A stretch of DNA of 64,000 nt, from positions 124,001-188,000 of the forward strand of contig NZ_CP033006.1 of NCBI RefSeq assembly GCF_005237295.1, given 5' to 3'. This document shows, in pieces, positions 1 to 64,000 of this stretch (position 1 is the first letter of the stretch; each line of letters begins with the position of its first letter). Origin of the DNA: Buchnera aphidicola (Macrosiphum euphorbiae). Its GTDB lineage: Bacteria > Pseudomonadota > Gammaproteobacteria > Enterobacterales > Enterobacteriaceae. Both the position numbers and the translations under genes were made by a program. Below the pieces are notes generated by a model. The model worked only from the letters and a program-made list of their open reading frames with translations. It searched no databases and was not told the origin of the DNA.

Positions 1-421
1 TTACATTAAAGATATCGGTTTATACAATACTAAAGCATTAAATATTATTCGTAGTTCTTTTTTAATATTAACTAAATACAATGGAATTATTCCAAATAAT
101 CGTATTGAATTAGAGTCTTTACCTGGTGTAGGAAGAAAAACATCTAACATTCTTTTAAATATACTGTTTAAAAAGAAAACTATTGCTGTAGATACACATG
201 TTTTTAGAGTATCGAATCGTACTAATTTTGCTAAAGGGAAAAATGTGAAAGAAGTTGAAATGAAATTAATTAAAGTAGTTCCTAACATTTTTAAATTAAA
301 CTTTCATGCATGGTTTGTTTTACATGGTCGGCATATTTGTACTGCTCGGAAAATTAAATGTAATATATGTTTAATATTTAAACAATGTGAATTTAATAAA
401 AAAAATTTTAATATATTTTGA
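1..421 (+). CDS. nth: Endonuclease III, C-terminal part (5' end outside window)
   Basis: DNA glycosylase/AP lyase that removes oxidised pyrimidines in base excision repair. The window begins inside the gene; reading from base 2, about 139 codons are open to a TGA at 419-421. Visible are the helix-hairpin-helix LPGVGRKTSN with the catalytic lysine, the catalytic aspartate in AVDTHVFRV, and a C-terminal 4Fe-4S loop with spacing C-x6-C-x2-C-x5-C (CTARKIKCNICLIFKQC). All catalytic and cluster residues expected in this part are intact, so the gene looks functional. The stop overlaps the priA start by one base (TGATG), suggesting translational coupling. Confidence 0.96.
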   Translation, partial: YIKDIGLYNTKALNIIRSSFLILTKYNGIIPNNRIELESLPGVGRKTSNILLNILFKKKTIAVDTHVFRVSNRTNFAKGKNVKEVEMKLIKVVPNIFKLNFHAWFVLHGRHICTARKIKCNICLIFKQCEFNKKNFNIF

Positions 422-2613
422 TGGATATATCAGTGATTATTGTAAAAGTTGTTTTACCTATTCCTATTAGACAATATTTTAAATATTTTGCACCTAATTG
501 TATGCGTCCTGTTATTGGAGGACGAATTTTAGTTCCTTTTAATTCTAAATATATAATAGGTGTCGTGGTTGCTATTTATAAAAAAAATGATATAAGTCAA
601 TTAAATTTGAAATATATTAAATCATTGATTGATACTAAATCACTTTATCCTAATATTATATTAGATCTTTTGGAATGGATAAGTAAAAATTATCATTGTC
701 CTATTGGAAATATATTTTTTTTTATTTTACCAAAGATTTTACATTCTAATTATATTATAAAAAATAAATATATTTCTGAGTGGAGTATAACAAAAAAGGG
801 TCGGGAATTAGATTTAAACCATTTAAAAAGAAAAAAAAAACAATTACATACTTTAATTTTTTTAAGGAAAAAAAGTGTTTTAAGTACTGAATTAAAAAAA
901 TACAACTTATCTAAAGCAATTTTAAAAAAATTAGAAATTCAAGAACTATGTAAAAATAATACTGATAATAAGATTTTTTTTAAAAAAAAAATATTAACAC
1001 TAAAAAAAGATTTTTTTTTAAATGTCAGAACATCGATTGTGCTTAATGATATTTTAATAAAAAAATGTTTTTCATCTTGGTTGTTAACTAAAATTAATTT
1101 ATATTCAAAAGTTAAATTTTATTTAGGTTTGATTAAGTCCGTATTATATAAAGGTATGCAAATTTTAATTTTAGTTCCTTACATTAAAAATATAAATATA
1201 ATTTTAGTATTTTTAAAAAAATATTTTAGCATCCCTATTGATATAATACATTCAAAATTAACTAGTACTAAATACTTTAAAAACTGGATCAGAACAAAAA
1301 ATGGTGAAAATTCTATTGTTATTGGTACAGGAAAAAGTATTTTTTTACCATTTTTAAGATTGGGTGTTATTATTTTTCTTGAAGAACACAATTTGAAATA
1401 TAAAAGCTTAAATGAATGTAGATATAATGTTAGAGATTTAGGCATTTTAAGAGCATATAAAGAAAATATACCGATAATTCTAGACTCAGAAACTCCTTCG
1501 TTAAAAACATTGTATAATATTTTATATAAAAAGTGTTCTTACATTAAATTATATTCATGTAATCATGTGAATAGATTGAATAATAATATTATTGATTTAA
1601 AAAAAGATAAAATAAAATTTGGTCTATCTTTGACTTTAATAAATGAAATTCATAAAAATTTTAAAAGAAAACAAGTCTTATTAATTTTTAATAAATTTAG
1701 TTTATTTTTTTATGTATTAAAATGTAATAAATGTAATTGGATATTTGAATGTAGTATTTGTCATGATTATTTAGAAATTAATCAATATCGCAATATATTA
1801 TCTTGTAAATTTTGTTTAATTCAAATCAAAAAACCAATTTTTTGTTTTAATTGTGGATTTCTTTCTCTAATTATAACAAGTATAGGAATAGAAAAAATTA
1901 AAGATAAAATACAAAATATTTTTCCAAATATTTCTTTGTTCTTTTTATTAAGTAAAAAAAACATAGATCAAAAAATATTAAATACGAAAATTTATGAGTT
2001 TTCTATTTTAAATCCTTATATCATTATTACAACTGAAGAAGTTGTTCAACAATATTATTTTCCGCATATACAATTAATTGTTTTGATTTGTATTGATAAT
2101 TATTTTTTATCTTTTAATTTTCGTGCTGTAGAATATTTTGCTCAGTTTTATATTAATTTAGTTCAATTAACTAGAAAAATAAAAAAATCATTTAAAATAT
2201 TTATACAAACATCATTTCCTAATGATTTAAATTTAAAAGAAATATGTAATAATGGATACTTTTCTTTTTCGAAGAAAATATTATCAATTCGAAAAAGTTT
2301 TTTATTACCTCCTTGGAGCTTTCAGAGTGTTATTTATTCAGAAAGTTTATACGCTGAACATAATATAGTTTTTTTAAGTTTAATTCGTAAAATCTTAGAA
2401 AAAAAATCTAATAAACATAATTTTTTTTTATGGTGTGTAGGTCCTTATAATACTTTTTTGCCAAAAAATAAGAAAAAATATTTTCATAAATTATTAATTC
2501 AATGTTCTTCACGTTCTTTTCTTAAAAGTATATTAAATGAATGTATTGATTTAATTAATATTTTTACTGTTTCTAAAAAGGTTAAATGGTTTATAGATAT
2601 TGAACCTAATTAG
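421..2613 (+). CDS. priA: PriA-like primosomal protein with degenerate helicase motifs
   Basis: PriA normally recognises stalled forks, unwinds DNA 3'-5' and loads the replicative helicase for replication restart. This 730-residue copy matches the E. coli length and aligns along its length. All eight zinc cysteines are present (about C435, C438, C444, C447, C462, C465, C475, C478), and the C-terminus KKVKWFIDIEPN is typical. The ATPase motifs are not: the Walker A stretch reads KINLYSKV where GVTGSGKT is expected (only the lysine near 230 remains), DEEH has become LEEH, GSATP has become DSETP, the motif V stretch reads TTEEVVQQYYFP, and GRAGR of motif VI is gone. It probably cannot hydrolyse ATP and may act only as a DNA-binding loader. 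I chose ATG 421, which overlaps the nth stop, over the in-frame TTG at 418. The gene contains in-frame A10 runs at 831-840 and 982-991. Confidence 0.93.
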   Translation: MDISVIIVKVVLPIPIRQYFKYFAPNCMRPVIGGRILVPFNSKYIIGVVVAIYKKNDISQLNLKYIKSLIDTKSLYPNIILDLLEWISKNYHCPIGNIFFFILPKILHSNYIIKNKYISEWSITKKGRELDLNHLKRKKKQLHTLIFLRKKSVLSTELKKYNLSKAILKKLEIQELCKNNTDNKIFFKKKILTLKKDFFLNVRTSIVLNDILIKKCFSSWLLTKINLYSKVKFYLGLIKSVLYKGMQILILVPYIKNINIILVFLKKYFSIPIDIIHSKLTSTKYFKNWIRTKNGENSIVIGTGKSIFLPFLRLGVIIFLEEHNLKYKSLNECRYNVRDLGILRAYKENIPIILDSETPSLKTLYNILYKKCSYIKLYSCNHVNRLNNNIIDLKKDKIKFGLSLTLINEIHKNFKRKQVLLIFNKFSLFFYVLKCNKCNWIFECSICHDYLEINQYRNILSCKFCLIQIKKPIFCFNCGFLSLIITSIGIEKIKDKIQNIFPNISLFFLLSKKNIDQKILNTKIYEFSILNPYIIITTEEVVQQYYFPHIQLIVLICIDNYFLSFNFRAVEYFAQFYINLVQLTRKIKKSFKIFIQTSFPNDLNLKEICNNGYFSFSKKILSIRKSFLLPPWSFQSVIYSESLYAEHNIVFLSLIRKILEKKSNKHNFFLWCVGPYNTFLPKNKKKYFHKLLIQCSSRSFLKSILNECIDLINIFTVSKKVKWFIDIEPN

Positions 2614-2780
2614 AATTAAATAGAATTTGTATTCTTGAGGAATAATTAATAGTTTTTATGCTTTGCTCATTGATGTTCTAAGAAAATTAGAATAAGATAT
2701 TTTTAAAAAATATAAGATATCAATTAAACTGTGAGATATTTTTTTATTTGTAGAAGATTAATATTAAAAAAGAGGTTTTA

Positions 2781-4049
2781 ATGAATGAATTTAATTTAAT
2801 TGAAAGATTACACAATAGAGGTTTAATATCTTATATTACAAATGAAGATAATTTAAGTAAACTTATTCAAAATCACTCAATTTCTCTTTATTGTGGCTTT
2901 GATCCTACAGATGAAAGTCTGCATATAGGTCATCTTTTACCTTTAATCACTCTAAAAAGATTTCAAATGGCAGGTCATAGACCTATAATATTAATAGGAG
3001 GAGCTACAAGTCTAATTGGAGATCCTAGTTTTAAAGACAAAGAACGCATTTTTAATACCAATAAAAATATTAATATATGGACAGAAAAAATTAGCAAGCA
3101 AATTTCTTGTTTTTTAGATTTTAATTGTGGAGAAAATAGTGCTTTGTTATTAAACAATAATACATGGTTTAATAAGATTAATATCTTATCTTTTTTAAGA
3201 GATGTGGGGAAATATTTTTCAATTAACACTATGATTAATCGAGCTGCAGTTAAACAACGCATTACAAGACCAGATCAAGGAATTTCATTTACAGAATTTT
3301 CTTATAATTTATTGCAAGCATATGATTTTTTTATTTTAAATAAACAATATGGAGTAGATCTCCAAATTGGAGGATCAGATCAGTGGGGTAATATTTCTTC
3401 AGGAATGCATTTAATAAATCGTAGATCCAAAAAATCAGCATATGGTTTAACAGTGCCTCTTCTTATCCAGTCTAATGGTGTTAAATTTGGTAAAACAGAA
3501 TCGGGGACGATATGGTTAGATGCAAATAAAACTAGTCCTTATAGATTTTATCAGTTTTGGATGAACATAGAAGACTCTAATGTTTATCATTTTTTAAAGC
3601 TTTTTACTTTCATAAAAACATCAGAAATCAACAAAAGGGAACAAAAAAAATATATTGATAATCAAATTATTAATGATAAGTCTTTTTTAGCAAAAAATAT
3701 TACTCAATTAGTACATGGAAAAGAGAAATTATTAGCAGTGGAAAGGATTACAGAATTTCTATTTTCAAAAAATATTACTAATATCGAAGAAGCTGATTTT
3801 CAACAATTAAAACAAGATGGTATACCATTTATTGAAATAGATAATATAAAAGATTTGCAAGAAGCGTTAGTATTAACCTCATTAGCAGAATCTAGAACTC
3901 AGGCTAAAAATATGATAATTTCTAATTCTATATCTATTAATACTAAAAAAATAAGAAAAAATCATATTTTTAATAACCAAGATAAATTGTTTGGAAAGTT
4001 TACTTTGTTATCTCGAGGTAAAAAACAACATTCTTTATTATGTTGGTAA
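2781..4049 (+). CDS. tyrS: Tyrosyl-tRNA synthetase
   Basis: Class I synthetase that charges tRNA-Tyr in the cytosol. It has 422 residues against 424 in E. coli. Motifs in order: CGFDPTDES (38-46), HIGH (48-51), the tyrosine-site GGSDQWGN (197-204), the KMSKS-like loop KFGKT (235-239), and a C-terminal S4-type RNA-binding domain from about residue 350. An AGAGG Shine-Dalgarno sequence lies just before the ATG. The gene follows priA after a 167-base spacer that presumably carries its promoter, and it converges on the sufA-like gene 7 bases away. Nothing is missing. Confidence 0.98.
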   Translation: MNEFNLIERLHNRGLISYITNEDNLSKLIQNHSISLYCGFDPTDESLHIGHLLPLITLKRFQMAGHRPIILIGGATSLIGDPSFKDKERIFNTNKNINIWTEKISKQISCFLDFNCGENSALLLNNNTWFNKINILSFLRDVGKYFSINTMINRAAVKQRITRPDQGISFTEFSYNLLQAYDFFILNKQYGVDLQIGGSDQWGNISSGMHLINRRSKKSAYGLTVPLLIQSNGVKFGKTESGTIWLDANKTSPYRFYQFWMNIEDSNVYHFLKLFTFIKTSEINKREQKKYIDNQIINDKSFLAKNITQLVHGKEKLLAVERITEFLFSKNITNIEEADFQQLKQDGIPFIEIDNIKDLQEALVLTSLAESRTQAKNMIISNSISINTKKIRKNHIFNNQDKLFGKFTLLSRGKKQHSLLCW

Positions 4050-4056
4050 TTTATTT

Positions 4057-4452
4057 TTAATTCATTGAAAAACTTTCGCCACAACCACAAAATTTTTCTA
4101 AATTAGAATTATAAAACTTAAATATTTTATTTATATTATGTTTTACAAAATCTATTTTAATACCTTCCAGAAAGGGTATATCTTTAGAAGATATATATAT
4201 AAGAATATTTTTATAAAAAAAACTAATTTCTTTTTTATCTCTTTCTTTTTTTAATTCTGAAGATTTTACTAATTTCATAGTATAACGAAATCCTGCACAT
4301 CCTGATTTTTTTATACTTAATCTTATTCCTATATTATCAGAGTTTAAATTAATGAGAAATAAAATTTGTTTCATAGCATCTTCAGTTATTGAAATATTTT
4401 TCCATGTATTTTTTTTTGGCAAATAAGTGCTAACTTCATTTTTATTCATCAT
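4057..4452 (-). CDS. sufA: A-type iron-sulfur carrier, SufA-like
   Basis: Scaffold/carrier of the HesB/IscA/SufA family that passes Fe-S clusters to apoproteins. It has 131 residues with the three family cysteines: C52 in KSGCAGFRY and C122/C124 in FCGCGESFSM. The GCGESF end and the sequence IFKFYNSN resemble SufA more than IscA or ErpA, and ydiK next door is near the suf locus in E. coli too. No other suf gene is in the window. Two ATGs are adjacent; the second (4449) has a better spacing (4 bases) from AGAGGA at 4454-4459 than the first (1 base). ErpA or IscA cannot be fully excluded by eye. Confidence 0.85.
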   Translation of the reverse strand: MMNKNEVSTYLPKKNTWKNISITEDAMKQILFLINLNSDNIGIRLSIKKSGCAGFRYTMKLVKSSELKKERDKKEISFFYKNILIYISSKDIPFLEGIKIDFVKHNINKIFKFYNSNLEKFCGCGESFSMN

Positions 4453-4684
4453 GTCCTCTTTTTAAAAAATATATTTATGAAAAAAAAAATATATTTAGAA
4501 TATACTTCTATTTTAAATAAGTATTTGTATTTTAAAGAATATTCTTTTTTATTAATTATTTTTATAAATTTTAATGTTATAATTATTTTATCTTTCTTTA
4601 GGAATATAAATTTTTTTTTATAAATCTACATTAATTTTACAAGAAATTATTTATAATATAAAAATGTTGAGGTACAACAATTAT

Positions 4685-5767
4685 ATGCAAAATCCAAAAG
4701 AGAAAATGGATTTATCGCAGTCTATTTTATCACTGATATTTATTATTGCTATGGGTGTAATAAGTTTTTTGGTAATCCATCCATTTATATTAGGATTTTC
4801 TTGGGCTAGTATGATTGTCATTGCCACTTGGCCTCTTATGTTAAAAATACAGAAATGTTTGGGCGGAAAACGTTCACTTGCTGTAATAATTATGATTGTA
4901 ATTTTGGTTCTTTTATTTATTATTCCAGTATTTTTCTTAGTAAATAGTTTAATTGCAACAAGTATACCTCTTATTCATTGGTTTAGTTCAAATACTCTAG
5001 AATTTCCAGAATTAATATGGCTGCAAGATATTCCTCTTATTGGTAAAAAAATATTTATTAGTTATCGAGAATTATTAGATAGCGATGGAGGTGAATTAAT
5101 TCGCGAAGTCAGACCTTATATGGGAAAAACTACTGAATTTTTTATAATACAAGTTAAAGATTGTGGGTTATTTATTGTGCATTTAATACTAATGTTATTT
5201 TTTAGTGCTTTATTATATTGGAATGGTGAAAAAGTTAGCAATTTTATTCATCATTTTGCTTTTCGACTTAGTAAAAAAAATGGTAATGCTATTGTTTTAT
5301 TAGCTACTCAAGCAGTTAGAGCTGTTGCATTAGGTGTTGCAGTGACAGCTTTGATTCAAGCTTTATTGTCTGGTTTGGGATTATTAGTTTCTGGTGTTCC
5401 TTATTGGGCTTTATTAATGATAATAATTTTTTTTTCTTGTTTAATACAATTAGGACCATTGCCTATTTTGATACCTTCAATTACATGGCTTTATTGGAGT
5501 GATCATCCTACTTGGGGTGCAATATTGTTAATTTGGAGTTGTCTTGTATTTATACTTGATCATATACTTAGACCATTTTTTATACGTTTAGGAGCTGATT
5601 TACCTATTTTATTAACTTTATCTGGAGTAATTGGTGGTTTATTGACTTTCGGCATGATTGGCTTGTTTGTTGGTCCAGTAGTACTAGTAATATTTTATCG
5701 TTTAATAATGTCATGGATGTACGGAATTTCAATTGGATCTTTTGCAGAACAGACATCGTTAAAATAA
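4685..5767 (+). CDS. ydiK: AI-2E/PerM-family membrane protein YdiK
   Basis: Integral inner-membrane protein of the AI-2E transporter family; its substrate is not established. 360 residues with several hydrophobic segments and family signatures such as PFILGFSWA near the N-terminus, ALLYWNGE, AVALGVAVTALIQALLSGLG and GVIGGLLTFGMIGLFVGPV. From this ATG the N-terminus matches E. coli YdiK in length (34 residues to the first conserved PF); an upstream in-frame ATG at 4664 would add seven residues but has no ribosome site. GAGG at 4669-4672 lies 12 bases before the chosen ATG. The gene is divergent from the sufA-like gene. Confidence 0.93.
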   Translation: MQNPKEKMDLSQSILSLIFIIAMGVISFLVIHPFILGFSWASMIVIATWPLMLKIQKCLGGKRSLAVIIMIVILVLLFIIPVFFLVNSLIATSIPLIHWFSSNTLEFPELIWLQDIPLIGKKIFISYRELLDSDGGELIREVRPYMGKTTEFFIIQVKDCGLFIVHLILMLFFSALLYWNGEKVSNFIHHFAFRLSKKNGNAIVLLATQAVRAVALGVAVTALIQALLSGLGLLVSGVPYWALLMIIIFFSCLIQLGPLPILIPSITWLYWSDHPTWGAILLIWSCLVFILDHILRPFFIRLGADLPILLTLSGVIGGLLTFGMIGLFVGPVVLVIFYRLIMSWMYGISIGSFAEQTSLK

Positions 5768-6125
5768 AATTTAAATTAATGTTAAGATAATAGATAAAAT
5801 AAATGCTTTTAATTAAATATAATCTAAATTATGATAATATATAAAAGATAATTTAGTTATATTTTCGTAATCAATAAGTAGAAAATTGATTATATTATAT
5901 AACTATAATTGTTTTTAAGATTTAATCTTCATTTTTTTCTATTTGAAATTTCTGTTATATTATTTAAAGTATACTATTAAACAATCTTCTCCCTAATATT
6001 ATGAAATTTTTTATTAAGTATTTAAAAAAACTATTAGAAATGAGATTATGACTGGTTAGTTTTTCGTGATTTTTATGAAATATTCATATTCTTTCCAGAA
6101 TAAAAAAACTCATTTAGAGAACAAA
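5768..6125. other. Intergenic region ydiK-aroH, no gene seen
   Basis: 358 bases of AT-rich sequence. I see no open reading frame of note, no RNA gene and no convincing terminator for ydiK. It presumably carries the aroH promoter. A sequence near 6051-6068 only faintly recalls a trp operator and I do not accept it as one. Confidence 0.5.
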
Positions 6126-7172
6126 ATGAAAAAAACAGATGAATTACGTACGATACGAATTGATCCATTAATAACTCCAGCTGAATTAGCTAAAAAATAT
6201 GCTATTACTTCAGATATCATGGATACTGTTATTGCAACAAGACAAAATATTGCTCGTATTATGACCGGACAAGATTTGCGACTACTTGTTGTGATAGGTC
6301 CATGTTCAGTTCACGATCCTATCGCTGCAGTAGAATATGCACATCGATTATATGAATTACGATTAAAATATAAAGATCGTCTTGAAATTATAATGCGCAC
6401 ATATTTTGAGAAGCCAAGAACAGTTGTTGGATGGAAAGGACTTATCTCGGATCCAGATTTAAATGGAACTTTTCGAGTTAATCATGGATTAGCTGTAGCT
6501 CGTAAATTATTACTAGATATAAATGCATTAGGAATGCCTGCAGCAACAGAATTTCTTGATATGGTCATAGGCCAATTTATTGCAGATTTAATTAGTTGGG
6601 GCGCTATTGGTGCAAGAACAACTGAAAGTCAAATTCATAGAGAAATGGCTTCTGCTCTTTCTTGTCCAGTAGGTTTTAAAAATGGTACTGATGGTAACAT
6701 ACGAATTGCAATTGATGCTATTCGTGCAGCAAGTGTGCGACATTTATTTTTAGCACCTAATAAAGATGGACAAATGACAATTAATCATACTAGTGGTAAT
6801 CCATATGGGCATATAATTATGCGAGGTGGTCGTTCTCCTAATTATCATTCTGATGATATTAATTTAGCAGTAAAACATTTACGCGAATTTAATTTATTAG
6901 AACATTTAATGATTGATTTTAGTCATGGTAATTGTTTAAAACAACATATCCGTCAAAAAAATGTTTCTGACTCTGTTTCATATCAAATTTCTCATGGTTC
7001 TAAAGCTATTTTTGGTGTTATGATTGAAAGCTTTTTAGAAGAAGGTTTTCAACCAGTAATTAATAATCAGCCATTAATATATGGTAAATCGATTACTGAT
7101 GCGTGTTTAAATTGGAAAGATAGCACTTTAATTATTAAACAATTAGCAGATGCTGTAGATGCACGTTTTTAA
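6126..7172 (+). CDS. aroH: DAHP synthase, AroH type (aromatic amino acid entry enzyme)
   Basis: Condenses phosphoenolpyruvate and erythrose 4-phosphate to DAHP, the first step to chorismate, tryptophan and phenylalanine. The chosen ATG (MKKTDELRT) gives 348 residues, the same length as E. coli AroH, and follows an AGAGAA site; an in-frame ATG at 6066 would add 20 residues with no counterpart. Diagnostic stretches are GPCSVHD (58-64, metal cysteine C60), RTYFEKPRT, GWKGLISDPDLNG, QIHREMASALSCPVGFKNG and DFSHGNC. The closest match I recall is the tryptophan-sensitive AroH rather than AroF or AroG. It stands alone and ends in a strong terminator, as befits an enzyme serving nutrition of the insect host. 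Confidence 0.97.
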   Translation: MKKTDELRTIRIDPLITPAELAKKYAITSDIMDTVIATRQNIARIMTGQDLRLLVVIGPCSVHDPIAAVEYAHRLYELRLKYKDRLEIIMRTYFEKPRTVVGWKGLISDPDLNGTFRVNHGLAVARKLLLDINALGMPAATEFLDMVIGQFIADLISWGAIGARTTESQIHREMASALSCPVGFKNGTDGNIRIAIDAIRAASVRHLFLAPNKDGQMTINHTSGNPYGHIIMRGGRSPNYHSDDINLAVKHLREFNLLEHLMIDFSHGNCLKQHIRQKNVSDSVSYQISHGSKAIFGVMIESFLEEGFQPVINNQPLIYGKSITDACLNWKDSTLIIKQLADAVDARF

Positions 7173-7177
7173 TTCAT

Positions 7178-7213
7178 ATGCTAGTCAAAAAAATTTGACT
7201 AGCATCGTTTTTT
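7178..7213 (+). terminator. Intrinsic terminator after aroH
   Basis: A perfect 12-base-pair stem (7178-7189 with 7194-7205, arm ATGCTAGTCAAA) with an AAAA loop is followed by CG and a run of six T at 7208-7213. It starts 5 bases after the aroH stop. It is one of the clearest terminators in the window and separates aroH from the thrS operon. Confidence 0.9.
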
Positions 7214-7361
7214 CAATTTTGAGATATTTTATATAAAGTTTATTTTTATACTATATATGCAAAATTTTTTTTACATAAGAACATATATCCTGTAAACACT
7301 TAATAAGCAATTGATTTTTCAGATAGAAAACAATTAATATTTTTTAATTAAGGACTTAAGA

Positions 7362-9290
7362 ATGCCTGTAATAAGATTTTTTGATGGAAGTCAGCAGGTG
7401 TACGAGCATTCTGTTTCATTGATAGAGATTATTAAAAACAAAAAACCTAGTATTATGAAATCTCTTATTGCAATTTCTGTTAATAATCATTTTGCAAATT
7501 TGAATACTTTAATAAAAGAAGATTCTTTTATAGAATTTATTAATGAAAAAGATCATAAAGCATTAAATATCGTTCGGTATTCTTGCGCACAGCTTTTAAG
7601 CTATGCTGTAAAAAATACATGGCCACTTTCACATATTGCTTCAAGTAATATTATAGACAATGGTTTTTATTGTGATGTTGAGGTTGAAAGAAAAATTTCA
7701 GAAAAAGAGCTTATCTTATTAGAAAATAATATGAAAACTCTTGTAAAAAAAGAATATGATATTTTAAATAAATTAGTTTCTTATACTGAAGCAAAAAAAC
7801 TATTTCAAAAGTTTTTTGAGAAATATAAAATCTCTTTAATTGATAAAAACAGCAATTTTGAGAAGAAAGTTTCTCTTTATTATCATGAAAATTATGTAGA
7901 TATTGATATAGGAATGCAAGTTTTTAATATAAAATGTTGTAAATATTTTAAATTACAGAAAATCGGAGGTGTTTACTGGGAGAGAAATAAAAAAAATAAA
8001 ATGTTACAGCGTATTTATGGTACTGCTTGGACTAATCAGAAAGAACTAGATAAACATATTCACTATTTAAATGAATTAGATAAAAGAGATCATAGAAAAA
8101 TCGGGAAATTTCTGCAATTGTATCATATGCAGGAAGAATCTCCAGGTATGATTTTCTGGCATAATAAAGGCTGGATTATTTTTAATGAACTAGAAAATTT
8201 TGTTCGATTGAAATTAAAAGAATATAAATATAAAGAAGTTAAAACACCATTATTAATAGATAAGTTAATTTGGAAGAAAAGTGGACATTGGGATAATTAT
8301 AAAAATTCTATTTTTACTACAATATCAGAAAATCGAGAATATTGTGTTAAACCAATGAATTGTCCTGGACATGTACAAATTTTTAATAGTAGATTAAAAT
8401 CGTATCGCGACTTACCTATCCGTATGGCAGAATTTGGAAGTTGTCATCGTAACGAACCTTCAGGATCTTTACATGGGTTAATGCGGGTACGTAATTTTAC
8501 TCAAGATGATGCTCATATATTTTGTACTCGAGAACAAGTGCGTTCTGAAATTAACAATTGTATTAAAATGATATATGATTTGTATAGTACATTTAATTTT
8601 AAAAAAATATTAGTTAAATTATCTACACGTCCAGAAAAGCGTATTGGGACCGATTCTCTATGGAATGAATCGGAAAAAGATTTATCTGATATGTTGATAG
8701 AAAATCATTTATCATTTGAATATCAATTAGGAGAAGGCGCTTTTTACGGACCTAAAATTGAATTTATTTTACAAGATTCTTTAAACCGAAATTGGCAATG
8801 CGGAACGATTCAACTTGATTTTTATTTGCCATTACGTTTAAGTTCGTTCTACATTAATGAAAAAAATGAACGTAAAGTTCCTGTAATTATTCATCGGGCT
8901 ATATTAGGCTCAATAGAACGATTTATTGGCATATTAATTGAAGAATGTGCAGGTAATTTACCAACATGGTTATCTCCAATACAAGTAGTGATAATTAGTA
9001 TCACCGATATTAGTTCAGATTATGTAAAAAAATTGTTTAAAAAATTCTCTGGATTTAATATTCGTATAGAATCTGATTTAAGAAATGAAAAAATAGGTTT
9101 TAAAATTCGAGAACATACGCTTCGTCGAATCCCTTATATCTTAATTTGCGGTGAAAAAGAAATTAGTTCTAAAAAAATATCTGTTCGAAATCGAAATGGT
9201 CATGATTTTGGAATGATTGATGTTGATCTTTTTATTAAAAAGTTGCAAAAAGAAATTATTGATCGCAACTTTTATCAAATGGAGGAATAA
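7362..9290 (+). CDS. thrS: Threonyl-tRNA synthetase with a ruined editing site
   Basis: Class II synthetase charging tRNA-Thr. It has 642 residues, as in E. coli, so numbering is shared. Order: TGS domain (1-60), N2 editing domain (about 62-225), catalytic core with motif 2 (FGSCHRNEPSGSLHGL), zinc-binding MNCPGH and motif 3 (HRAILGSIERF), then the anticodon domain. The aminoacylation site looks intact. In the editing domain the four residues that clear Ser-tRNA-Thr in E. coli are replaced: H73 is Y, H77 is Q, C182 is D, H186 is Q; K156 and D180 remain. Mischarged Ser-tRNA-Thr is probably not corrected in cis. AAGGAC precedes the ATG; infC follows after 3 bases. Confidence 0.98.
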   Translation: MPVIRFFDGSQQVYEHSVSLIEIIKNKKPSIMKSLIAISVNNHFANLNTLIKEDSFIEFINEKDHKALNIVRYSCAQLLSYAVKNTWPLSHIASSNIIDNGFYCDVEVERKISEKELILLENNMKTLVKKEYDILNKLVSYTEAKKLFQKFFEKYKISLIDKNSNFEKKVSLYYHENYVDIDIGMQVFNIKCCKYFKLQKIGGVYWERNKKNKMLQRIYGTAWTNQKELDKHIHYLNELDKRDHRKIGKFLQLYHMQEESPGMIFWHNKGWIIFNELENFVRLKLKEYKYKEVKTPLLIDKLIWKKSGHWDNYKNSIFTTISENREYCVKPMNCPGHVQIFNSRLKSYRDLPIRMAEFGSCHRNEPSGSLHGLMRVRNFTQDDAHIFCTREQVRSEINNCIKMIYDLYSTFNFKKILVKLSTRPEKRIGTDSLWNESEKDLSDMLIENHLSFEYQLGEGAFYGPKIEFILQDSLNRNWQCGTIQLDFYLPLRLSSFYINEKNERKVPVIIHRAILGSIERFIGILIEECAGNLPTWLSPIQVVIISITDISSDYVKKLFKKFSGFNIRIESDLRNEKIGFKIREHTLRRIPYILICGEKEISSKKISVRNRNGHDFGMIDVDLFIKKLQKEIIDRNFYQMEE

Positions 9291-9293
9291 AGT

Positions 9294-9833
9294 ATTAAAG
9301 GTGGAAAAAGAATTCAATTAACACGTCCTAATCGAATTAATAGTGAGATACGTGCTATTAAAGTTCGTCTGACAGGCGTTGAAGGTGATCAAATTGGTAT
9401 AGTTAATTTACGTGAAGCTTTAGAAAAATCTGAGGAGTTAGGATTAGACTTAGTTGAAATTAGTCCGAATGCTGAACCTCCAGTTTGTCGTATCATGGAT
9501 TATGGAAAGTTTCTTTATGAAAAAAGTAAATCTTCCAAGGAACAGAAAAAAAAACAAAAAGTAATCCAGATAAAAGAAATAAAATTTCGTCCAGGAACTG
9601 ATGAAGGTGATTATCAAGTTAAATTACGTAATTTAGTACGTTTTTTAGAAGATGGTGATAAAGCTAAAATTACTTTGCGATTTAGAGGACGAGAAATGGC
9701 ACATCAAAAAATTGGTGTTGATGTGCTAAATAGAGTTAAAAATGATTTAATTGAATTAGCAATTGTAGAATCTTTTCCATCTAAAATTGAAGGTCGACAA
9801 ATGATAATGATTTTAGCGCCAAAGAAAAAATAA
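9294..9833 (+). CDS. infC: Translation initiation factor IF-3 (ATT start)
   Basis: IF-3 binds the 30S subunit, prevents premature 50S joining and rejects non-canonical start codons. Reading from ATT at 9294 gives 179 residues that match E. coli IF-3 (180) from its first residues ([16 protein letters not shown]). Counting only from the first ATG (9495) would drop 67 residues including the conserved N-domain. The Shine-Dalgarno GGAGG at 9281-9285 lies in the end of thrS, 8 bases before the ATT. The rare ATT start is the one E. coli uses for IF-3 self-repression, so that control may persist. Both domains are complete, ending [10 protein letters not shown]. Confidence 0.96.
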
Positions 9834-9921
9834 TCGCTTTTAATTAGATTTTTTAGAATTAATATACATATTATTTAAATAATTTTTTATATTTTTTTTC
9901 ATAATTTAAATGAAATAGTTT

Positions 9922-10119
9922 ATGCCAAAAATTAAAACTTTAAAAAGTGCAGCTAAACGTTTTAAAAAAACTGCATCTGGTAAATTTAAACGTAAACAAG
10001 CAAATTTACGTCATATTTTAACGAAAAAAACAACAAATAAAAAACGTCATCTTCGTCCTAAGATTCTAGTATCTAAAGGAGATATAGATAAGGTTAAATC
10101 TTTTTTACCATATGCGTAA
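9922..10119 (+). CDS. rpmI: 50S ribosomal protein L35
   Basis: Small basic protein of the large subunit, 65 residues (E. coli 65 with Met), starting [17 protein letters not shown] and ending SFLPYA, both typical. It lies 88 bases after infC and 42 before rplT. In E. coli the infC-rpmI interval carries the L20 repressor-binding structure; I could not confirm an equivalent fold by eye here. There is no strong ribosome site immediately before the ATG. Confidence 0.97.
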
Positions 10120-10161
10120 ATTAACTTATTTTATTAAGATTTTACGAATAGGAGAGCATAA

Positions 10162-10518
10162 ATGGCTCGTGTAAAACGTGGGGTAATTGCTCACGCTCGT
10201 CACAAAAAAATCTTAAAACAAGCAAAAGGTTATTATGGAGCTCGTTCACGCATTTATAGAGTTGCTTGTCAAGCAGTGATTAAAGCTGGTCAATATGCTT
10301 ATCGTGACAGACGACAACGAAAACGACAATTTCGTCAATTATGGATTTCGCGTATTAATGCTGCTGTTCGTCAAAGTAAAATGTCTTATAGTAATTTCAT
10401 GTTTGGTTTAAAAAGAGCTTCAATTAACATTGATCGAAAAATGTTATCTGATATCGCTGTATTTGATATTTTTTCATTTAATGCATTAGTAAAAAAAGCA
10501 AAAGAAGCTTTATTGTAA
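10162..10518 (+). CDS. rplT: 50S ribosomal protein L20
   Basis: Binds 23S rRNA early in 50S assembly and in E. coli represses rpmI-rplT translation. 118 residues as in E. coli, beginning [19 protein letters not shown] and ending VKKAKEALL; the long basic N-terminal helix is intact. An AGGAGAG site precedes the ATG. It is the last gene before a terminator-like hairpin, followed by pheST. Confidence 0.98.
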
Positions 10519-10538
10519 ATATTAATTTTTAATCTGTA

Positions 10539-10569
10539 AGAGGGGGAAATTAATCTCCCCTCTATTTTT
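10539..10569 (+). terminator. Hairpin after rplT, probable terminator
   Basis: Arm AGAGGGG (10539-10545) pairs with CCCCTCT (10557-10563), an unusually G/C-rich seven-pair stem for this sequence, followed by A and a T5 run. It begins 21 bases after the rplT stop. Partial read-through into pheST is possible, as known for the E. coli operon. Confidence 0.75.
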
Positions 10570-10608
10570 AATGATTGATAATATTCAATAGATTTTTTTG
10601 TATTTCAA

Positions 10609-10630
10609 ATTTAGACTTATTAGTCTAAAT
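10609..10630 (+). promoter_or_regulatory. Perfect hairpin upstream of pheS
   Basis: ATTTAGACT at 10609-10617 pairs perfectly with AGTCTAAAT at 10622-10630 around a TATT loop. It is not followed by a T run. It sits 7 bases before a second, terminator-like hairpin, so the pair could form part of a leader that controls pheST. I see no phenylalanine-rich leader peptide. Confidence 0.45.
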
Positions 10631-10636
10631 AAAAAT

Positions 10637-10660
10637 AAGCTTCCTTTATGGGAGCTTTTT
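10637..10660 (+). terminator. Terminator-like hairpin before pheS (possible attenuator)
   Basis: AAGCTTCC (10637-10644) pairs with GGGAGCTT (10650-10657) with one wobble pair, loop TTTAT, running into T5 (10656-10660). It lies 51 bases before the pheS ATG, in the position of the pheM attenuator in E. coli. No leader peptide with phenylalanine codons is visible, so classical attenuation is unproven. Confidence 0.6.
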
Positions 10661-10710
10661 CGTATGTTAAATATATACTTAAATATTAATAAAATAAAAA
10701 AATACACAAT

Positions 10711-11700
10711 ATGCTAAATTTAAATAAATTATTTGAAACTGTCAAAATAGATATAAAAAATTCAAAAAAAATAGAAGAATTAGATGAAATTCGCATTAAA
10801 TATTTAGGTAAAAAAGGTGTTTTTATTTCTTATATGAAACATTTAAAAAACTTGCCTTTTGAAGAAAAGAAGAAATATAGTATTTTTATAAATGAAAAAA
10901 AGCAAGAAATTATTAGTAAAATCAATCAAAAAAAACAAAAATTAATCACACTTATTCTAGAAAAACGTATTAGAAAAGAAACTATTGACGTATCGTTACC
11001 TGGACGTCGTACTGAACGTGGTTGTTTGCATCCTATAACACAAACTATTAATTATATAAAAAACTTTTTTTTAACATTAGGTTTTCAATCAATAAATGGT
11101 CCTGAAATAGAAGATGAACATCATAATTTTGATGCTTTAAATATTCCTCAAGACCATCCAGCTCGAGATAGTCACGATACTTTTTGGTTTGATAATACGA
11201 GATTATTAAGAACTCAAACTTCAAATATGCAAATTCGTATTATGAAAAAAGAAACACCTCCAATTAGATTTATTTTTCCTGGAAAAGTATACCGTAATGA
11301 TTACGATGTTACACATACACCTATGTTTCATCAGATTGAAGGTTTGATAGTTGATAAAAATATTAATTTTTCTCATTTAAAATGGATTATATATAAATTT
11401 TTATATAATTTTTTTGGAGACAAAGTTTCTATTAAATTTCGTCCATCATATTTCCCTTTTACTGTTCTTTCCGCAGAAGTAGATATTATTAATTGTCATG
11501 GAAAACCTTTAGAAATATTAGGATGTGGCATGGTACACCCTAATGTTTTAAAAAATGTTAATATTGATTCAAAGATATATTCTGCTTGTGCTTTCGGAAT
11601 AGGTGTTGAAAGAATAACTATGTTACGCTATGGAATATCTGATATTCGATCTTTTTTTGAAAATGATATAAGATTTTTAAATCAATTTAAATATAATTAG
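10711..11700 (+). CDS. pheS: Phenylalanyl-tRNA synthetase alpha subunit
   Basis: Catalytic subunit of the alpha2-beta2 PheRS. 329 residues (E. coli 327): an N-terminal coiled coil (about 1-90), then the class II core with TIDVSLPGRR, GPEIEDEHHNFDALNIP, RTQTSNMQIR, motif 2 (PGKVYRNDYDVTHTPMFHQ) and motif 3 (FGIGVERITMLRYG). The alanine of the phenylalanine pocket (ACAFGIG) is kept. The start has no obvious Shine-Dalgarno sequence. pheT follows after 9 bases. Confidence 0.98.
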   Translation: MLNLNKLFETVKIDIKNSKKIEELDEIRIKYLGKKGVFISYMKHLKNLPFEEKKKYSIFINEKKQEIISKINQKKQKLITLILEKRIRKETIDVSLPGRRTERGCLHPITQTINYIKNFFLTLGFQSINGPEIEDEHHNFDALNIPQDHPARDSHDTFWFDNTRLLRTQTSNMQIRIMKKETPPIRFIFPGKVYRNDYDVTHTPMFHQIEGLIVDKNINFSHLKWIIYKFLYNFFGDKVSIKFRPSYFPFTVLSAEVDIINCHGKPLEILGCGMVHPNVLKNVNIDSKIYSACAFGIGVERITMLRYGISDIRSFFENDIRFLNQFKYN

Positions 11701-11709
11701 TGAGATAAA

Positions 11710-14094
11710 ATGAAATTTAGTGAAAAATGGTTACGTGAATGGATAGATCCAAAAGTTAATAGCAAGATTTTACATGAACAAATTTCTAGTTCTGGTATTG
11801 AAGTAGAACATGTCAAAAAATTTAAATCTACATTTTATGGTATTGTAGTTGGTAAGATAGTTCAATGTATTTTACATTCTCAATCTCATAATCTCAAAAT
11901 ACTAAAAGTAGATATAGGCAAAAAAGAATTGTTAAACATTGTATGTGGAGCATCTAATTGTTGTAATGGCATGAAAGTTGCAGTAGCTACTGTGGGTTCT
12001 ATTTTGCCTAACAATATTATAATTAACAAAAGAGTTTTAAAAGGAGAATTATCTGAAGGAATGCTATGTTCTTTTTTTGAATTAGGTCTTTTTTTTAATG
12101 ATAATAAGATTATTGAATTTTCTAAAAAAACACCAGTAGGAATTAATGTTAATGATTATTTATCATTAAACGATAATATTATTAAAGTTGCTACAACATC
12201 AAATCGTCCAGATGGTCTCAGTATTTTAGGCTTATCTCGCAATATAGCTGCTATAAACAATTCAAAAATATCACCTTTAATATATAAATCAGTCCCTGTT
12301 ATTATTGACAAAAAAATTGATATTGATATTCAAGCTAAAAAAGAATGTATTAATTTTGTAGGAAGAATTGTACAAAATATTGATGTAAATGTTGATATTC
12401 CTTTTTGGATGAAAAAAAAATTATTTTTTTCTGATCTTTTGTCAGAAAATATTATAACAAATATTATGAATTATGTATTAATTGAAATAGGACAACCATT
12501 AAATGTGTTAAATTTAGATAATATAAATAATCCTATTATAATTCGTATGGCAAAAGATAAAGAAAATATATTTTTGGAAAAAAATATAGAGGTACGTTTA
12601 AATAAAAATATATTAGTTGTTTCTGATAAAGAGAAAATATTGTCTGTTCCTGGCAATATTAATTCTTATGTTGTTAACATAAATAAAAACACTAAAAATA
12701 TATTATTAACTTCATCTTTAATTAATAGAAAATCTATTTCTTATATTATAAAAAAAATGAAATCTAATAAAGTGTTAGAATATTATAATTATGGTATTGA
12801 TCCATTTCTTCAAAACTATGCTATTGAATATGCAACTGATTTAATTATAAAAATATGTGGGGGTATTCCTGGTCCTATTAGTTCTAAAAAAACTAATTCA
12901 ATTGTATATAATAATAAAATCAGGTTAAATTATGAAAAATTAAATAAAATAACAGGTGTTTCTTTTGATGTAATTGTTGTTTCAAAGATTTTACATAGTC
13001 TTGATTACCAGTTAAATTTTCAAGAAAAATTTTGGGATGTCATTCCTCCTAGCTGGCGATTTGATATATTAATTGAGGAAGATGTAATTAGTGACATACT
13101 TCGAATATATGGATATAACAAAATTTGTTCAACTCCATTGAAAGAATTTTTAAACTGCAACAAAAAAAATGAATTAACAGATTCTTTATTTAAAAAGTCT
13201 GCTATTATATTAATTAATCAAGGTTATTATGAAGTTATAAACTATGGTTTTATTGATCCTAAAATACAAAATTTAATTTTCCCGAATAAAAAAAATTTAT
13301 TATTATCTAATCCTATTTCTCAGGATATGTCATGTATGCGTGTATCGCTATGGCCTGGTTTGCTTAAAAATATTTCTTATAATAAAAATCGTCAGAAAAA
13401 TAGTATTCGTATTTTTGAAAGTGGACTTTGTTTTTCAATAGATAAAACTGAAAATCTTAGTGTTAAACAAGAAGTTTTTTTAGCAGCAGTAATTAGTGGA
13501 AATTACATTAAAGAAAATTGGTATGATAAAACCAGGAAAATGGATTTTTATGATTTAAAAGGTGATTTAGAATCTATATTAGAATCATTTTGTAAATTAG
13601 ATCATATAGAATTTCGACGAGAAATAATATCTGGACTACATCCAGAACAAAGTGCATCTATATATTTTAAAAATTATTTTATTGGTAATATTGGAGCTAT
13701 CCATCCCAGATTAGAAAAAGAATTAAACGTTAACAGTTCTACATTTTTATTTGAAATATCATTCAATAATTTTCCAGATATTAAACCATTAAAAATTCAA
13801 GAGATTTCAAAATTTCCTACTATTCGACGCGATATTGCAATATTGATATCAGAAGATATTGCTGTTTATACTGTTATTAAAAAATGTAAAAATTTTTTTA
13901 TTAATCAAAAAGTAGAAATTAATTTATTCGATATATATTCTTGTAAAGAATTTTATAATAAGAAAAAAAGTTTAGGGATTAGTTTTATTTTTCAGAATCA
14001 AGAAAGAACTTTGAAAGATAGTGAAATCAATTTAATGATGAACGATTGTATAGGAGTATTAAATAAAAAATTTCAAGCTATCTTAAGGAAATAA
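11710..14094 (+). CDS. pheT: Phenylalanyl-tRNA synthetase beta subunit, editing site degenerate
   Basis: Structural, tRNA-binding and editing subunit of PheRS, 794 residues (E. coli 795). The N-terminal EMAP-like domain, B5 domain and C-terminal FDX anticodon-binding domain ([10 protein letters not shown] to the end) are recognisable. In the B3/B4 editing domain (about 210-370) the known site has eroded: the histidine of GQPMHAFD is N265 in GQPLNVLN, the glutamate of LLECAFF is T334, the glycine-rich GG-FGG stretch is absent, and HTDASHRYERG has become a shorter [10 protein letters not shown]. Tyr-tRNA-Phe is probably not hydrolysed. The fold length is kept, so the domain survives for structure. 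Confidence 0.97.
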
Positions 14095-14098
14095 ACTT

Positions 14099-14395
14099 AT
14101 GGTACTTACAAAAGCCGAAATTTCAGAAAATTTATTTGAGAAATTACAATTGACTAAAAAAGACTCAAAGAGATTTGTAGAATTTTTTTTTGAAGAAGTT
14201 AAAAAATCTTTAGAAAAAGGAGAAGATGTTAAATTGTCTGGATTTGGAAATTTTCAAATAAAGAATAAAAAAGCTCGTCCTGGTAGAAATCCTAAAACAG
14301 GAGAAATTTTTCTTATCACAGCTAGACGAGTAGTTACTTTTAAAGCTGGTCAAAAGCTAAAAGGTAAAATTGATGATTATTTAATAAAAAAATAA
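14099..14395 (+). CDS. ihfA: Integration host factor alpha subunit
   Basis: DNA-bending HU/IHF-family protein. 98 residues (E. coli 99), with [14 protein letters not shown] at the N-terminus, the beta-arm [10 protein letters not shown] and the [20 protein letters not shown]-terminal region. It lies 4 bases after pheT, as in E. coli, so it is probably the last gene of the thrS-pheT transcription unit. IHF needs a beta partner (himD/ihfB), which is not in this window; the alpha subunit might act as a homodimer. Confidence 0.96.
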
Positions 14396-16658
<2,263 letters not shown>

Positions 16659-16682
16659 AAAAATAATTTTAAGGAAAAATAA

Positions 16683-17018
16683 ATGAGTTTTTTTATTCAG
16701 AATGCTAATGCTGTGACAAACGGAACGTTAGAAAGTAGTAATTCCTATTCTTTAATATTTATGGTTATAATATTTTTGCTAGTTTTTTACTTTATGCTTT
16801 TTCGTCCTCAACAAAAGAAAGATAAAGAACATAAAAATCTTATGAATTCTCTTGTTCAGGGAGATGAAATTATAACAACTAGTGGTTTATTAGGACGAAT
16901 AAAAAAAATCACAAAAAATGGATATATTTTACTTCAACTGAATGATACAAGTGAAGTATTTATAAAGCAAGACTTTATAGCATCATTATTGCCTAAAGGC
17001 ACTTTAAAATCTTTATAA
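16683..17018 (+). CDS. yajC: Preprotein translocase subunit YajC
   Basis: Small inner-membrane partner of SecDF in protein export. 111 residues (E. coli 110): a short N-terminal part, one transmembrane segment (about 22-41), then the cytoplasmic stretch FRPQQKKDKEHKNLMNSLVQ and GDEIITTSGLLG. In E. coli secD and secF follow; here yajC ends 52 bases from the oppositely oriented glyS, so the SecDF genes are absent from this site. What YajC does without them is unclear. Confidence 0.96.
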   Translation: MSFFIQNANAVTNGTLESSNSYSLIFMVIIFLLVFYFMLFRPQQKKDKEHKNLMNSLVQGDEIITTSGLLGRIKKITKNGYILLQLNDTSEVFIKQDFIASLLPKGTLKSL

Positions 17019-17070
17019 TTTTAAAGAAAATAGATTATTTATATTTAATACTCAATTTTTAAAAATAAAT

Positions 17071-19143
17071 TTAATATAAATAAGAAAAATCTGTTATTGT
17101 AAAAAAAATTTTTTTTATTTCATCTAATAGAAGTAGTCGATTTAAACGTATTTTAGCATTGGTATCATATACTTTAACTTTTTTAAAAAAATTAGATATA
17201 GGTTGTTCGAAATCTTTAATTTTTATTAAAATATCTTGATATTTTTTTTCTAAAAATAAATTTTTTGTGTTAATTTTAAATTTTTCTATTTGATTAAATA
17301 ATATAATTTCTTCTGCTTCTTTTATTAGTTTTGTGTTAATACATCCAGTAATTTTGTTATTTTCTTTTTCTAAAATATTAGATATTCTTTTAATAGATAA
17401 TATTATTAGTTCCGAATTTTCTATTTTTATAAAATAAGATATAGCTTGTATTCTTTGATGAATATCTATTAGATTTGTTGATTTATATGATAATACTGAT
17501 TTAATGATTTTTATACTATATCCAGTTTCCTCATACCAATGAAATAGTCTTTTTATAAAAAATTTAAAAATTTTATCAGATAAAATTACATTTTTAAAAT
17601 TTTTTTCATGATGTAAACAAAGACTTTTATTAATTAAATCTTTCAGATTTAATGTTATGTTTTTTACTATAATAATACGTATTATTCCTATAGCTAAACG
17701 TCGTAATGCAAATGGATCTTTGTCTGCACTAGGGATGTTTCCAACATAAAACATTCCTGATAAAGTATCCATTTTATCAGCAATTGATAATGCGCAACCT
17801 ATAGAAGTACATGGGAGTTTATCACCTGAAAAAACTGGTAGATATTGCTCTTTAAGAGCAATGGCAACATCTTTTTTTTCTTGATCTTCTAAAGCATAGT
17901 ACATGCCTATCGTACCTTGTAATTCTGGAAATTCGCATACTATATGAGTGACAAGATCACATTTAGACAGAAGTGCTGCTCTAATTGAATCTTGTATATT
18001 ACTAGAATTATATTTAGCAATCCATTTTATAAGCGTTTTAAGACGTAATGTTTTTTCATATAATGATCCGAGATTATTTTGAAATAAAACTTTTTTTAGA
18101 GATAAAAGATAGTTTTCTAATTTTACTTTTCTATCATTTTTAAAAAAAAACTCAGCATCTGAAAGTCGTGCATGCATCACTTTTTGATTACCCATAATAA
18201 TTTTTTCTGGTTTTTTTGAATTAATATTAGAGACTAAAATAAAATTTGGAAGAAGTTTTTTTTTAAAATCATATACTGGAAAACATTTTTGTTGTTTTTC
18301 TATAGTATGTATTAGTATTTGTTTCGGTAAGTTGAGAAATTTTTTTTCAAAATCAGCTAAAAGTACTGTAGGTGATTCTACTAAAGAAGTTACTTCCTCA
18401 ATTAAAAAATCATTATTTTTTATACAACCATTAATTTTTTGTGCAGTTTCTTTGATATTTTTTATAATTTCTTCTTTTCGAATTGTATAATCAGCAATAA
18501 TTTTATTTTTTTGAAAAAGAATTTTTGGATAATCTTTTGCATCTTTGATTGTTATTTTATTTTCTTTTGAAGAAAGGTGATTTTGCAGAAGATTACTAGA
18601 AGGAATATTAAATATATTTCCAGTGATAGTTTGATTGTTTAAGAGAATTACAATATTGCGAATAGGACGAAAAAATTTTTGATTATTTTTTTCCCATCGC
18701 ATATATTTTTTTATAAAGATATTTTTAAGAGCTGATTCAGTAATTTTAGGGATCAATAGTTCAATTTTTTCTTGCTTTTTTTTTGTTTTATATAACAACC
18801 ATTCACCTTTCTCATTTTTTAAACGATGAGTTTCATTTATATTAATTTCGAAATGTTTTAACCAACGTATAGCCGTTTGTGTTAAAGATCCATTTTGATC
18901 ATAAGCATGTACTATCGATGGACCCCTTTTTGTTATTTCTATAAACTTATCTGTTGTATCAATATCTATTACTTTTAATGCTAGTCTTCTTGGAGTAGAA
19001 AAGCATCGAATATCTTTATATGAAATATTATAAAAATTCAATTTTTTCACGAAATTTTCATGAAAATATGAAGATATTTTATATAATAATCTAGAAGGTA
19101 ATTCTTCGGTTCCTATTTCAATTAACAATGTTTTTTTTATCAT
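17071..19143 (-). CDS. glyS: Glycyl-tRNA synthetase beta subunit
   Basis: Beta subunit of the alpha2-beta2 class II GlyRS, contributing tRNA binding. 690 residues (E. coli 689). Recognisable are the N-terminus [29 protein letters not shown], the central HD-like stretch and the conserved [30 protein letters not shown] region. The ATG lies inside the end of glyQ with a 26-base overlap, suggesting coupled translation. Confidence 0.97.
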
Positions 19144-20056
19144 TTTTTTCTCTTTTTTTCTGACATAATGGAAAACCTAATTTTTTTCTCATATTCAAGT
19201 ATTTTATGGCTACTTCAGTAGTTAATTTTCGAATACGCAAAATATAATTTTGACGTTCATTTGAAGATATAGCTTTTCTTGCATCTAATAAATTAAATAT
19301 ATGATTTGCTTGTAATATTTTTTCATATGACACTAATAATAATGGTTTTTTTAACTTCATTAACTTTTTTGCTTCTGATTCATATTCTTCAAATGCATTA
19401 AATAAAAAATTAATATCAGAATGTTGAAAATTGTATTGTGATTGTTCTATTTCATTTTGTTGAAAAATATCTCCATAAGTTATTTTTTGATTATCATGTG
19501 TATTCCAAACTAAATCGTATACATTTGATTTATTTTGCATATGCATAGCAATTCTTTCTAAACCGTATGTTATTTCTACAGTTACAGGATTACATTCTAA
19601 TCCACCTACTTGTTGAAAATAAGTAAATTGAGTGATTTCCATTCCATTTAACCAGACTTCCCATCCAATGCCCCAAGCACCTAACGTGGGGTTTTCCCAA
19701 TTATCTTCTACAAAACGTATATCATTTATTTTTTCGTCTATATTTAATAAATTTAATGATCTTAAATAAAGATTTTGAACATTATCTAGAGAAGGTTTGA
19801 TAATTACTTGAAATTGATAGTAATGTTGCAAACGATTGGGATTTTCTCCATATCTTCCATCAGAAGGACGACGACAAGCTTGTACATATGCAGCATTAAT
19901 TGGTTCTGGTCCAATAGTACCTAAAAAAGTGATATTATGAAATGTTCCTGCTCCTATCGGTAAATCTAATGGTTGAAAAATAGTACATCCTTGTTGTAGC
20001 CAGTAATTTTGTAAAATTGTAATTAAACTATAAAAATTGTTATGATTATTTTTCAT
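19118..20056 (-). CDS. glyQ: Glycyl-tRNA synthetase alpha subunit
   Basis: Catalytic subunit of GlyRS. 312 residues (E. coli 303): [69 protein letters not shown] and the [10 protein letters not shown] motif are intact. The C-terminus after GFPLCQKK is extended by about ten lysine/asparagine-rich residues and runs into glyS. Upstream is an 867-base gap before the divergent nfo. Confidence 0.98.
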
Positions 20057-20923
20057 TGTACATCCAGAAAGGATAATAAAGATAAATTGTATGTTTTTAT
20101 AATAATTCTTTTGAATTTTATATATTTGATATAATTCAAAATATATTTATCATACACAACATTTACCATATACAAATAATTATAAAATTTTAAAAAGAAT
20201 TAAATTTAAAATATAATGTATTATTAAAAAAAATAAAATATCTCATTTAAAAAGAATACAATGATATAAATGAAAAAGAAAGAAAATTATTGATTGCTTA
20301 ATATATATGATAAATTTTAATTCTACTGAATTTAAATTTAACAAGTAATATTTTAAAATACAAATTAGTTTATGTATAAAAAATTTATTTTATGAGTTTT
20401 CTTTAGGATTAATGTATAGAAATTTTTAAAAATATATTTTTAGGTAACATAATATTATAAAAGACAAAGAAATGATTGTAATTTAAAATATATTTATGTA
20501 TTTATATTAAGTGGAATTATATAGTTTTCATGTTTAAAAACTTTAATTTTAATAATTTCCAATAAATTAGAAATTAATTATATTGTAAGTTCTATTAGAA
20601 ACTAAAAATATAGAAACTAAAGATATTGCAATCATTATAAACATTTAATTTTTTTAATTCTTATTTAGAAGATTATTTAAATCTGAAGAAAATCTTAATA
20701 AGTTTCTGTATCTACAAAAATATTAAATAACCAATTAAATATATTCAATTTATTTTTATTGATTAAAATATGTTTTCTCAGTATTATATTATTTTAAACA
20801 TAAAAATTTATATTTATAATTTTAAAAAATAATTTTATACTAAAAATATATTCTTATTACTTTATTTTTCAATATATTTTAAATTATTAAAATAAAAATT
20901 TTTTATAGGAAAAAGACAAAAAA
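20057..20923. other. 867-base gap between divergent glyQ and nfo
   Basis: Very AT-rich, with no open frame of significance and no RNA gene visible. It must hold promoters for both flanking genes, but no -35/-10 pair stands out. The size suggests a lost gene that is now unrecognisable. Confidence 0.5.
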
Positions 20924-21772
20924 ATGAACTATATTGGTGCACATATTAGTTCTGCTGGTGGTTTAGAAAAAACAGTTTTACGTGCTGTTCAAATTAAAGC
21001 AACAGCTTTTTCTTTTTTTACTAGAAATCAGCGTCAATGGATTTCTCCTCCATTAATTCAAGAAAAAATAGACTATTTTAAAGATTTGTGCATTAAATAT
21101 ACATTTAAACCTCAACAAATTTTACCTCATAGTAGTTATTTAATTAATTTAGGTCATCCTATTGATGATTTATTAAGAAAATCTAGAAATGCTTTTATTA
21201 ATGAAATAATTCGTTGTAGTCAACTTGGTTTAATATTTTTAAACTTTCATCCCGGTAGTCACTTAAATAAAATTACTGAAAATTCTTGTTTGTTAAGAAT
21301 TTCTGATTCTATTAATATAGCTTTAGAAAAAACTAAAAATGTAGTCGCAGTTATAGAAAATACAGCAGGACAAGGAACTAATGTAGGATATTGTTTTGAA
21401 CACTTATCTGAAATTATTAAAAATGTTGATGATAAATCTAGAGTTGGAGTTTGTATTGATACATGTCATTTGTTTGCATCAGGATATGATTTGCGTACTG
21501 AACAAGATTGTGAAAACACATTTACACAATTTAACAATTTAATAGGATTAAAATATTTAAGAGGAATACATTTAAATGATTCTAAAAGAAAATTTAATAG
21601 TCGTGTTGACCGTCATGAAAGTTTAGGATTAGGTGAAATAGGAAAATTAGCTTTTAGATGGATCATAAGAAATAAAGATTTCTACAATATTCCAATGATT
21701 TTAGAAACAGTCAATCCTAACATATGGGCAGAAGAAATTTGTTGGTTAAGATCACAGAAAAATTATAATTGA
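20924..21772 (+). CDS. nfo: Endonuclease IV (AP endonuclease)
   Basis: Zinc-dependent enzyme that cuts DNA 5' of abasic sites in base excision repair, complementing Nth. 282 residues (E. coli 285). Metal ligands lie in the expected stretches: [46 protein letters not shown], the [20 protein letters not shown] region and PMILETVNP. Nothing is missing. rplY follows after 29 bases. Confidence 0.98.
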
Positions 21773-21801
21773 AAAATTTATTATACTTAAAGAGGTTTAA
21801 A

Positions 21802-22089
21802 ATGTTGACACTTCAAGTAGAAAGAAGAGTAGAAAAAGGCAAAAGCTTTAGTAGAAGATTGCGGATTAATAATAAAGTTCCAGGAGTTTTATATGGAGTT
21901 AATAAAACTGAAATTTTACTTATATTAGATCATAACTCTGTTTTTAATCTACAAAAAAAAGTAGAATTTTACAAAGAAAATTTATTCTTACTGGTTGAAG
22001 ATGAAAAATATAAAGTTAAAGTGCAAGCTATCCAACGACATTCATTTAAATTAAAATTGTTGCATATGGATTTTTTATATGTTTCTTAA
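21802..22089 (+). CDS. rplY: 50S ribosomal protein L25
   Basis: 5S rRNA-binding protein of the large subunit. 95 residues (E. coli 94) from the ATG that follows AGAGG; an in-frame start at 21769 overlapping the nfo stop would add 11 residues with no counterpart. [20 protein letters not shown] and the C-terminal [19 protein letters not shown] are typical of the short, single-domain L25 of enterobacteria. Confidence 0.95.
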
Positions 22090-22171
22090 CAATAAGAAAT
22101 ATGATCTAATATCATTAGCTATACTTATCGTTTAAAACTGTAATTTATATTTTTTTATCAAAATATTATAT

Positions 22172-22936
22172 TTATAATAATATAGTAGAAAAAATTTTTC
22201 TAAAAATCAACATTGTAGGATGAAATTGTATAGCAATTAAGCTTAAAATTCCAGATGACATAGTTAAAATTGCTAACCATCCAATCTTGTTCTTAGTAAA
22301 GAAAGAAGTAGTATTATCTACATGATTTTTTCTTATTTTCCACCATTTTGATATTAGCCATGTTCCGATCCATATCAAAATTGCAATGAGTAATAAGAGC
22401 CATTTAAAATAATTATTTTGAGAGCTTTGGGGTATTTTTATAGCAATTCCGGTGACTATACCAGGAAAAAAATATACTGGAGGCCACAATATACATCCAA
22501 TAATACTAGGAAGAATGAATTTTTTTAATGGTAATTTCAACATACCAGAAACCATTGGTATTAATGGCCTAGTCGGACCTATAAACCGTCCGATAATAAT
22601 AGTCATCATACTATGTCTATGCAATACGAATTTAGTTTTATCGAGTAATTTTTGATTTTTTTTTAAAAAATTAAAATTACATAGCCAATTTTTAAAATAC
22701 AAGCCAATATAATATGAAATCCAATCACCTAACAAACATCCTATTGTGCCAGATATCCAAGCAGGATAGAATAATAATTTTCCATCACCTATAAACGTTC
22801 CTAATGTAGTCATTAAAATAATACCAGGAAGTAATAATCCTACTAAAGCAAGAGATTCTAAGAAAGAAACAACACCAACGACTAAAAGAGAGTATGCTAA
22901 CGATTGTGTTATAAAAGATATTAACCAAGATTCCAT
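22172..22936 (-). CDS. yabI: DedA-family membrane protein YabI
   Basis: Inner-membrane protein of the DedA family. 254 residues, the same length as E. coli YabI, with the family signatures FLESLALVGLLLPG, GDWISYYIG and GRFIGPTRPLIPMVSGM, and several transmembrane helices. DedA proteins are linked to envelope integrity, and some relatives recycle undecaprenyl phosphate; YabI's own substrate is not settled. It converges on rplY and diverges from surA. Confidence 0.95.
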   Translation of the reverse strand: MESWLISFITQSLAYSLLVVGVVSFLESLALVGLLLPGIILMTTLGTFIGDGKLLFYPAWISGTIGCLLGDWISYYIGLYFKNWLCNFNFLKKNQKLLDKTKFVLHRHSMMTIIIGRFIGPTRPLIPMVSGMLKLPLKKFILPSIIGCILWPPVYFFPGIVTGIAIKIPQSSQNNYFKWLLLLIAILIWIGTWLISKWWKIRKNHVDNTTSFFTKNKIGWLAILTMSSGILSLIAIQFHPTMLIFRKIFSTILL

Positions 22937-23150
22937 AAATTCTCATTATTTTAGGGTGTATTAAAAATAAATTTTTGCATAAATAATTTATACTTTATAT
23001 TTTTTTTAAACTAACCTCAAGAAAATATTATAAATTTATTTTAATTTTTTTTAATACCTGTAAAGAAAATCATAAAAAATATTTTTTATTATATTATTAA
23101 TAATGAAAATATTTTGGTATAAAACACTTATTTATAAAAGAAGAATTGTA

Positions 23151-24443
23151 ATGAAAGTATGTATTTTTTTATTTTTTTATATTTTTACTGGCATTTTTTA
23201 TGTTTTAGCAAAAGATAATCACATAGATCAAATTGCAGCCATTGTTAATGATCAAATCATATTAAATAGTGATGTAAATAAAATTCTTTTTTTATTAAAA
23301 AAAGAAGGTAGAAATTTTAAAATTCCTTTAAAAAATAATTTTTTAAAAGAAAAAGTAGTTCAAAAATTAATTGTAGATTCTTTAATATTACAAGAAGCAA
23401 ATAGAATGAATATTAAAGTGACTGCAGAACAAATTGATAGTGTTATTAAAAATATTGCTGTAAAAAAAAATATTAGTTTTAAGCAATTAAAAAATCATAT
23501 TTTATTTCATAATCTTCACGATCATTTGTATTATGACAACTATATGAAAAATATTGAAAAATTATTAAAAATAAAAATAATACAAGATTATCAACTTCGT
23601 AAACGCATTAATATTTCTGAACAAGAAATCAGTTTTATTTTTAAAAAACTCGTGGAAAATAATAAAAAATTTAAAAAAATAAATTTAAGCTATATTTTAC
23701 TGCCTTTTTCAAAAAAAGATTCTGATGATACTATTAAAAATAGAAAAGAAACAGCAGAAAAAATCGTAAAAAAACTTCAAAAAGGTTATAATTTTGAAAA
23801 ATTATTCATAAATTGTAAAAAAAATAGATCTATTTTTTTAGTAAAAAAAAGTTTTTGGATGCATTTTTTAGATATACAAAATAATTTTTCTGAAACTTTA
23901 AATATTTTTAAAAACGGACAAATTTTAGGGCCTTTTTTAGGAGACAAAGGATTTTATATTTTAAAAGTGAATGATATTAAAAATAATAATGAGACGATTG
24001 AAACTGAATTTTACATACAACACTGTTTAATAAAGCCATCTATTGTTTTAACAGATGTAGAATCAAAAAAGAATATTTTTAGTATATATAAAAACATTAA
24101 AAAAGGACTTTATAATTTTGATGATGCAGTTAAAAACTTATCTCATGACTCTTATTCATCTAATAAAAAAGGTGATTTAGGATGGATTTCAAAAGAATTA
24201 TTTAGTTTTAATTTTAATAAAGAATTACTATATTTAAATAAAAATGAAATTAGCAAACCTATTAAATCTGATTTTGGATGGCATATATTTAAATTACTAG
24301 ATAAACGTGAAGTAGATCAGTTTTATAACTTCAAAAAAAAACAAGCTTATAATATTCTATTAAACCAGAAAATGAAACTAGAAAAGCGTAAATGGATAGA
24401 AGAACTTAAAAATATTGCTTATATCAAAATTATAAGTTCATAA
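23151..24443 (+). CDS. surA: Periplasmic chaperone/peptidyl-prolyl isomerase SurA
   Basis: Escorts outer-membrane proteins to the BAM complex. Starting at the ATG of MKVCIFLFFYIF gives 430 residues (E. coli 428) and a good signal peptide, cleaved after about A20. An upstream in-frame ATG at 23103 would bury it behind 16 residues. Order: N-domain (IAAIVNDQIILNSDV), two parvulin domains (the second with GDLGWI and SDFGWHIFKLL), C-terminal helix. The sequence is diverged. pdxA, which lies between surA and ksgA in E. coli, is absent. Confidence 0.93.
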   Translation: MKVCIFLFFYIFTGIFYVLAKDNHIDQIAAIVNDQIILNSDVNKILFLLKKEGRNFKIPLKNNFLKEKVVQKLIVDSLILQEANRMNIKVTAEQIDSVIKNIAVKKNISFKQLKNHILFHNLHDHLYYDNYMKNIEKLLKIKIIQDYQLRKRINISEQEISFIFKKLVENNKKFKKINLSYILLPFSKKDSDDTIKNRKETAEKIVKKLQKGYNFEKLFINCKKNRSIFLVKKSFWMHFLDIQNNFSETLNIFKNGQILGPFLGDKGFYILKVNDIKNNNETIETEFYIQHCLIKPSIVLTDVESKKNIFSIYKNIKKGLYNFDDAVKNLSHDSYSSNKKGDLGWISKELFSFNFNKELLYLNKNEISKPIKSDFGWHIFKLLDKREVDQFYNFKKKQAYNILLNQKMKLEKRKWIEELKNIAYIKIISS

Positions 24444-24493
24444 GTATATTTTCTTTAAATACATTTAAATTTTAAATAAGTTAATATAAATTT

Positions 24494-25330
24494 ATGATTA
24501 TAAAAAATTTCAAAAAACATTTTCCTTTGAAAAAGTATGGACAAAATTTTCTTGTAAATAAAAATACTATTCAAGATATTGTTAAAATCATTAACCCCAA
24601 GACAAAACAAACATTAATAGAAATTGGACCTGGATTAGCCGCACTAACTAAACCAATCTGTCAATTATTAGAAGAACTTATTGTCATTGAAGTAGATCCT
24701 AATTTATTATTTTTATTAAAAAAACGTTCATTTTATTCAAAATTAATAGTTTTTTGTCAAAGCGCGTTAAATTTTAATTATGTAGATTTATTTTATAAGA
24801 AAAAACAATTAATTCGTATTTTTGGAAATTTACCATATAATATTTCTACATCTTTGATTATATTATTGTTTAAACAAATTCAATTTATTCAAGATATGAA
24901 TTTTATGTTGCAGAAGGAAGTTGCTGAAAGATTAGTTTCTATTCCTGGTAATAAATCTTATGGTCGTTTAAGTATTATATCTCAATATTACTGTAATATT
25001 AAAATATTATTAGACGTTAGACCTGAAGATTTTCAACCTATTCCTAAAGTGAGTTCTGTTTTTATTAATTTAACTCCTCATACCAATTCTCCTTATTTTG
25101 TTTATGACATAAATATTCTAAGTTATGTTACAAAAAATGCTTTTCAGAATAGAAGGAAAATTTTACGTCATAATTTAAAAAATCTATTTTCTGAAAAAGA
25201 ACTAATTATATTAAACATCGATTCAAATTTACGAGCTGAAAATATTTCTATTTTTCAGTATTGTCAATTATCTAATTATTTATATAAAAAATTAAATGCT
25301 ATTTCAAAAGTTAATAAAATTAACTTTTAA
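24494..25330 (+). CDS. ksgA: 16S rRNA dimethyladenosine transferase
   Basis: Dimethylates A1518 and A1519 in the 3' hairpin of 16S rRNA during late 30S assembly. 278 residues (E. coli 273): GQNFLVNK, SAM-binding motif EIGPGLAALT (43-52), catalytic NLPYNIS (112-118) and the C-terminal ARKxLRH-like FQNRRKILRHNLK. It follows surA by 50 bases and precedes apaH by 33; apaG, between them in E. coli, is gone. Confidence 0.97.
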   Translation: MIIKNFKKHFPLKKYGQNFLVNKNTIQDIVKIINPKTKQTLIEIGPGLAALTKPICQLLEELIVIEVDPNLLFLLKKRSFYSKLIVFCQSALNFNYVDLFYKKKQLIRIFGNLPYNISTSLIILLFKQIQFIQDMNFMLQKEVAERLVSIPGNKSYGRLSIISQYYCNIKILLDVRPEDFQPIPKVSSVFINLTPHTNSPYFVYDINILSYVTKNAFQNRRKILRHNLKNLFSEKELIILNIDSNLRAENISIFQYCQLSNYLYKKLNAISKVNKINF

Positions 25331-25363
25331 TACTCTGATTTTTATTTTAAGAGATGATAATAT

Positions 25364-26179
25364 ATGAGTACTTATTTTATAAGTGATATACACGGTTGTT
25401 ATAAAGAATTTAGAATGCTGTTAAAACAATCATCTTTTAATACTAAGAAAGATTATTTGTGGATTGCAGGTGATTTAGTATCTAGAGGTCCCAATTCTCT
25501 TGATGTTGTAAAATATCTTTATTCTTTAAAAGATAGAGTAAAAATAGTTTTAGGTAATCATGATATTAATTTAATTGCAGTACATGCTGGTGTCAAGAAA
25601 AATAAAAAAGAAAATTGCTTTGATGAATTTCTTTCTTCATCAGATAGTACTAACTTAATAAATTGGCTTCGTTGTCAACCTCTTTTAAAAGTTGACGAAA
25701 AACGTAAAATTATTATGGTACATGCGGGAATTAGTCCACAATGGGATATTAATATAGCAAAATTTTGTGCATTAGAAATTAACTATTTTTTATCGGGTAA
25801 AAATTATTCTGTATTTCTACAAGATATATATAATAATAAAATAAATTTTTGGCAATTAAACCTAAACCCATTAGATAAACTACGATATGCTATAAATGCT
25901 TTTACAAGAATGCGATATTGTCATCCTGATGCTCGATTAAATATGTCGTATAAGCAATCTCCTAGTTTTGTTAAATATCCTTTAAAACCATGGTTTTTAA
26001 TACCGTCTAATATTTCAAAATTTTATTCTATTTTTTTTGGACACTGGTCTTCTTTAAAAGGAACTTATATACCTAAACCTTTTTTTGCATTAGATGGTGG
26101 TTGTTGTTGGGGAGAAGAATTAATTATGTTCCGATGGGAAGATAAAAAATGGTTTTCACAAGCTTTTTTATCAAAATAA
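25364..26179 (+). CDS. apaH: Diadenosine tetraphosphatase (symmetrical)
   Basis: Hydrolyses Ap4A to two ADP, removing a by-product of aminoacyl-tRNA synthetases. 271 residues (E. coli about 280). Metallophosphoesterase motifs: SDIHGCY, GDLVSRGPNS, LGNHD, VHAGISPQWD and the C-terminal GHWSSL with DGGCCWG. All metal ligands appear present. It converges on folA, 35 bases away. Confidence 0.97.
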   Translation: MSTYFISDIHGCYKEFRMLLKQSSFNTKKDYLWIAGDLVSRGPNSLDVVKYLYSLKDRVKIVLGNHDINLIAVHAGVKKNKKENCFDEFLSSSDSTNLINWLRCQPLLKVDEKRKIIMVHAGISPQWDINIAKFCALEINYFLSGKNYSVFLQDIYNNKINFWQLNLNPLDKLRYAINAFTRMRYCHPDARLNMSYKQSPSFVKYPLKPWFLIPSNISKFYSIFFGHWSSLKGTYIPKPFFALDGGCCWGEELIMFRWEDKKWFSQAFLSK

Positions 26180-26214
26180 TTTATATGAATTACTTATTTT
26201 GAAAAATATTTACT

Positions 26215-26697
26215 TTATCTTGATAGAATTTCAAAATAATAGTTATATGGATTGACTGAATTTTTAAGATTTCTTTTTCTAAATAAAACTTTCCAAGATG
26301 GAAATAATCTATATTCGGGAAAATAAGAATCACCAATAATATTGATATCTATATGAGTTAAATATAATTTATTAGCATAAAATAACATTTCTTTATATAT
26401 TTTAGCTCCTCCGATAACCATAATTTCTTGATTGCATGTCGCAGAGATAATTGCATCAGATATTGAATTAGCCCAAATTATACCTTTTTTTTTGATTTTA
26501 TTAGTGCTAATAACTATATTTTTACGCATTGGTAAAGGTTTTTTAATAGATTCCCAAGTTAAACGACCCATAATAATATTTTTATTTATTGTTTTTTGTT
26601 TAAACCATTTTAAATCTTCTGGAAGATACCAAGGAATTGTATTATTATTCCCAATCACAAAGTTATTAGACATAGCAGCGATCAGACTTATATTCAT
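26215..26697 (-). CDS. folA: Dihydrofolate reductase
   Basis: Reduces dihydrofolate to tetrahydrofolate with NADPH. 160 residues (E. coli 159): IAAMSNNFVIG, W23, the catalytic acid D28 in PEDLKWF, MGRLTWESI and VIGGAKIYKEML. The start ATG has no strong ribosome site close by (AAGGA lies about 12 bases upstream). It is downstream of carB in the same direction across a 101-base spacer with a long hairpin. Confidence 0.97.
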   Translation of the reverse strand: MNISLIAAMSNNFVIGNNNTIPWYLPEDLKWFKQKTINKNIIMGRLTWESIKKPLPMRKNIVISTNKIKKKGIIWANSISDAIISATCNQEIMVIGGAKIYKEMLFYANKLYLTHIDINIIGDSYFPEYRLFPSWKVLFRKRNLKNSVNPYNYYFEILSR

Positions 26698-26723
26698 GAG
26701 GAAATAGAGTTCCTTAATATGAA

Positions 26724-26753
26724 TTATAAATATGTTTCACAACATATTTATAA
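26724..26753 (-). terminator. Perfect 13-pair hairpin between carB and folA
   Basis: TTATAAATATGTT (26724-26736) pairs perfectly with its complement at 26741-26753 around a four-base loop. It lies between the carB stop and folA. On the minus strand no T run follows, so it could be a weak terminator, an mRNA 3' stabiliser or a processing site. Confidence 0.45.
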
Positions 26754-26798
26754 AAATTTATTTAATTTAAGCGAAATAGATTATTTTTTATGATAAAG

Positions 26799-29700
26799 TT
26801 ATTGTATTTTTTTATGCATCTCTTGTAAAGATTTAACATTTTTTGTTGGGTTTTCATTTAAGGCCATAACAGTTGCAAAAGCTCCATTGACTGTTGTATC
26901 ATAGTGTACTTTATATTGAAGAGCACTTTGACATATTAGTTTTGAATCTTTTAATCCTTGATGACAAGATGTAGTATTAACAATATAAGAGTACTCCCCG
27001 TTTTTTAAACGATCCTGTATGTGAGGACGTCCTTCATGTACTTTATTTACTAACCTAGACGCAATTCCAGACTTTCTCAAAGCTATAGATGTACCTCTGG
27101 TTGCATCTATCTTGAAACCTATCTTTTTTAATTTAACTGCTAGGTTTACAATATTATTTTTATCATCATCTCTGACTGAAAGTAGTATACGACCTGTTCT
27201 TTTCATATTCGTATGAGCGCCTAACATAGCTTTAGAGAAAGCTTCGGAAAAATTTTTTCCAATGCCCATTACTTCTCCTGTAGAACGCATTTCTGGACCT
27301 AATATAGGATCTACACCTTGAAATTTATCAAATGGAAGAACGGCTTCTTTTACTGAGAAATATGGTGGAATAATTTCTTTAATAAAACCTTGTTCTAATA
27401 ATGTTTTTCCACACATTACTCGAACAGAAATTTTTGCCAATGCAAGACCTGTTGCTTTCGAAACGAATGGAACTGTACGCGCTGCTCTTGGATTTACTTC
27501 GATAATATAGATTATATTATTTTTAATAGCGAACTGCACATTCATTAATCCTCTTACAGATAATTCTAAAGCTAGTTTTTTTACTTCATTTCTAATTTCA
27601 TTTTGAACTTTATCAGTTAAAGTATATGCTGGTAATGAGCATGCAGAATCGCCAGAATGAACTCCAGCTTGTTCAATATGCTCCATGATTCCTCCAATTA
27701 AAACTGTTTTGCCATCACATATAGCGTCTACATCTACTTCTGTAGCATAATCTAAATATTGATCTAATAAAATAGGCGTCGTATTATTTTCTTTTAATAC
27801 TGTTTTGAAATAATTTTCTAATCCGTGTGATTCATACACAATTTCCATTGCTCTACCACCTAAAACATAAGATGGTCGTACCATTATTGGATAACCAATT
27901 ATTTTAGCTTTTTTATGAGCTTCTTCTAAAGTAAAAACTGTTGCATTTAAAGGTTGTTGTAACTTTAATTTAGTGACAGTTTTTTGAAAACGATCACGAT
28001 CTTCTGCGTTATCAATAGCATCTGGACTTGTTCCTATAATAGGAACACCTTCTTTTTCAAATGCACGTGCTAATTTTAAAGGTGTTTGTCCTCCATATTG
28101 AATAATAATTCCTTTAGGTTTTTCTATTCTTACTATTTCTAAAATATTTTCTAATGTAATTGGTTCAAAGTATAGTCTATCTGAAATATCATAATCAGTA
28201 GATACTGTTTCTGGATTGCAGTTAATCATGATTGCTTCGAAACCATCTTCTCGTAAAGCCTGAGCAGCATGTACACAGCAATAGTCAAATTCTATACCTT
28301 GTCCTATTCTATTAGGACCACCACCTAATATAATAATTTTTTTATCATTTTTATTGGGATATGATTCACATTCATCCTCCCATGTTGAATACATATAAGC
28401 TGTTTCAGTTGAAAATTCAGCTGAACATGTGTCAATTCTTTTATAGACAGGATGTAAATTTAGTTTATAACGTAACTTTCTTATTTCGCTTTCATTTTTT
28501 TGTGTTAGTATTCCAATTCGTTGATCAGAAAAACCTTTTCTTTTAATAAAATAAAGAAAATCTCGTTGTAATCCAATAAATCCATGTTTTATAATTTTTT
28601 TCTCTAAGAGAATAATTTCTTCAATTTGAATAAGAAACCATGGATCAATTGATGTTAAATTAAATACATCGTTTACAGACATACCAGCTCGGAATGCATC
28701 ACCTATATACCAAATACGTTCAGAACCAGCATCTTTTAATTCATGTCTAATTTTGATTAAATATTCTGGATCAAGATGAGATATTTTAGAATCAAAACCA
28801 CTAACACCTATTTCTAAACCACGAATAGCTTTTTGTATAGATTCTTGGAAAGTACGACCTATTGCCATTACTTCTCCGACAGATTTCATTTGTGTAGTCA
28901 ATCTATCATCACATCCTAGAAATTTTTCAAAATTAAATCTGGGAATCTTTGTTACTATATAATCTATTGATGGTTCAAATGATGCAGTAGTATTCATTCC
29001 TGTTATATCATTTGCAAGTTCATCTAATGTATATCCAATGGCTAGTTTAGCTGCGATTTTTGCAATAGGAAATCCTGTTGCTTTAGATGCTAATGCAGAA
29101 GAACGAGAAACTCTAGGATTCATTTCAATAACAATCATTCGACCGTTTTTTGGGTTGATTGCGAATTGTACATTAGAACCTCCTGTTTCTACGCCTATTT
29201 CTCGTAAAATTGACATAGATGCATTTCTCATTACTTGATATTCTTTATCAGTAAGAGTTTGTGCAGGTGCAACAGTAATTGAATCACCCGTATGAATTCC
29301 CATTGGATCTAAATTTTCAATTGAACAAACTATAATGCAATTATTATTTTTATCTCGAACAACTTCCATTTCATATTCCTTCCAACCAATAAGTGACTCA
29401 TCAATTAGAAGTTCTGTACTAGGAGATAATTTAAGTCCTCTTTCACATATTTTTTCAAATTCTTCATGATTGTAAGCAATTCCTCCTCCATGTCCACCCA
29501 TAGTAAAAGAGGGACGAATAATACATGGAAAACCTACATTATTTAAAACTATAAATGCTTCTTGAATATTATGCGCAATACCACATTTTGCAGTTTCTAA
29601 ATTCAGTTTCCTCATAGAGTCTTCAAATAATTTTCGATTTTCAGCTTTTTTAATTGCATTAACTGTTGCACCTATTATTTTCACTCCATATTTATCTAAA

Positions 29701-30020
29701 ATACCTTTATGATCTAATTCTAAAGCACAGTTTAAAGCTGTTTGTCCTCCCATAGTTGGAAGAAGTGCATCGGGTTTTTCTTTTTGAATAATTTTTTCTA
29801 CTATTTTCCAGTGAATTGGTTCGATATATGTAGCATCAGCCATACAAGGATCTGTCATAATAGTTGCAGGATTAGAATTTACAAGAATTATTTTGTATCC
29901 TTCTTCTTTTAAAGCTTTACAAGCTTGTGCACCTGAATAGTCAAATTCACATGCTTGTCCAATCACTATTGGACCTGCACCAAGAATTAAAATTGATTTT
30001 ATATCAGTAGATTTAGGCAT
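26799..30020 (-). CDS. carB: Carbamoyl-phosphate synthase large subunit
   Basis: Makes carbamoyl phosphate from bicarbonate, ATP and ammonia channelled from CarA, for arginine and pyrimidines. 1073 residues, as in E. coli: two ATP-grasp halves (starting [17 protein letters not shown] and [17 protein letters not shown]) and a C-terminal allosteric domain with DATRGTS and [14 protein letters not shown], keeping the threonines and lysine that bind UMP/IMP in E. coli. The regulatory domain therefore looks intact. It follows carA by 17 bases. Confidence 0.99.
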
Positions 30021-30037
30021 TTTTTTTCCCTAATTAA

Positions 30038-31186
30038 TTACTGAGTTTTAGTTTTTTGATAAATGATTAATTTAATGAAATGATCAAATAAAGATGAAGC
30101 ATCATGTGGTCCAGGGCTTGCCTCTGGATGACCTTGAAAACTAAAAGCTAGTTTATTGGTTAAAGATAGTCCTTGTAATGTGCCATCGAAAAGAGAACTA
30201 TGTGTAATTTCTATGTTATTTGGTAGATTTTTATTATCTACAGTGAAACTATGATTTTGAGATGTGATAATAACTCGGTTGTTTTTAATTTCCTTAACGG
30301 GATGATTGGCGCCATGATGTCCAAATTTCATTTTTATAATTTTAGCTCCGCTAGCTAAAGCAAGTAGTTGGTGTCCTAAACATATTCCAAAAATAGGGAT
30401 ATTAATTTTTAAAAAATATTGGATAGCATCAATAGCATAACGGCAAGGTCTTGGATCACCTGGCCCATTAGATAAGAAAATTCCATCTGGAGATAAATTT
30501 AAAACTACTTTTGGATCTGTTTGAGCAGGAACAATTGTTAAATAGCATCCTCTATCTACGAGCATACGAAGTATATTTCTTTTTACTCCAAAATCGTATA
30601 CAACAATATGAAATAAAAATTTCTGTTTGTTAATAGAAATAAAATTTTTTTTATTAAAAGTGAAACTGCCTTGTTTCCAATTATAAATAAATTTAGTAGA
30701 AACTTCTTTTGCTAAATCTAAACCTTGTAAACTTAAGAAGTTTTTAGCTTTTTCATGCGCTATAGTATAATTGTGTTTTTTATCTTCTATAATACATCCA
30801 TTTTGCGAACCTTTTGTGCGTAAAATACGTGTTAATTTTCTTGTGTCAATATCAGATATTGCAACAATATTATTCTCTTTTAAGTAGGAAGATAGATTTT
30901 TTTTATTTCGATAATTACTTGAAACTGGTGATAAATCACGAATAATAAGACCTTTTACATGAATTTTAGATGATTCTTCATCATTAGAATTAGTTCCAAC
31001 ATTGCCAATATGAGGATGAGTTAATGTCACGATTTGATGTGAATAAGAGGGATCAGTAATTATTTCTTGGTAACCAGTTATTGATGTATTAAAAACAACT
31101 TCACCTACAGTTATTCCTTTAGCCCCAATAGCTCGTCCGTGAAATCTAGTCCCGTCTTCTAAAACTAGTACTGCTGATTGGCTCAA
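30038..31186 (-). CDS. carA: Carbamoyl-phosphate synthase small subunit (TTG start)
   Basis: Glutamine amidotransferase subunit that supplies ammonia to CarB. From TTG at 31186 ([11 protein letters not shown]) it has 382 residues, exactly the E. coli length, and catalytic C269 in GICLGHQ falls on the E. coli number; the [10 protein letters not shown] triad stretch is intact. An ATG at 31198 in frame overlaps the ribosome site itself: GGAGG (31196-31192) stands 5 bases before the TTG, so the TTG is the likely start, as in E. coli. Confidence 0.95.
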
Positions 31187-31412
31187 AACATCCTCCATTA
31201 AAAAAACTTTTTTTTATATGCTAATTTTTATTACTGTTGTATTAATTACATTTTATTTTAACTAAAATTAATATTTTTGTCTATTATCATGACAAACATT
31301 TATATTTTGTTAAAAATCATATAATTTAATTGAGATTAAATATTTTTCAAATATGAGTTTATATTAGATAATAATAAAATTATTAATAAAATGCGTTGTT
31401 ATTCATTTATTA

Positions 31413-32222
31413 TTAAAATGATAGCACATCTTTCATATCAAATAGACCTTCATTTTTTTTGTGAATCCATAAAGCTGAGTGTATAGCACCTTTAGCAAAA
31501 GATTTTCTATTAGATGCAGTATGAGTAATTTTAATTTCTTCACTAGAACTAGAAAACATAACACTATGTTTTCCAATAATATTACCTGCACGTACAATAG
31601 AAAATCCAATTTTTTTTGCATCTCTGATTTCAGTTATTCCTTTTTTATAATATATAGAATGTTTGTTTAAATCCCAATTCATTACTTTTGATATAACTTC
31701 GCCTATTGCTAAAGCTGTACCTGAAGGAGAATCTATTTTATTACGATGATGATATTCAATAATATCCATATCAGAATTTTTTCCTATAACTTGAGTAGTT
31801 TTTTCAATTAATTGAAACAGCAAATTAATTCCTATGCTAAAATTTGATGATACGATCATAGCAATATTTTGAGAATAGGATTTTATGATATTGATTTCTT
31901 CTCTTGAAAACCCAGTAGTTCCGATGATAATATTTTTTTTAAATTTATTACAGTATTGTAGATATTTTAATGTACTACTAGGTTTAGTAAAATCAATTAA
32001 AACATCAAAATCATTTTTTTTTATATTTAACATATCAGTAATACAGACATCCATTTTGCCTATTCTGAGAATGTCACCAATATCTTTTCCAATTAGCGGG
32101 TGATTTTTTTGAACTAAGGCTGCTGTTAAATATGCATGATCATGTTTTCGTATTTCTTTAATAAGTATTTGACCCATACGACCCATAGGACCAGTAATTG
32201 CAATACGAGTTTTTTTATTCAT
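31413..32222 (-). CDS. dapB: Dihydrodipicolinate reductase
   Basis: Reduces dihydrodipicolinate in the lysine/diaminopimelate pathway, serving both the cell wall and the host's need for lysine. The chosen ATG (MNKKTRIAITG) aligns with E. coli; it overlaps the ispH stop by 8 bases. Upstream ATGs at 32237 and 32231 are in frame. Motifs: nucleotide loop GPMGRMG, IGTTGFS, catalytic EYHHRNKIDSPSGTA. About 269 residues (E. coli 273). It ends with GLFDMKDVLSF. Confidence 0.96.
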   Translation of the reverse strand: MNKKTRIAITGPMGRMGQILIKEIRKHDHAYLTAALVQKNHPLIGKDIGDILRIGKMDVCITDMLNIKKNDFDVLIDFTKPSSTLKYLQYCNKFKKNIIIGTTGFSREEINIIKSYSQNIAMIVSSNFSIGINLLFQLIEKTTQVIGKNSDMDIIEYHHRNKIDSPSGTALAIGEVISKVMNWDLNKHSIYYKKGITEIRDAKKIGFSIVRAGNIIGKHSVMFSSSSEEIKITHTASNRKSFAKGAIHSALWIHKKNEGLFDMKDVLSF

Positions 32223-33186
32223 TTTTTTCATCCGCATCGTGTAAAATTGTTTTGATGTTTAATAGTTTTTTAGGCATTTTAAAAATTTTTTTTTCTTTAA
32301 TACCTATCATTTCTATTGGTTTATTAGCACCTAGTTTTTGTAAATGTTGGATTACTTCTGTTACTAATATTTCTGGTGCAGATGCACCGGCTGTAATACC
32401 GATATAATTTTTATTTTTTAACCATTTTTCTTTAATATCAAGAAAAGATTCAATAAGTTTTGTATATGTACCAGTTTCTTTTCCTAATTCCATCAGACGA
32501 TTAGAATTAGAAGAATTCCTTGAACCTATTACAAATATTATATCAGTTACTTGAGATAATTTACGAACTGCTATTTGACGATTAATTGTTGCATAACAGA
32601 TATCTTCTTTAATAGGACCAGAAATCTTTGGAAATTTATTTTTTAAAGCAGTAATGATATTTTTTGTATTTGTAATAGATAGAGTAGTTTGTGTAACAAA
32701 ATTTAATTTTTGATGATTTTTAACAGATAAATTATTTACGTCTTTTACAGATTCGACAAGATATATTTTTCCATTTTTGTTGTTATATTGTCCCATTGTA
32801 CCTTCTACTTCAGGATGTCCTTTATGACCAATAAGAATTGTTTCTATTCCTTTATTGCTAGATTTTGAGACCTCTACGTGTACTTTTTCTACTAAAGGAC
32901 AAGTGGCATTTAATATAATTAAATGTTTTTTTATCGCTTCTTGTACAACTTTTTTTGATACACCATGTGCAGAAAAAATAACTACTGAATGATCTGGAAT
33001 TTGTGAAATTTTTTCAACAAAAATAACACCTTTTTTACGTAATTCATTGATAACATATTGGTTATGTACAAGTTCATGTCTGATATAAATTGTTTTTTTA
33101 TAAATTTTTAATGCATTTTCAACTATTGAAATTGCTCTTTTAACGCCAGCACAAAAGCCTCGAGGGTTGGTTAGTATAATATTCAC
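32215..33186 (-). CDS. ispH: HMBPP reductase (4Fe-4S), last step of MEP isoprenoid pathway
   Basis: Converts HMBPP to isopentenyl and dimethylallyl diphosphates. 323 residues (E. coli 316) with the three cluster cysteines C12 (GFCAGVKRA), C96 (ATCPLV) and C197 (DICYAT) at family positions, plus the HELVHN and SAHGVS substrate-binding histidines. It overlaps dapB by 8 bases and follows lspA by 68; fkpB, between them in E. coli, is missing. ispE of the same pathway is in this window. Confidence 0.98.
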   Translation of the reverse strand: MNIILTNPRGFCAGVKRAISIVENALKIYKKTIYIRHELVHNQYVINELRKKGVIFVEKISQIPDHSVVIFSAHGVSKKVVQEAIKKHLIILNATCPLVEKVHVEVSKSSNKGIETILIGHKGHPEVEGTMGQYNNKNGKIYLVESVKDVNNLSVKNHQKLNFVTQTTLSITNTKNIITALKNKFPKISGPIKEDICYATINRQIAVRKLSQVTDIIFVIGSRNSSNSNRLMELGKETGTYTKLIESFLDIKEKWLKNKNYIGITAGASAPEILVTEVIQHLQKLGANKPIEMIGIKEKKIFKMPKKLLNIKTILHDADEKNE

Positions 33187-33254
33187 TCTATGATCTCTGG
33201 AATATGCATATTAATAGTGATTAAATATTATATAAATTATTTAATTTTTTATAT

Positions 33255-33731
33255 TTAATAATTTATTCGTATAAGCATTATTATGCCAATAAAAATACTA
33301 CAATCAGCTATGTTAAATGTAGCAAAATGCCAATTATTAATATGTACATCAATAAAATCTATTACGAATCCATAATTAATTCGGTCTATTAAGTTTCCTA
33401 TTGCACCTGCAATGATAAAGGAATATCCAGTTATTTTTTTCGTGTCTTTTTTTTTTGATTTTACAATAATTCTTGCTACTACTAGTATAGTAAAAATACT
33501 AATAATTGATAAAAACCATATTTGCCATCCTTTTTCATTAGATAATAAACTAAATGCTGCACCATAGTTATGTACATGAAAAAAATTTAACATTGAAAAA
33601 ATTTTTTTTGTTTCATATATTTTGATATATTCTGTAATGCAATATTTACTAGATATATCTAAGACAAGAATAAAAATTATTATAGCTATATAAATCCAGT
33701 TTTTTGATTTTTTAAGATATTGATTTTTCAT
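33255..33731 (-). CDS. lspA: Lipoprotein signal peptidase (signal peptidase II)
   Basis: Inner-membrane aspartic protease that removes signal peptides from prolipoproteins. 158 residues (E. coli 164), four predicted transmembrane helices, catalytic D125 (GFVIDFIDVH) and D143 (FNIADCSIF), and NYGAAFSLL. The start ATG overlaps the last base of the ileS stop (TAATG), so the two are probably translationally coupled. Confidence 0.97.
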   Translation of the reverse strand: MKNQYLKKSKNWIYIAIIIFILVLDISSKYCITEYIKIYETKKIFSMLNFFHVHNYGAAFSLLSNEKGWQIWFLSIISIFTILVVARIIVKSKKKDTKKITGYSFIIAGAIGNLIDRINYGFVIDFIDVHINNWHFATFNIADCSIFIGIIMLIRINY

Positions 33732-36553
33732 TATATAAATATACGTTTTTCACCATGGCCTGTAGTGTTTAAAATACAGCGATTGCAAATATTGCTATTT
33801 TTTATATGGTTTTTAGAAAAATTAAAATAATGCCAACATCGTGGACATTTTTTACCTTTAACTTTTTCTAAAAAGATTTTTAAACATGGAACAATTTTAC
33901 TTTTTTTTGTGTTTGCAGGAGCTGTATCATACAATTTTACTTCTATATCAGATGTTAAAAAAATAAACTTTATTTCTTTTCCTAGGATTTTTAGTTTATT
34001 TAATAATTCAGTCGAAACATATAAAATAATCGAAGCTTCAAGTGAATTATTAATAGTTTTGTTTTTTATTTCTTCTTCTAAGAATTTATTTATTTCGTTT
34101 TTTATTTCAATTATTTCATTCCAGAATTGATAATTAAATAAATCATCTTGATCTAAATAAAATAATTTGTCAAACCACTCTTCCATAAATACATATTGAG
34201 AATTTTTGTTTGGTAAATAGCTCCATATTTCATCGGCAGTAAAAGATAATATTGGTGCTATCCATCGTACAAGTGAATTAATTATATAATACATAGCTGT
34301 TTGAGAACTACGTCTTTCTTGACTATTAAATTTTAATGTATATTGTCTATCTTTTATTATATCAAGGTAAAAAGAGCCCATTTCTATAGAACAAAAATAC
34401 ATTAAACGTTGTACTATCGCATGAAAGTTATAATTTTTATATAAATCAATAATTTCTTCTTGAACTATTTTAGTTTGTCCTATAGCCCATTTATCTAAAA
34501 AAACCATATTATCTTTAGATATTGTGTCTCTTTTGGGATCAAAATCATTAATGTTTGCCAACATAAAACGTGCTGTGTTTCTGATTCTTCTATATACTTC
34601 TGATGAACGCTTTAATATTTCATTAGAAATTGAAATATCGCTAGAGTAATTAGAAGAAGCAATCCATAGCCTCAAAATATCAGCTCCTAATGTATTTACT
34701 ACATCGTTAGGACTAATAGTATTGCCTATAGATTTAGACATTTTTTGTCCTTTTTGATCTACAACGAATCCATGTGTTAATACTTCAGAATATGGTGCCT
34801 TCTTAGTAATTAATGTTGATATTATTAATGAAGACATAAACCAGCCTCTATGTTGATCTGATCCTTCTAGATACATGTCTGCATTTTTTTTAGTATATTT
34901 TTTATTATTGTATTCTATTGAAGTGTGTGTATTCCCTGATTCAAACCATACATCTAATATATCTAAAACTTTTTCATATGACTTATATTCTTCATCCAAT
35001 ATCTCTTCTAAACTTATGTTCCACCATGCTTGTATCCCCTCTAATTCTACTTTTTTTGCTATTTTTTCCATTAAAAGAAAAGTATCGGGATGAATTGTTC
35101 TTTTTTTCTTATGCATAAAAATCGACATTGGAACACCCCATTTTCTTTGTCTTGAAATGCACCAATTAGGTCTTTTTTTGATCATCTCTCTTATTCTTAA
35201 TTCTCCCCATTCTGGTATCCAATGTACATTTTTTATTTCTTTTAATAATTTATCACGTAATTTCATTTGGTCTATATTTATAAACCACTGCGGAGTGGCT
35301 CTGTATATAACTGGACTTTTGTGTCTCCAACAATGTGGATAATTATGTTGCAAATATTTATGATTAAATAATGTATTATTTTTAATTAATAATTTTATAA
35401 TAATTGGATTAGCTTTAAAAACGTTTATACCATCTAATTCAGGATGTATATCAGAAATATAGTCTCCTTTAAAATCTACTAAATTGCTTGTTTTTATATC
35501 ATATTTTTGACTGATTATATAGTCATCTACCCCATGATCTGGTGCTGTATGAACAGCTCCTGTTCCTGATTCAAGAGTTACGTGTTTTCCCAAAATTATA
35601 GGTAAATTAATATTTTTTAAAAATGGATGTGAAAACTTTATTTTTTCCAATAATTTTCCTTTAATAGAATTTATTTCTATCCATGTTTTTATATTTAATA
35701 TGTTTAGCACACTTTTAACTAATTCTTTTGCCATAATTAAATAATGTTTTTTAGTTTCTATTAATTGATACTGAAAATTTGGATGTATTGAGATAGCTTT
35801 GCTAGATGGAAGTGTCCACGGTGTTGTTGTCCAGATAAGTAGGTGAATTTCTTTCTTATTTGAAATTTGAAAATGAAATAAATTTTCTATAATTAATTTT
35901 TCTTTACATTTAAACCCAACCATAATTGAATCTGATTTTTTTTTAGAATATTCAATTTCTGCTTCAGATAATGATGATGAACATTGTAGACACCAATGTA
36001 TAGGCTTGAAATCTTGATATAAATATTTTTTTTTAATAATTTTAGACAAAGTTCTAATTATATTTGCTTCATTTTTAAAGTTCATTGTAAGATGAGCATT
36101 TTCCCAATCACCTATTACTCCTAATCTAATAAAATCTTTTTTTTGTTTTTCAACTTGATTTTGCGCGTATTTTCTACATTTTTCTTGAAATTTTGAAGTA
36201 GATATTTTTTCCTGATTAGATTTAATTTTTTCTTCAACTTTTTGTTCGATTGGCAAGCCATGACAATCCCAAGATGGAATATAAGGCGCATCAAAACCTG
36301 ACATATTTTTAGATTTGATAATAATATCTTTTAAAACTTTATTCACTGCATGTCCAATATGAATATTTCCATTAGCATATGGCGGACCATCATGAAGAAA
36401 AAATATTTTTTTTTCTTGCTTTTTTTTTCTAATTAATCCATATAAATTGTTTTGATGCCAATCTTTTAATATTTCTACCTCTTTTTTTGAAAGATTTCCT
36501 CGCATAGAAAACTTTGTTTTAGGCAAGTTTAAAGTTTTTTTATAATCATTCAT
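33731..36553 (-). CDS. ileS: Isoleucyl-tRNA synthetase, editing site intact
   Basis: Class I synthetase, 940 residues (E. coli 938). HIGH box in GNIHIGHAVNK, KMSKS in KMSKSIGNTISP, and a C-terminal zinc site CPRCWH plus CNRC. The CP1 editing domain keeps the threonine-rich TTTPWT and HTAPDHGVDDY with its histidine and aspartate (one glycine is now D). It can probably still clear Val-tRNA-Ile, unlike ThrRS and PheRS here. It lies 21 bases after ribF and overlaps lspA. Confidence 0.98.
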   Translation of the reverse strand: MNDYKKTLNLPKTKFSMRGNLSKKEVEILKDWHQNNLYGLIRKKKQEKKIFFLHDGPPYANGNIHIGHAVNKVLKDIIIKSKNMSGFDAPYIPSWDCHGLPIEQKVEEKIKSNQEKISTSKFQEKCRKYAQNQVEKQKKDFIRLGVIGDWENAHLTMNFKNEANIIRTLSKIIKKKYLYQDFKPIHWCLQCSSSLSEAEIEYSKKKSDSIMVGFKCKEKLIIENLFHFQISNKKEIHLLIWTTTPWTLPSSKAISIHPNFQYQLIETKKHYLIMAKELVKSVLNILNIKTWIEINSIKGKLLEKIKFSHPFLKNINLPIILGKHVTLESGTGAVHTAPDHGVDDYIISQKYDIKTSNLVDFKGDYISDIHPELDGINVFKANPIIIKLLIKNNTLFNHKYLQHNYPHCWRHKSPVIYRATPQWFINIDQMKLRDKLLKEIKNVHWIPEWGELRIREMIKKRPNWCISRQRKWGVPMSIFMHKKKRTIHPDTFLLMEKIAKKVELEGIQAWWNISLEEILDEEYKSYEKVLDILDVWFESGNTHTSIEYNNKKYTKKNADMYLEGSDQHRGWFMSSLIISTLITKKAPYSEVLTHGFVVDQKGQKMSKSIGNTISPNDVVNTLGADILRLWIASSNYSSDISISNEILKRSSEVYRRIRNTARFMLANINDFDPKRDTISKDNMVFLDKWAIGQTKIVQEEIIDLYKNYNFHAIVQRLMYFCSIEMGSFYLDIIKDRQYTLKFNSQERRSSQTAMYYIINSLVRWIAPILSFTADEIWSYLPNKNSQYVFMEEWFDKLFYLDQDDLFNYQFWNEIIEIKNEINKFLEEEIKNKTINNSLEASIILYVSTELLNKLKILGKEIKFIFLTSDIEVKLYDTAPANTKKSKIVPCLKIFLEKVKGKKCPRCWHYFNFSKNHIKNSNICNRCILNTTGHGEKRIFI

Positions 36554-36574
36554 TTTTGTTTTTTTCCATTATTT

Positions 36575-37513
36575 TTAATAAATTTTAAAATATTTTTTAA
36601 CTATTAAAACATCTTGAAAAATTTGATTTTTTAGTTCTTTTTTTGAAGGAAAAACTTTTTCATCACGTATTTTTTGATATATAAATACTTCTATATCTTT
36701 TCCATACAAATCTATTTCTATATTAAATAAGTGTACTTCAAGTAATTTATTTTTTTGAGTATTGAAAAAACTGGGTTTGATCCCAATATTAGATATCCCT
36801 ATAGCTTTTTTTTTATTTAAAGAATATCTTACTTTCACTGCATATACTCCATTAGTCAATGGAAAATTTTTATTTAAAAGTATATTAGCTGTAGGATAAT
36901 TTATTGTTCTTCCTATTGCATGTCCATGAATGACTTTACCGGATATACTAAATGTACGACCAAGAAACAAAGAAGCTAATTTCGTATTATTTTCAGAGAG
37001 TGCTTTTCTAATATTAGTACTACTAATTTTTATATTATTTTTATATAAGGATTTAACTTTTATAACATTAAATTGATATTTATTTCCTAATTTTTTTAAT
37101 AGATCAATATTTCCATTTTTTTTAAATCCGAATCTAAAATCATCTCCTATTACTATAAATTTTACATGCAGTTTATTTATTAGTATATTTATGATAAAAT
37201 CTTCTGCACTTAGAGATTCGAAAGACTTATTAAATCTAATACATAAAATGCGATTGAAACCGTAAGAAGAAATACGTTGCACTTTTTCACGGAATCGTGT
37301 AATTCGAATAGGAGCATTATTTTTTCTTAAAAATTCTAGTGGTTGGGGTTCAAATAAAATAATTATAGTTGATAATTTATATTTTTCACCTATTTGACAT
37401 GTATTTAAAAATAATTTTTGATGACCTAAGTGTACTCCATCAAAGTTTCCAATAGTGATAACTGAATTAGAATTTATTTCCTTAATATTATGGATGCCTC
37501 GTATAATCTTCAT
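36575..37513 (-). CDS. ribF: Bifunctional riboflavin kinase/FAD synthetase
   Basis: Phosphorylates riboflavin to FMN and adenylates FMN to FAD, cofactors needed by NuoF among others. 312 residues (E. coli 313): nucleotidyltransferase motif GNFDGVHLGH (22-31), ISSTNIRKAL, and the kinase domain with GHAIGRTINYPTANI. It is divergent from rpsT with a 206-base shared upstream region, as in E. coli. Confidence 0.98.
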   Translation of the reverse strand: MKIIRGIHNIKEINSNSVITIGNFDGVHLGHQKLFLNTCQIGEKYKLSTIIILFEPQPLEFLRKNNAPIRITRFREKVQRISSYGFNRILCIRFNKSFESLSAEDFIINILINKLHVKFIVIGDDFRFGFKKNGNIDLLKKLGNKYQFNVIKVKSLYKNNIKISSTNIRKALSENNTKLASLFLGRTFSISGKVIHGHAIGRTINYPTANILLNKNFPLTNGVYAVKVRYSLNKKKAIGISNIGIKPSFFNTQKNKLLEVHLFNIEIDLYGKDIEVFIYQKIRDEKVFPSKKELKNQIFQDVLIVKKYFKIY

Positions 37514-37719
37514 TGTTAAGTCAACCTTGTTAAATGAAGCAAATTAGATTGAAAAACTTTTTTTTTAAATGTTATAGCGTTTTTGTATAATTTTTTTAAT
37601 AAAAATTACTTTTAATTAAATTCATTATTAAAATTATATTAATAATAATGTATTTTTAGTATTTTAATATTGTTTTTTTCAAATAAATATGTGATTTTTT
37701 AAAATTTTAGAGGTAAAAA

Positions 37720-37989
37720 TTGGCTAATATAAAATCTGCTAAAAAAGATGCAGTTACATCTGAAAAACGTCGAAAAAAAAATTCTAGTCGACGCTCAATG
37801 ATTCGTACTTTTATAAAAAAAGTACGAGTAGCTATCATGTCTGGGAATAAAAAAATAGCAGAAGATGCATTTAAAAAAATGCAACCCATTATTGATAGTC
37901 ATGTAAATAAAGGTTTAATACATAAAAATAAAGCTGCACGCCATAAGTCTAATTTTTCATTACAAATTAGTAGAATATGTAAAACATAG
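37720..37989 (+). CDS. rpsT: 30S ribosomal protein S20 (TTG start)
   Basis: 16S rRNA-binding protein of the small subunit. 89 residues (E. coli 87), starting [20 protein letters not shown] after the initiator. The start codon is TTG, 6 bases after AGAGG (37709-37713). E. coli rpsT also begins with TTG, which is tied to its feedback control. No in-frame ATG exists near the N-terminus, so the TTG is well supported. Confidence 0.97.
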
Positions 37990-37999
37990 TATTGTCAAT

Positions 38000-38030
38000 A
38001 GTATTGCCTCTAATTTATAGAAGCAATACT
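38000..38030. terminator. Hairpin between convergent rpsT and dnaJ
   Basis: AGTATTGC (38000-38007) pairs perfectly with 38023-38030; inner bases can add a few pairs. It lies between two genes that end facing each other and may serve both, though T runs on either side are short. Confidence 0.55.
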
Positions 38031-38040
38031 TTATAAAATT

Positions 38041-39177
38041 CTATCTTGTCAAGTCATCAAAAAATCTTTTTACTCCATCAAAAAATCTTTTTGAACGAGG
38101 ACTATTTTTTTCACCTCGAAAACCATTAAAACTATTTCCTAGTTCATGTAAAAGATTTTTTTGTTTTTCATTAAGATTAACGGGTGTTTCTACAACAACA
38201 CGACATAATAAATCACCTTGATGTCTGTTTTGTATAGATTTTACTCCTCTTCCACGAATACGAAAAAGTTTTCCTGATTGTGTTTCATGAGGTATTTTTA
38301 GTTTAACTCTACCGTCTAGTGTAGGAACCTCTATTTCTCCACCTAATGCAGCCATTGTAAAATTTATCGGTACTTCACAGTATAAATTATTTTCTTCTCG
38401 CTCAAAAATAGGATGTTTTTTAACTGTAATTTGCACATAAAGATCGCCTGATTGTGCACCATTAGCACCAGCTTCTCCTTCGTTATTTAAACGAATTCGA
38501 TCATTGGTATCAACACCTGGTGGAATTTTTACTGATAATGTTTTATATTTGTCAATTCGTCCTTGTCCACGGCATAAATTACAGGGATCAGTAATTACTG
38601 AACCTTTTCCGTGACATGTCGGACATGATTGTTGTACAGTAAAAAAACCTTTTCTAATATGTATTTGACCTTTACCATGACATGTAGAACATGCACGAGG
38701 TTTAGTTCCAGTTCTTGCACCAGTTCCATAACATGTTTGACATTTTTGAAGAGTTGGAATTTGAATTTCTTTTTTTGTCCCTTTTACTGCTTCTTCTAAT
38801 AAGATTTCTATATTATAGCATAAATCCGCTCCTTTTTTAGATCTTTGAGTTCTATTTCCACCAAAAATATCTCCAAATACATCTCCAAAAATATCTCCAA
38901 AATCTGCAGAACTGGTAAAAGTGCTACTGTATGTATTATTAGACTGACCATTTTCAAACGCTGCATGTCCATATTGATCGTATGCATTTCGTTTTTCTTC
39001 ATTAATTAAAATTTCGTAAGCTTCTTTTATTTCTTTAAATTTTCCTTCAGCAGTTTTATCTCCTTGATTTCGATCAGGATGATACTTCATTGCTAATCGT
39101 TTATACGCTTTTTTAATTTCGCGTTCTTCAGCTGATTTCGGAATCCCTAGAACTTGATAATAGTCTTTTTTTGCCAT
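38041..39177 (-). CDS. dnaJ: Hsp40 co-chaperone DnaJ
   Basis: Stimulates DnaK ATPase and delivers unfolded clients. 378 residues (E. coli 376): J-domain with HPD at 33-35, a Gly/Phe-rich linker ([15 protein letters not shown]), four CxxCxGxG zinc repeats ([32 protein letters not shown]) and the C-terminal client domains. All zinc ligands are present. It is downstream of dnaK across a 112-base spacer with a GC-rich hairpin. Confidence 0.99.
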
Positions 39178-39210
39178 TCTTACTTACTCTTCCTGATTTA
39201 AAAATAATTA

Positions 39211-39240
39211 CACGGGCGTAGAAGATTATCTGCGCCCGTG
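39211..39240 (-). promoter_or_regulatory. GC-rich hairpin between dnaK and dnaJ
   Basis: CACGGGCGTAG (39211-39221) pairs with 39230-39240 over 11 positions with one wobble, around an 8-base loop. It is strikingly GC-rich for this genome. In the dnaK direction it is followed by TAATTATTTTT, so it may be a partial terminator or an mRNA stability element setting the dnaK:dnaJ ratio. Confidence 0.7.
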
Positions 39241-39289
39241 CTAGTTTAAAGTCCGTAATAGTTACTTTTCAATCTTTTATTAAAATTAA

Positions 39290-41203
39290 TTATTTTTTAG
39301 GATCTTTAATTTCTTCAAATTCTGCATCTACAACATTTTCGTCTTTTTTAGTAGACGATATATTTTCATCTTCCTGATTTTTTTCTGATTTTTTTTGATG
39401 AATTTCTGTTAGTACAGAAGATATTTTTAAGAGATTTTGTATATTTTTTTCAATATCAGATTTGTTTTCTCCTTTTAATACTTTTTCTAATTCATCTAAA
39501 GCCAATTGAATATTTTTTTTATTTTCTTCTTCAATCAAATCTTTATTTTCATTTAATTGTTTTTTTATACTATGAACTAACTGATCACCTTGATTTCTTG
39601 TTTGAATTAATTCTTCAAATTTTTGATCTGCTTCAGAATTAGCTTCTGCATCATTCACCATTTTTTTGATTTCTTCTTCATTTAGTCCGGAAGATGCTTT
39701 TATAGTAATTTTTTGTTCTTTTCCAGTTTTCTTATCTTTTGCAGATACATGTAATATTCCATCAGAATCAATATCAAATGTTACTTCAATTTGTGCCGTT
39801 CCCCTAGGTGCTGGATCAATTCCATCTAAGTTAAATTGTCCTAATGATTTATTATCTGATGATCTTTTACGTTCACCTTGTAACACATGTATAGTTACTG
39901 CTGATTGGTTATCTTCTGCTGTTGAAAATATTTGACTATGTTTAGTAGGAATAGTAGTGTTTTTAGTTATAAGTGGAGTCATTATTCCACCCATAGTTTC
40001 AATTCCTAGTGATAAAGGAGTCACATCAAGTAATAAAACATCTTTAACATCACCAGAGAGTACTCCTCCTTGTACTGCAGCACCAACCGCTACAGCTTCA
40101 TCTGGATTCACATCTTTTCTAGGTTCTTTTCCAAAAAAGTCTGCCACTTTAGCTTGAACCATAGGCATTCTTGTTTGACCACCTACTAATATTACATCAT
40201 TTATATCTGATATTGATAATCCTGCATCTTTTAAAGCAACTTTTAGTGGCTCAATAGAACGTATTATTAGATCTTCTACTAAAGATTCTAATTTTGATCG
40301 AGTGACTTTGATATTTAAATGTTTAGGTCCACTAGCATCTGCTGTAATATAAGGAAGATTAACATCTGTTTGCTGTGCAGATGATAATTCTATTTTGGCT
40401 TTTTCTGCAGATTCTTTTAAACGTTGCATAGACAATGGATCATTTCTTAAATCTATTCCTTGTTCTTTTTTAAATTCTGTTACTAAATAATTAATTAATC
40501 TACTGTCGAAATCTTCTCCTCCAAGATGTGTGTCTCCATTCGTAGCAAGAACTTCAAACGTTTTTTCTTTATCTACATCATCAATTTCAATAATAGATAT
40601 ATCAAAAGTTCCACCACCTAAATCATAAACAGCTATTGTTCTGTTTCCTTTTCCCTTATCTAAACCATATGCAAGTGCTGCTGCTGTTGGTTCATTAATG
40701 ATTCTTTTTACTTCTAGTCCTGCAATTCTTCCAGCATCTTTAGTTGCTTGACGTTGAGCATCATTAAAATATGCAGGCACTGTAATAACGGCTTCTTTTA
40801 CTGTTTCTCCTAAATAATCTTCTGCAGTTTTTTTCATCTTTTTTAATACTTCTGCAGAAATTTGAGGAGGTGCCATTTTTTGTTTTTTAATATCAATCCA
40901 TGCATCACCATTATCAGAATTTACAATTCTGTAAGGCATAATTTTTATATCACGTTGTACTTCATCATCTTTAAATTTTCTACCAATTAAACGTTTTATA
41001 GCAAAAAGTGTATTTTTTGGATTAGTTATAGCTTGACGTTTAGCAGGTTGTCCGACTAAAACTTCCCCTTCTTGAGTATACGCAATAATTGAAGGTGTAG
41101 TGCGATCGCCTTCAGCATTTTCTAAAACACGTGGTTTGTTGCCATCCATAATGGCAACACAAGAGTTGGTTGTTCCCAAGTCAATACCAATAATTTTACC
41201 CAT
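39290..41203 (-). CDS. dnaK: Hsp70 chaperone DnaK
   Basis: ATP-dependent chaperone. 637 residues (E. coli 638): [54 protein letters not shown], the linker around [10 protein letters not shown] and an acidic C-terminal tail ending [14 protein letters not shown], close to the E. coli end. It is highly conserved relative to its neighbours. A clear sigma-32-type promoter lies upstream. AGGAGA precedes the ATG. Confidence 0.99.
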
Positions 41204-41330
41204 TAACGTTTCTCCTATTTAATATCTTGATAAATTGGGTTTGCAACCTTTATGTGGCCATTTTTTTGGCTTTTAATTAGTTACATAGCGTTTTATATTA
41301 TTACTTTACTTCTACAATGTTGAATGATTA

Positions 41331-41362
41331 TTAGATGGGGTCGCTTTTTCGCTCATCAAGGG
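41331..41362 (-). promoter_or_regulatory. Heat-shock (sigma-32) promoter of dnaKJ
   Basis: On the minus strand CCCTTGAT (41362-41355) is followed after 14 bases by CCCCATCTAA (41340-41331), matching the sigma-32 consensus CTTGAA/CCCCAT-T in sequence and spacing. From memory the E. coli dnaK P1 promoter has the same CCCTTGATGA and CGACCCCAT elements. It lies about 130 bases before dnaK. Confidence 0.88.
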
Positions 41363-41494
41363 TTAAGAGAAAAAAAATAAAGTTTTAATAAACTATAAAC
41401 TATATATTATAAGTTTTTTTATTTAACATATTGGTTAACATATTTAATGTTATAGTAAGTTTGTTTTTTTATATAGTTTAGATATATAAAATAA

Positions 41495-41523
41495 TTGACA
41501 TTTAGTAACTTAAGTATTTTAAA
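41495..41523 (+). promoter_or_regulatory. Candidate sigma-70 promoter for the nuo operon
   Basis: A perfect TTGACA (41495-41500) is followed after 17 bases by TTTAAA (41518-41523), about 18 bases before the nuoA ATG. The -10 is weak, and the short distance leaves little leader, so this is tentative. Confidence 0.35.
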
Positions 41524-41541
41524 AATTTTTAGGGGAAATCT

Positions 41542-41925
41542 ATGTTCATAAATACAGAAACAATTACTGAATGTTTATCTTTTTTTGTTTTTGTAGTTTT
41601 TTCTTTAGGATTATGTTGTTTTATGCTTTTTTTAAGTTGGTTTTTAGGTGGTAGATCTTCATCTAGATATAAGAATACTCCTTTTGAATCAGGGATTGTG
41701 CCAACAGAAAACGCTTATCTTTATTTTTCTGTAAAATTTTATTTAATTGCTATGTTTTTTGTTGTTTTCGATGTTGAAACACTTTATTTATATGCTTGGT
41801 CTATTAGTATAAAAGAATCTGGATGGATTGGATTTAGTGAAGCTTTGATGTTTGCAATATCTCTTTTATTAGGATTATTTTACTTGGTTCGTATTAAAGC
41901 GTTAAATTGGGTGTCTTCAAAATAA
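41542..41925 (+). CDS. nuoA: NADH-quinone oxidoreductase subunit A
   Basis: Membrane subunit of complex I at the junction of the arms. 127 residues (E. coli 147, which has longer ends), three transmembrane helices, with GGRSSSRYKNTPFESGI and FYLIAMFFVVFDVETLYLYAW. AGGGGA precedes the ATG. It is the first gene of the nuo operon; nuoB follows after 56 bases. Confidence 0.98.
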   Translation: MFINTETITECLSFFVFVVFSLGLCCFMLFLSWFLGGRSSSRYKNTPFESGIVPTENAYLYFSVKFYLIAMFFVVFDVETLYLYAWSISIKESGWIGFSEALMFAISLLLGLFYLVRIKALNWVSSK

Positions 41926-41981
41926 AAATAATATTTAATTGTGTTAAACATATCATATATTTTAATTTAATGAGATAAAAA

Positions 41982-42656
41982 ATGAATTATACTTTAACTA
42001 GAGTAGACATTGATAAAAATAATAAAAAATATCCAAAACAAACGATTGAGTCTGTTTCAGATCCTATTAAAGAATATTTAAAAAAGAACATTTTTATGGG
42101 TAAAATAAATCAATTATTGCATAAATTAGTTAATTGGGGACGGAAAAATTCTTTATGGCCTTATAATTTTGGATTGTCTTGTTGTTATGTTGAAATGGTT
42201 TCTGCTTTTACTTCCGTTCATGATGTTGCACGTTTTGGATCTGAAGTGTTACGTGCATCTCCTAGACAAGCTGATGTCATGGTAATTGCAGGTACTCCAT
42301 TTATAAAAATGGCTCCTGTTATTCAACGATTATATGATCAAATGTTAGAACCGAAATGGGTGATTTCGATGGGGGCATGTGCTAATTCTGGAGGTATGTA
42401 TGATATTTATTCTGTTGTTCAAGGTGTAGATAAATTTTTACCAGTTGATATTTACATTCCTGGTTGCCCACCTCGTCCTGAAGCATATATGCAAGGTTTA
42501 ATGTTATTGCAAAAGTTAATTAATGAAGAAAGAAGACCATTATCTTGGGTTGTTGGAGAACAAGGTGTATATCATAAAAAAATGCTGTCTGAAAAAGTTA
42601 AAAAGAGAAGTAAAATAATTAAGATTATTAATCTTCCAACTTCAGAAAAAATTTAA
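41982..42656 (+). CDS. nuoB: NADH-quinone oxidoreductase subunit B
   Basis: Carries cluster N2, the last Fe-S centre before quinone. 224 residues (E. coli 220) with cluster cysteines C67, C68 (GLSCCYVEM), C132 (GACANSGG) and C162 (GCPPRPEA). The C-terminal tail is lysine-rich. All ligands are present. Confidence 0.99.
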
Positions 42657-42751
42657 CTATTTAATTGAAAGATATAAATTTATTTAATATGACTCATGTT
42701 TTTTAGATAATAATATTATTATATTTTTAAACTAAGTACAGTGAGAGATTT

Positions 42752-44554
42752 ATGATGGATTTAATTCCAAAAGAAGATGTATTTTTATTGAACAAAAAAA
42801 CTGAAGAACAATCAACAGATTCAGTAATTAAAAATTTATTTGATGTTTTTGGTAGAGAATTGTTTTTTCATCAAATTACTTTAACTGGTTTTCCTGTTAT
42901 TTGGATTAATAAAATATTATTAATAGAAGTAGGAAAATTTTTATGTAATTTATCTCAACCATATATTATGCTTTATGATTTGCATGGTATAGATGAACGT
43001 CTCAGATTGAATCGTGAAAATTTACCTAAAGCTGATTTTTCTGTTTTTTATCATTTGATATCTATTGAACGCAACTCTGATATTATGATTAAAGTACCAT
43101 TGTTGAAACATGATTTAATTTTGCCAACATTTACTGTTCTATTTCCTAATGCTAATTGGTATGAACGTGAAACTTGGGATATGTTTGGTATTGTTTTTAA
43201 TAAACATCCTAATTTGACTCGTATTATTATGCCTAGTACATGGAAAGGGCATCCATTAAGAAAAGATTATTCAGCAAGAGCAACTGAGTATGAACCTTTT
43301 TTCTTAAACGAAGAGAAAGAAGATTGTGAAATGGAGGGACTAAGATTTAATCCTGAGTCATGGGGTATGAAACGTAAACATGATAACGTAGAATTTATGT
43401 TTTTAAATTTAGGACCTAATCATCCTTCTGCTCATGGTGCTTTTAGAATTATTTTACAATTAGATGGTGAGAATATTATAGATTGTGTTCCGGATATTGG
43501 ATATCATCATCGCGGAGCTGAAAAAATGGCAGAACGTCAGTCATGGCATAGTTACATTCCATATACTGACCGAATCGAATATCTTGGTGGTTGCGTAAAT
43601 GAACTTCCTTATGTGTTAGCTGTAGAAAAACTAGCTAATATCTCAGTTCCAGAAAAAGCAGAAGTTATTAGAGTAATGATGTCAGAGTTATTTCGAATAA
43701 ATAGTCATTTATTATATATTTCAACTTTTATTCAGGATGTAGGATCTATGACTCCAGTTTTTTTTGCTTTTACTGATCGTCAAAAAATATATGATTTAGT
43801 TGAAGCAATTACAGGTGCTCGTATGCATCCTGCTTGGTTTCGTATTGGTGGGGTAGCTAACGATCTGCCAGAAGGTTGGCATGTTTTATTAAAAGAGTTT
43901 CTTGATTGGATGCCAAAACGATTAAAATATTATATAACAACTGCTTTAAAAAATAGTATTTTAATTAATCGCTCAAAAGGAATTGCTGAATATAATAGAA
44001 AAGAAGCATTGCAATGGGGTGTGACTGGTGCAGGTTTACGTGCTACAGGATTAGATTTTGATGTAAGAAAATGGAGGCCGTACTCTGGATATCAAAATTA
44101 TACTTTTGAAGTACCAATAGGTTCAGGAATAAGTGATTGTTATTCGAGAGTTATGATTAAAGTAGAAGAAATTTATCAAAGTCTTATTATTTTAAAACAA
44201 TGTTTGCATAATATGCCAAAAGGTTCTTTTAAATCTCAAGATCCATTAACCACACCGCCTTCTAAAGAATGTGTTTTACAAAATATTGAAACTATGATTA
44301 CTCATTTTTTGCAAGTTTCTTGGGGTCCAGTTATTCCAGCAAATGAAAGTTTTCAAATGATTGAAGCAACAAAAGGAATTAATAGTTATTACTTAATCAG
44401 CGATGGTGGTACGATGAGTTATCGTACAAGAATACGTACACCTAGTTTTCCACATTTACAACAAATACCTTCAGTAATTCGTGGAAGTTTAATATCAGAT
44501 TTAATTGTATACTTAGGTAGCATAGATTTTGTTATGTCTGACGTGGATAGATAA
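42752..44554 (+). CDS. nuoCD: NADH-quinone oxidoreductase subunits C and D, fused
   Basis: Fusion of the 30-kDa and 49-kDa subunits that line the quinone site, as in E. coli. 600 residues: the NuoC part (about 1-190) with [12 protein letters not shown] and HPLRKDYS, then the NuoD part with [32 protein letters not shown] and [11 protein letters not shown]. nuoE follows after 2 bases. Confidence 0.99.
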
Positions 44555-44556
44555 TT

Positions 44557-45065
44557 ATGAATAAAAAAAAAGTCAAATTCGAGAAATTTCTATAAAATTT
44601 AAATTAACTAATGAAGAAATAAGTGAAATAGAAAATCAAAAGAAATATTATGAAAATTTTCGTGCTATTTCAATAGAAGCATTGAAAATTGTTCAAAAAA
44701 AACGAGGCTGGATTTCTGATCAAGCCATTTATGCTATTGCTGAAATACTTCAAATCAAACCAAGTGATGTTGAAGGAGTTGCTACTTTTTACAGTCAAAT
44801 TTTTCGTCAACCCGTAGGTCGTAATATCATTCGTTATTGCGATAGTGTCGTTTGTTTTTTAACTGGTTATAAAACAATCAAAATAGCTTTAGAAGATTAT
44901 TTAAAAATAAAAATAGGAGAAACCACTAAAGATAATAGATTTACCTTATTACCAGTTTGTTGTTTGGGAAATTGTGATAAAAGTCCAACAATCATGATTA
45001 ATGAAGATACATACTCTTTTTTAACTCCAGAATCTATACCACATTTGTTGGAATCATACAAATGA
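44557..45065 (+). CDS. nuoE: NADH-quinone oxidoreductase subunit E, frameshifted in an A9 run
   Basis: 24-kDa subunit with a 2Fe-2S cluster in the NADH-oxidising module. As written the ATG at 44557 runs into a stop after 12 codons. The rest of the protein is open in another frame from after 44564. Adding one A to the A9 run at 44563-44571 joins them into 169 residues that match E. coli NuoE (166) from the N-terminus (start [17 protein letters not shown], then [11 protein letters not shown]). Cluster cysteines CDSVVC and CCLGNC are intact. The product may arise by slippage on the A run, or a shorter 127-residue form could start at TTG 44682. A sequencing error is possible. The stop overlaps nuoF by ATGA. 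Confidence 0.9.
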
Positions 45066-46396
45066 ATAAAATTTTACGTATTGCAGAGACACATCCTCTA
45101 ACTTGGCGGTTAAGAGATGATCAAAAAACTGTGTGGATTAAAGAATATTGTAATTTAAATGGTTATAAAGCTTTAAAAAAAGCATTAAAAGATATGTTAC
45201 CAGAAGATATTGTGAATATAGTAAAAGAATCTGGTTTGAAAGGAAGAGGAGGGGCAGGATTTTCTACTGGTTTAAAATGGAGTTTAATGTCTAAAAATAC
45301 ATCTTACATAAAAGAATGTTCTTATTTAGTATGTAACGCTGATGAAATGGAACCTGGCACATATAAAGATAGATTATTAATTGAAAAAATTCCCCATCAA
45401 TTAATTGAAGGAATAATATTGGCGTCGTATGCATTAAATGTTTCTCGTGCGTACATTTTTTTAAGAGGAGAATATATTCAAGCAGAATACATTTTGAAAA
45501 AATCTATACAGGAAGCAATAAATTTTGGTTATATTGGATTAAATATTTTAGGAAGCAGCTTTAATTTTGAATTAGTTTTACATACTGGAGCTGGGCGATA
45601 TATTTGTGGTGAAGAAACAGCTTTAATCAATTCTTTAGAAGGTCGTAGAGCGAATCCTAGATCCAAACCACCATTTCCAGGAGTATTTGGTTTATGGGGA
45701 AAACCTACTTGTGTAAATAATGTCGAAACATTATCTAACGTTCCATCTATTATACTAAATGGTGTAGATTGGTATAAAAGTTTATCTAGAAGTTCTGATA
45801 CAGGTACTAAATTAATGGGTTTTTCAGGAAAAGTAAAAAATCCTGGTGTTTGGGAATTACCTTTTGGTATTACTGCTCGTGAAATTTTAGAAGATTATGC
45901 ATTTGGAATGAAGTCTGGTTTTTTCTTAAAAGCTTGGCAACCAGGTGGTGCAGGTACAGATTTTTTAACTGAAGAACATTTAGATCTTCCAATGGATTTT
46001 AATAGTATCAGTCAAGCTGGTAGTCGTTTAGGAACTGCTCTTTCTATGGCTGTTGATAACAAAACTAATATGGTTTCTCTTGTGTATAATATAGAAAAAT
46101 TTTTTGCTCGAGAATCATGTGGTTTATGTACTCCATGTCGAGATGGATTGCCATGGATTGTAAAAATATTAAAAAGTTTAGAACAAAAAACAGGGCAAAA
46201 GAATGATATTCAAAATCTAGAACGATTATGTTTTCATTTAAGTCCTGGAAAAACATTTTGTGCTCATGCACCCGGAGCAATAGAACCTTTGCAAAGTGCT
46301 ATCAAATATTTTCGATCTGAATTTGAATCTGGAATTAATGTAAAAAAAATTCATTTGAATAAAAAAATCATTGGGATTCAATCTAATGATATTTAG
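45062..46396 (+). CDS. nuoF: NADH-quinone oxidoreductase subunit F
   Basis: NADH- and FMN-binding subunit with cluster N3. 444 residues (E. coli 445): FMN/NADH loop [10 protein letters not shown] (61-70), [33 protein letters not shown], and cluster cysteines in [12 protein letters not shown] with a further one in FCAHAPGA. It is coupled to nuoE through an ATGA overlap. Confidence 0.99.
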
Positions 46397-46476
46397 TTGA
46401 AATATCAAAATTGTTATAGAAAATATTTATTTTAATTAGATTACTCTAAAATAGAAGTTTTTGGAATTATTCTCTT

Positions 46477-49212
46477 ATGGCTAAAATTTATATAGATCAT
46501 AAAATTTATAATGTTAATAAATCAGGAAATTTATTGCAAGCCTGCTTATCTGTAGGTATTAATGTTCCTTATTTTTGTTGGCATCCTTTATTAGGAAGTT
46601 TAGGAGCATGTCGTCAATGTGCAGTCACACAATATGATAGTTTAGAAGATCGTAAAGGTCGATTAATTATGTCTTGTATGACTCCTGTAACTGATGGAGC
46701 TATTATTTCTGTTAAAAGTGCTGAATCAGAGATTTTTCGAAGTACTATTATTGAACTTTTATTAACAAATCATCCTCATGATTGTCCAGTATGTGAAGAG
46801 GGTGGTCATTGTCATTTACAAGATATGACTGTAATGACAAAACATAGTATGCGAAATTATAGATTTAAAAAAAGAACACATAAAAATCAATATTTAGGAT
46901 CTTTTATTAAACATGAAATGAATCGATGTATTGCGTGCTATCGTTGTGTTCGATACTATAATGATTATGCAGATGGTGTTGATTTTGGAGTGTATGGTGC
47001 TAATAATAATGTTTATTTTGGTCGTGTAGAAGATGGTAAATTAGAAAGTGAACATTCAGGAAATTTAATAGAATTATGTCCTACTGGAGTATTTACTGAC
47101 AAAATTCATTCTAAAAAATATAGTCGTAAATGGGATATGCAATATGCTCCAGGCATATGTCATAATTGCAGTATTGGATGCAATATTAGTATTGGAGAAC
47201 GTTATGGTGAAATACGTCGAATAGAAAACAGATATCATGAAAACATAAATCATTATTTACTTTGTGACCTTGGTCGTTTTGGGTATTCACATGTTAATTT
47301 GAATGAACGTCCAAAAAAACCTACATATATTAATTGTAATAATCATTTAACTGTGTTGAATTTTGATGAAGCTATAAAAATGGGAGTCACTTTCTTTAAA
47401 AAATATAAGCGTATAATTGGAGTTGGTTCTACGAGATCAAGTATAGAAAATAATTTTGCATTACAAGAACTAGTCGGAAAAGAGAATTTTTCTAATGGAA
47501 TGTCTAAAAAAGAGCAAGCGTGTATTAGAGTAATTTTAGAATTTTTAAAAAATAATTATATATATACTCCATCGTTAAAAGAAATTGAAAGTTATGATGT
47601 AATTTTAGTTCTTGGAGAAGATCTAACACAAACATCTGCTCGTGTTGCTTTAGCTGTTCGTCAAGCAGTTAAAAATAAAGCAAAAGATATAACACATTTA
47701 CATGGAATACCAAAATGGAATGTTTCTTCTAGTATTTATATTTCAGAAAAATTTAGAAACTCTTTATATATAATGCATACACATGAAAGTAAATTAGATG
47801 ATATTTCTGAATGGTGCTATTTTGCACCTATCGATAAACAAGTAGATTTAGCATCTGCCATTGCTCATGAATTAGATAAAAGTTTACCAAAAGTTTTAAA
47901 TCTAGATTTAAAATTAAAAGAAAAATCATTATTAATTGCTAATCGATTGATTTCATCTAAAAAAACATTGATTATTTCAGGTTCTCATTCTTTTAGTGAT
48001 TCTATTATACAAGCAGCTATAAATATAGCTAAAGCCATTAAAATTCATACTATTAATCATCATGTCGGTGTTACTTTTTTAACATCGTCTTCTAATTCTT
48101 TGGGTTTAGCATTGCTCGGAGGTATGTCTATAGAATGTGTTTTAGATAAAATTAAACAGGAAAAAGCAGACGCTGTAATTTTTATGGAATACGATTTATA
48201 TCGTTTTGCCTCTCAACATGATTGCGATCATTTTTTTAAAAATAAAAAAAATGTGATTACTATAGATCATCAGTATACAGAAACTTATAAAAAATCTGGA
48301 TTATCTTTGCCTTCAACAAATTTTACTGAAAGTTCTGGAACAATAATAAATTTTGAAGGAAGAGCACAGCGTTTTTTCCAAGTTTATGATCCCAGTTTTT
48401 ATAATAAAAATAATTGTCTTTTTGATAGTTGGAAATGGTTGCATACAATCAAATCAAAAATTGATAATACAGAAGTATATTGGTTTAATTTAGATGACGT
48501 AATCAATACTTATTCCAAAAAATATTCAATTTTCGAAAAAATTAAAACAATAGAATTAAGTTCTAGTTTCAAGGTGCAGGGACAAAAAATTGCTCGATCT
48601 CCTATTCGGTCTAGTGGAAGAACATCTTTACGTGCGGATATCGATGTTCATGAACCTTGTCAGCCTAAAGATGTTAATAGTATGTTTGCGTTTTCTATGG
48701 AAGGATACAATCAACCCGACGCGTCTGTATCTCATATTCCTTTTGCTTGGTTTCCTGGATGGAATTCACCTCAAGCATGGAATAAATTTCAGATAGAAGT
48801 AGGTAAAAATTTAATATCTGGTGATTCAGGAATACATATTTTTAAAGAAAATAAAAGTAAAGTCGATATGTATTCAAATGTAATTTCAAAAAATTTTATA
48901 ATAAAAAAACAGTGGAATATAATTCCTTATTATCATCTTTTTGGAAATGAAGAATTAACTCAATATTCTTCTGCTATACAAGAAAATATCCCTTTAGAAT
49001 ATGCTTTAATTAGTCTAATAGATGGAATTAAGTTAGGTCTAAAAAAAGATTCTATAATAGAATTTAATTGTTTAAATAAAGATTATTATTTAGCAGTACA
49101 ATTCTCTAAACATTTAAGTGAAAAACAAATAGGCTTGCCAATTGGAAGAAAAGGTTTTCCTATTATGCTTGTTGGTAAAACAATTAAATTTTTACAGGAA
49201 TTTATTCAATGA
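46477..49212 (+). CDS. nuoG: NADH-quinone oxidoreductase subunit G
   Basis: Large 75-kDa Fe-S subunit of the peripheral arm, 911 residues (E. coli about 908). The N-terminal 2Fe-2S ferredoxin domain has [15 protein letters not shown]; then [25 protein letters not shown], and the extra CHNCSIGC...CDLG set for the off-path cluster N7 also found in E. coli. The molybdopterin-like C-terminal domain is more diverged. It overlaps nuoH by ATGA. Confidence 0.98.
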
Positions 49213-50177
49213 TTTGGTTAGACACAAACATTATTAAAATAATTTTTTGTTTGTTAAAAGTTATTTTTATTTTATTTTTAACGGTTTTTTCTGCTGCTAT
49301 GTTAAGTGTGATTGAACGAAGATTGCTAGCTTTTTTTCAAAATAGACATGGACCTAATCGAGTTGGTTGGATGGGAAGTTTACAATTATGTGCTGATATG
49401 ATTAAAATTTTTTTTAAGGAAGACTGGATTCCTCCTTTTAGTAGAAAGTTTATTTTTGTTTTATCACCAATAATAGCTTTTACTTCATTATTATGTGTTA
49501 TTCCAATTATTCCTTTTACTTCGCATTTTGTTATTATTGATTTAAATATAGGGGTTTTATTTTTTTTAATGATGGCTAGTTTGTCTGTTTATTCCGTATT
49601 ATTTGCTGGTTGGTCTAGTAATAATAAGTATGCATTGTTAGGATCTATGCGTGCTTGTGTTCAAACGTTAAGTTATGAAGTATTTTTAGGCTTATCATTA
49701 ATGGGAGTAGTCGCTCAATCAGGATCTTTTAAAATATCTGATATTATAAACAGTCAAAGAGATATATGGAATGTTTTCCCACAGTTTTTTGGTTTTTTAA
49801 CATTTTTTATAGCAGGTTTGGCAGTATGTCATAGACATCCCTTTGATCAACCTGAATCTGAACAGGAATTAGCTGATGGTTATCACATTGAATATTCAGG
49901 AATGAAATTTGGTCTATTTTTTATTGGTGAATATGTTTCTATTATTACAATTTCTTCATTAATAGTAACAATTTTTTTTGGTGGTTGGCTTGGTCCTTGG
50001 ATTCCTGGATTTATTTGGTTTGCTTTAAAAACTATTTTTTTTATTGTTATTTTTATTTTGATCCGAGCATCTTTACCAAGACCACGGTATGATCAAGTAT
50101 TACTATTTGGATGGCAATTTTGTTTGCCATTAACATTATGTAATTTGTTTTTAACTGCTTTTTTTATTTTGTTATAA
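49209..50177 (+). CDS. nuoH: NADH-quinone oxidoreductase subunit H
   Basis: Membrane subunit forming the quinone channel. 322 residues (E. coli 325), eight transmembrane helices, with [18 protein letters not shown], the acidic loop [20 protein letters not shown] and [11 protein letters not shown]. All conserved charged residues of the family signature loops are there. nuoI follows after 23 bases. Confidence 0.99.
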
Positions 50178-50200
50178 ATTTTATAAGAGATTTTTTATTT

Positions 50201-50743
50201 ATGATATTAAAAAATATTATTGTCGGATTTTTTACCCAAATAAGAAGTATTTTAATGGTTGGTATGAATATTTTTTCTAAATCTGAAACTAAATTATATC
50301 CAGAAGAAAAAGTATATCTAGCTCCTCGTTACAGGGGTCGTATTATATTAACTCGTAATATAGATGGACAAGAACGTTGTGTTGCTTGTAATTTATGTGC
50401 TGCAGTTTGTCCTGTTGATTGTATTTCTTTACAAAAATCTGAAAAAACTAGTGGTCGTTGGTATCCAAAATTTTTTAGAATAAATTTTTCTCGTTGTATA
50501 TTTTGTGGTTTATGTGAAGAGGCTTGTCCTACAGCTGCAATACAATTAATTCCTGATTTTGAGTTATCTGATTTTAAAAGAAAAGATTTAATATACGAAA
50601 AAAAAGATTTATTAGTTTCAGGTCCTGGTAAATATCCAAATTATGATTTTTATAATTTTTCCGGTGTAGCTATAAAAGGTAAAAAACCGGGCGATTTAAA
50701 TATCGAATCCAAGCCTGTCGATGTAAAAGATTTATTGCCATAA
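50201..50743 (+). CDS. nuoI: NADH-quinone oxidoreductase subunit I
   Basis: Ferredoxin-like subunit with two 4Fe-4S clusters (N6a, N6b). 180 residues, as in E. coli, with [16 protein letters not shown] and [16 protein letters not shown]. The APRYRGRI-like start of the peripheral domain ([11 protein letters not shown]) is conserved. nuoJ follows after 10 bases. Confidence 0.99.
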
Positions 50744-50753
50744 GGAGATTTTT

Positions 50754-51269
50754 ATGGAATTTGTTTTTTATATATGTTCATTTTCAGCAGTTATTTCTAC
50801 TTTTTTTGTGATTATCCAAAAAAATGCAGTATATTCCTTGTTGTACTTAATAATTTCTCTTTTATCCATATCTGGTATTTTTTTTTCACTCGGAGCTTTT
50901 TTTGCTGGTGCTTTAGAAGTTATTGTTTATGCTGGAGCTATTATAGTGTTGTTTGTTTTTGTTATTATGACTCTTAACATCAGTAATGAATATGATTTAC
51001 AAGAGCAAAATTACTTAAAACCTATTTTTTGGATTGGTCCTAGCATTTTATCATTAATATTATTTTCATCTATGACTTATGCAATATTTTGTTTAAAAGA
51101 AAAAAGAATAGATGGTATTTTAATTGATTCTAAAATGGTGGGGATGAATTTATTTGGTCCGTATGTGCTCTTAGTTGAATTATCCTCTATTCTTTTATTA
51201 TCTGCTTTAGTTGTTGTATTTCATATTGGAAAAGAAAAGAAATATTTAAATAAAAATAAAATTCTGTAA
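50754..51269 (+). CDS. nuoJ: NADH-quinone oxidoreductase subunit J
   Basis: Small membrane subunit, 171 residues (E. coli 184), five hydrophobic helices. The family stretch EVIVYAGAIIVLFVFVIMTL with its membrane glutamate and the flexible helix is present. AAGGAG precedes the ATG. The C-terminus is shorter than in E. coli. Confidence 0.97.
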   Translation: MEFVFYICSFSAVISTFFVIIQKNAVYSLLYLIISLLSISGIFFSLGAFFAGALEVIVYAGAIIVLFVFVIMTLNISNEYDLQEQNYLKPIFWIGPSILSLILFSSMTYAIFCLKEKRIDGILIDSKMVGMNLFGPYVLLVELSSILLLSALVVVFHIGKEKKYLNKNKIL

Positions 51270-51299
51270 TCAATTAATTTTTATTAAGGATAATAATGC

Positions 51300-51602
51300 A
51301 TGATTTCTTTATTTCACGGATTGTTTCTATCATTAATATTATTTATTTTAGGTTTAACTTCTTTAATTGTTCGACGTAATATATTGTTTATATTAATTGG
51401 TTTAGAAATAATGATGAATGCTGCTGGATTAGCATTGATAGTAGTTGGCAGTTACTGGCATCAAACAGATGGTCAAATAATGTATATATTTGCTATTACT
51501 TTAGCTGCATCAGAAGCTAGTATAGCTTTGGCATTATTACTTCAAATTTATAGGCGTAAAAAAACATTAAATATTGATATTTTAAGTGAGATGAATGGAT
51601 GA
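51300..51602 (+). CDS. nuoK: NADH-quinone oxidoreductase subunit K
   Basis: Three-helix membrane subunit in the proton path. 100 residues, as in E. coli: [13 protein letters not shown] with the first key glutamate, and [18 protein letters not shown] with the second. A nearby ATG at 51296 is out of frame; MISLFHGL from 51300 aligns with the E. coli start. It overlaps nuoL by ATGA. Confidence 0.98.
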
Positions 51603-53434
51603 ATATTATTTTTTTCATAATTTTATTTCCACTAATCGGATTTTTATTTTTATCTTCTGTACAAGGTGTTATTTCTAGAAAAAGTATATCAAAAATAGGT
51701 ATATTTTCTATATTTATATCATTTATTATAACTTGTTTTTATGGTGCAAGTATTATTGAAAATAATGATCAAATTTTTACTCAGATATTGTGGAAATGGT
51801 TATCTATTAATGAATTAAATATTGATTTTGCTCTATTTTTAGATGGGCTGTCTTTAAGTATGTTATTTGCAATTACAGGTGTAGGTTTATTAATACATAT
51901 TTTTTCTTCTTGGTATATGAGACACAAAGAAGGTTACTCACGTTTTTTTGCATATACTAATTTGTTTATAGCAAGCATGTCAGTTTTAGTGCTAGCTGAT
52001 AATTTTTTGTTTATGTACTTAGGATGGGAAGGAGTCAGTGTATGTTCTTATTTATTAATTGGTTTTTATTATACTGAATATAGAAATAACATTTGTGCTT
52101 TTAAAGCTTTTATTTTAACTCGAATTTCTGATATTTTTTTAATTATTGCAATATTTTTAATATATAAAAAATACAATACTTTTAATTTTCAAGAAATTAA
52201 ATTTTTATTAAGTTTTTTGAACATAGAAGGTTTTTCTGATCTAAATCTTATCACACTTTTCTTATTATTGGGTGTGATTGGGAAGTCAGCTCAATTACCG
52301 TTACAAACTTGGTTATCTGATGCAATGGTTGGTCCAAGTCCTGTTTCTGCTTTAATACATGCTGCTACTATGGTAACAGCAGGTGTTTATTTGATAGCAA
52401 GAACACATTTTTTATTTTTACTAACTCCTGAAATATTATATTTTGTAGCGCTTATTGGCACATTAACAATATTAATTGCTAGTTGTTCTGCTTTAGTTCA
52501 AAATGATATAAAACGTATTTTAGCCTATTCTACAATGAGCCAAATAGGATATATGTTTTTAGCTCTAGGGGTTAAGGCATGGAGTGCAGCGATTACACAT
52601 TTGATTGTGCATGCGATTTTTAAAGCATTATTATTTTTATCTGCAGGTTCATTAATCCTGTCATGTAAAAATGAAAAAAATATATTTAAAATGGGTGGTT
52701 TACGTAAACAGCTACCTTTTTTATACATTAATTTTATAGTCGGAGGTGCATCTTTAATTTCTTTTCCGTTAATTACCTCTGGGTTTTATAGCAAAGGTAA
52801 TATTTTATTTAATGTTTTACAAACTGATCATTTTTATTTATTTTTAATCGCGTTATTTTGCTCTTTTTTAACAGCTATTTATACATTTAGAATGATTTTT
52901 ATTATTTTTCATGGAAAAAATGTTCATAAAGTTAGTTTATCTAAAAATTTAGCACACAATATTTCATTATTCATTCTTTTATTTTTTTCTACTGTGTTTG
53001 GTTCTTATATATCACCACCATTGTTATATGTATTTCCTTTATCTTATTTATTGACAGATAATAAATTAATATTTGAAATAATATGCAGTATATTATCTAT
53101 TTCTGGAATATATTTCTCTTATTATTTTTGGATTCAAAATCCATATTGGATTAATAAAATTTTTGAATTTAAATTAATAAGATGTATATATTACTTTTTT
53201 TTAAAAGGATGGGGTTTCGATTGGTTCTATAATATATCTTTAGTAAATTTTTATTTGTATGTATCTAAAATTTTATCTTCTGATCCATTCAACAAAATTG
53301 TCAATTTTTTTCTAAAAATGATTCAAATATTTAATTTTTATTTATTAAAAACTAGTAATGGTTATACAAGATGGTATGTAACTTCAATAATATTAGGTGT
53401 AAATTTGATTTTTTTGTTAATTTTATTTTATTAG
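51599..53434 (+). CDS. nuoL: NADH-quinone oxidoreductase subunit L
   Basis: Antiporter-like proton-pumping subunit with the long lateral helix. 611 residues (E. coli 613). The key glutamate lies in [17 protein letters not shown], the discontinuous-helix lysine in [17 protein letters not shown], followed by [20 protein letters not shown]. The C-terminal lateral-helix part is weakly conserved and very hydrophobic. Confidence 0.98.
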
Positions 53435-53539
53435 TTTAATTTAAAATAGTATGTTCTATTAATAAATTTATATTTTCTAAAAATAAAAAATAATTCCATT
53501 AATTAAATAGTTATAGTGAATAATAGGAATATACGTGTA

Positions 53540-55057
53540 ATGTTACTCTCTTTGTTAATTATCATTCCATTTTTTAGTAGTTTTTTTTCTTTTTTCTCTT
53601 ATAGACTGCATAAAAATTTTCCTCGCTGGATTGCATTATCAGGAATAATTTTCACATTATTAATTGTCATTCAAATATTTATTCAGAAAGATGTTAATTT
53701 TTTTCAGACAAGACATGATCTTGACTGGGATCATCAATTAATTATACCTTGGATATCAAGGTTCGGTATTGAATTTAACATTGCAATTGATGGTTTTTCT
53801 ATTATCATGCTTATTTTTGCTTCTTTTTTGTCTATAATAGCGATTTTATGCTCATGGCATGAAATAAAAAAAAACGAAGGATTTTTTTATTTTAATTTTA
53901 TGCTTGTTTTAACCGGAATTATTGGTGTTTTTATTGCTTGTGATCTTTTTTTGTTTTTTTGTTTTTGGGAAGTTATGTTACTTCCAATGTATTTTTTAAT
54001 TGCATTATGGAGTGATCAAACTGAAAAAAATAAAAACTTTCTTGCCGCTAATAAGTTTTTTTTGTATGGACAGGTTTCTGGTTTAATACTTTTATCGTCT
54101 ATTTTATTATTGGTTTTTAGTTATTATCAAAGTACTAATATATTAACCTTTAATTATAATTTATTGCTTGATACACCAATTAATCGACATATAGAATATA
54201 TAGTTATGATAGGTTTTTTCTTATCATTTGCTATAAAAATGCCTATTGTTCCATTTCATGGATGGTTACCAGATATACATTCCCAATCAGTTTCTTGTGG
54301 TGCAGTAGAAATTATTGGTGTTTTACTAAAAACTGCTCCTTATGCTCTTTTACGGTATAATTTAGTTTTATTCCCTTATTCAACAGAAAAGTTTTCTTTC
54401 ATTGCAATGTTTTTAGGTCTTTTAAGTATTTTTTATGGAGCTTGGCTTGCTTTTTCTCAAACTAATATTAAACGATTCATTGCTTATTCTTCTGTTTCTC
54501 ATATGGGTTTAATTTTAATAGCTATTTATAGTAATAATGAAATAGCGCTTCAAGGAGTAGTCATTCAGATGTTATCAAATAGTTTGACTACTGCTGCTTT
54601 ATGTATTTTATCTGGTCAAATCTATAAACGTTTTAAAACTCAAGATATAAAAGAAATGGGGGGTTTATGGTCTTGTATTTATTGGATTCCAGGTTTTTCT
54701 TTGTTTTTTTCTCTTGCAAATTTAGGGGTTCCTGGAACAGGAAATTTTATTGGTGAGTTTTTGATTTTGTCTGGTGTATTTCAAGTTTTTCCAATAGTGT
54801 CTATATTAGCAACAATAAGTATTGTTTTTTCTTCTATTTATTCTTTAAACATGATGCAAAAAATTTTTTATGGTCCATGCAAAAAAAAATTTTCAAATTT
54901 TTTTATAAAAAAAGAAGAATTATGGTTAATAATAGTATTGATATTTATGTTAGTTTTTTTAGGTTTAAATCCACAAAAAATTATAGATATTTCATATAAT
55001 TTTATACATAACATTGAAAAAGAATTTAATAATTCTATTCTAAAGATAAGGTTGTAA
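53540..55057 (+). CDS. nuoM: NADH-quinone oxidoreductase subunit M
   Basis: Second antiporter-like subunit. The ATG of MLLSLLIIIPF aligns with the E. coli start and gives 505 residues (E. coli 509); a GTG at 53516 in frame would add eight. Key residues remain: glutamate in FWEVMLLPMYF, lysine in IKMPIVPFHGWLPD, lysine in VLLKTAPY and glutamate in GTGNFIGEF. The loop after HSQ reads SVSCGAVEIIG where APT-GSV-LAG is the usual family sequence. Confidence 0.97.
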   Translation: MLLSLLIIIPFFSSFFSFFSYRLHKNFPRWIALSGIIFTLLIVIQIFIQKDVNFFQTRHDLDWDHQLIIPWISRFGIEFNIAIDGFSIIMLIFASFLSIIAILCSWHEIKKNEGFFYFNFMLVLTGIIGVFIACDLFLFFCFWEVMLLPMYFLIALWSDQTEKNKNFLAANKFFLYGQVSGLILLSSILLLVFSYYQSTNILTFNYNLLLDTPINRHIEYIVMIGFFLSFAIKMPIVPFHGWLPDIHSQSVSCGAVEIIGVLLKTAPYALLRYNLVLFPYSTEKFSFIAMFLGLLSIFYGAWLAFSQTNIKRFIAYSSVSHMGLILIAIYSNNEIALQGVVIQMLSNSLTTAALCILSGQIYKRFKTQDIKEMGGLWSCIYWIPGFSLFFSLANLGVPGTGNFIGEFLILSGVFQVFPIVSILATISIVFSSIYSLNMMQKIFYGPCKKKFSNFFIKKEELWLIIVLIFMLVFLGLNPQKIIDISYNFIHNIEKEFNNSILKIRL

Positions 55058-55063
55058 TCAGTA

Positions 55064-56527
55064 ATGACAATAAATTTACAACAATTAACAGCATTGCTAC
55101 CTTTGTTGATTATAATATTCACTGCATTAACAGTTATGTTATCTATTTCTTATAATCGAAATCATTTCTTTATTGCTGTTTTTAGTATATTAGGTTTTAT
55201 ATCTGCATTTTGTTCGCTATATTTATTGACTAAGATTGTTCCTATAGATATAACTTTTTTATTTTATATTGATAGTTATTCTATTTTATATATTGGAATG
55301 ATTATGATTTCTAGTATCTGTGCATGTATTTTTTCATATCCATGGCTACTAAAATATCCATTTAATAAAGAAGAATTTTATTTGTTAATAATAATTTCAA
55401 ATTTAGGGGCTATTTCATTAATTATATCAAATCATATGGCGGCATTTTTTATTAGTATTGAACTTATATCTTTACCAATTTTTGGTTTGATTGCTTATTC
55501 TAGTTATCAAAAATATTCTTTAGAAGCTTCGTTTAAATATATTATTTTATCTGGTATTTCATCTAGTTTTTTATTACTTGGTATTGCATGGATTTACTCT
55601 ATTTCTGGAAGTCTTGATTTTTTATCAATACATCAAGTTTTTGATATTGCCTCTAAAAATGAAAAGTTAGTAGTTTTATTTGGTATTAGTATGGTTCTTG
55701 TATCTTTATTTTTTAAATTATCAATTGTGCCATTTCATTTATGGACTCCTGATATTTATCAAGGAACGCCTACATCAGTATTATCTTTTTTTTCAACCAC
55801 TGGTAAAATTGCTGTTTTTAGTGCATTGTTACACTTTTTATCACGTATCTCTGATTTGGATAATGAAATATTATATTTTATATTATTATTAATTACTATT
55901 TCTTCTATATTAATTGGCAACTTAATGGCTCTTTTTCAGAAAAATATTAAAAGATTTTTTGGATATACATCAATATCTCAATTAGGATATCTGTTAATAG
56001 TATTATTTATATCTAAGAAGAATTATTTATTTTCTTTAGAAGCTAGTGCAATATATTTGTGTAGTTATTTATTTAGTAATATAGCATGTTTTGGTATTAT
56101 TAATTTAATTTCAAATGCAGACAAAAAAAATAATATTGATTCATCAATACATTCATATCAAGGATTATTTTGGTCACAACCACTTTTATCTGCTATATTT
56201 ACTTTATCACTGCTTTCTTTAGCAGGTATTCCAATGACTTTAGGGTTTATTGGAAAATTTTATATATTATCAATCATTACACAAGAACATTTATGGATAA
56301 TAGGTTTTTCTTTTCTGATTGGAACTGTGTTAGGTTTATATTGTTATTTAAGGATAATTTTGAATTTGTATTTAAATCAAGAAAAATTATTAAAAATAAA
56401 TTCGAATATATCTAAAAATTGGTTTTATACTCCTTCTGGGGCAGTAATATGTATTTCAGGAATAATATTGTTAATATTAGGTATATATCCGAGTCCATTA
56501 ATTAGCTTAATGAAATTAACTATATAA
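55064..56527 (+). CDS. nuoN: NADH-quinone oxidoreductase subunit N
   Basis: Third antiporter-like subunit, last gene of the operon. 487 residues (E. coli 485) with SIELISLPIFGLIAY, FKLSIVPFHLWTPDIYQGTP and FSTTGKIAVF. It starts 6 bases after nuoM. A long AT-only hairpin follows the stop. Confidence 0.98.
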   Translation: MTINLQQLTALLPLLIIIFTALTVMLSISYNRNHFFIAVFSILGFISAFCSLYLLTKIVPIDITFLFYIDSYSILYIGMIMISSICACIFSYPWLLKYPFNKEEFYLLIIISNLGAISLIISNHMAAFFISIELISLPIFGLIAYSSYQKYSLEASFKYIILSGISSSFLLLGIAWIYSISGSLDFLSIHQVFDIASKNEKLVVLFGISMVLVSLFFKLSIVPFHLWTPDIYQGTPTSVLSFFSTTGKIAVFSALLHFLSRISDLDNEILYFILLLITISSILIGNLMALFQKNIKRFFGYTSISQLGYLLIVLFISKKNYLFSLEASAIYLCSYLFSNIACFGIINLISNADKKNNIDSSIHSYQGLFWSQPLLSAIFTLSLLSLAGIPMTLGFIGKFYILSIITQEHLWIIGFSFLIGTVLGLYCYLRIILNLYLNQEKLLKINSNISKNWFYTPSGAVICISGIILLILGIYPSPLISLMKLTI

Positions 56528-57185
56528 TATTTATTTTTAAAATACATATATATATTATATTTTAAAAATTTGTACTGATAAAAAAGGGATGTTTAGTATA
56601 TACTTTTTTATGTGCTATAACTTTAGAGTATTTTTTCTTAATTTTTATGATGTTTACAATAGATAATTATATCTATAAGATAAAAAAAATATAATAATAT
56701 TTGAAATATTATTTTCTTTATAATTTTTTTTAGTTTTTTATTTCTATTATTTTTTTAATATTGTGGTATGTAGTTTTTGAAAATGAAGTCAGTCAAATTT
56801 CTAATTTAAAAATTATATTATTTTCTACTAGTTATTTATTAAAAACATTGTTTTCAATAAATAATGTTTTTATAATGTTTTGTTTTTTAACTTTTAAAAT
56901 ATTAAAAAATTTTTAAAAAATATTATTATCTTGCTGGTATATAAAAAAACTAAAATTAAATATAGACTATTAGTTTTTTAATTTTTATTGAAATAAAAAT
57001 GATATTTAAAAAATTCTTGATTGTTCTAGTTTTTATTACTTTATAATAATATTAATTATTATAACAATGACATCTATAATCAATAGTATTTCGTATAATA
57101 AAAAATATTAATATTTTTACTTAAAAATATAATTATACATAGAAATTTTCAATATTACTTCATACTAAAAGATACTAAGAGTGAT
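56528..57185. other. 658-base gap between nuoN and folC
   Basis: AT-rich. Besides the hairpin after nuoN there is a second inverted repeat of nine pairs (56841-56849 with 56863-56871). About 60 open codons run through 56730-56915 on the plus strand without a recognisable product. I see no tRNA or intact gene. Confidence 0.45.
56533..56569 (+). terminator. AT-only hairpin after nuoN
   Basis: ATTTTTAAAATA (56533-56544) pairs perfectly with 56558-56569, starting 6 bases after the nuoN stop. It contains no G-C pair and no separate T run, so it is a weak candidate for the end of the nuo transcript. Confidence 0.4.
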
Positions 57186-58421
57186 ATGCTTAATAAAAAT
57201 TATTCTTTATCTATGTGGCTTGAATATTTAGAGAAATTAGATAGAAAAACAATATATGATCTTCTCGAATTAAAATCTCTTGCAAAAAAGTTAGATGTGT
57301 TAGATTCAAAAGCTTTTATTTTTACTGTTGCAGGAACTAATGGAAAAGGAACAACTTGTGCAATGTTAGAAAGATTACTATTAAATTCAGGTTATCAAGT
57401 AGGACTATACACTTCTCCTCATCTTATAAAATTTATCGAAAGAGTTCGGGTTAATGGATTTTTTCTTAATGAAGAAGAGCATGTCTCTGCTTTTCAAAAT
57501 ATAGAATCAGAAAGAAATGGTGTTTTACTAACTTATTTTGAATTTATTACACTTGCTGCATTGATTTTATTTAAAAGATATTCATTAGATATTCTTATAT
57601 TAGAAGTAGGATTAGGAGGTAGATTAGATGCTACCAATATTTTAGATTCTGATATATCTATAATAACTAATATAGGTATAGATCATACTTCTTTGCTAGG
57701 AATAGATCGTGTAAGTATTGCACGTGAAAAATCTGGTATTTTTAGAAAAAATAAAATTTCTGTAATCGGAGAGATAAATATTCCTGAATCTATGTATCAA
57801 ATAGCTAAAGAAAAAAAAACAATATTAAAAAAAATTAATATAGATTGGTCATGGGAAAAAAAAAATTATTATTGGAATTTTTTTCATTCAGATATTAAGT
57901 TATATAATTTACCTATTACTCAAATACCATTACCAAATACAGCTATTGCATTAGCTGCTCTTTATTATTCAGGAATTAAAATTGATCAAAAAATTATAAG
58001 AGAGTCTATTTCTAATGTTCAATTATTAGGTAGATTTCAGATAATTTCTACTCATCCTTATATTATTATTGATGTAGCTCATAATCCTGATGCTGCTTTT
58101 TATTTATCTAAAAAAATAGATGAAATCAATATAAAAGGAAAAATATATGCAGTGGTAGGTATATTAAACGATAAAGATATTTCAGGTATCATCAATCCGT
58201 TAAAAAGTAAAATTCATTATTGGTTTGCTGCACCTTTAAAAACAATGCGAACTGCTACTAAAAAACAATTAAAAGATATTTTTCCAGTGTACAATACATC
58301 TGTTTTAAATGATATTAATGAAGCTTATAAAAAAGCGTTTATATTAGCAAAAAAACAAGATGCTATTATAGTTTTTGGTTCTTTTTTGACTGTTGCAGAA
58401 TTTCTTGCTTTAAATATATAA
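57186..58421 (+). CDS. folC: Dihydrofolate synthase/folylpolyglutamate synthase
   Basis: Adds glutamate to dihydropteroate and lengthens the folate polyglutamate tail. 411 residues (E. coli 422): P-loop GTNGKGTT (50-57), LYTSPHLIKFIERVRVNG, EVGLGGRLDATN, ITNIGIDHTSLLG and VAHNPDA. An in-frame A10 run lies at 57856-57865. In E. coli dedD lies between folC and cvpA; it is absent here. Confidence 0.98.
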   Translation: MLNKNYSLSMWLEYLEKLDRKTIYDLLELKSLAKKLDVLDSKAFIFTVAGTNGKGTTCAMLERLLLNSGYQVGLYTSPHLIKFIERVRVNGFFLNEEEHVSAFQNIESERNGVLLTYFEFITLAALILFKRYSLDILILEVGLGGRLDATNILDSDISIITNIGIDHTSLLGIDRVSIAREKSGIFRKNKISVIGEINIPESMYQIAKEKKTILKKINIDWSWEKKNYYWNFFHSDIKLYNLPITQIPLPNTAIALAALYYSGIKIDQKIIRESISNVQLLGRFQIISTHPYIIIDVAHNPDAAFYLSKKIDEINIKGKIYAVVGILNDKDISGIINPLKSKIHYWFAAPLKTMRTATKKQLKDIFPVYNTSVLNDINEAYKKAFILAKKQDAIIVFGSFLTVAEFLALNI

Positions 58422-58467
58422 ATGCAAGTAACATAATACATAAAAAAATATAATTTTGGAAAAATCT

Positions 58468-58934
58468 ATGTTTCTACTAGATTATATTATTATTGTAACT
58501 GTTATTGTTTCAGTTTTTTTTGGTTTATTACGTGGGCTTTATCAAGAAATATTTTCCGCTTTTTTTTGGTTTTTTAATTTTTATTTTTTTAATAAATATG
58601 ATTATTTTAGTTCTTTTTTTAAAAATGCAATTCAAAATGTTTTTTTAAAAGATAAAATTTTAATATTAGTTATGATTGTTTTTTTTTTATTATAAAATAT
58701 ATTTTAAATTTTATTATGAAAAAGATTATCAAAAAAATCAAATTTTCTTATTATAATATTATTTTAGGAGGTTTATTTGGATTATTCCGTAGTATATTTT
58801 TAATATTTTTATTTCTTTTTATTTTTAATTATTTTAACCAGAATAGTTATATATATTATATAGATCATTCTATGTTAATCTCTATTTTTTTAAAATATAA
58901 AAAGTACTTTTTATTGCTTTTAAGTTTATTTTAA
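58468..58934 (+). pseudogene. cvpA: CvpA-family membrane protein, frameshifted in a T10 run
   Basis: Inner-membrane protein of about 160 residues in E. coli, linked to colicin V production and envelope stress. Here two pieces are out of frame: the first (FLLDYIIIVTVIVSVFFGLL) runs from ATG 58468 and stops just after a T10 run at 58679-58688; the second (NIILGGLFGLFRSIFLIFLF) is open to 58934. Adding one T to the run joins them into 155 residues that align end to end with E. coli CvpA, including the GGLFGLFR stretch. It could be a fresh pseudogene, be rescued by slippage, or reflect a base-call error. purF, its usual follower, is absent. Confidence 0.85.
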
Positions 58935-58983
58935 AAACTAAGCACATTATTCGTATCAGCATAAAAAATTATAGTGTGCTTAG
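58933..58983 (-). terminator. Intrinsic terminator of prs
   Basis: CTAAGCACATTAT (58938-58950) pairs with 58971-58983 over 13 positions with one wobble. On the minus strand it leads into T5 (complement of 58933-58937). It lies 28 bases past the prs stop and also separates convergent cvpA. Confidence 0.8.
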
Positions 58984-59010
58984 AATTGCAGAAGTTTTAA
59001 TAAAGTACGT

Positions 59011-59958
59011 TTAATGTTCAAACATAGCAGAAATAGATTCTTCATTACTAATGCGTCTTATTGCTTCTGCTAACATGCCTGCCAAGGTTAGTGTTCGAAC
59101 GTTTGGTAGTAATTCAATTTTTTTTGATAATGGAATAGTATCACATACAACTACTTCATCAATAACAGAATTTTTTAAGTTTATTGATGCGTCTCCAGAA
59201 AAAACAGGGTGCGTTGCATATGCAAAAACTCTTTTTGCTCCTCTTTCTTTAAGTGCTTCTGCAGCTTTACAAAGAGTGCCTCCTGTATCTATCATATCAT
59301 CTACTAAAATACAATCACGATTAGCTACGTCTCCAATAATATGCATAATTTGAGATACATTAGCACGAGGTCTTCTTTTATCGATAATTGCCATGTCAGT
59401 ATCATAAAGTAGTTTAGCAATTGCTCTGGCTCTTACTACTCCACCAATATCAGGAGACACTACAATTGGATTTTTTAGTTCTCTTTGAAGCATGTCTTCT
59501 AAAAGAATTAAACTACCAAAAACATTATCAACAGGAACATCAAAAAAACCCTGTATCTGTTCTGCATGAAGATCTACTGTTAATACACGATCTACTCCAA
59601 TACTAGATAGAAAGTCAGCTACTACTTTTGCTGTTATAGGAACTCGTGCTGATCTAACTCTACGGTCTTGACGAGCATATCCAAAATATGGTATTACTGC
59701 AGTAATCCTGCCAGCAGATGCTCTTCTTAAAGCATCTACCATTACAACCAATTCCATTATGTTATCATTAGTAGGCGAACAAGTAGACTGAATAATAAAA
59801 ACATCCCCACCTCTTACATTCTCATTTATTTGAACACTTATTTCACCATCACTAAATCGGCCTACAGCTGCTTTTCCTAAATTAATATACAATCGATTTG
59901 CAATGAATTTTGCTAGTTTAGGAATAGAATTTCCAGAAAAAAGTTTCATATCAGGCAT
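59011..59958 (-). CDS. prs: Ribose-phosphate pyrophosphokinase
   Basis: Makes PRPP for nucleotides, histidine and tryptophan. 315 residues, as in E. coli: [41 protein letters not shown] and the PRPP loop [10 protein letters not shown]. It is highly conserved. ispE lies 105 bases upstream on the same strand. Confidence 0.99.
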
Positions 59959-60063
59959 AAAGAACCTTTTTTATTTTGAATTAGTAATTTTTTACATATT
60001 TAATTGCAAAATATGTTATTTTGTTCTTTGAATAAATAGATTTATATAAAAATATTTTTTTAG

Positions 60064-60939
60064 TTAAATATATATATATTTTTTTTTATAAAGAGTTTTA
60101 TGCAATGGTGAAATATTAACACTTTTTGCTATAAATCCTTTCATATTTTTAGGCAACAAAGAAAAAATTTTTTCTGCAGATCTCTTATTATTAAATTCAG
60201 AGAAAACGCAAGAACCTGTTCCAGTCATCCGTGAAGGTGCATATGAAGATAACATGGAAATTAATTTTTTTATTTTAATAAATTTTTTTTTCGCTATATT
60301 TTCAAAATCATTGCTAAACGGTAGTGTCAATAATTCTGGAATTGATTTTTTAGGTGTATCACTTTTTAAAAATGGACTAGAAAACATCTTTCTTGTTGAA
60401 ATATGAATATAAGGATATACAACTAAATACCATTTTTCTTGTTGTATAACAGGAGATAATATATCTCCTATTCCTTCAATAATAGCTGTTTTTCCTGTAA
60501 TAAAACCAGGCACATCTGCTCCTATTTTAAGACTGAATAAGGCTAGTTCTTTTAATGTGTATTCCGTGTTCCATAATTTATTTAAAACAATTAAAGTAGT
60601 TGCAGCATTAGATGAACCTCCACCTAATCCACTTCCTGTAGGTATTTTCTTTTTTAAAATTATTTTTGCTCCATAATTAGGATTGAGTAATTTTCCATCA
60701 AATAATGCTTTTTCTTTTAGTAAATTAGCAGCAATAATGATACTATTTTTTACATTTAGAAGGTTTTTTTTTTCGCTAAACAACTGAATACAACCTGTTT
60801 TATTGGCAATGATTTTTAATGTATCACCATAATTAAGAAATTGAAATAATGTTTGTATATTATGATACCCATCTTTGCGTATGCTTGTTACATAAAGAAA
60901 TAGATTAATTTTTGCAGGAGATAACCATGTATGGATCAT
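60064..60939 (-). CDS. ispE: 4-diphosphocytidyl-2-C-methylerythritol kinase
   Basis: GHMP-family kinase of the MEP isoprenoid pathway. 291 residues (E. coli 283): SPAKINLFLYV with the catalytic lysine, ATP loop PTGSGLGGGSSNAA, IGADVPGFITG with the catalytic aspartate, and SRMTGTGSCVF. lolB, its E. coli neighbour, is absent. It diverges from prfA across 234 bases with no other feature seen. Confidence 0.98.
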   Translation of the reverse strand: MIHTWLSPAKINLFLYVTSIRKDGYHNIQTLFQFLNYGDTLKIIANKTGCIQLFSEKKNLLNVKNSIIIAANLLKEKALFDGKLLNPNYGAKIILKKKIPTGSGLGGGSSNAATTLIVLNKLWNTEYTLKELALFSLKIGADVPGFITGKTAIIEGIGDILSPVIQQEKWYLVVYPYIHISTRKMFSSPFLKSDTPKKSIPELLTLPFSNDFENIAKKKFIKIKKLISMLSSYAPSRMTGTGSCVFSEFNNKRSAEKIFSLLPKNMKGFIAKSVNISPLHKTLYKKKYIYI

Positions 60940-61173
60940 TTTAAGTTTTATTTATTAATTTAAAAATTTTTTTTATGTTAGTTTTTATTAAAATTACATG
61001 AAAAAAATTAAAATGATATACTTATTTTAGTATAGATATTTTAATTTTTATAGTTTTTAAAAATTACTAAATAAAAAAATATTTTTTTTAATTTTAATTA
61101 TATTAATAATACATTGTTTGATATTAATTAAAATTTATTTTTAAAATATTCTGATTAATAGAAGAAGGATTTT

Positions 61174-62259
61174 ATGAATAGCTCTATTTTAAATAAATTA
61201 AAATCTTTACGAAATCGTTATCAAGAAATTGAAGTCATGCTTACTCAGAAAAAGATTATCTCGGATCGAGATAACTTGAAAAGTTTATCTAAAGAATATT
61301 TAAAACTTTCTAAAATTATAAAATATTTTATTCAATGGGAACAATTAGAAGATGATATCAAGAATGTTAATATTTTATTAAATGACATAGAACTTCAAGA
61401 CATGGCTGAAGAAGAATTGTTTTTTTTTAATAAAAAAAAGAAAACATTAGAAAAAAAAATTAGTCAATTATTATTACCTAAAGATCCTAATGATAAACAT
61501 AGTTGTTTTATTGAAATTAGATCAGCAACAGGTGGAGATGAATCTTCTATTTTTGCTGGTGAATTATTTAGAATGTATTTTCGATATGCTGAATATTATT
61601 CATGGAAAGTAGAAATAATGAATGCGAGTGAAAGTGAAAAAGGAGGATTTAAGGAGATAATTATAAAAATTACAGGAAAAGGTGCATGTGGTCGTTTAAA
61701 ATTTGAATCAGGTGGTCATCGTGTGCAAAGAGTTCCAGAAACAGAATCACAAGGAAGAATTCATACATCTACTTGTACTGTTGCAGTTATGCCTGTCACT
61801 CCTGAAGCTGAAAAAGAAGAAATTAATTCTTCAGATTTAAAAATTGATACTTTTCGTTCTTCTGGTGCAGGAGGACAACACGTTAATACAACTGATTCCG
61901 CTATTAGAATTACTCATATTCCTACTGGAAATGTAGTAGAATGTCAAGATGAACGTTCACAGCATAAAAATAAAGCAAAAGCCTTATCTATTTTATCAGC
62001 ACGTATTTATGCTGCTAAATTAGAAAAAAATCATCAAGAAAAATCTTCTATGAGAAGAGTTTTGTTAGGAACGGGTGAACGATCAGATAGAAATAGAACA
62101 TATAATTTTCCTCAAAACAGAATCACAGATCATAGAATTAATTTAACTATCTATAAATTGGATGAAGTATTACAAGGAAAATTAGATTTGCTTATTGATC
62201 CAATAACTCAAGAATATCAAGCAGATATGCTTGCTTCTTTATCCCAATCAGAACTATGA
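61174..62259 (+). CDS. prfA: Peptide chain release factor 1
   Basis: Recognises UAA and UAG and triggers peptide release. 361 residues (E. coli 360). The stop-codon tripeptide is P188-E-T190 (PxT class), and the catalytic GGQ is at 233-235 in [23 protein letters not shown] precedes the ATG. hemA, upstream in E. coli, is absent. It overlaps prmC by ATGA; PrmC methylates this GGQ glutamine. Confidence 0.99.
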
Positions 62260-63089
62260 ACATTAAAAAATGGTTAAAAAAATCTATTAAAAGATTATCT
62301 TTTGTCGATAATCCAAAATATGAAGCCGAATTTTTACTGGGTTATGTTTCAAAATGCACACGTAGTTTTATTATTAGTTCTGATGATATTGAATTGACTC
62401 AGAAACAATATGAATATTTAAATTATTTAATTTATCGTAGATCTTTAGGAGAACCTATAGCTTATATAATAAAAGAAAAAGAATTTTGGTCTTTGTCTTT
62501 ATGTGTTTCATATGATACTCTTATTCCAAGACCTGATACAGAAATTTTAGTCGAACAAGTATTGTCTAAAATTAAGAGTAATTCTGTTTTAATTCTTGAT
62601 TTAGGTACTGGATGCGGAGCTATTTCTCTAGCTTTAGCAAGTACATGCTCTGATTGGAACATTATTGGTATTGATAAATCGGAAAAAGCTCTTACAATAG
62701 CCAGAATTAATGCAGATAAACTAAATATTAAAAATGTGACTTTTTTTTGTAGTAATTGGTTTTCAAATATAAATCACAAATTTAATATTATTGTAAGTAA
62801 TCCACCATATATTAGTAAGAAAGAAATAATATTTTTTAAAAAAGATATTTTTTTTGAGCCGTTTGATGCTTTGATATCTGGTAATAATGGATTATCAGAT
62901 ATTAAAAATATAGTAAAGAACGCAAAAAATTATTTATTTCATGGAGGTTGGTTATTAATAGAGCATGGATGGAAACAAAAATTACAAGTACAATATTTAT
63001 TCAGAAAATATAATTTTGTTGAAATAGAATCTTATAAAGATTATGGAGGAAATGATCGTGTGACAATCGGTAAAAAATATGATAAATAA
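62256..63089 (+). CDS. prmC: Release factor glutamine methyltransferase
   Basis: Methylates the glutamine of GGQ in RF1 and RF2. 277 residues, as in E. coli: N-terminal helical domain, SAM motif DLGTGCG (115-121) and substrate-binding NPPY (182-185). The ATG overlaps the prfA stop, so enzyme and substrate are co-translated. sirB2, between prmC and sirB1 in E. coli, is absent. Confidence 0.98.
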
Positions 63090-63250
63090 AATTTTATAAT
63101 ATTTTAAAAGTTTTATAAAATAAAAAAATGTTTTATTAACAATAATAAAAAAAAATGTTATATTTTAATATAAAATATATTAATTATATATAAAATTATA
63201 CCATTTAAATTTGTTTACTAATTTAAAAAAATATTACTATTACTAATAAT

Positions 63251-64000
63251 ATGAAAGCGATTTCTAATATTGATTTTTCTAAATTATCACTTTTTGAATC
63301 TATTATTATTGCTTCTCAAGCTATTCGAGAAGATTTTCCTTCAGATCGTGTTTTATCTGAATTAAAAAGTAGAATAAAAGAAGCCGAATCTTACATTTCA
63401 TCTGAAAATGAACCTAATCGACAATTAGAAAAATTGTTGGAATTATTTTATGTTCACTGGAATTTTGGTGGCGCAAGTGGTGTTTATAATCTTTCAGATG
63501 CACTATGGATTGATAATGTTCTTAAAACACGAAAAGGTACTGCAGTATCCTTAGGTATTCTTTTCTTACATATTGCTCAGGAATTAAAATTGCCATTAAA
63601 TCCTGTTGTATTTCCTACTCAACTTATTTTAAGAGCAGATTGGATTAATAAGAAAAAATGGCTTATTAACCCTTTTAATGGAGAGATATTAGATCAACAT
63701 ACATTAGAAGTCTGGTTAAAAGGCAATATTAGTCCTACAGCAGAATTATATGAAAATGATTTGTATAAATCTGAATCTATTACTGTTATTCGAAAAATGT
63801 TAGATACATTAAAATCTGCATTAATGGAAGAAAAAAAAATGGAATTAGCATTAAATGTTACTAATTTATTACTTAAAATTGATCCAAATGATCCATATGA
63901 AATTCGTGATAGAGGCTTAATATATGCACAATTAGAATGCAATCATGTTGCTTTAACAGATTTAATCTATTTTGTAGAACATTGTCCCGAAGATCCAATT
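63251..64000 (+). CDS. sirB1: SirB1/YchA-family protein, 3' end outside window
   Basis: From ATG 63251 the frame is open for 250 codons to the window edge; E. coli SirB1 has 269, so only the last 20 or so are missing. Matching stretches include AIREDFPSD, GVYNLSDALWIDNVLK, RKGTAVSLGILFL, INPFNGEILDQH, VWLKGNISPTAELYENDL and the TPR-like DPNDPYEIRDRGLIYAQLE. It belongs to a transglutaminase-like family of unestablished function. It lies 161 bases after prmC, in the order seen in E. coli. Confidence 0.95.
   Translation, partial: MKAISNIDFSKLSLFESIIIASQAIREDFPSDRVLSELKSRIKEAESYISSENEPNRQLEKLLELFYVHWNFGGASGVYNLSDALWIDNVLKTRKGTAVSLGILFLHIAQELKLPLNPVVFPTQLILRADWINKKKWLINPFNGEILDQHTLEVWLKGNISPTAELYENDLYKSESITVIRKMLDTLKSALMEEKKMELALNVTNLLLKIDPNDPYEIRDRGLIYAQLECNHVALTDLIYFVEHCPEDPI

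Follow-up and report, generated by a model that had tools for sequence, protein, structure and literature searches.

The closest described counterpart of the protein analyzed here is the PriA homolog of Deinococcus radiodurans, a pseudohelicase for which neither ATPase nor unwinding activity is reported, which binds ssDNA, forks, and DnaB, and whose genome has no clear PriB and no clear DnaT (PMC4504706). Thus, a helicase-free PriA is not new in kind. Here, we analyze the priA gene in a window of 64,000 nucleotides, positions 124001-188000 of the single 645,334-base contig of Buchnera aphidicola (Macrosiphum euphorbiae), together with the priA genes of the 36 genomes that the search tool placed in the window's genus, its own genome included (same-genus genomes). 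The window protein resembles D. radiodurans PriA in being a PriA homolog with degraded Walker A and Walker B motifs, in our case as judged from sequence alone. However, the two cases differ. The Walker A lysine is Arg in D. radiodurans PriA whereas it is kept in the window and in 34 of the 36 same-genus proteins, its surroundings being gone; D. radiodurans has no clear DnaT and its PriA binds DnaB, whereas the same-genus genomes keep DnaT and DnaC; and the window case, unlike that of D. radiodurans, is set in reduced symbiont genomes and has every examined motif hit. Actinobacterial PriA is not known to carry the helicase motifs. The window protein is unlike this group: it is full length, and NF004065 gives it 531.6 bits (the cut-off set for this model is 858), against at most 63.8 bits from the models of PRK14873, which we take to be the actinobacterial PriA group. 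The actinobacterial protein is described as a smaller, very divergent putative ortholog (PMC1193525).

In E. coli, the K230R and K230A (priA300) variants of PriA are ATPase-dead yet support primosome assembly, a role like the one proposed for the window protein. This analogy, on which an earlier note on this DNA had leaned, stands in that ATPase-dead PriA is viable; however, it is viable only with PriB, and neither PriB nor PriC was found in the 31 same-genus genomes searched. The combination of ATPase-dead PriA and a priB deletion is described as severely defective (PMC9713433). Because K230R viability needs PriB, and PriB was not found here, the scaffold cannot be the unchanged PriA-PriB scaffold of E. 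coli. The PriA domains, the zinc ligands, and the C-terminal domain of DnaT are shared with the E. coli PriA-PriB-DnaT preprimosome (8fak, 9zbt, and 9zbu), whereas in the same genus PriB is not found, the docking patch on the CRR is replaced, and the DnaT linker is shortened. What is new here is the setting, i.e., a helicase-dead PriA together with DnaT and DnaC in genomes in which PriB, PriC, and RecA were not found. The literature searched, i.e., titles, the openings of abstracts, and few subscription papers, contained no report of a helicase-free PriA in insect symbionts, and such a report quite possibly exists elsewhere; curated database entries for some PriA proteins probably carry a caution on missing helicase domains.

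In the window, priA spans 421..2613 or, likelier, 433..2613 on the + strand, which also carries the priA features given below, and the frame is open up to its stop codon at 2611-2613. The protein has 730 residues if counted from ATG 421, and 726 from GTG 433. The likelier start is GTG 433, because a sequence pattern places a GTG at this point in 33 of the 36 same-genus priA genes and because 18 of the 27 unsplit same-genus frames begin at this valine, directly after a stop codon. The nth stop codon and the candidate ATG overlap as TGATG at 419-423, which would suggest coupled translation if ATG 421 were the start. Residues 7-729 align with residues 3-729 of E. coli PriA (8fak chain H, 391.8 bits), so that the full-length alignment claimed in the earlier note is confirmed; its span of 1084-2190 takes in the former motor and the zinc region, but the gene itself extends to 2613. 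The protein also scores above the TIGR00595 cut-off (277.6 vs 230.35 bits). Three Pfam domains lie above their cut-offs, i.e., the 3' DNA-binding domain PriA_3primeBD (3'BD; residues 9-104, 445..732; PF17764, E 4.8e-25, 82 bits), the winged-helix domain PriA-like_WH (residues 120-177, 778..951; PF21213, 31 bits, cut-off 27), and the C-terminal domain PriA_C (residues 631-729, 2311..2607; PF18074, 41.1 bits, cut-off 26.9). Together with the full-length match, they place the protein in the PriA family by homology. Pfam DEAD gave no match in the window protein, and the one Helicase_C match, which falls in lobe 1, reached just 11 bits against a cut-off of 23.5. As a control, L035, a family member of full size whose motifs are intact, scored 79.2 bits with DEAD, 44.2 with Helicase_C, and 28.4 with Zn_ribbon_PriA. 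The window protein has no match to Zn_ribbon_PriA either, which is uninformative because L092, whose motifs are intact, likewise has none.

Loss of the helicase motifs was assessed by aligning 98 PriA sequences (rows), i.e., 36 from the same genus, 32 from other symbiont genera, and the 30 best-scoring family members. The 62 rows from outside the genus come from 147 other family genomes, as the 30 best scores plus 32 chosen from small genomes or low scores; the 49% complete genome G063, with priA in pieces, lies outside the motif comparison, and G136 is gapped at Walker A and motif V. In the window, the former Walker A motif (1090..1116) reads KINLYSKVK in place of GVTGSGKTE, with lysine 230 kept and the glycines and T231 lost; the former Walker B motif, motif II (1378..1392), reads LEEHN in place of DEEHD, with the Asp lost and EEH kept; the former motif III (1483..1497) reads DSETP in place of GSATP; the former motif V (2026..2052) reads ITTEEVVQQ in place of IGTQMLAKG; and the former motif VI (2155..2178) reads NLVQLTRK in place of QVAGRAGR, with both GRAGR arginine columns lost. 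These columns bear out the earlier note as to the loss of all five motifs. Its statement that only the Walker A lysine is left was too strong, since motif II still has EEH, motif III its S, T, and P, and motif V its T, and FRxxE persists as well. By contrast, each of the 30 best-scoring rows retains every one of the 19 residues scored across motifs I, II, III, V, and VI. The window protein does not match the SF2 ATPase signature (Walker A GxxGxGKT, Walker B DEEH, and motifs III, V, and VI); the residues for ATP binding and hydrolysis are gone, and the protein is thus predicted to be a pseudohelicase.

The loss is genus-wide. Across the 36 same-genus genomes, Walker A and motif VI are never found whole, and the aspartate of Walker B is never present; the same is true of three further residues, namely the first glycine of Walker A, the glycine of motif III, and the glutamine of motif VI. 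Same-genus relatives with intact Walker motifs, which the earlier note had named as evidence that would tell against it, were thus not found, and a sequencing error or a single odd genome is ruled out because the loss is common to the same-genus relatives. The motif residues that remain in the same genus are a non-random set: the Walker A lysine (34/36, with Arg in L031 and L068), the Walker B glutamate (33/36), the motif III threonine (35/36), and the motif V threonine (34/36). Persistence of lysine 230 and of the Walker B glutamate is what could be expected if PriA retained an ATPase operating through unusual motifs. However, the first two P-loop glycines are kept in 0/36 rows, the third glycine and T231 in 1/36 each, and the two motif VI arginines in 0/36 and 1/36, and the seven same-genus DnaC proteins aligned still have a standard P-loop; we consider a retained ATPase exceedingly improbable.

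The cysteine-rich zinc region (C435-C478, 1723..1854) presents a different picture. Its eight cysteines, at 435, 438, 444, 447, 462, 465, 475, and 478 when counted from ATG 421 (E. coli numbers are one higher), are present in 36/36 same-genus, 32/32 other symbiont, and 30/30 best-scoring rows, as the earlier note had noticed for the window with its near-E. coli numbering. Neither the splitting of the gene, as in nine same-genus copies, nor reduction of the genome to 258 kb, as in one family member, has removed them. Among the 27 unsplit same-genus rows, the invariant columns of the 53-column zinc region are exactly these eight cysteines, whereas none of the 11 columns scored among the 12 that hold the remaining cysteines of the window protein is invariant.

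Selection on priA was estimated by pairwise maximum-likelihood codon fits in 11 independent pairs from the 27 unsplit same-genus genes, the nine split genes being left out. Omega was 0.059-0.183 with a median of 0.098, vs dN/dS medians of 0.068 and 0.070 for the neighboring genes tyrS and nth, and omega = 1 was rejected in 11/11 pairs (2dlnL 76.6-225.7). The mean dN of each domain over the dS of the gene was 0.109 for the zinc region, 0.085 and 0.089 for lobes 1 and 2, 0.106 for the 3'BD, 0.123 for the winged helix (7 pairs), and 0.109 for the C-terminal domain, and is thus low throughout; dS exceeds 1 in 7/11 pairs, which makes the values from those pairs rough. Thus, the contrast expected from the earlier note, a zinc domain kept and lobes abandoned, is absent; that the zinc region is more constrained than the lobes is rejected at the domain level and holds for the eight cysteines alone. 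Moreover, the former motor lobes contribute 52 of the 87 invariant columns among the 27 unsplit rows, so the lobes too appear to be retained as a fold. The zinc-domain value is also far from the value near 1 by which the earlier note would have recognized a plain pseudogene. That interpretation is rejected given the omega range and the open frame of the window, though nine of the 36 relatives have a split gene. Altogether, the genus-wide loss of the motifs and the rejection of omega = 1 in every pair support the proposal of the earlier note that selection keeps a helicase-free protein.

Erosion may nevertheless be under way. If priA were slowly leaving these genomes, the remnant would represent drift in a gene that matters little. 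Set against 16 symbiont rows of similar overall divergence whose motifs are intact, relative divergence is higher in same-genus lobe 2 (1.03 vs 0.83), as expected from erosion, whereas lobe 1 (0.88 vs 0.83) and the zinc region (1.03 vs 1.00) are nearly alike and the 3'BD is slower (0.97 vs 1.15). In nine of 36 same-genus genomes priA is split; eight of these genes have one frame change each, with an A or T run of 9-12 bases in the frame overlap, which fits erosion as well, and the ninth, in G008, has three breaks. In addition, outside the genus, G053 carries a stop-ridden priA remnant beside an intact dnaT, and G129 carries fragments. On the other hand, priA has a match in 36/36 same-genus genomes, the cysteines persist in all nine split copies and in the 258 kb genome, and the low omega values and the rejection of omega = 1 argue directly against drift. 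We therefore regard slow erosion as unlikely, albeit deserving some weight.

The eight loci with a single frame change are L014, L016, L021, L023, L024, L025, L068, and L071, and seven of them shift in the same direction; runs of this kind number about four per priA gene. Transcription slippage at A/T runs has been measured in Buchnera, and the authors saw no frame restored by it (PMC5574713). Rescue of split priA by slippage is, for this reason, just a possibility. Nine same-genus loci (L027-L031 and L064-L067) have frames of 662-693 residues in which much of the winged helix is missing. Because priA is split in nine of 36 same-genus genomes and 17 of 149 family genomes are without a recognizable intact PriA, priA is not indispensable everywhere.

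Six families, DnaT, DnaC, PriB, PriC, RecA, and Rep, were searched in 80 genomes, including 31 of the 36 same-genus genomes; the five others are G012, G015, G028, G031, and G033, whose PriB status is assumed. DnaT is present in 31/31 same-genus genomes with DnaC adjoining dnaT in each, whereas PriB above the cut-off (weaker matches being SSB-sized), PriC, and RecA were each found in 0/31; measured against the E. coli PriA-PriB pathway, DnaT and DnaC are thus in place while priB is missing. The gap between rpsF and rpsR, which holds priB in G058, where it is 329 bases long, measures 71-127 bases in 7/7 same-genus loci. A Rep match of at least 895 bits occurs in 30/31 same-genus genomes, 19 of them above the curated cut-off, with none in G029.

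The surfaces that meet PriB in E. coli have changed as well. E. coli PriB is described as docking on the PriA zinc domain via Asp438, Ser481, Thr482, and His483 (PMC10175261); in the alignment, the window has K437 (1729..1731) in place of Asp438 and F480-L481-S482 (1858..1866) in place of Ser481-Thr482-His483. E. coli residue 438 is acidic in 12/12 PriB-positive symbiont genera vs 1/36 same-genus rows, 1/14 other degraded PriB-negative genera, and 1/6 other PriB-negative genera, among the latter G169. When the rpoB tree is restricted to its well supported branches, PriB and residue 438 give three independent pairs, nearly always concordant but too few for a firm test (median p 0.25). The acidic linker of E. 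coli DnaT is described as docking on PriB, probably via Asp66 and Asp70 (PMC13377028). This linker has 17-19 residues in 7/7 same-genus rows vs 31 in two PriB-positive rows, and in the seven rows no residue aligns to Asp66 or Asp70, the exact place of the deletion being alignment-dependent. Six other PriB-negative genera have linkers of 28-35 residues, with Asp66 lost in 6/6 and Asp70 kept in 2/6 (the DnaT found in G093 is outside this alignment); therefore, the short linker marks the genus and not PriB loss generally. By contrast, the C-terminal domain of DnaT, which in E. coli is described as docking on PriA and filamenting on ssDNA (PMC13377028), has 49-58 of 94 residues identical in the same genus. 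By these alignments, the PriB-facing parts of PriA and DnaT have decayed in the same genus.

We suggest, as the probable explanation, that the PriA pseudohelicase still starts replication restart by handing ssDNA directly to DnaT and DnaC. In this proposal, the motorless PriA would mark the fork, binding it with the 3'BD and with what were once the motor lobes. As in E. coli, the cysteine-rich domain, held together by zinc, would then swing so that a pore closes about the lagging strand, and the swing would uncover a site for DnaT that is formed by lobe 2 and the C-terminal domain. DnaT would dock there directly without PriB, filament on ssDNA, and recruit DnaC-DnaB. Forks with a duplex lagging strand would either need another helicase, for which Rep is a candidate, or not be rescued. 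For E. coli, the CRR is described as moving, forming a pore, and exposing a DnaT site on HD2 and the CTD (PMC13377028). Two E. coli results count against direct loading, i.e., that PriB stimulates ATPase-dead PriA in loading DnaB and that PriA without the PriB patch loaded no DnaB at any PriB level tried (PMC10175261). The position of E. coli Asp17 is replaced in 36/36 same-genus rows. In E. coli PriA, this residue presumably recognizes the leading-strand 3' end. An AlphaFold2 model from a three-row alignment was poor (pLDDT 49.1, pTM 0.36), and the top nine Foldseek matches to it were PriA structures with query TM-scores of just 0.24-0.34; for this reason, we draw no structural claim from it.

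PriA activity would be moot if an altered DnaC loaded DnaB without restart proteins, as the E. coli dnaC bypass alleles do. The idea has a precedent in that dnaC824 is reported to suppress priB-deleted priA300, a genotype like that of this genus (PMC11087952). However, at the DnaC residues compared, which are taken from the E. coli bypass alleles (PMC11087952), E176, I184, and N225 are unchanged in 7/7 same-genus and 9/9 other rows, and the Arg at position 178 of the seven same-genus rows is also found in the full-size G058; thus, none of E176G, K178N, I184F, and N225Y occurs in the seven same-genus DnaC proteins aligned. Other bypass changes may exist in the same genus, but overall this explanation is very improbable. 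Separately, Val replaces E. coli Ala84 in ten DnaC rows, the seven same-genus ones included (L157-L163, G125, G087, and G154), all from PriB-negative genomes, while Ala is kept in four other PriB-negative genomes; A84T in E. coli DnaC is described as mimicking a priB deletion (PMC11087952). Val84 is a lead and is no known bypass change.

Direct handover from PriA to DnaT, the reading that we favor, can be compared with the distribution of the two proteins outside the genus. Among 19 DnaC-bearing genomes of other genera (PF01695 > 50 bits; G058 and G173 included), 11 have both DnaT and PriA, two have DnaT without PriA, none has PriA without DnaT, and six have neither (Fisher p 0.001). Two of the 11 have a split priA (G065 and G158), and the two with DnaT but no recognizable PriA are G134 and G053, the latter with its PriA remnant at C1 105361-106083 (L156) and with dnaT and dnaC still in the genome. 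This co-retention of DnaT and PriA where DnaC is present is suggestive, because well supported tree branches yield one independent pair. Against it stand the many symbionts that have neither DnaC nor DnaT and yet retain a PriA, be it intact or degraded; Moranella is described as keeping priA without dnaT and dnaC (PMC3620526).

Degraded PriA without a DnaT match occurs in G040, G122, G136, G101, G082, G050, G150, and G098. A role with DnaT cannot explain why these eight genera retain PriA, and PriA may act there with a different loader or in a different role. They lend some weight to the notion that a function unrelated to DnaB loading keeps PriA in the genome, e.g., fork holding or shielding, SSB displacement, or other zinc-dependent binding, and the zinc ligands as the sole invariant part of the CRR would fit such a task as well. 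Against it, DnaT tracks PriA where DnaC is present and, to our knowledge, DnaT has no other job. We regard this alternative as quite unlikely.

As to the origins of the loss, parsimony on the rpoB tree needs four changes between intact and degraded PriA, and well supported branches force two for degraded vs all others; however, a single origin of helicase loss is not rejected by the AU test (p 0.141), and in this tree support is weak for 23 of the 49 inner branches and the branch leading to G136 is very long. G101 and G050 keep Walker A in part (GASGSGKTD and GVINSGKTE), whereas G169 has lost mainly motif VI, which argues that motor erosion is at different stages in different lines. Loss of RecA or PriB as the cause of helicase loss was rejected, as neither shows an association on the tree, although PriB loss and helicase loss are associated in the raw counts (Fisher p 0.00025). 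A contig-level search returned two remote relatives. G136 (258 kb; L079 and L154) has a PriA of 590 residues with the eight cysteines kept. Its rpoB has three TGA, all at conserved Trp columns, and no TGG, and its priA has three TGA, two at Trp columns, and no TGG; by this codon pattern, G136 reads TGA as tryptophan. In G150 (756 kb; L084, L126, L173, and L174), priA has two in-frame TGA, both at conserved Trp columns, as well as five TGG; TGG occurs four times in rpoB, from which TGA is absent. Reading through TGA lengthens the long frames of two 20 kb stretches of this genome; the in-frame TGA are either nonsense mutations or early recoding.

Taken as a whole, the data are compatible with a minimal machine of motorless PriA, DnaT, and DnaC that works without PriB, PriC, RecA, and ATPase, in which the PriA-DnaT contact is rewired to be direct and motor erosion is staged along several symbiont lines; we offer this broader scheme tentatively. 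By E. coli genetics, no restart route should function without the motor, PriB, and PriC, and yet PriA is under purifying selection here and DnaT and DnaC are retained. Because the ligands alone are fixed while the PriB face has decayed, the role of the cysteine-rich domain in the pore or switch would be the part that must stay. If our proposal is true, these symbionts stably live with a combination that is crippling in E. coli, and the two jobs of PriA, as motor and as loading platform, have parted in living lineages and not in engineered mutants, so that PriB-free loading of DnaT by PriA becomes a question that can be addressed with natural proteins.
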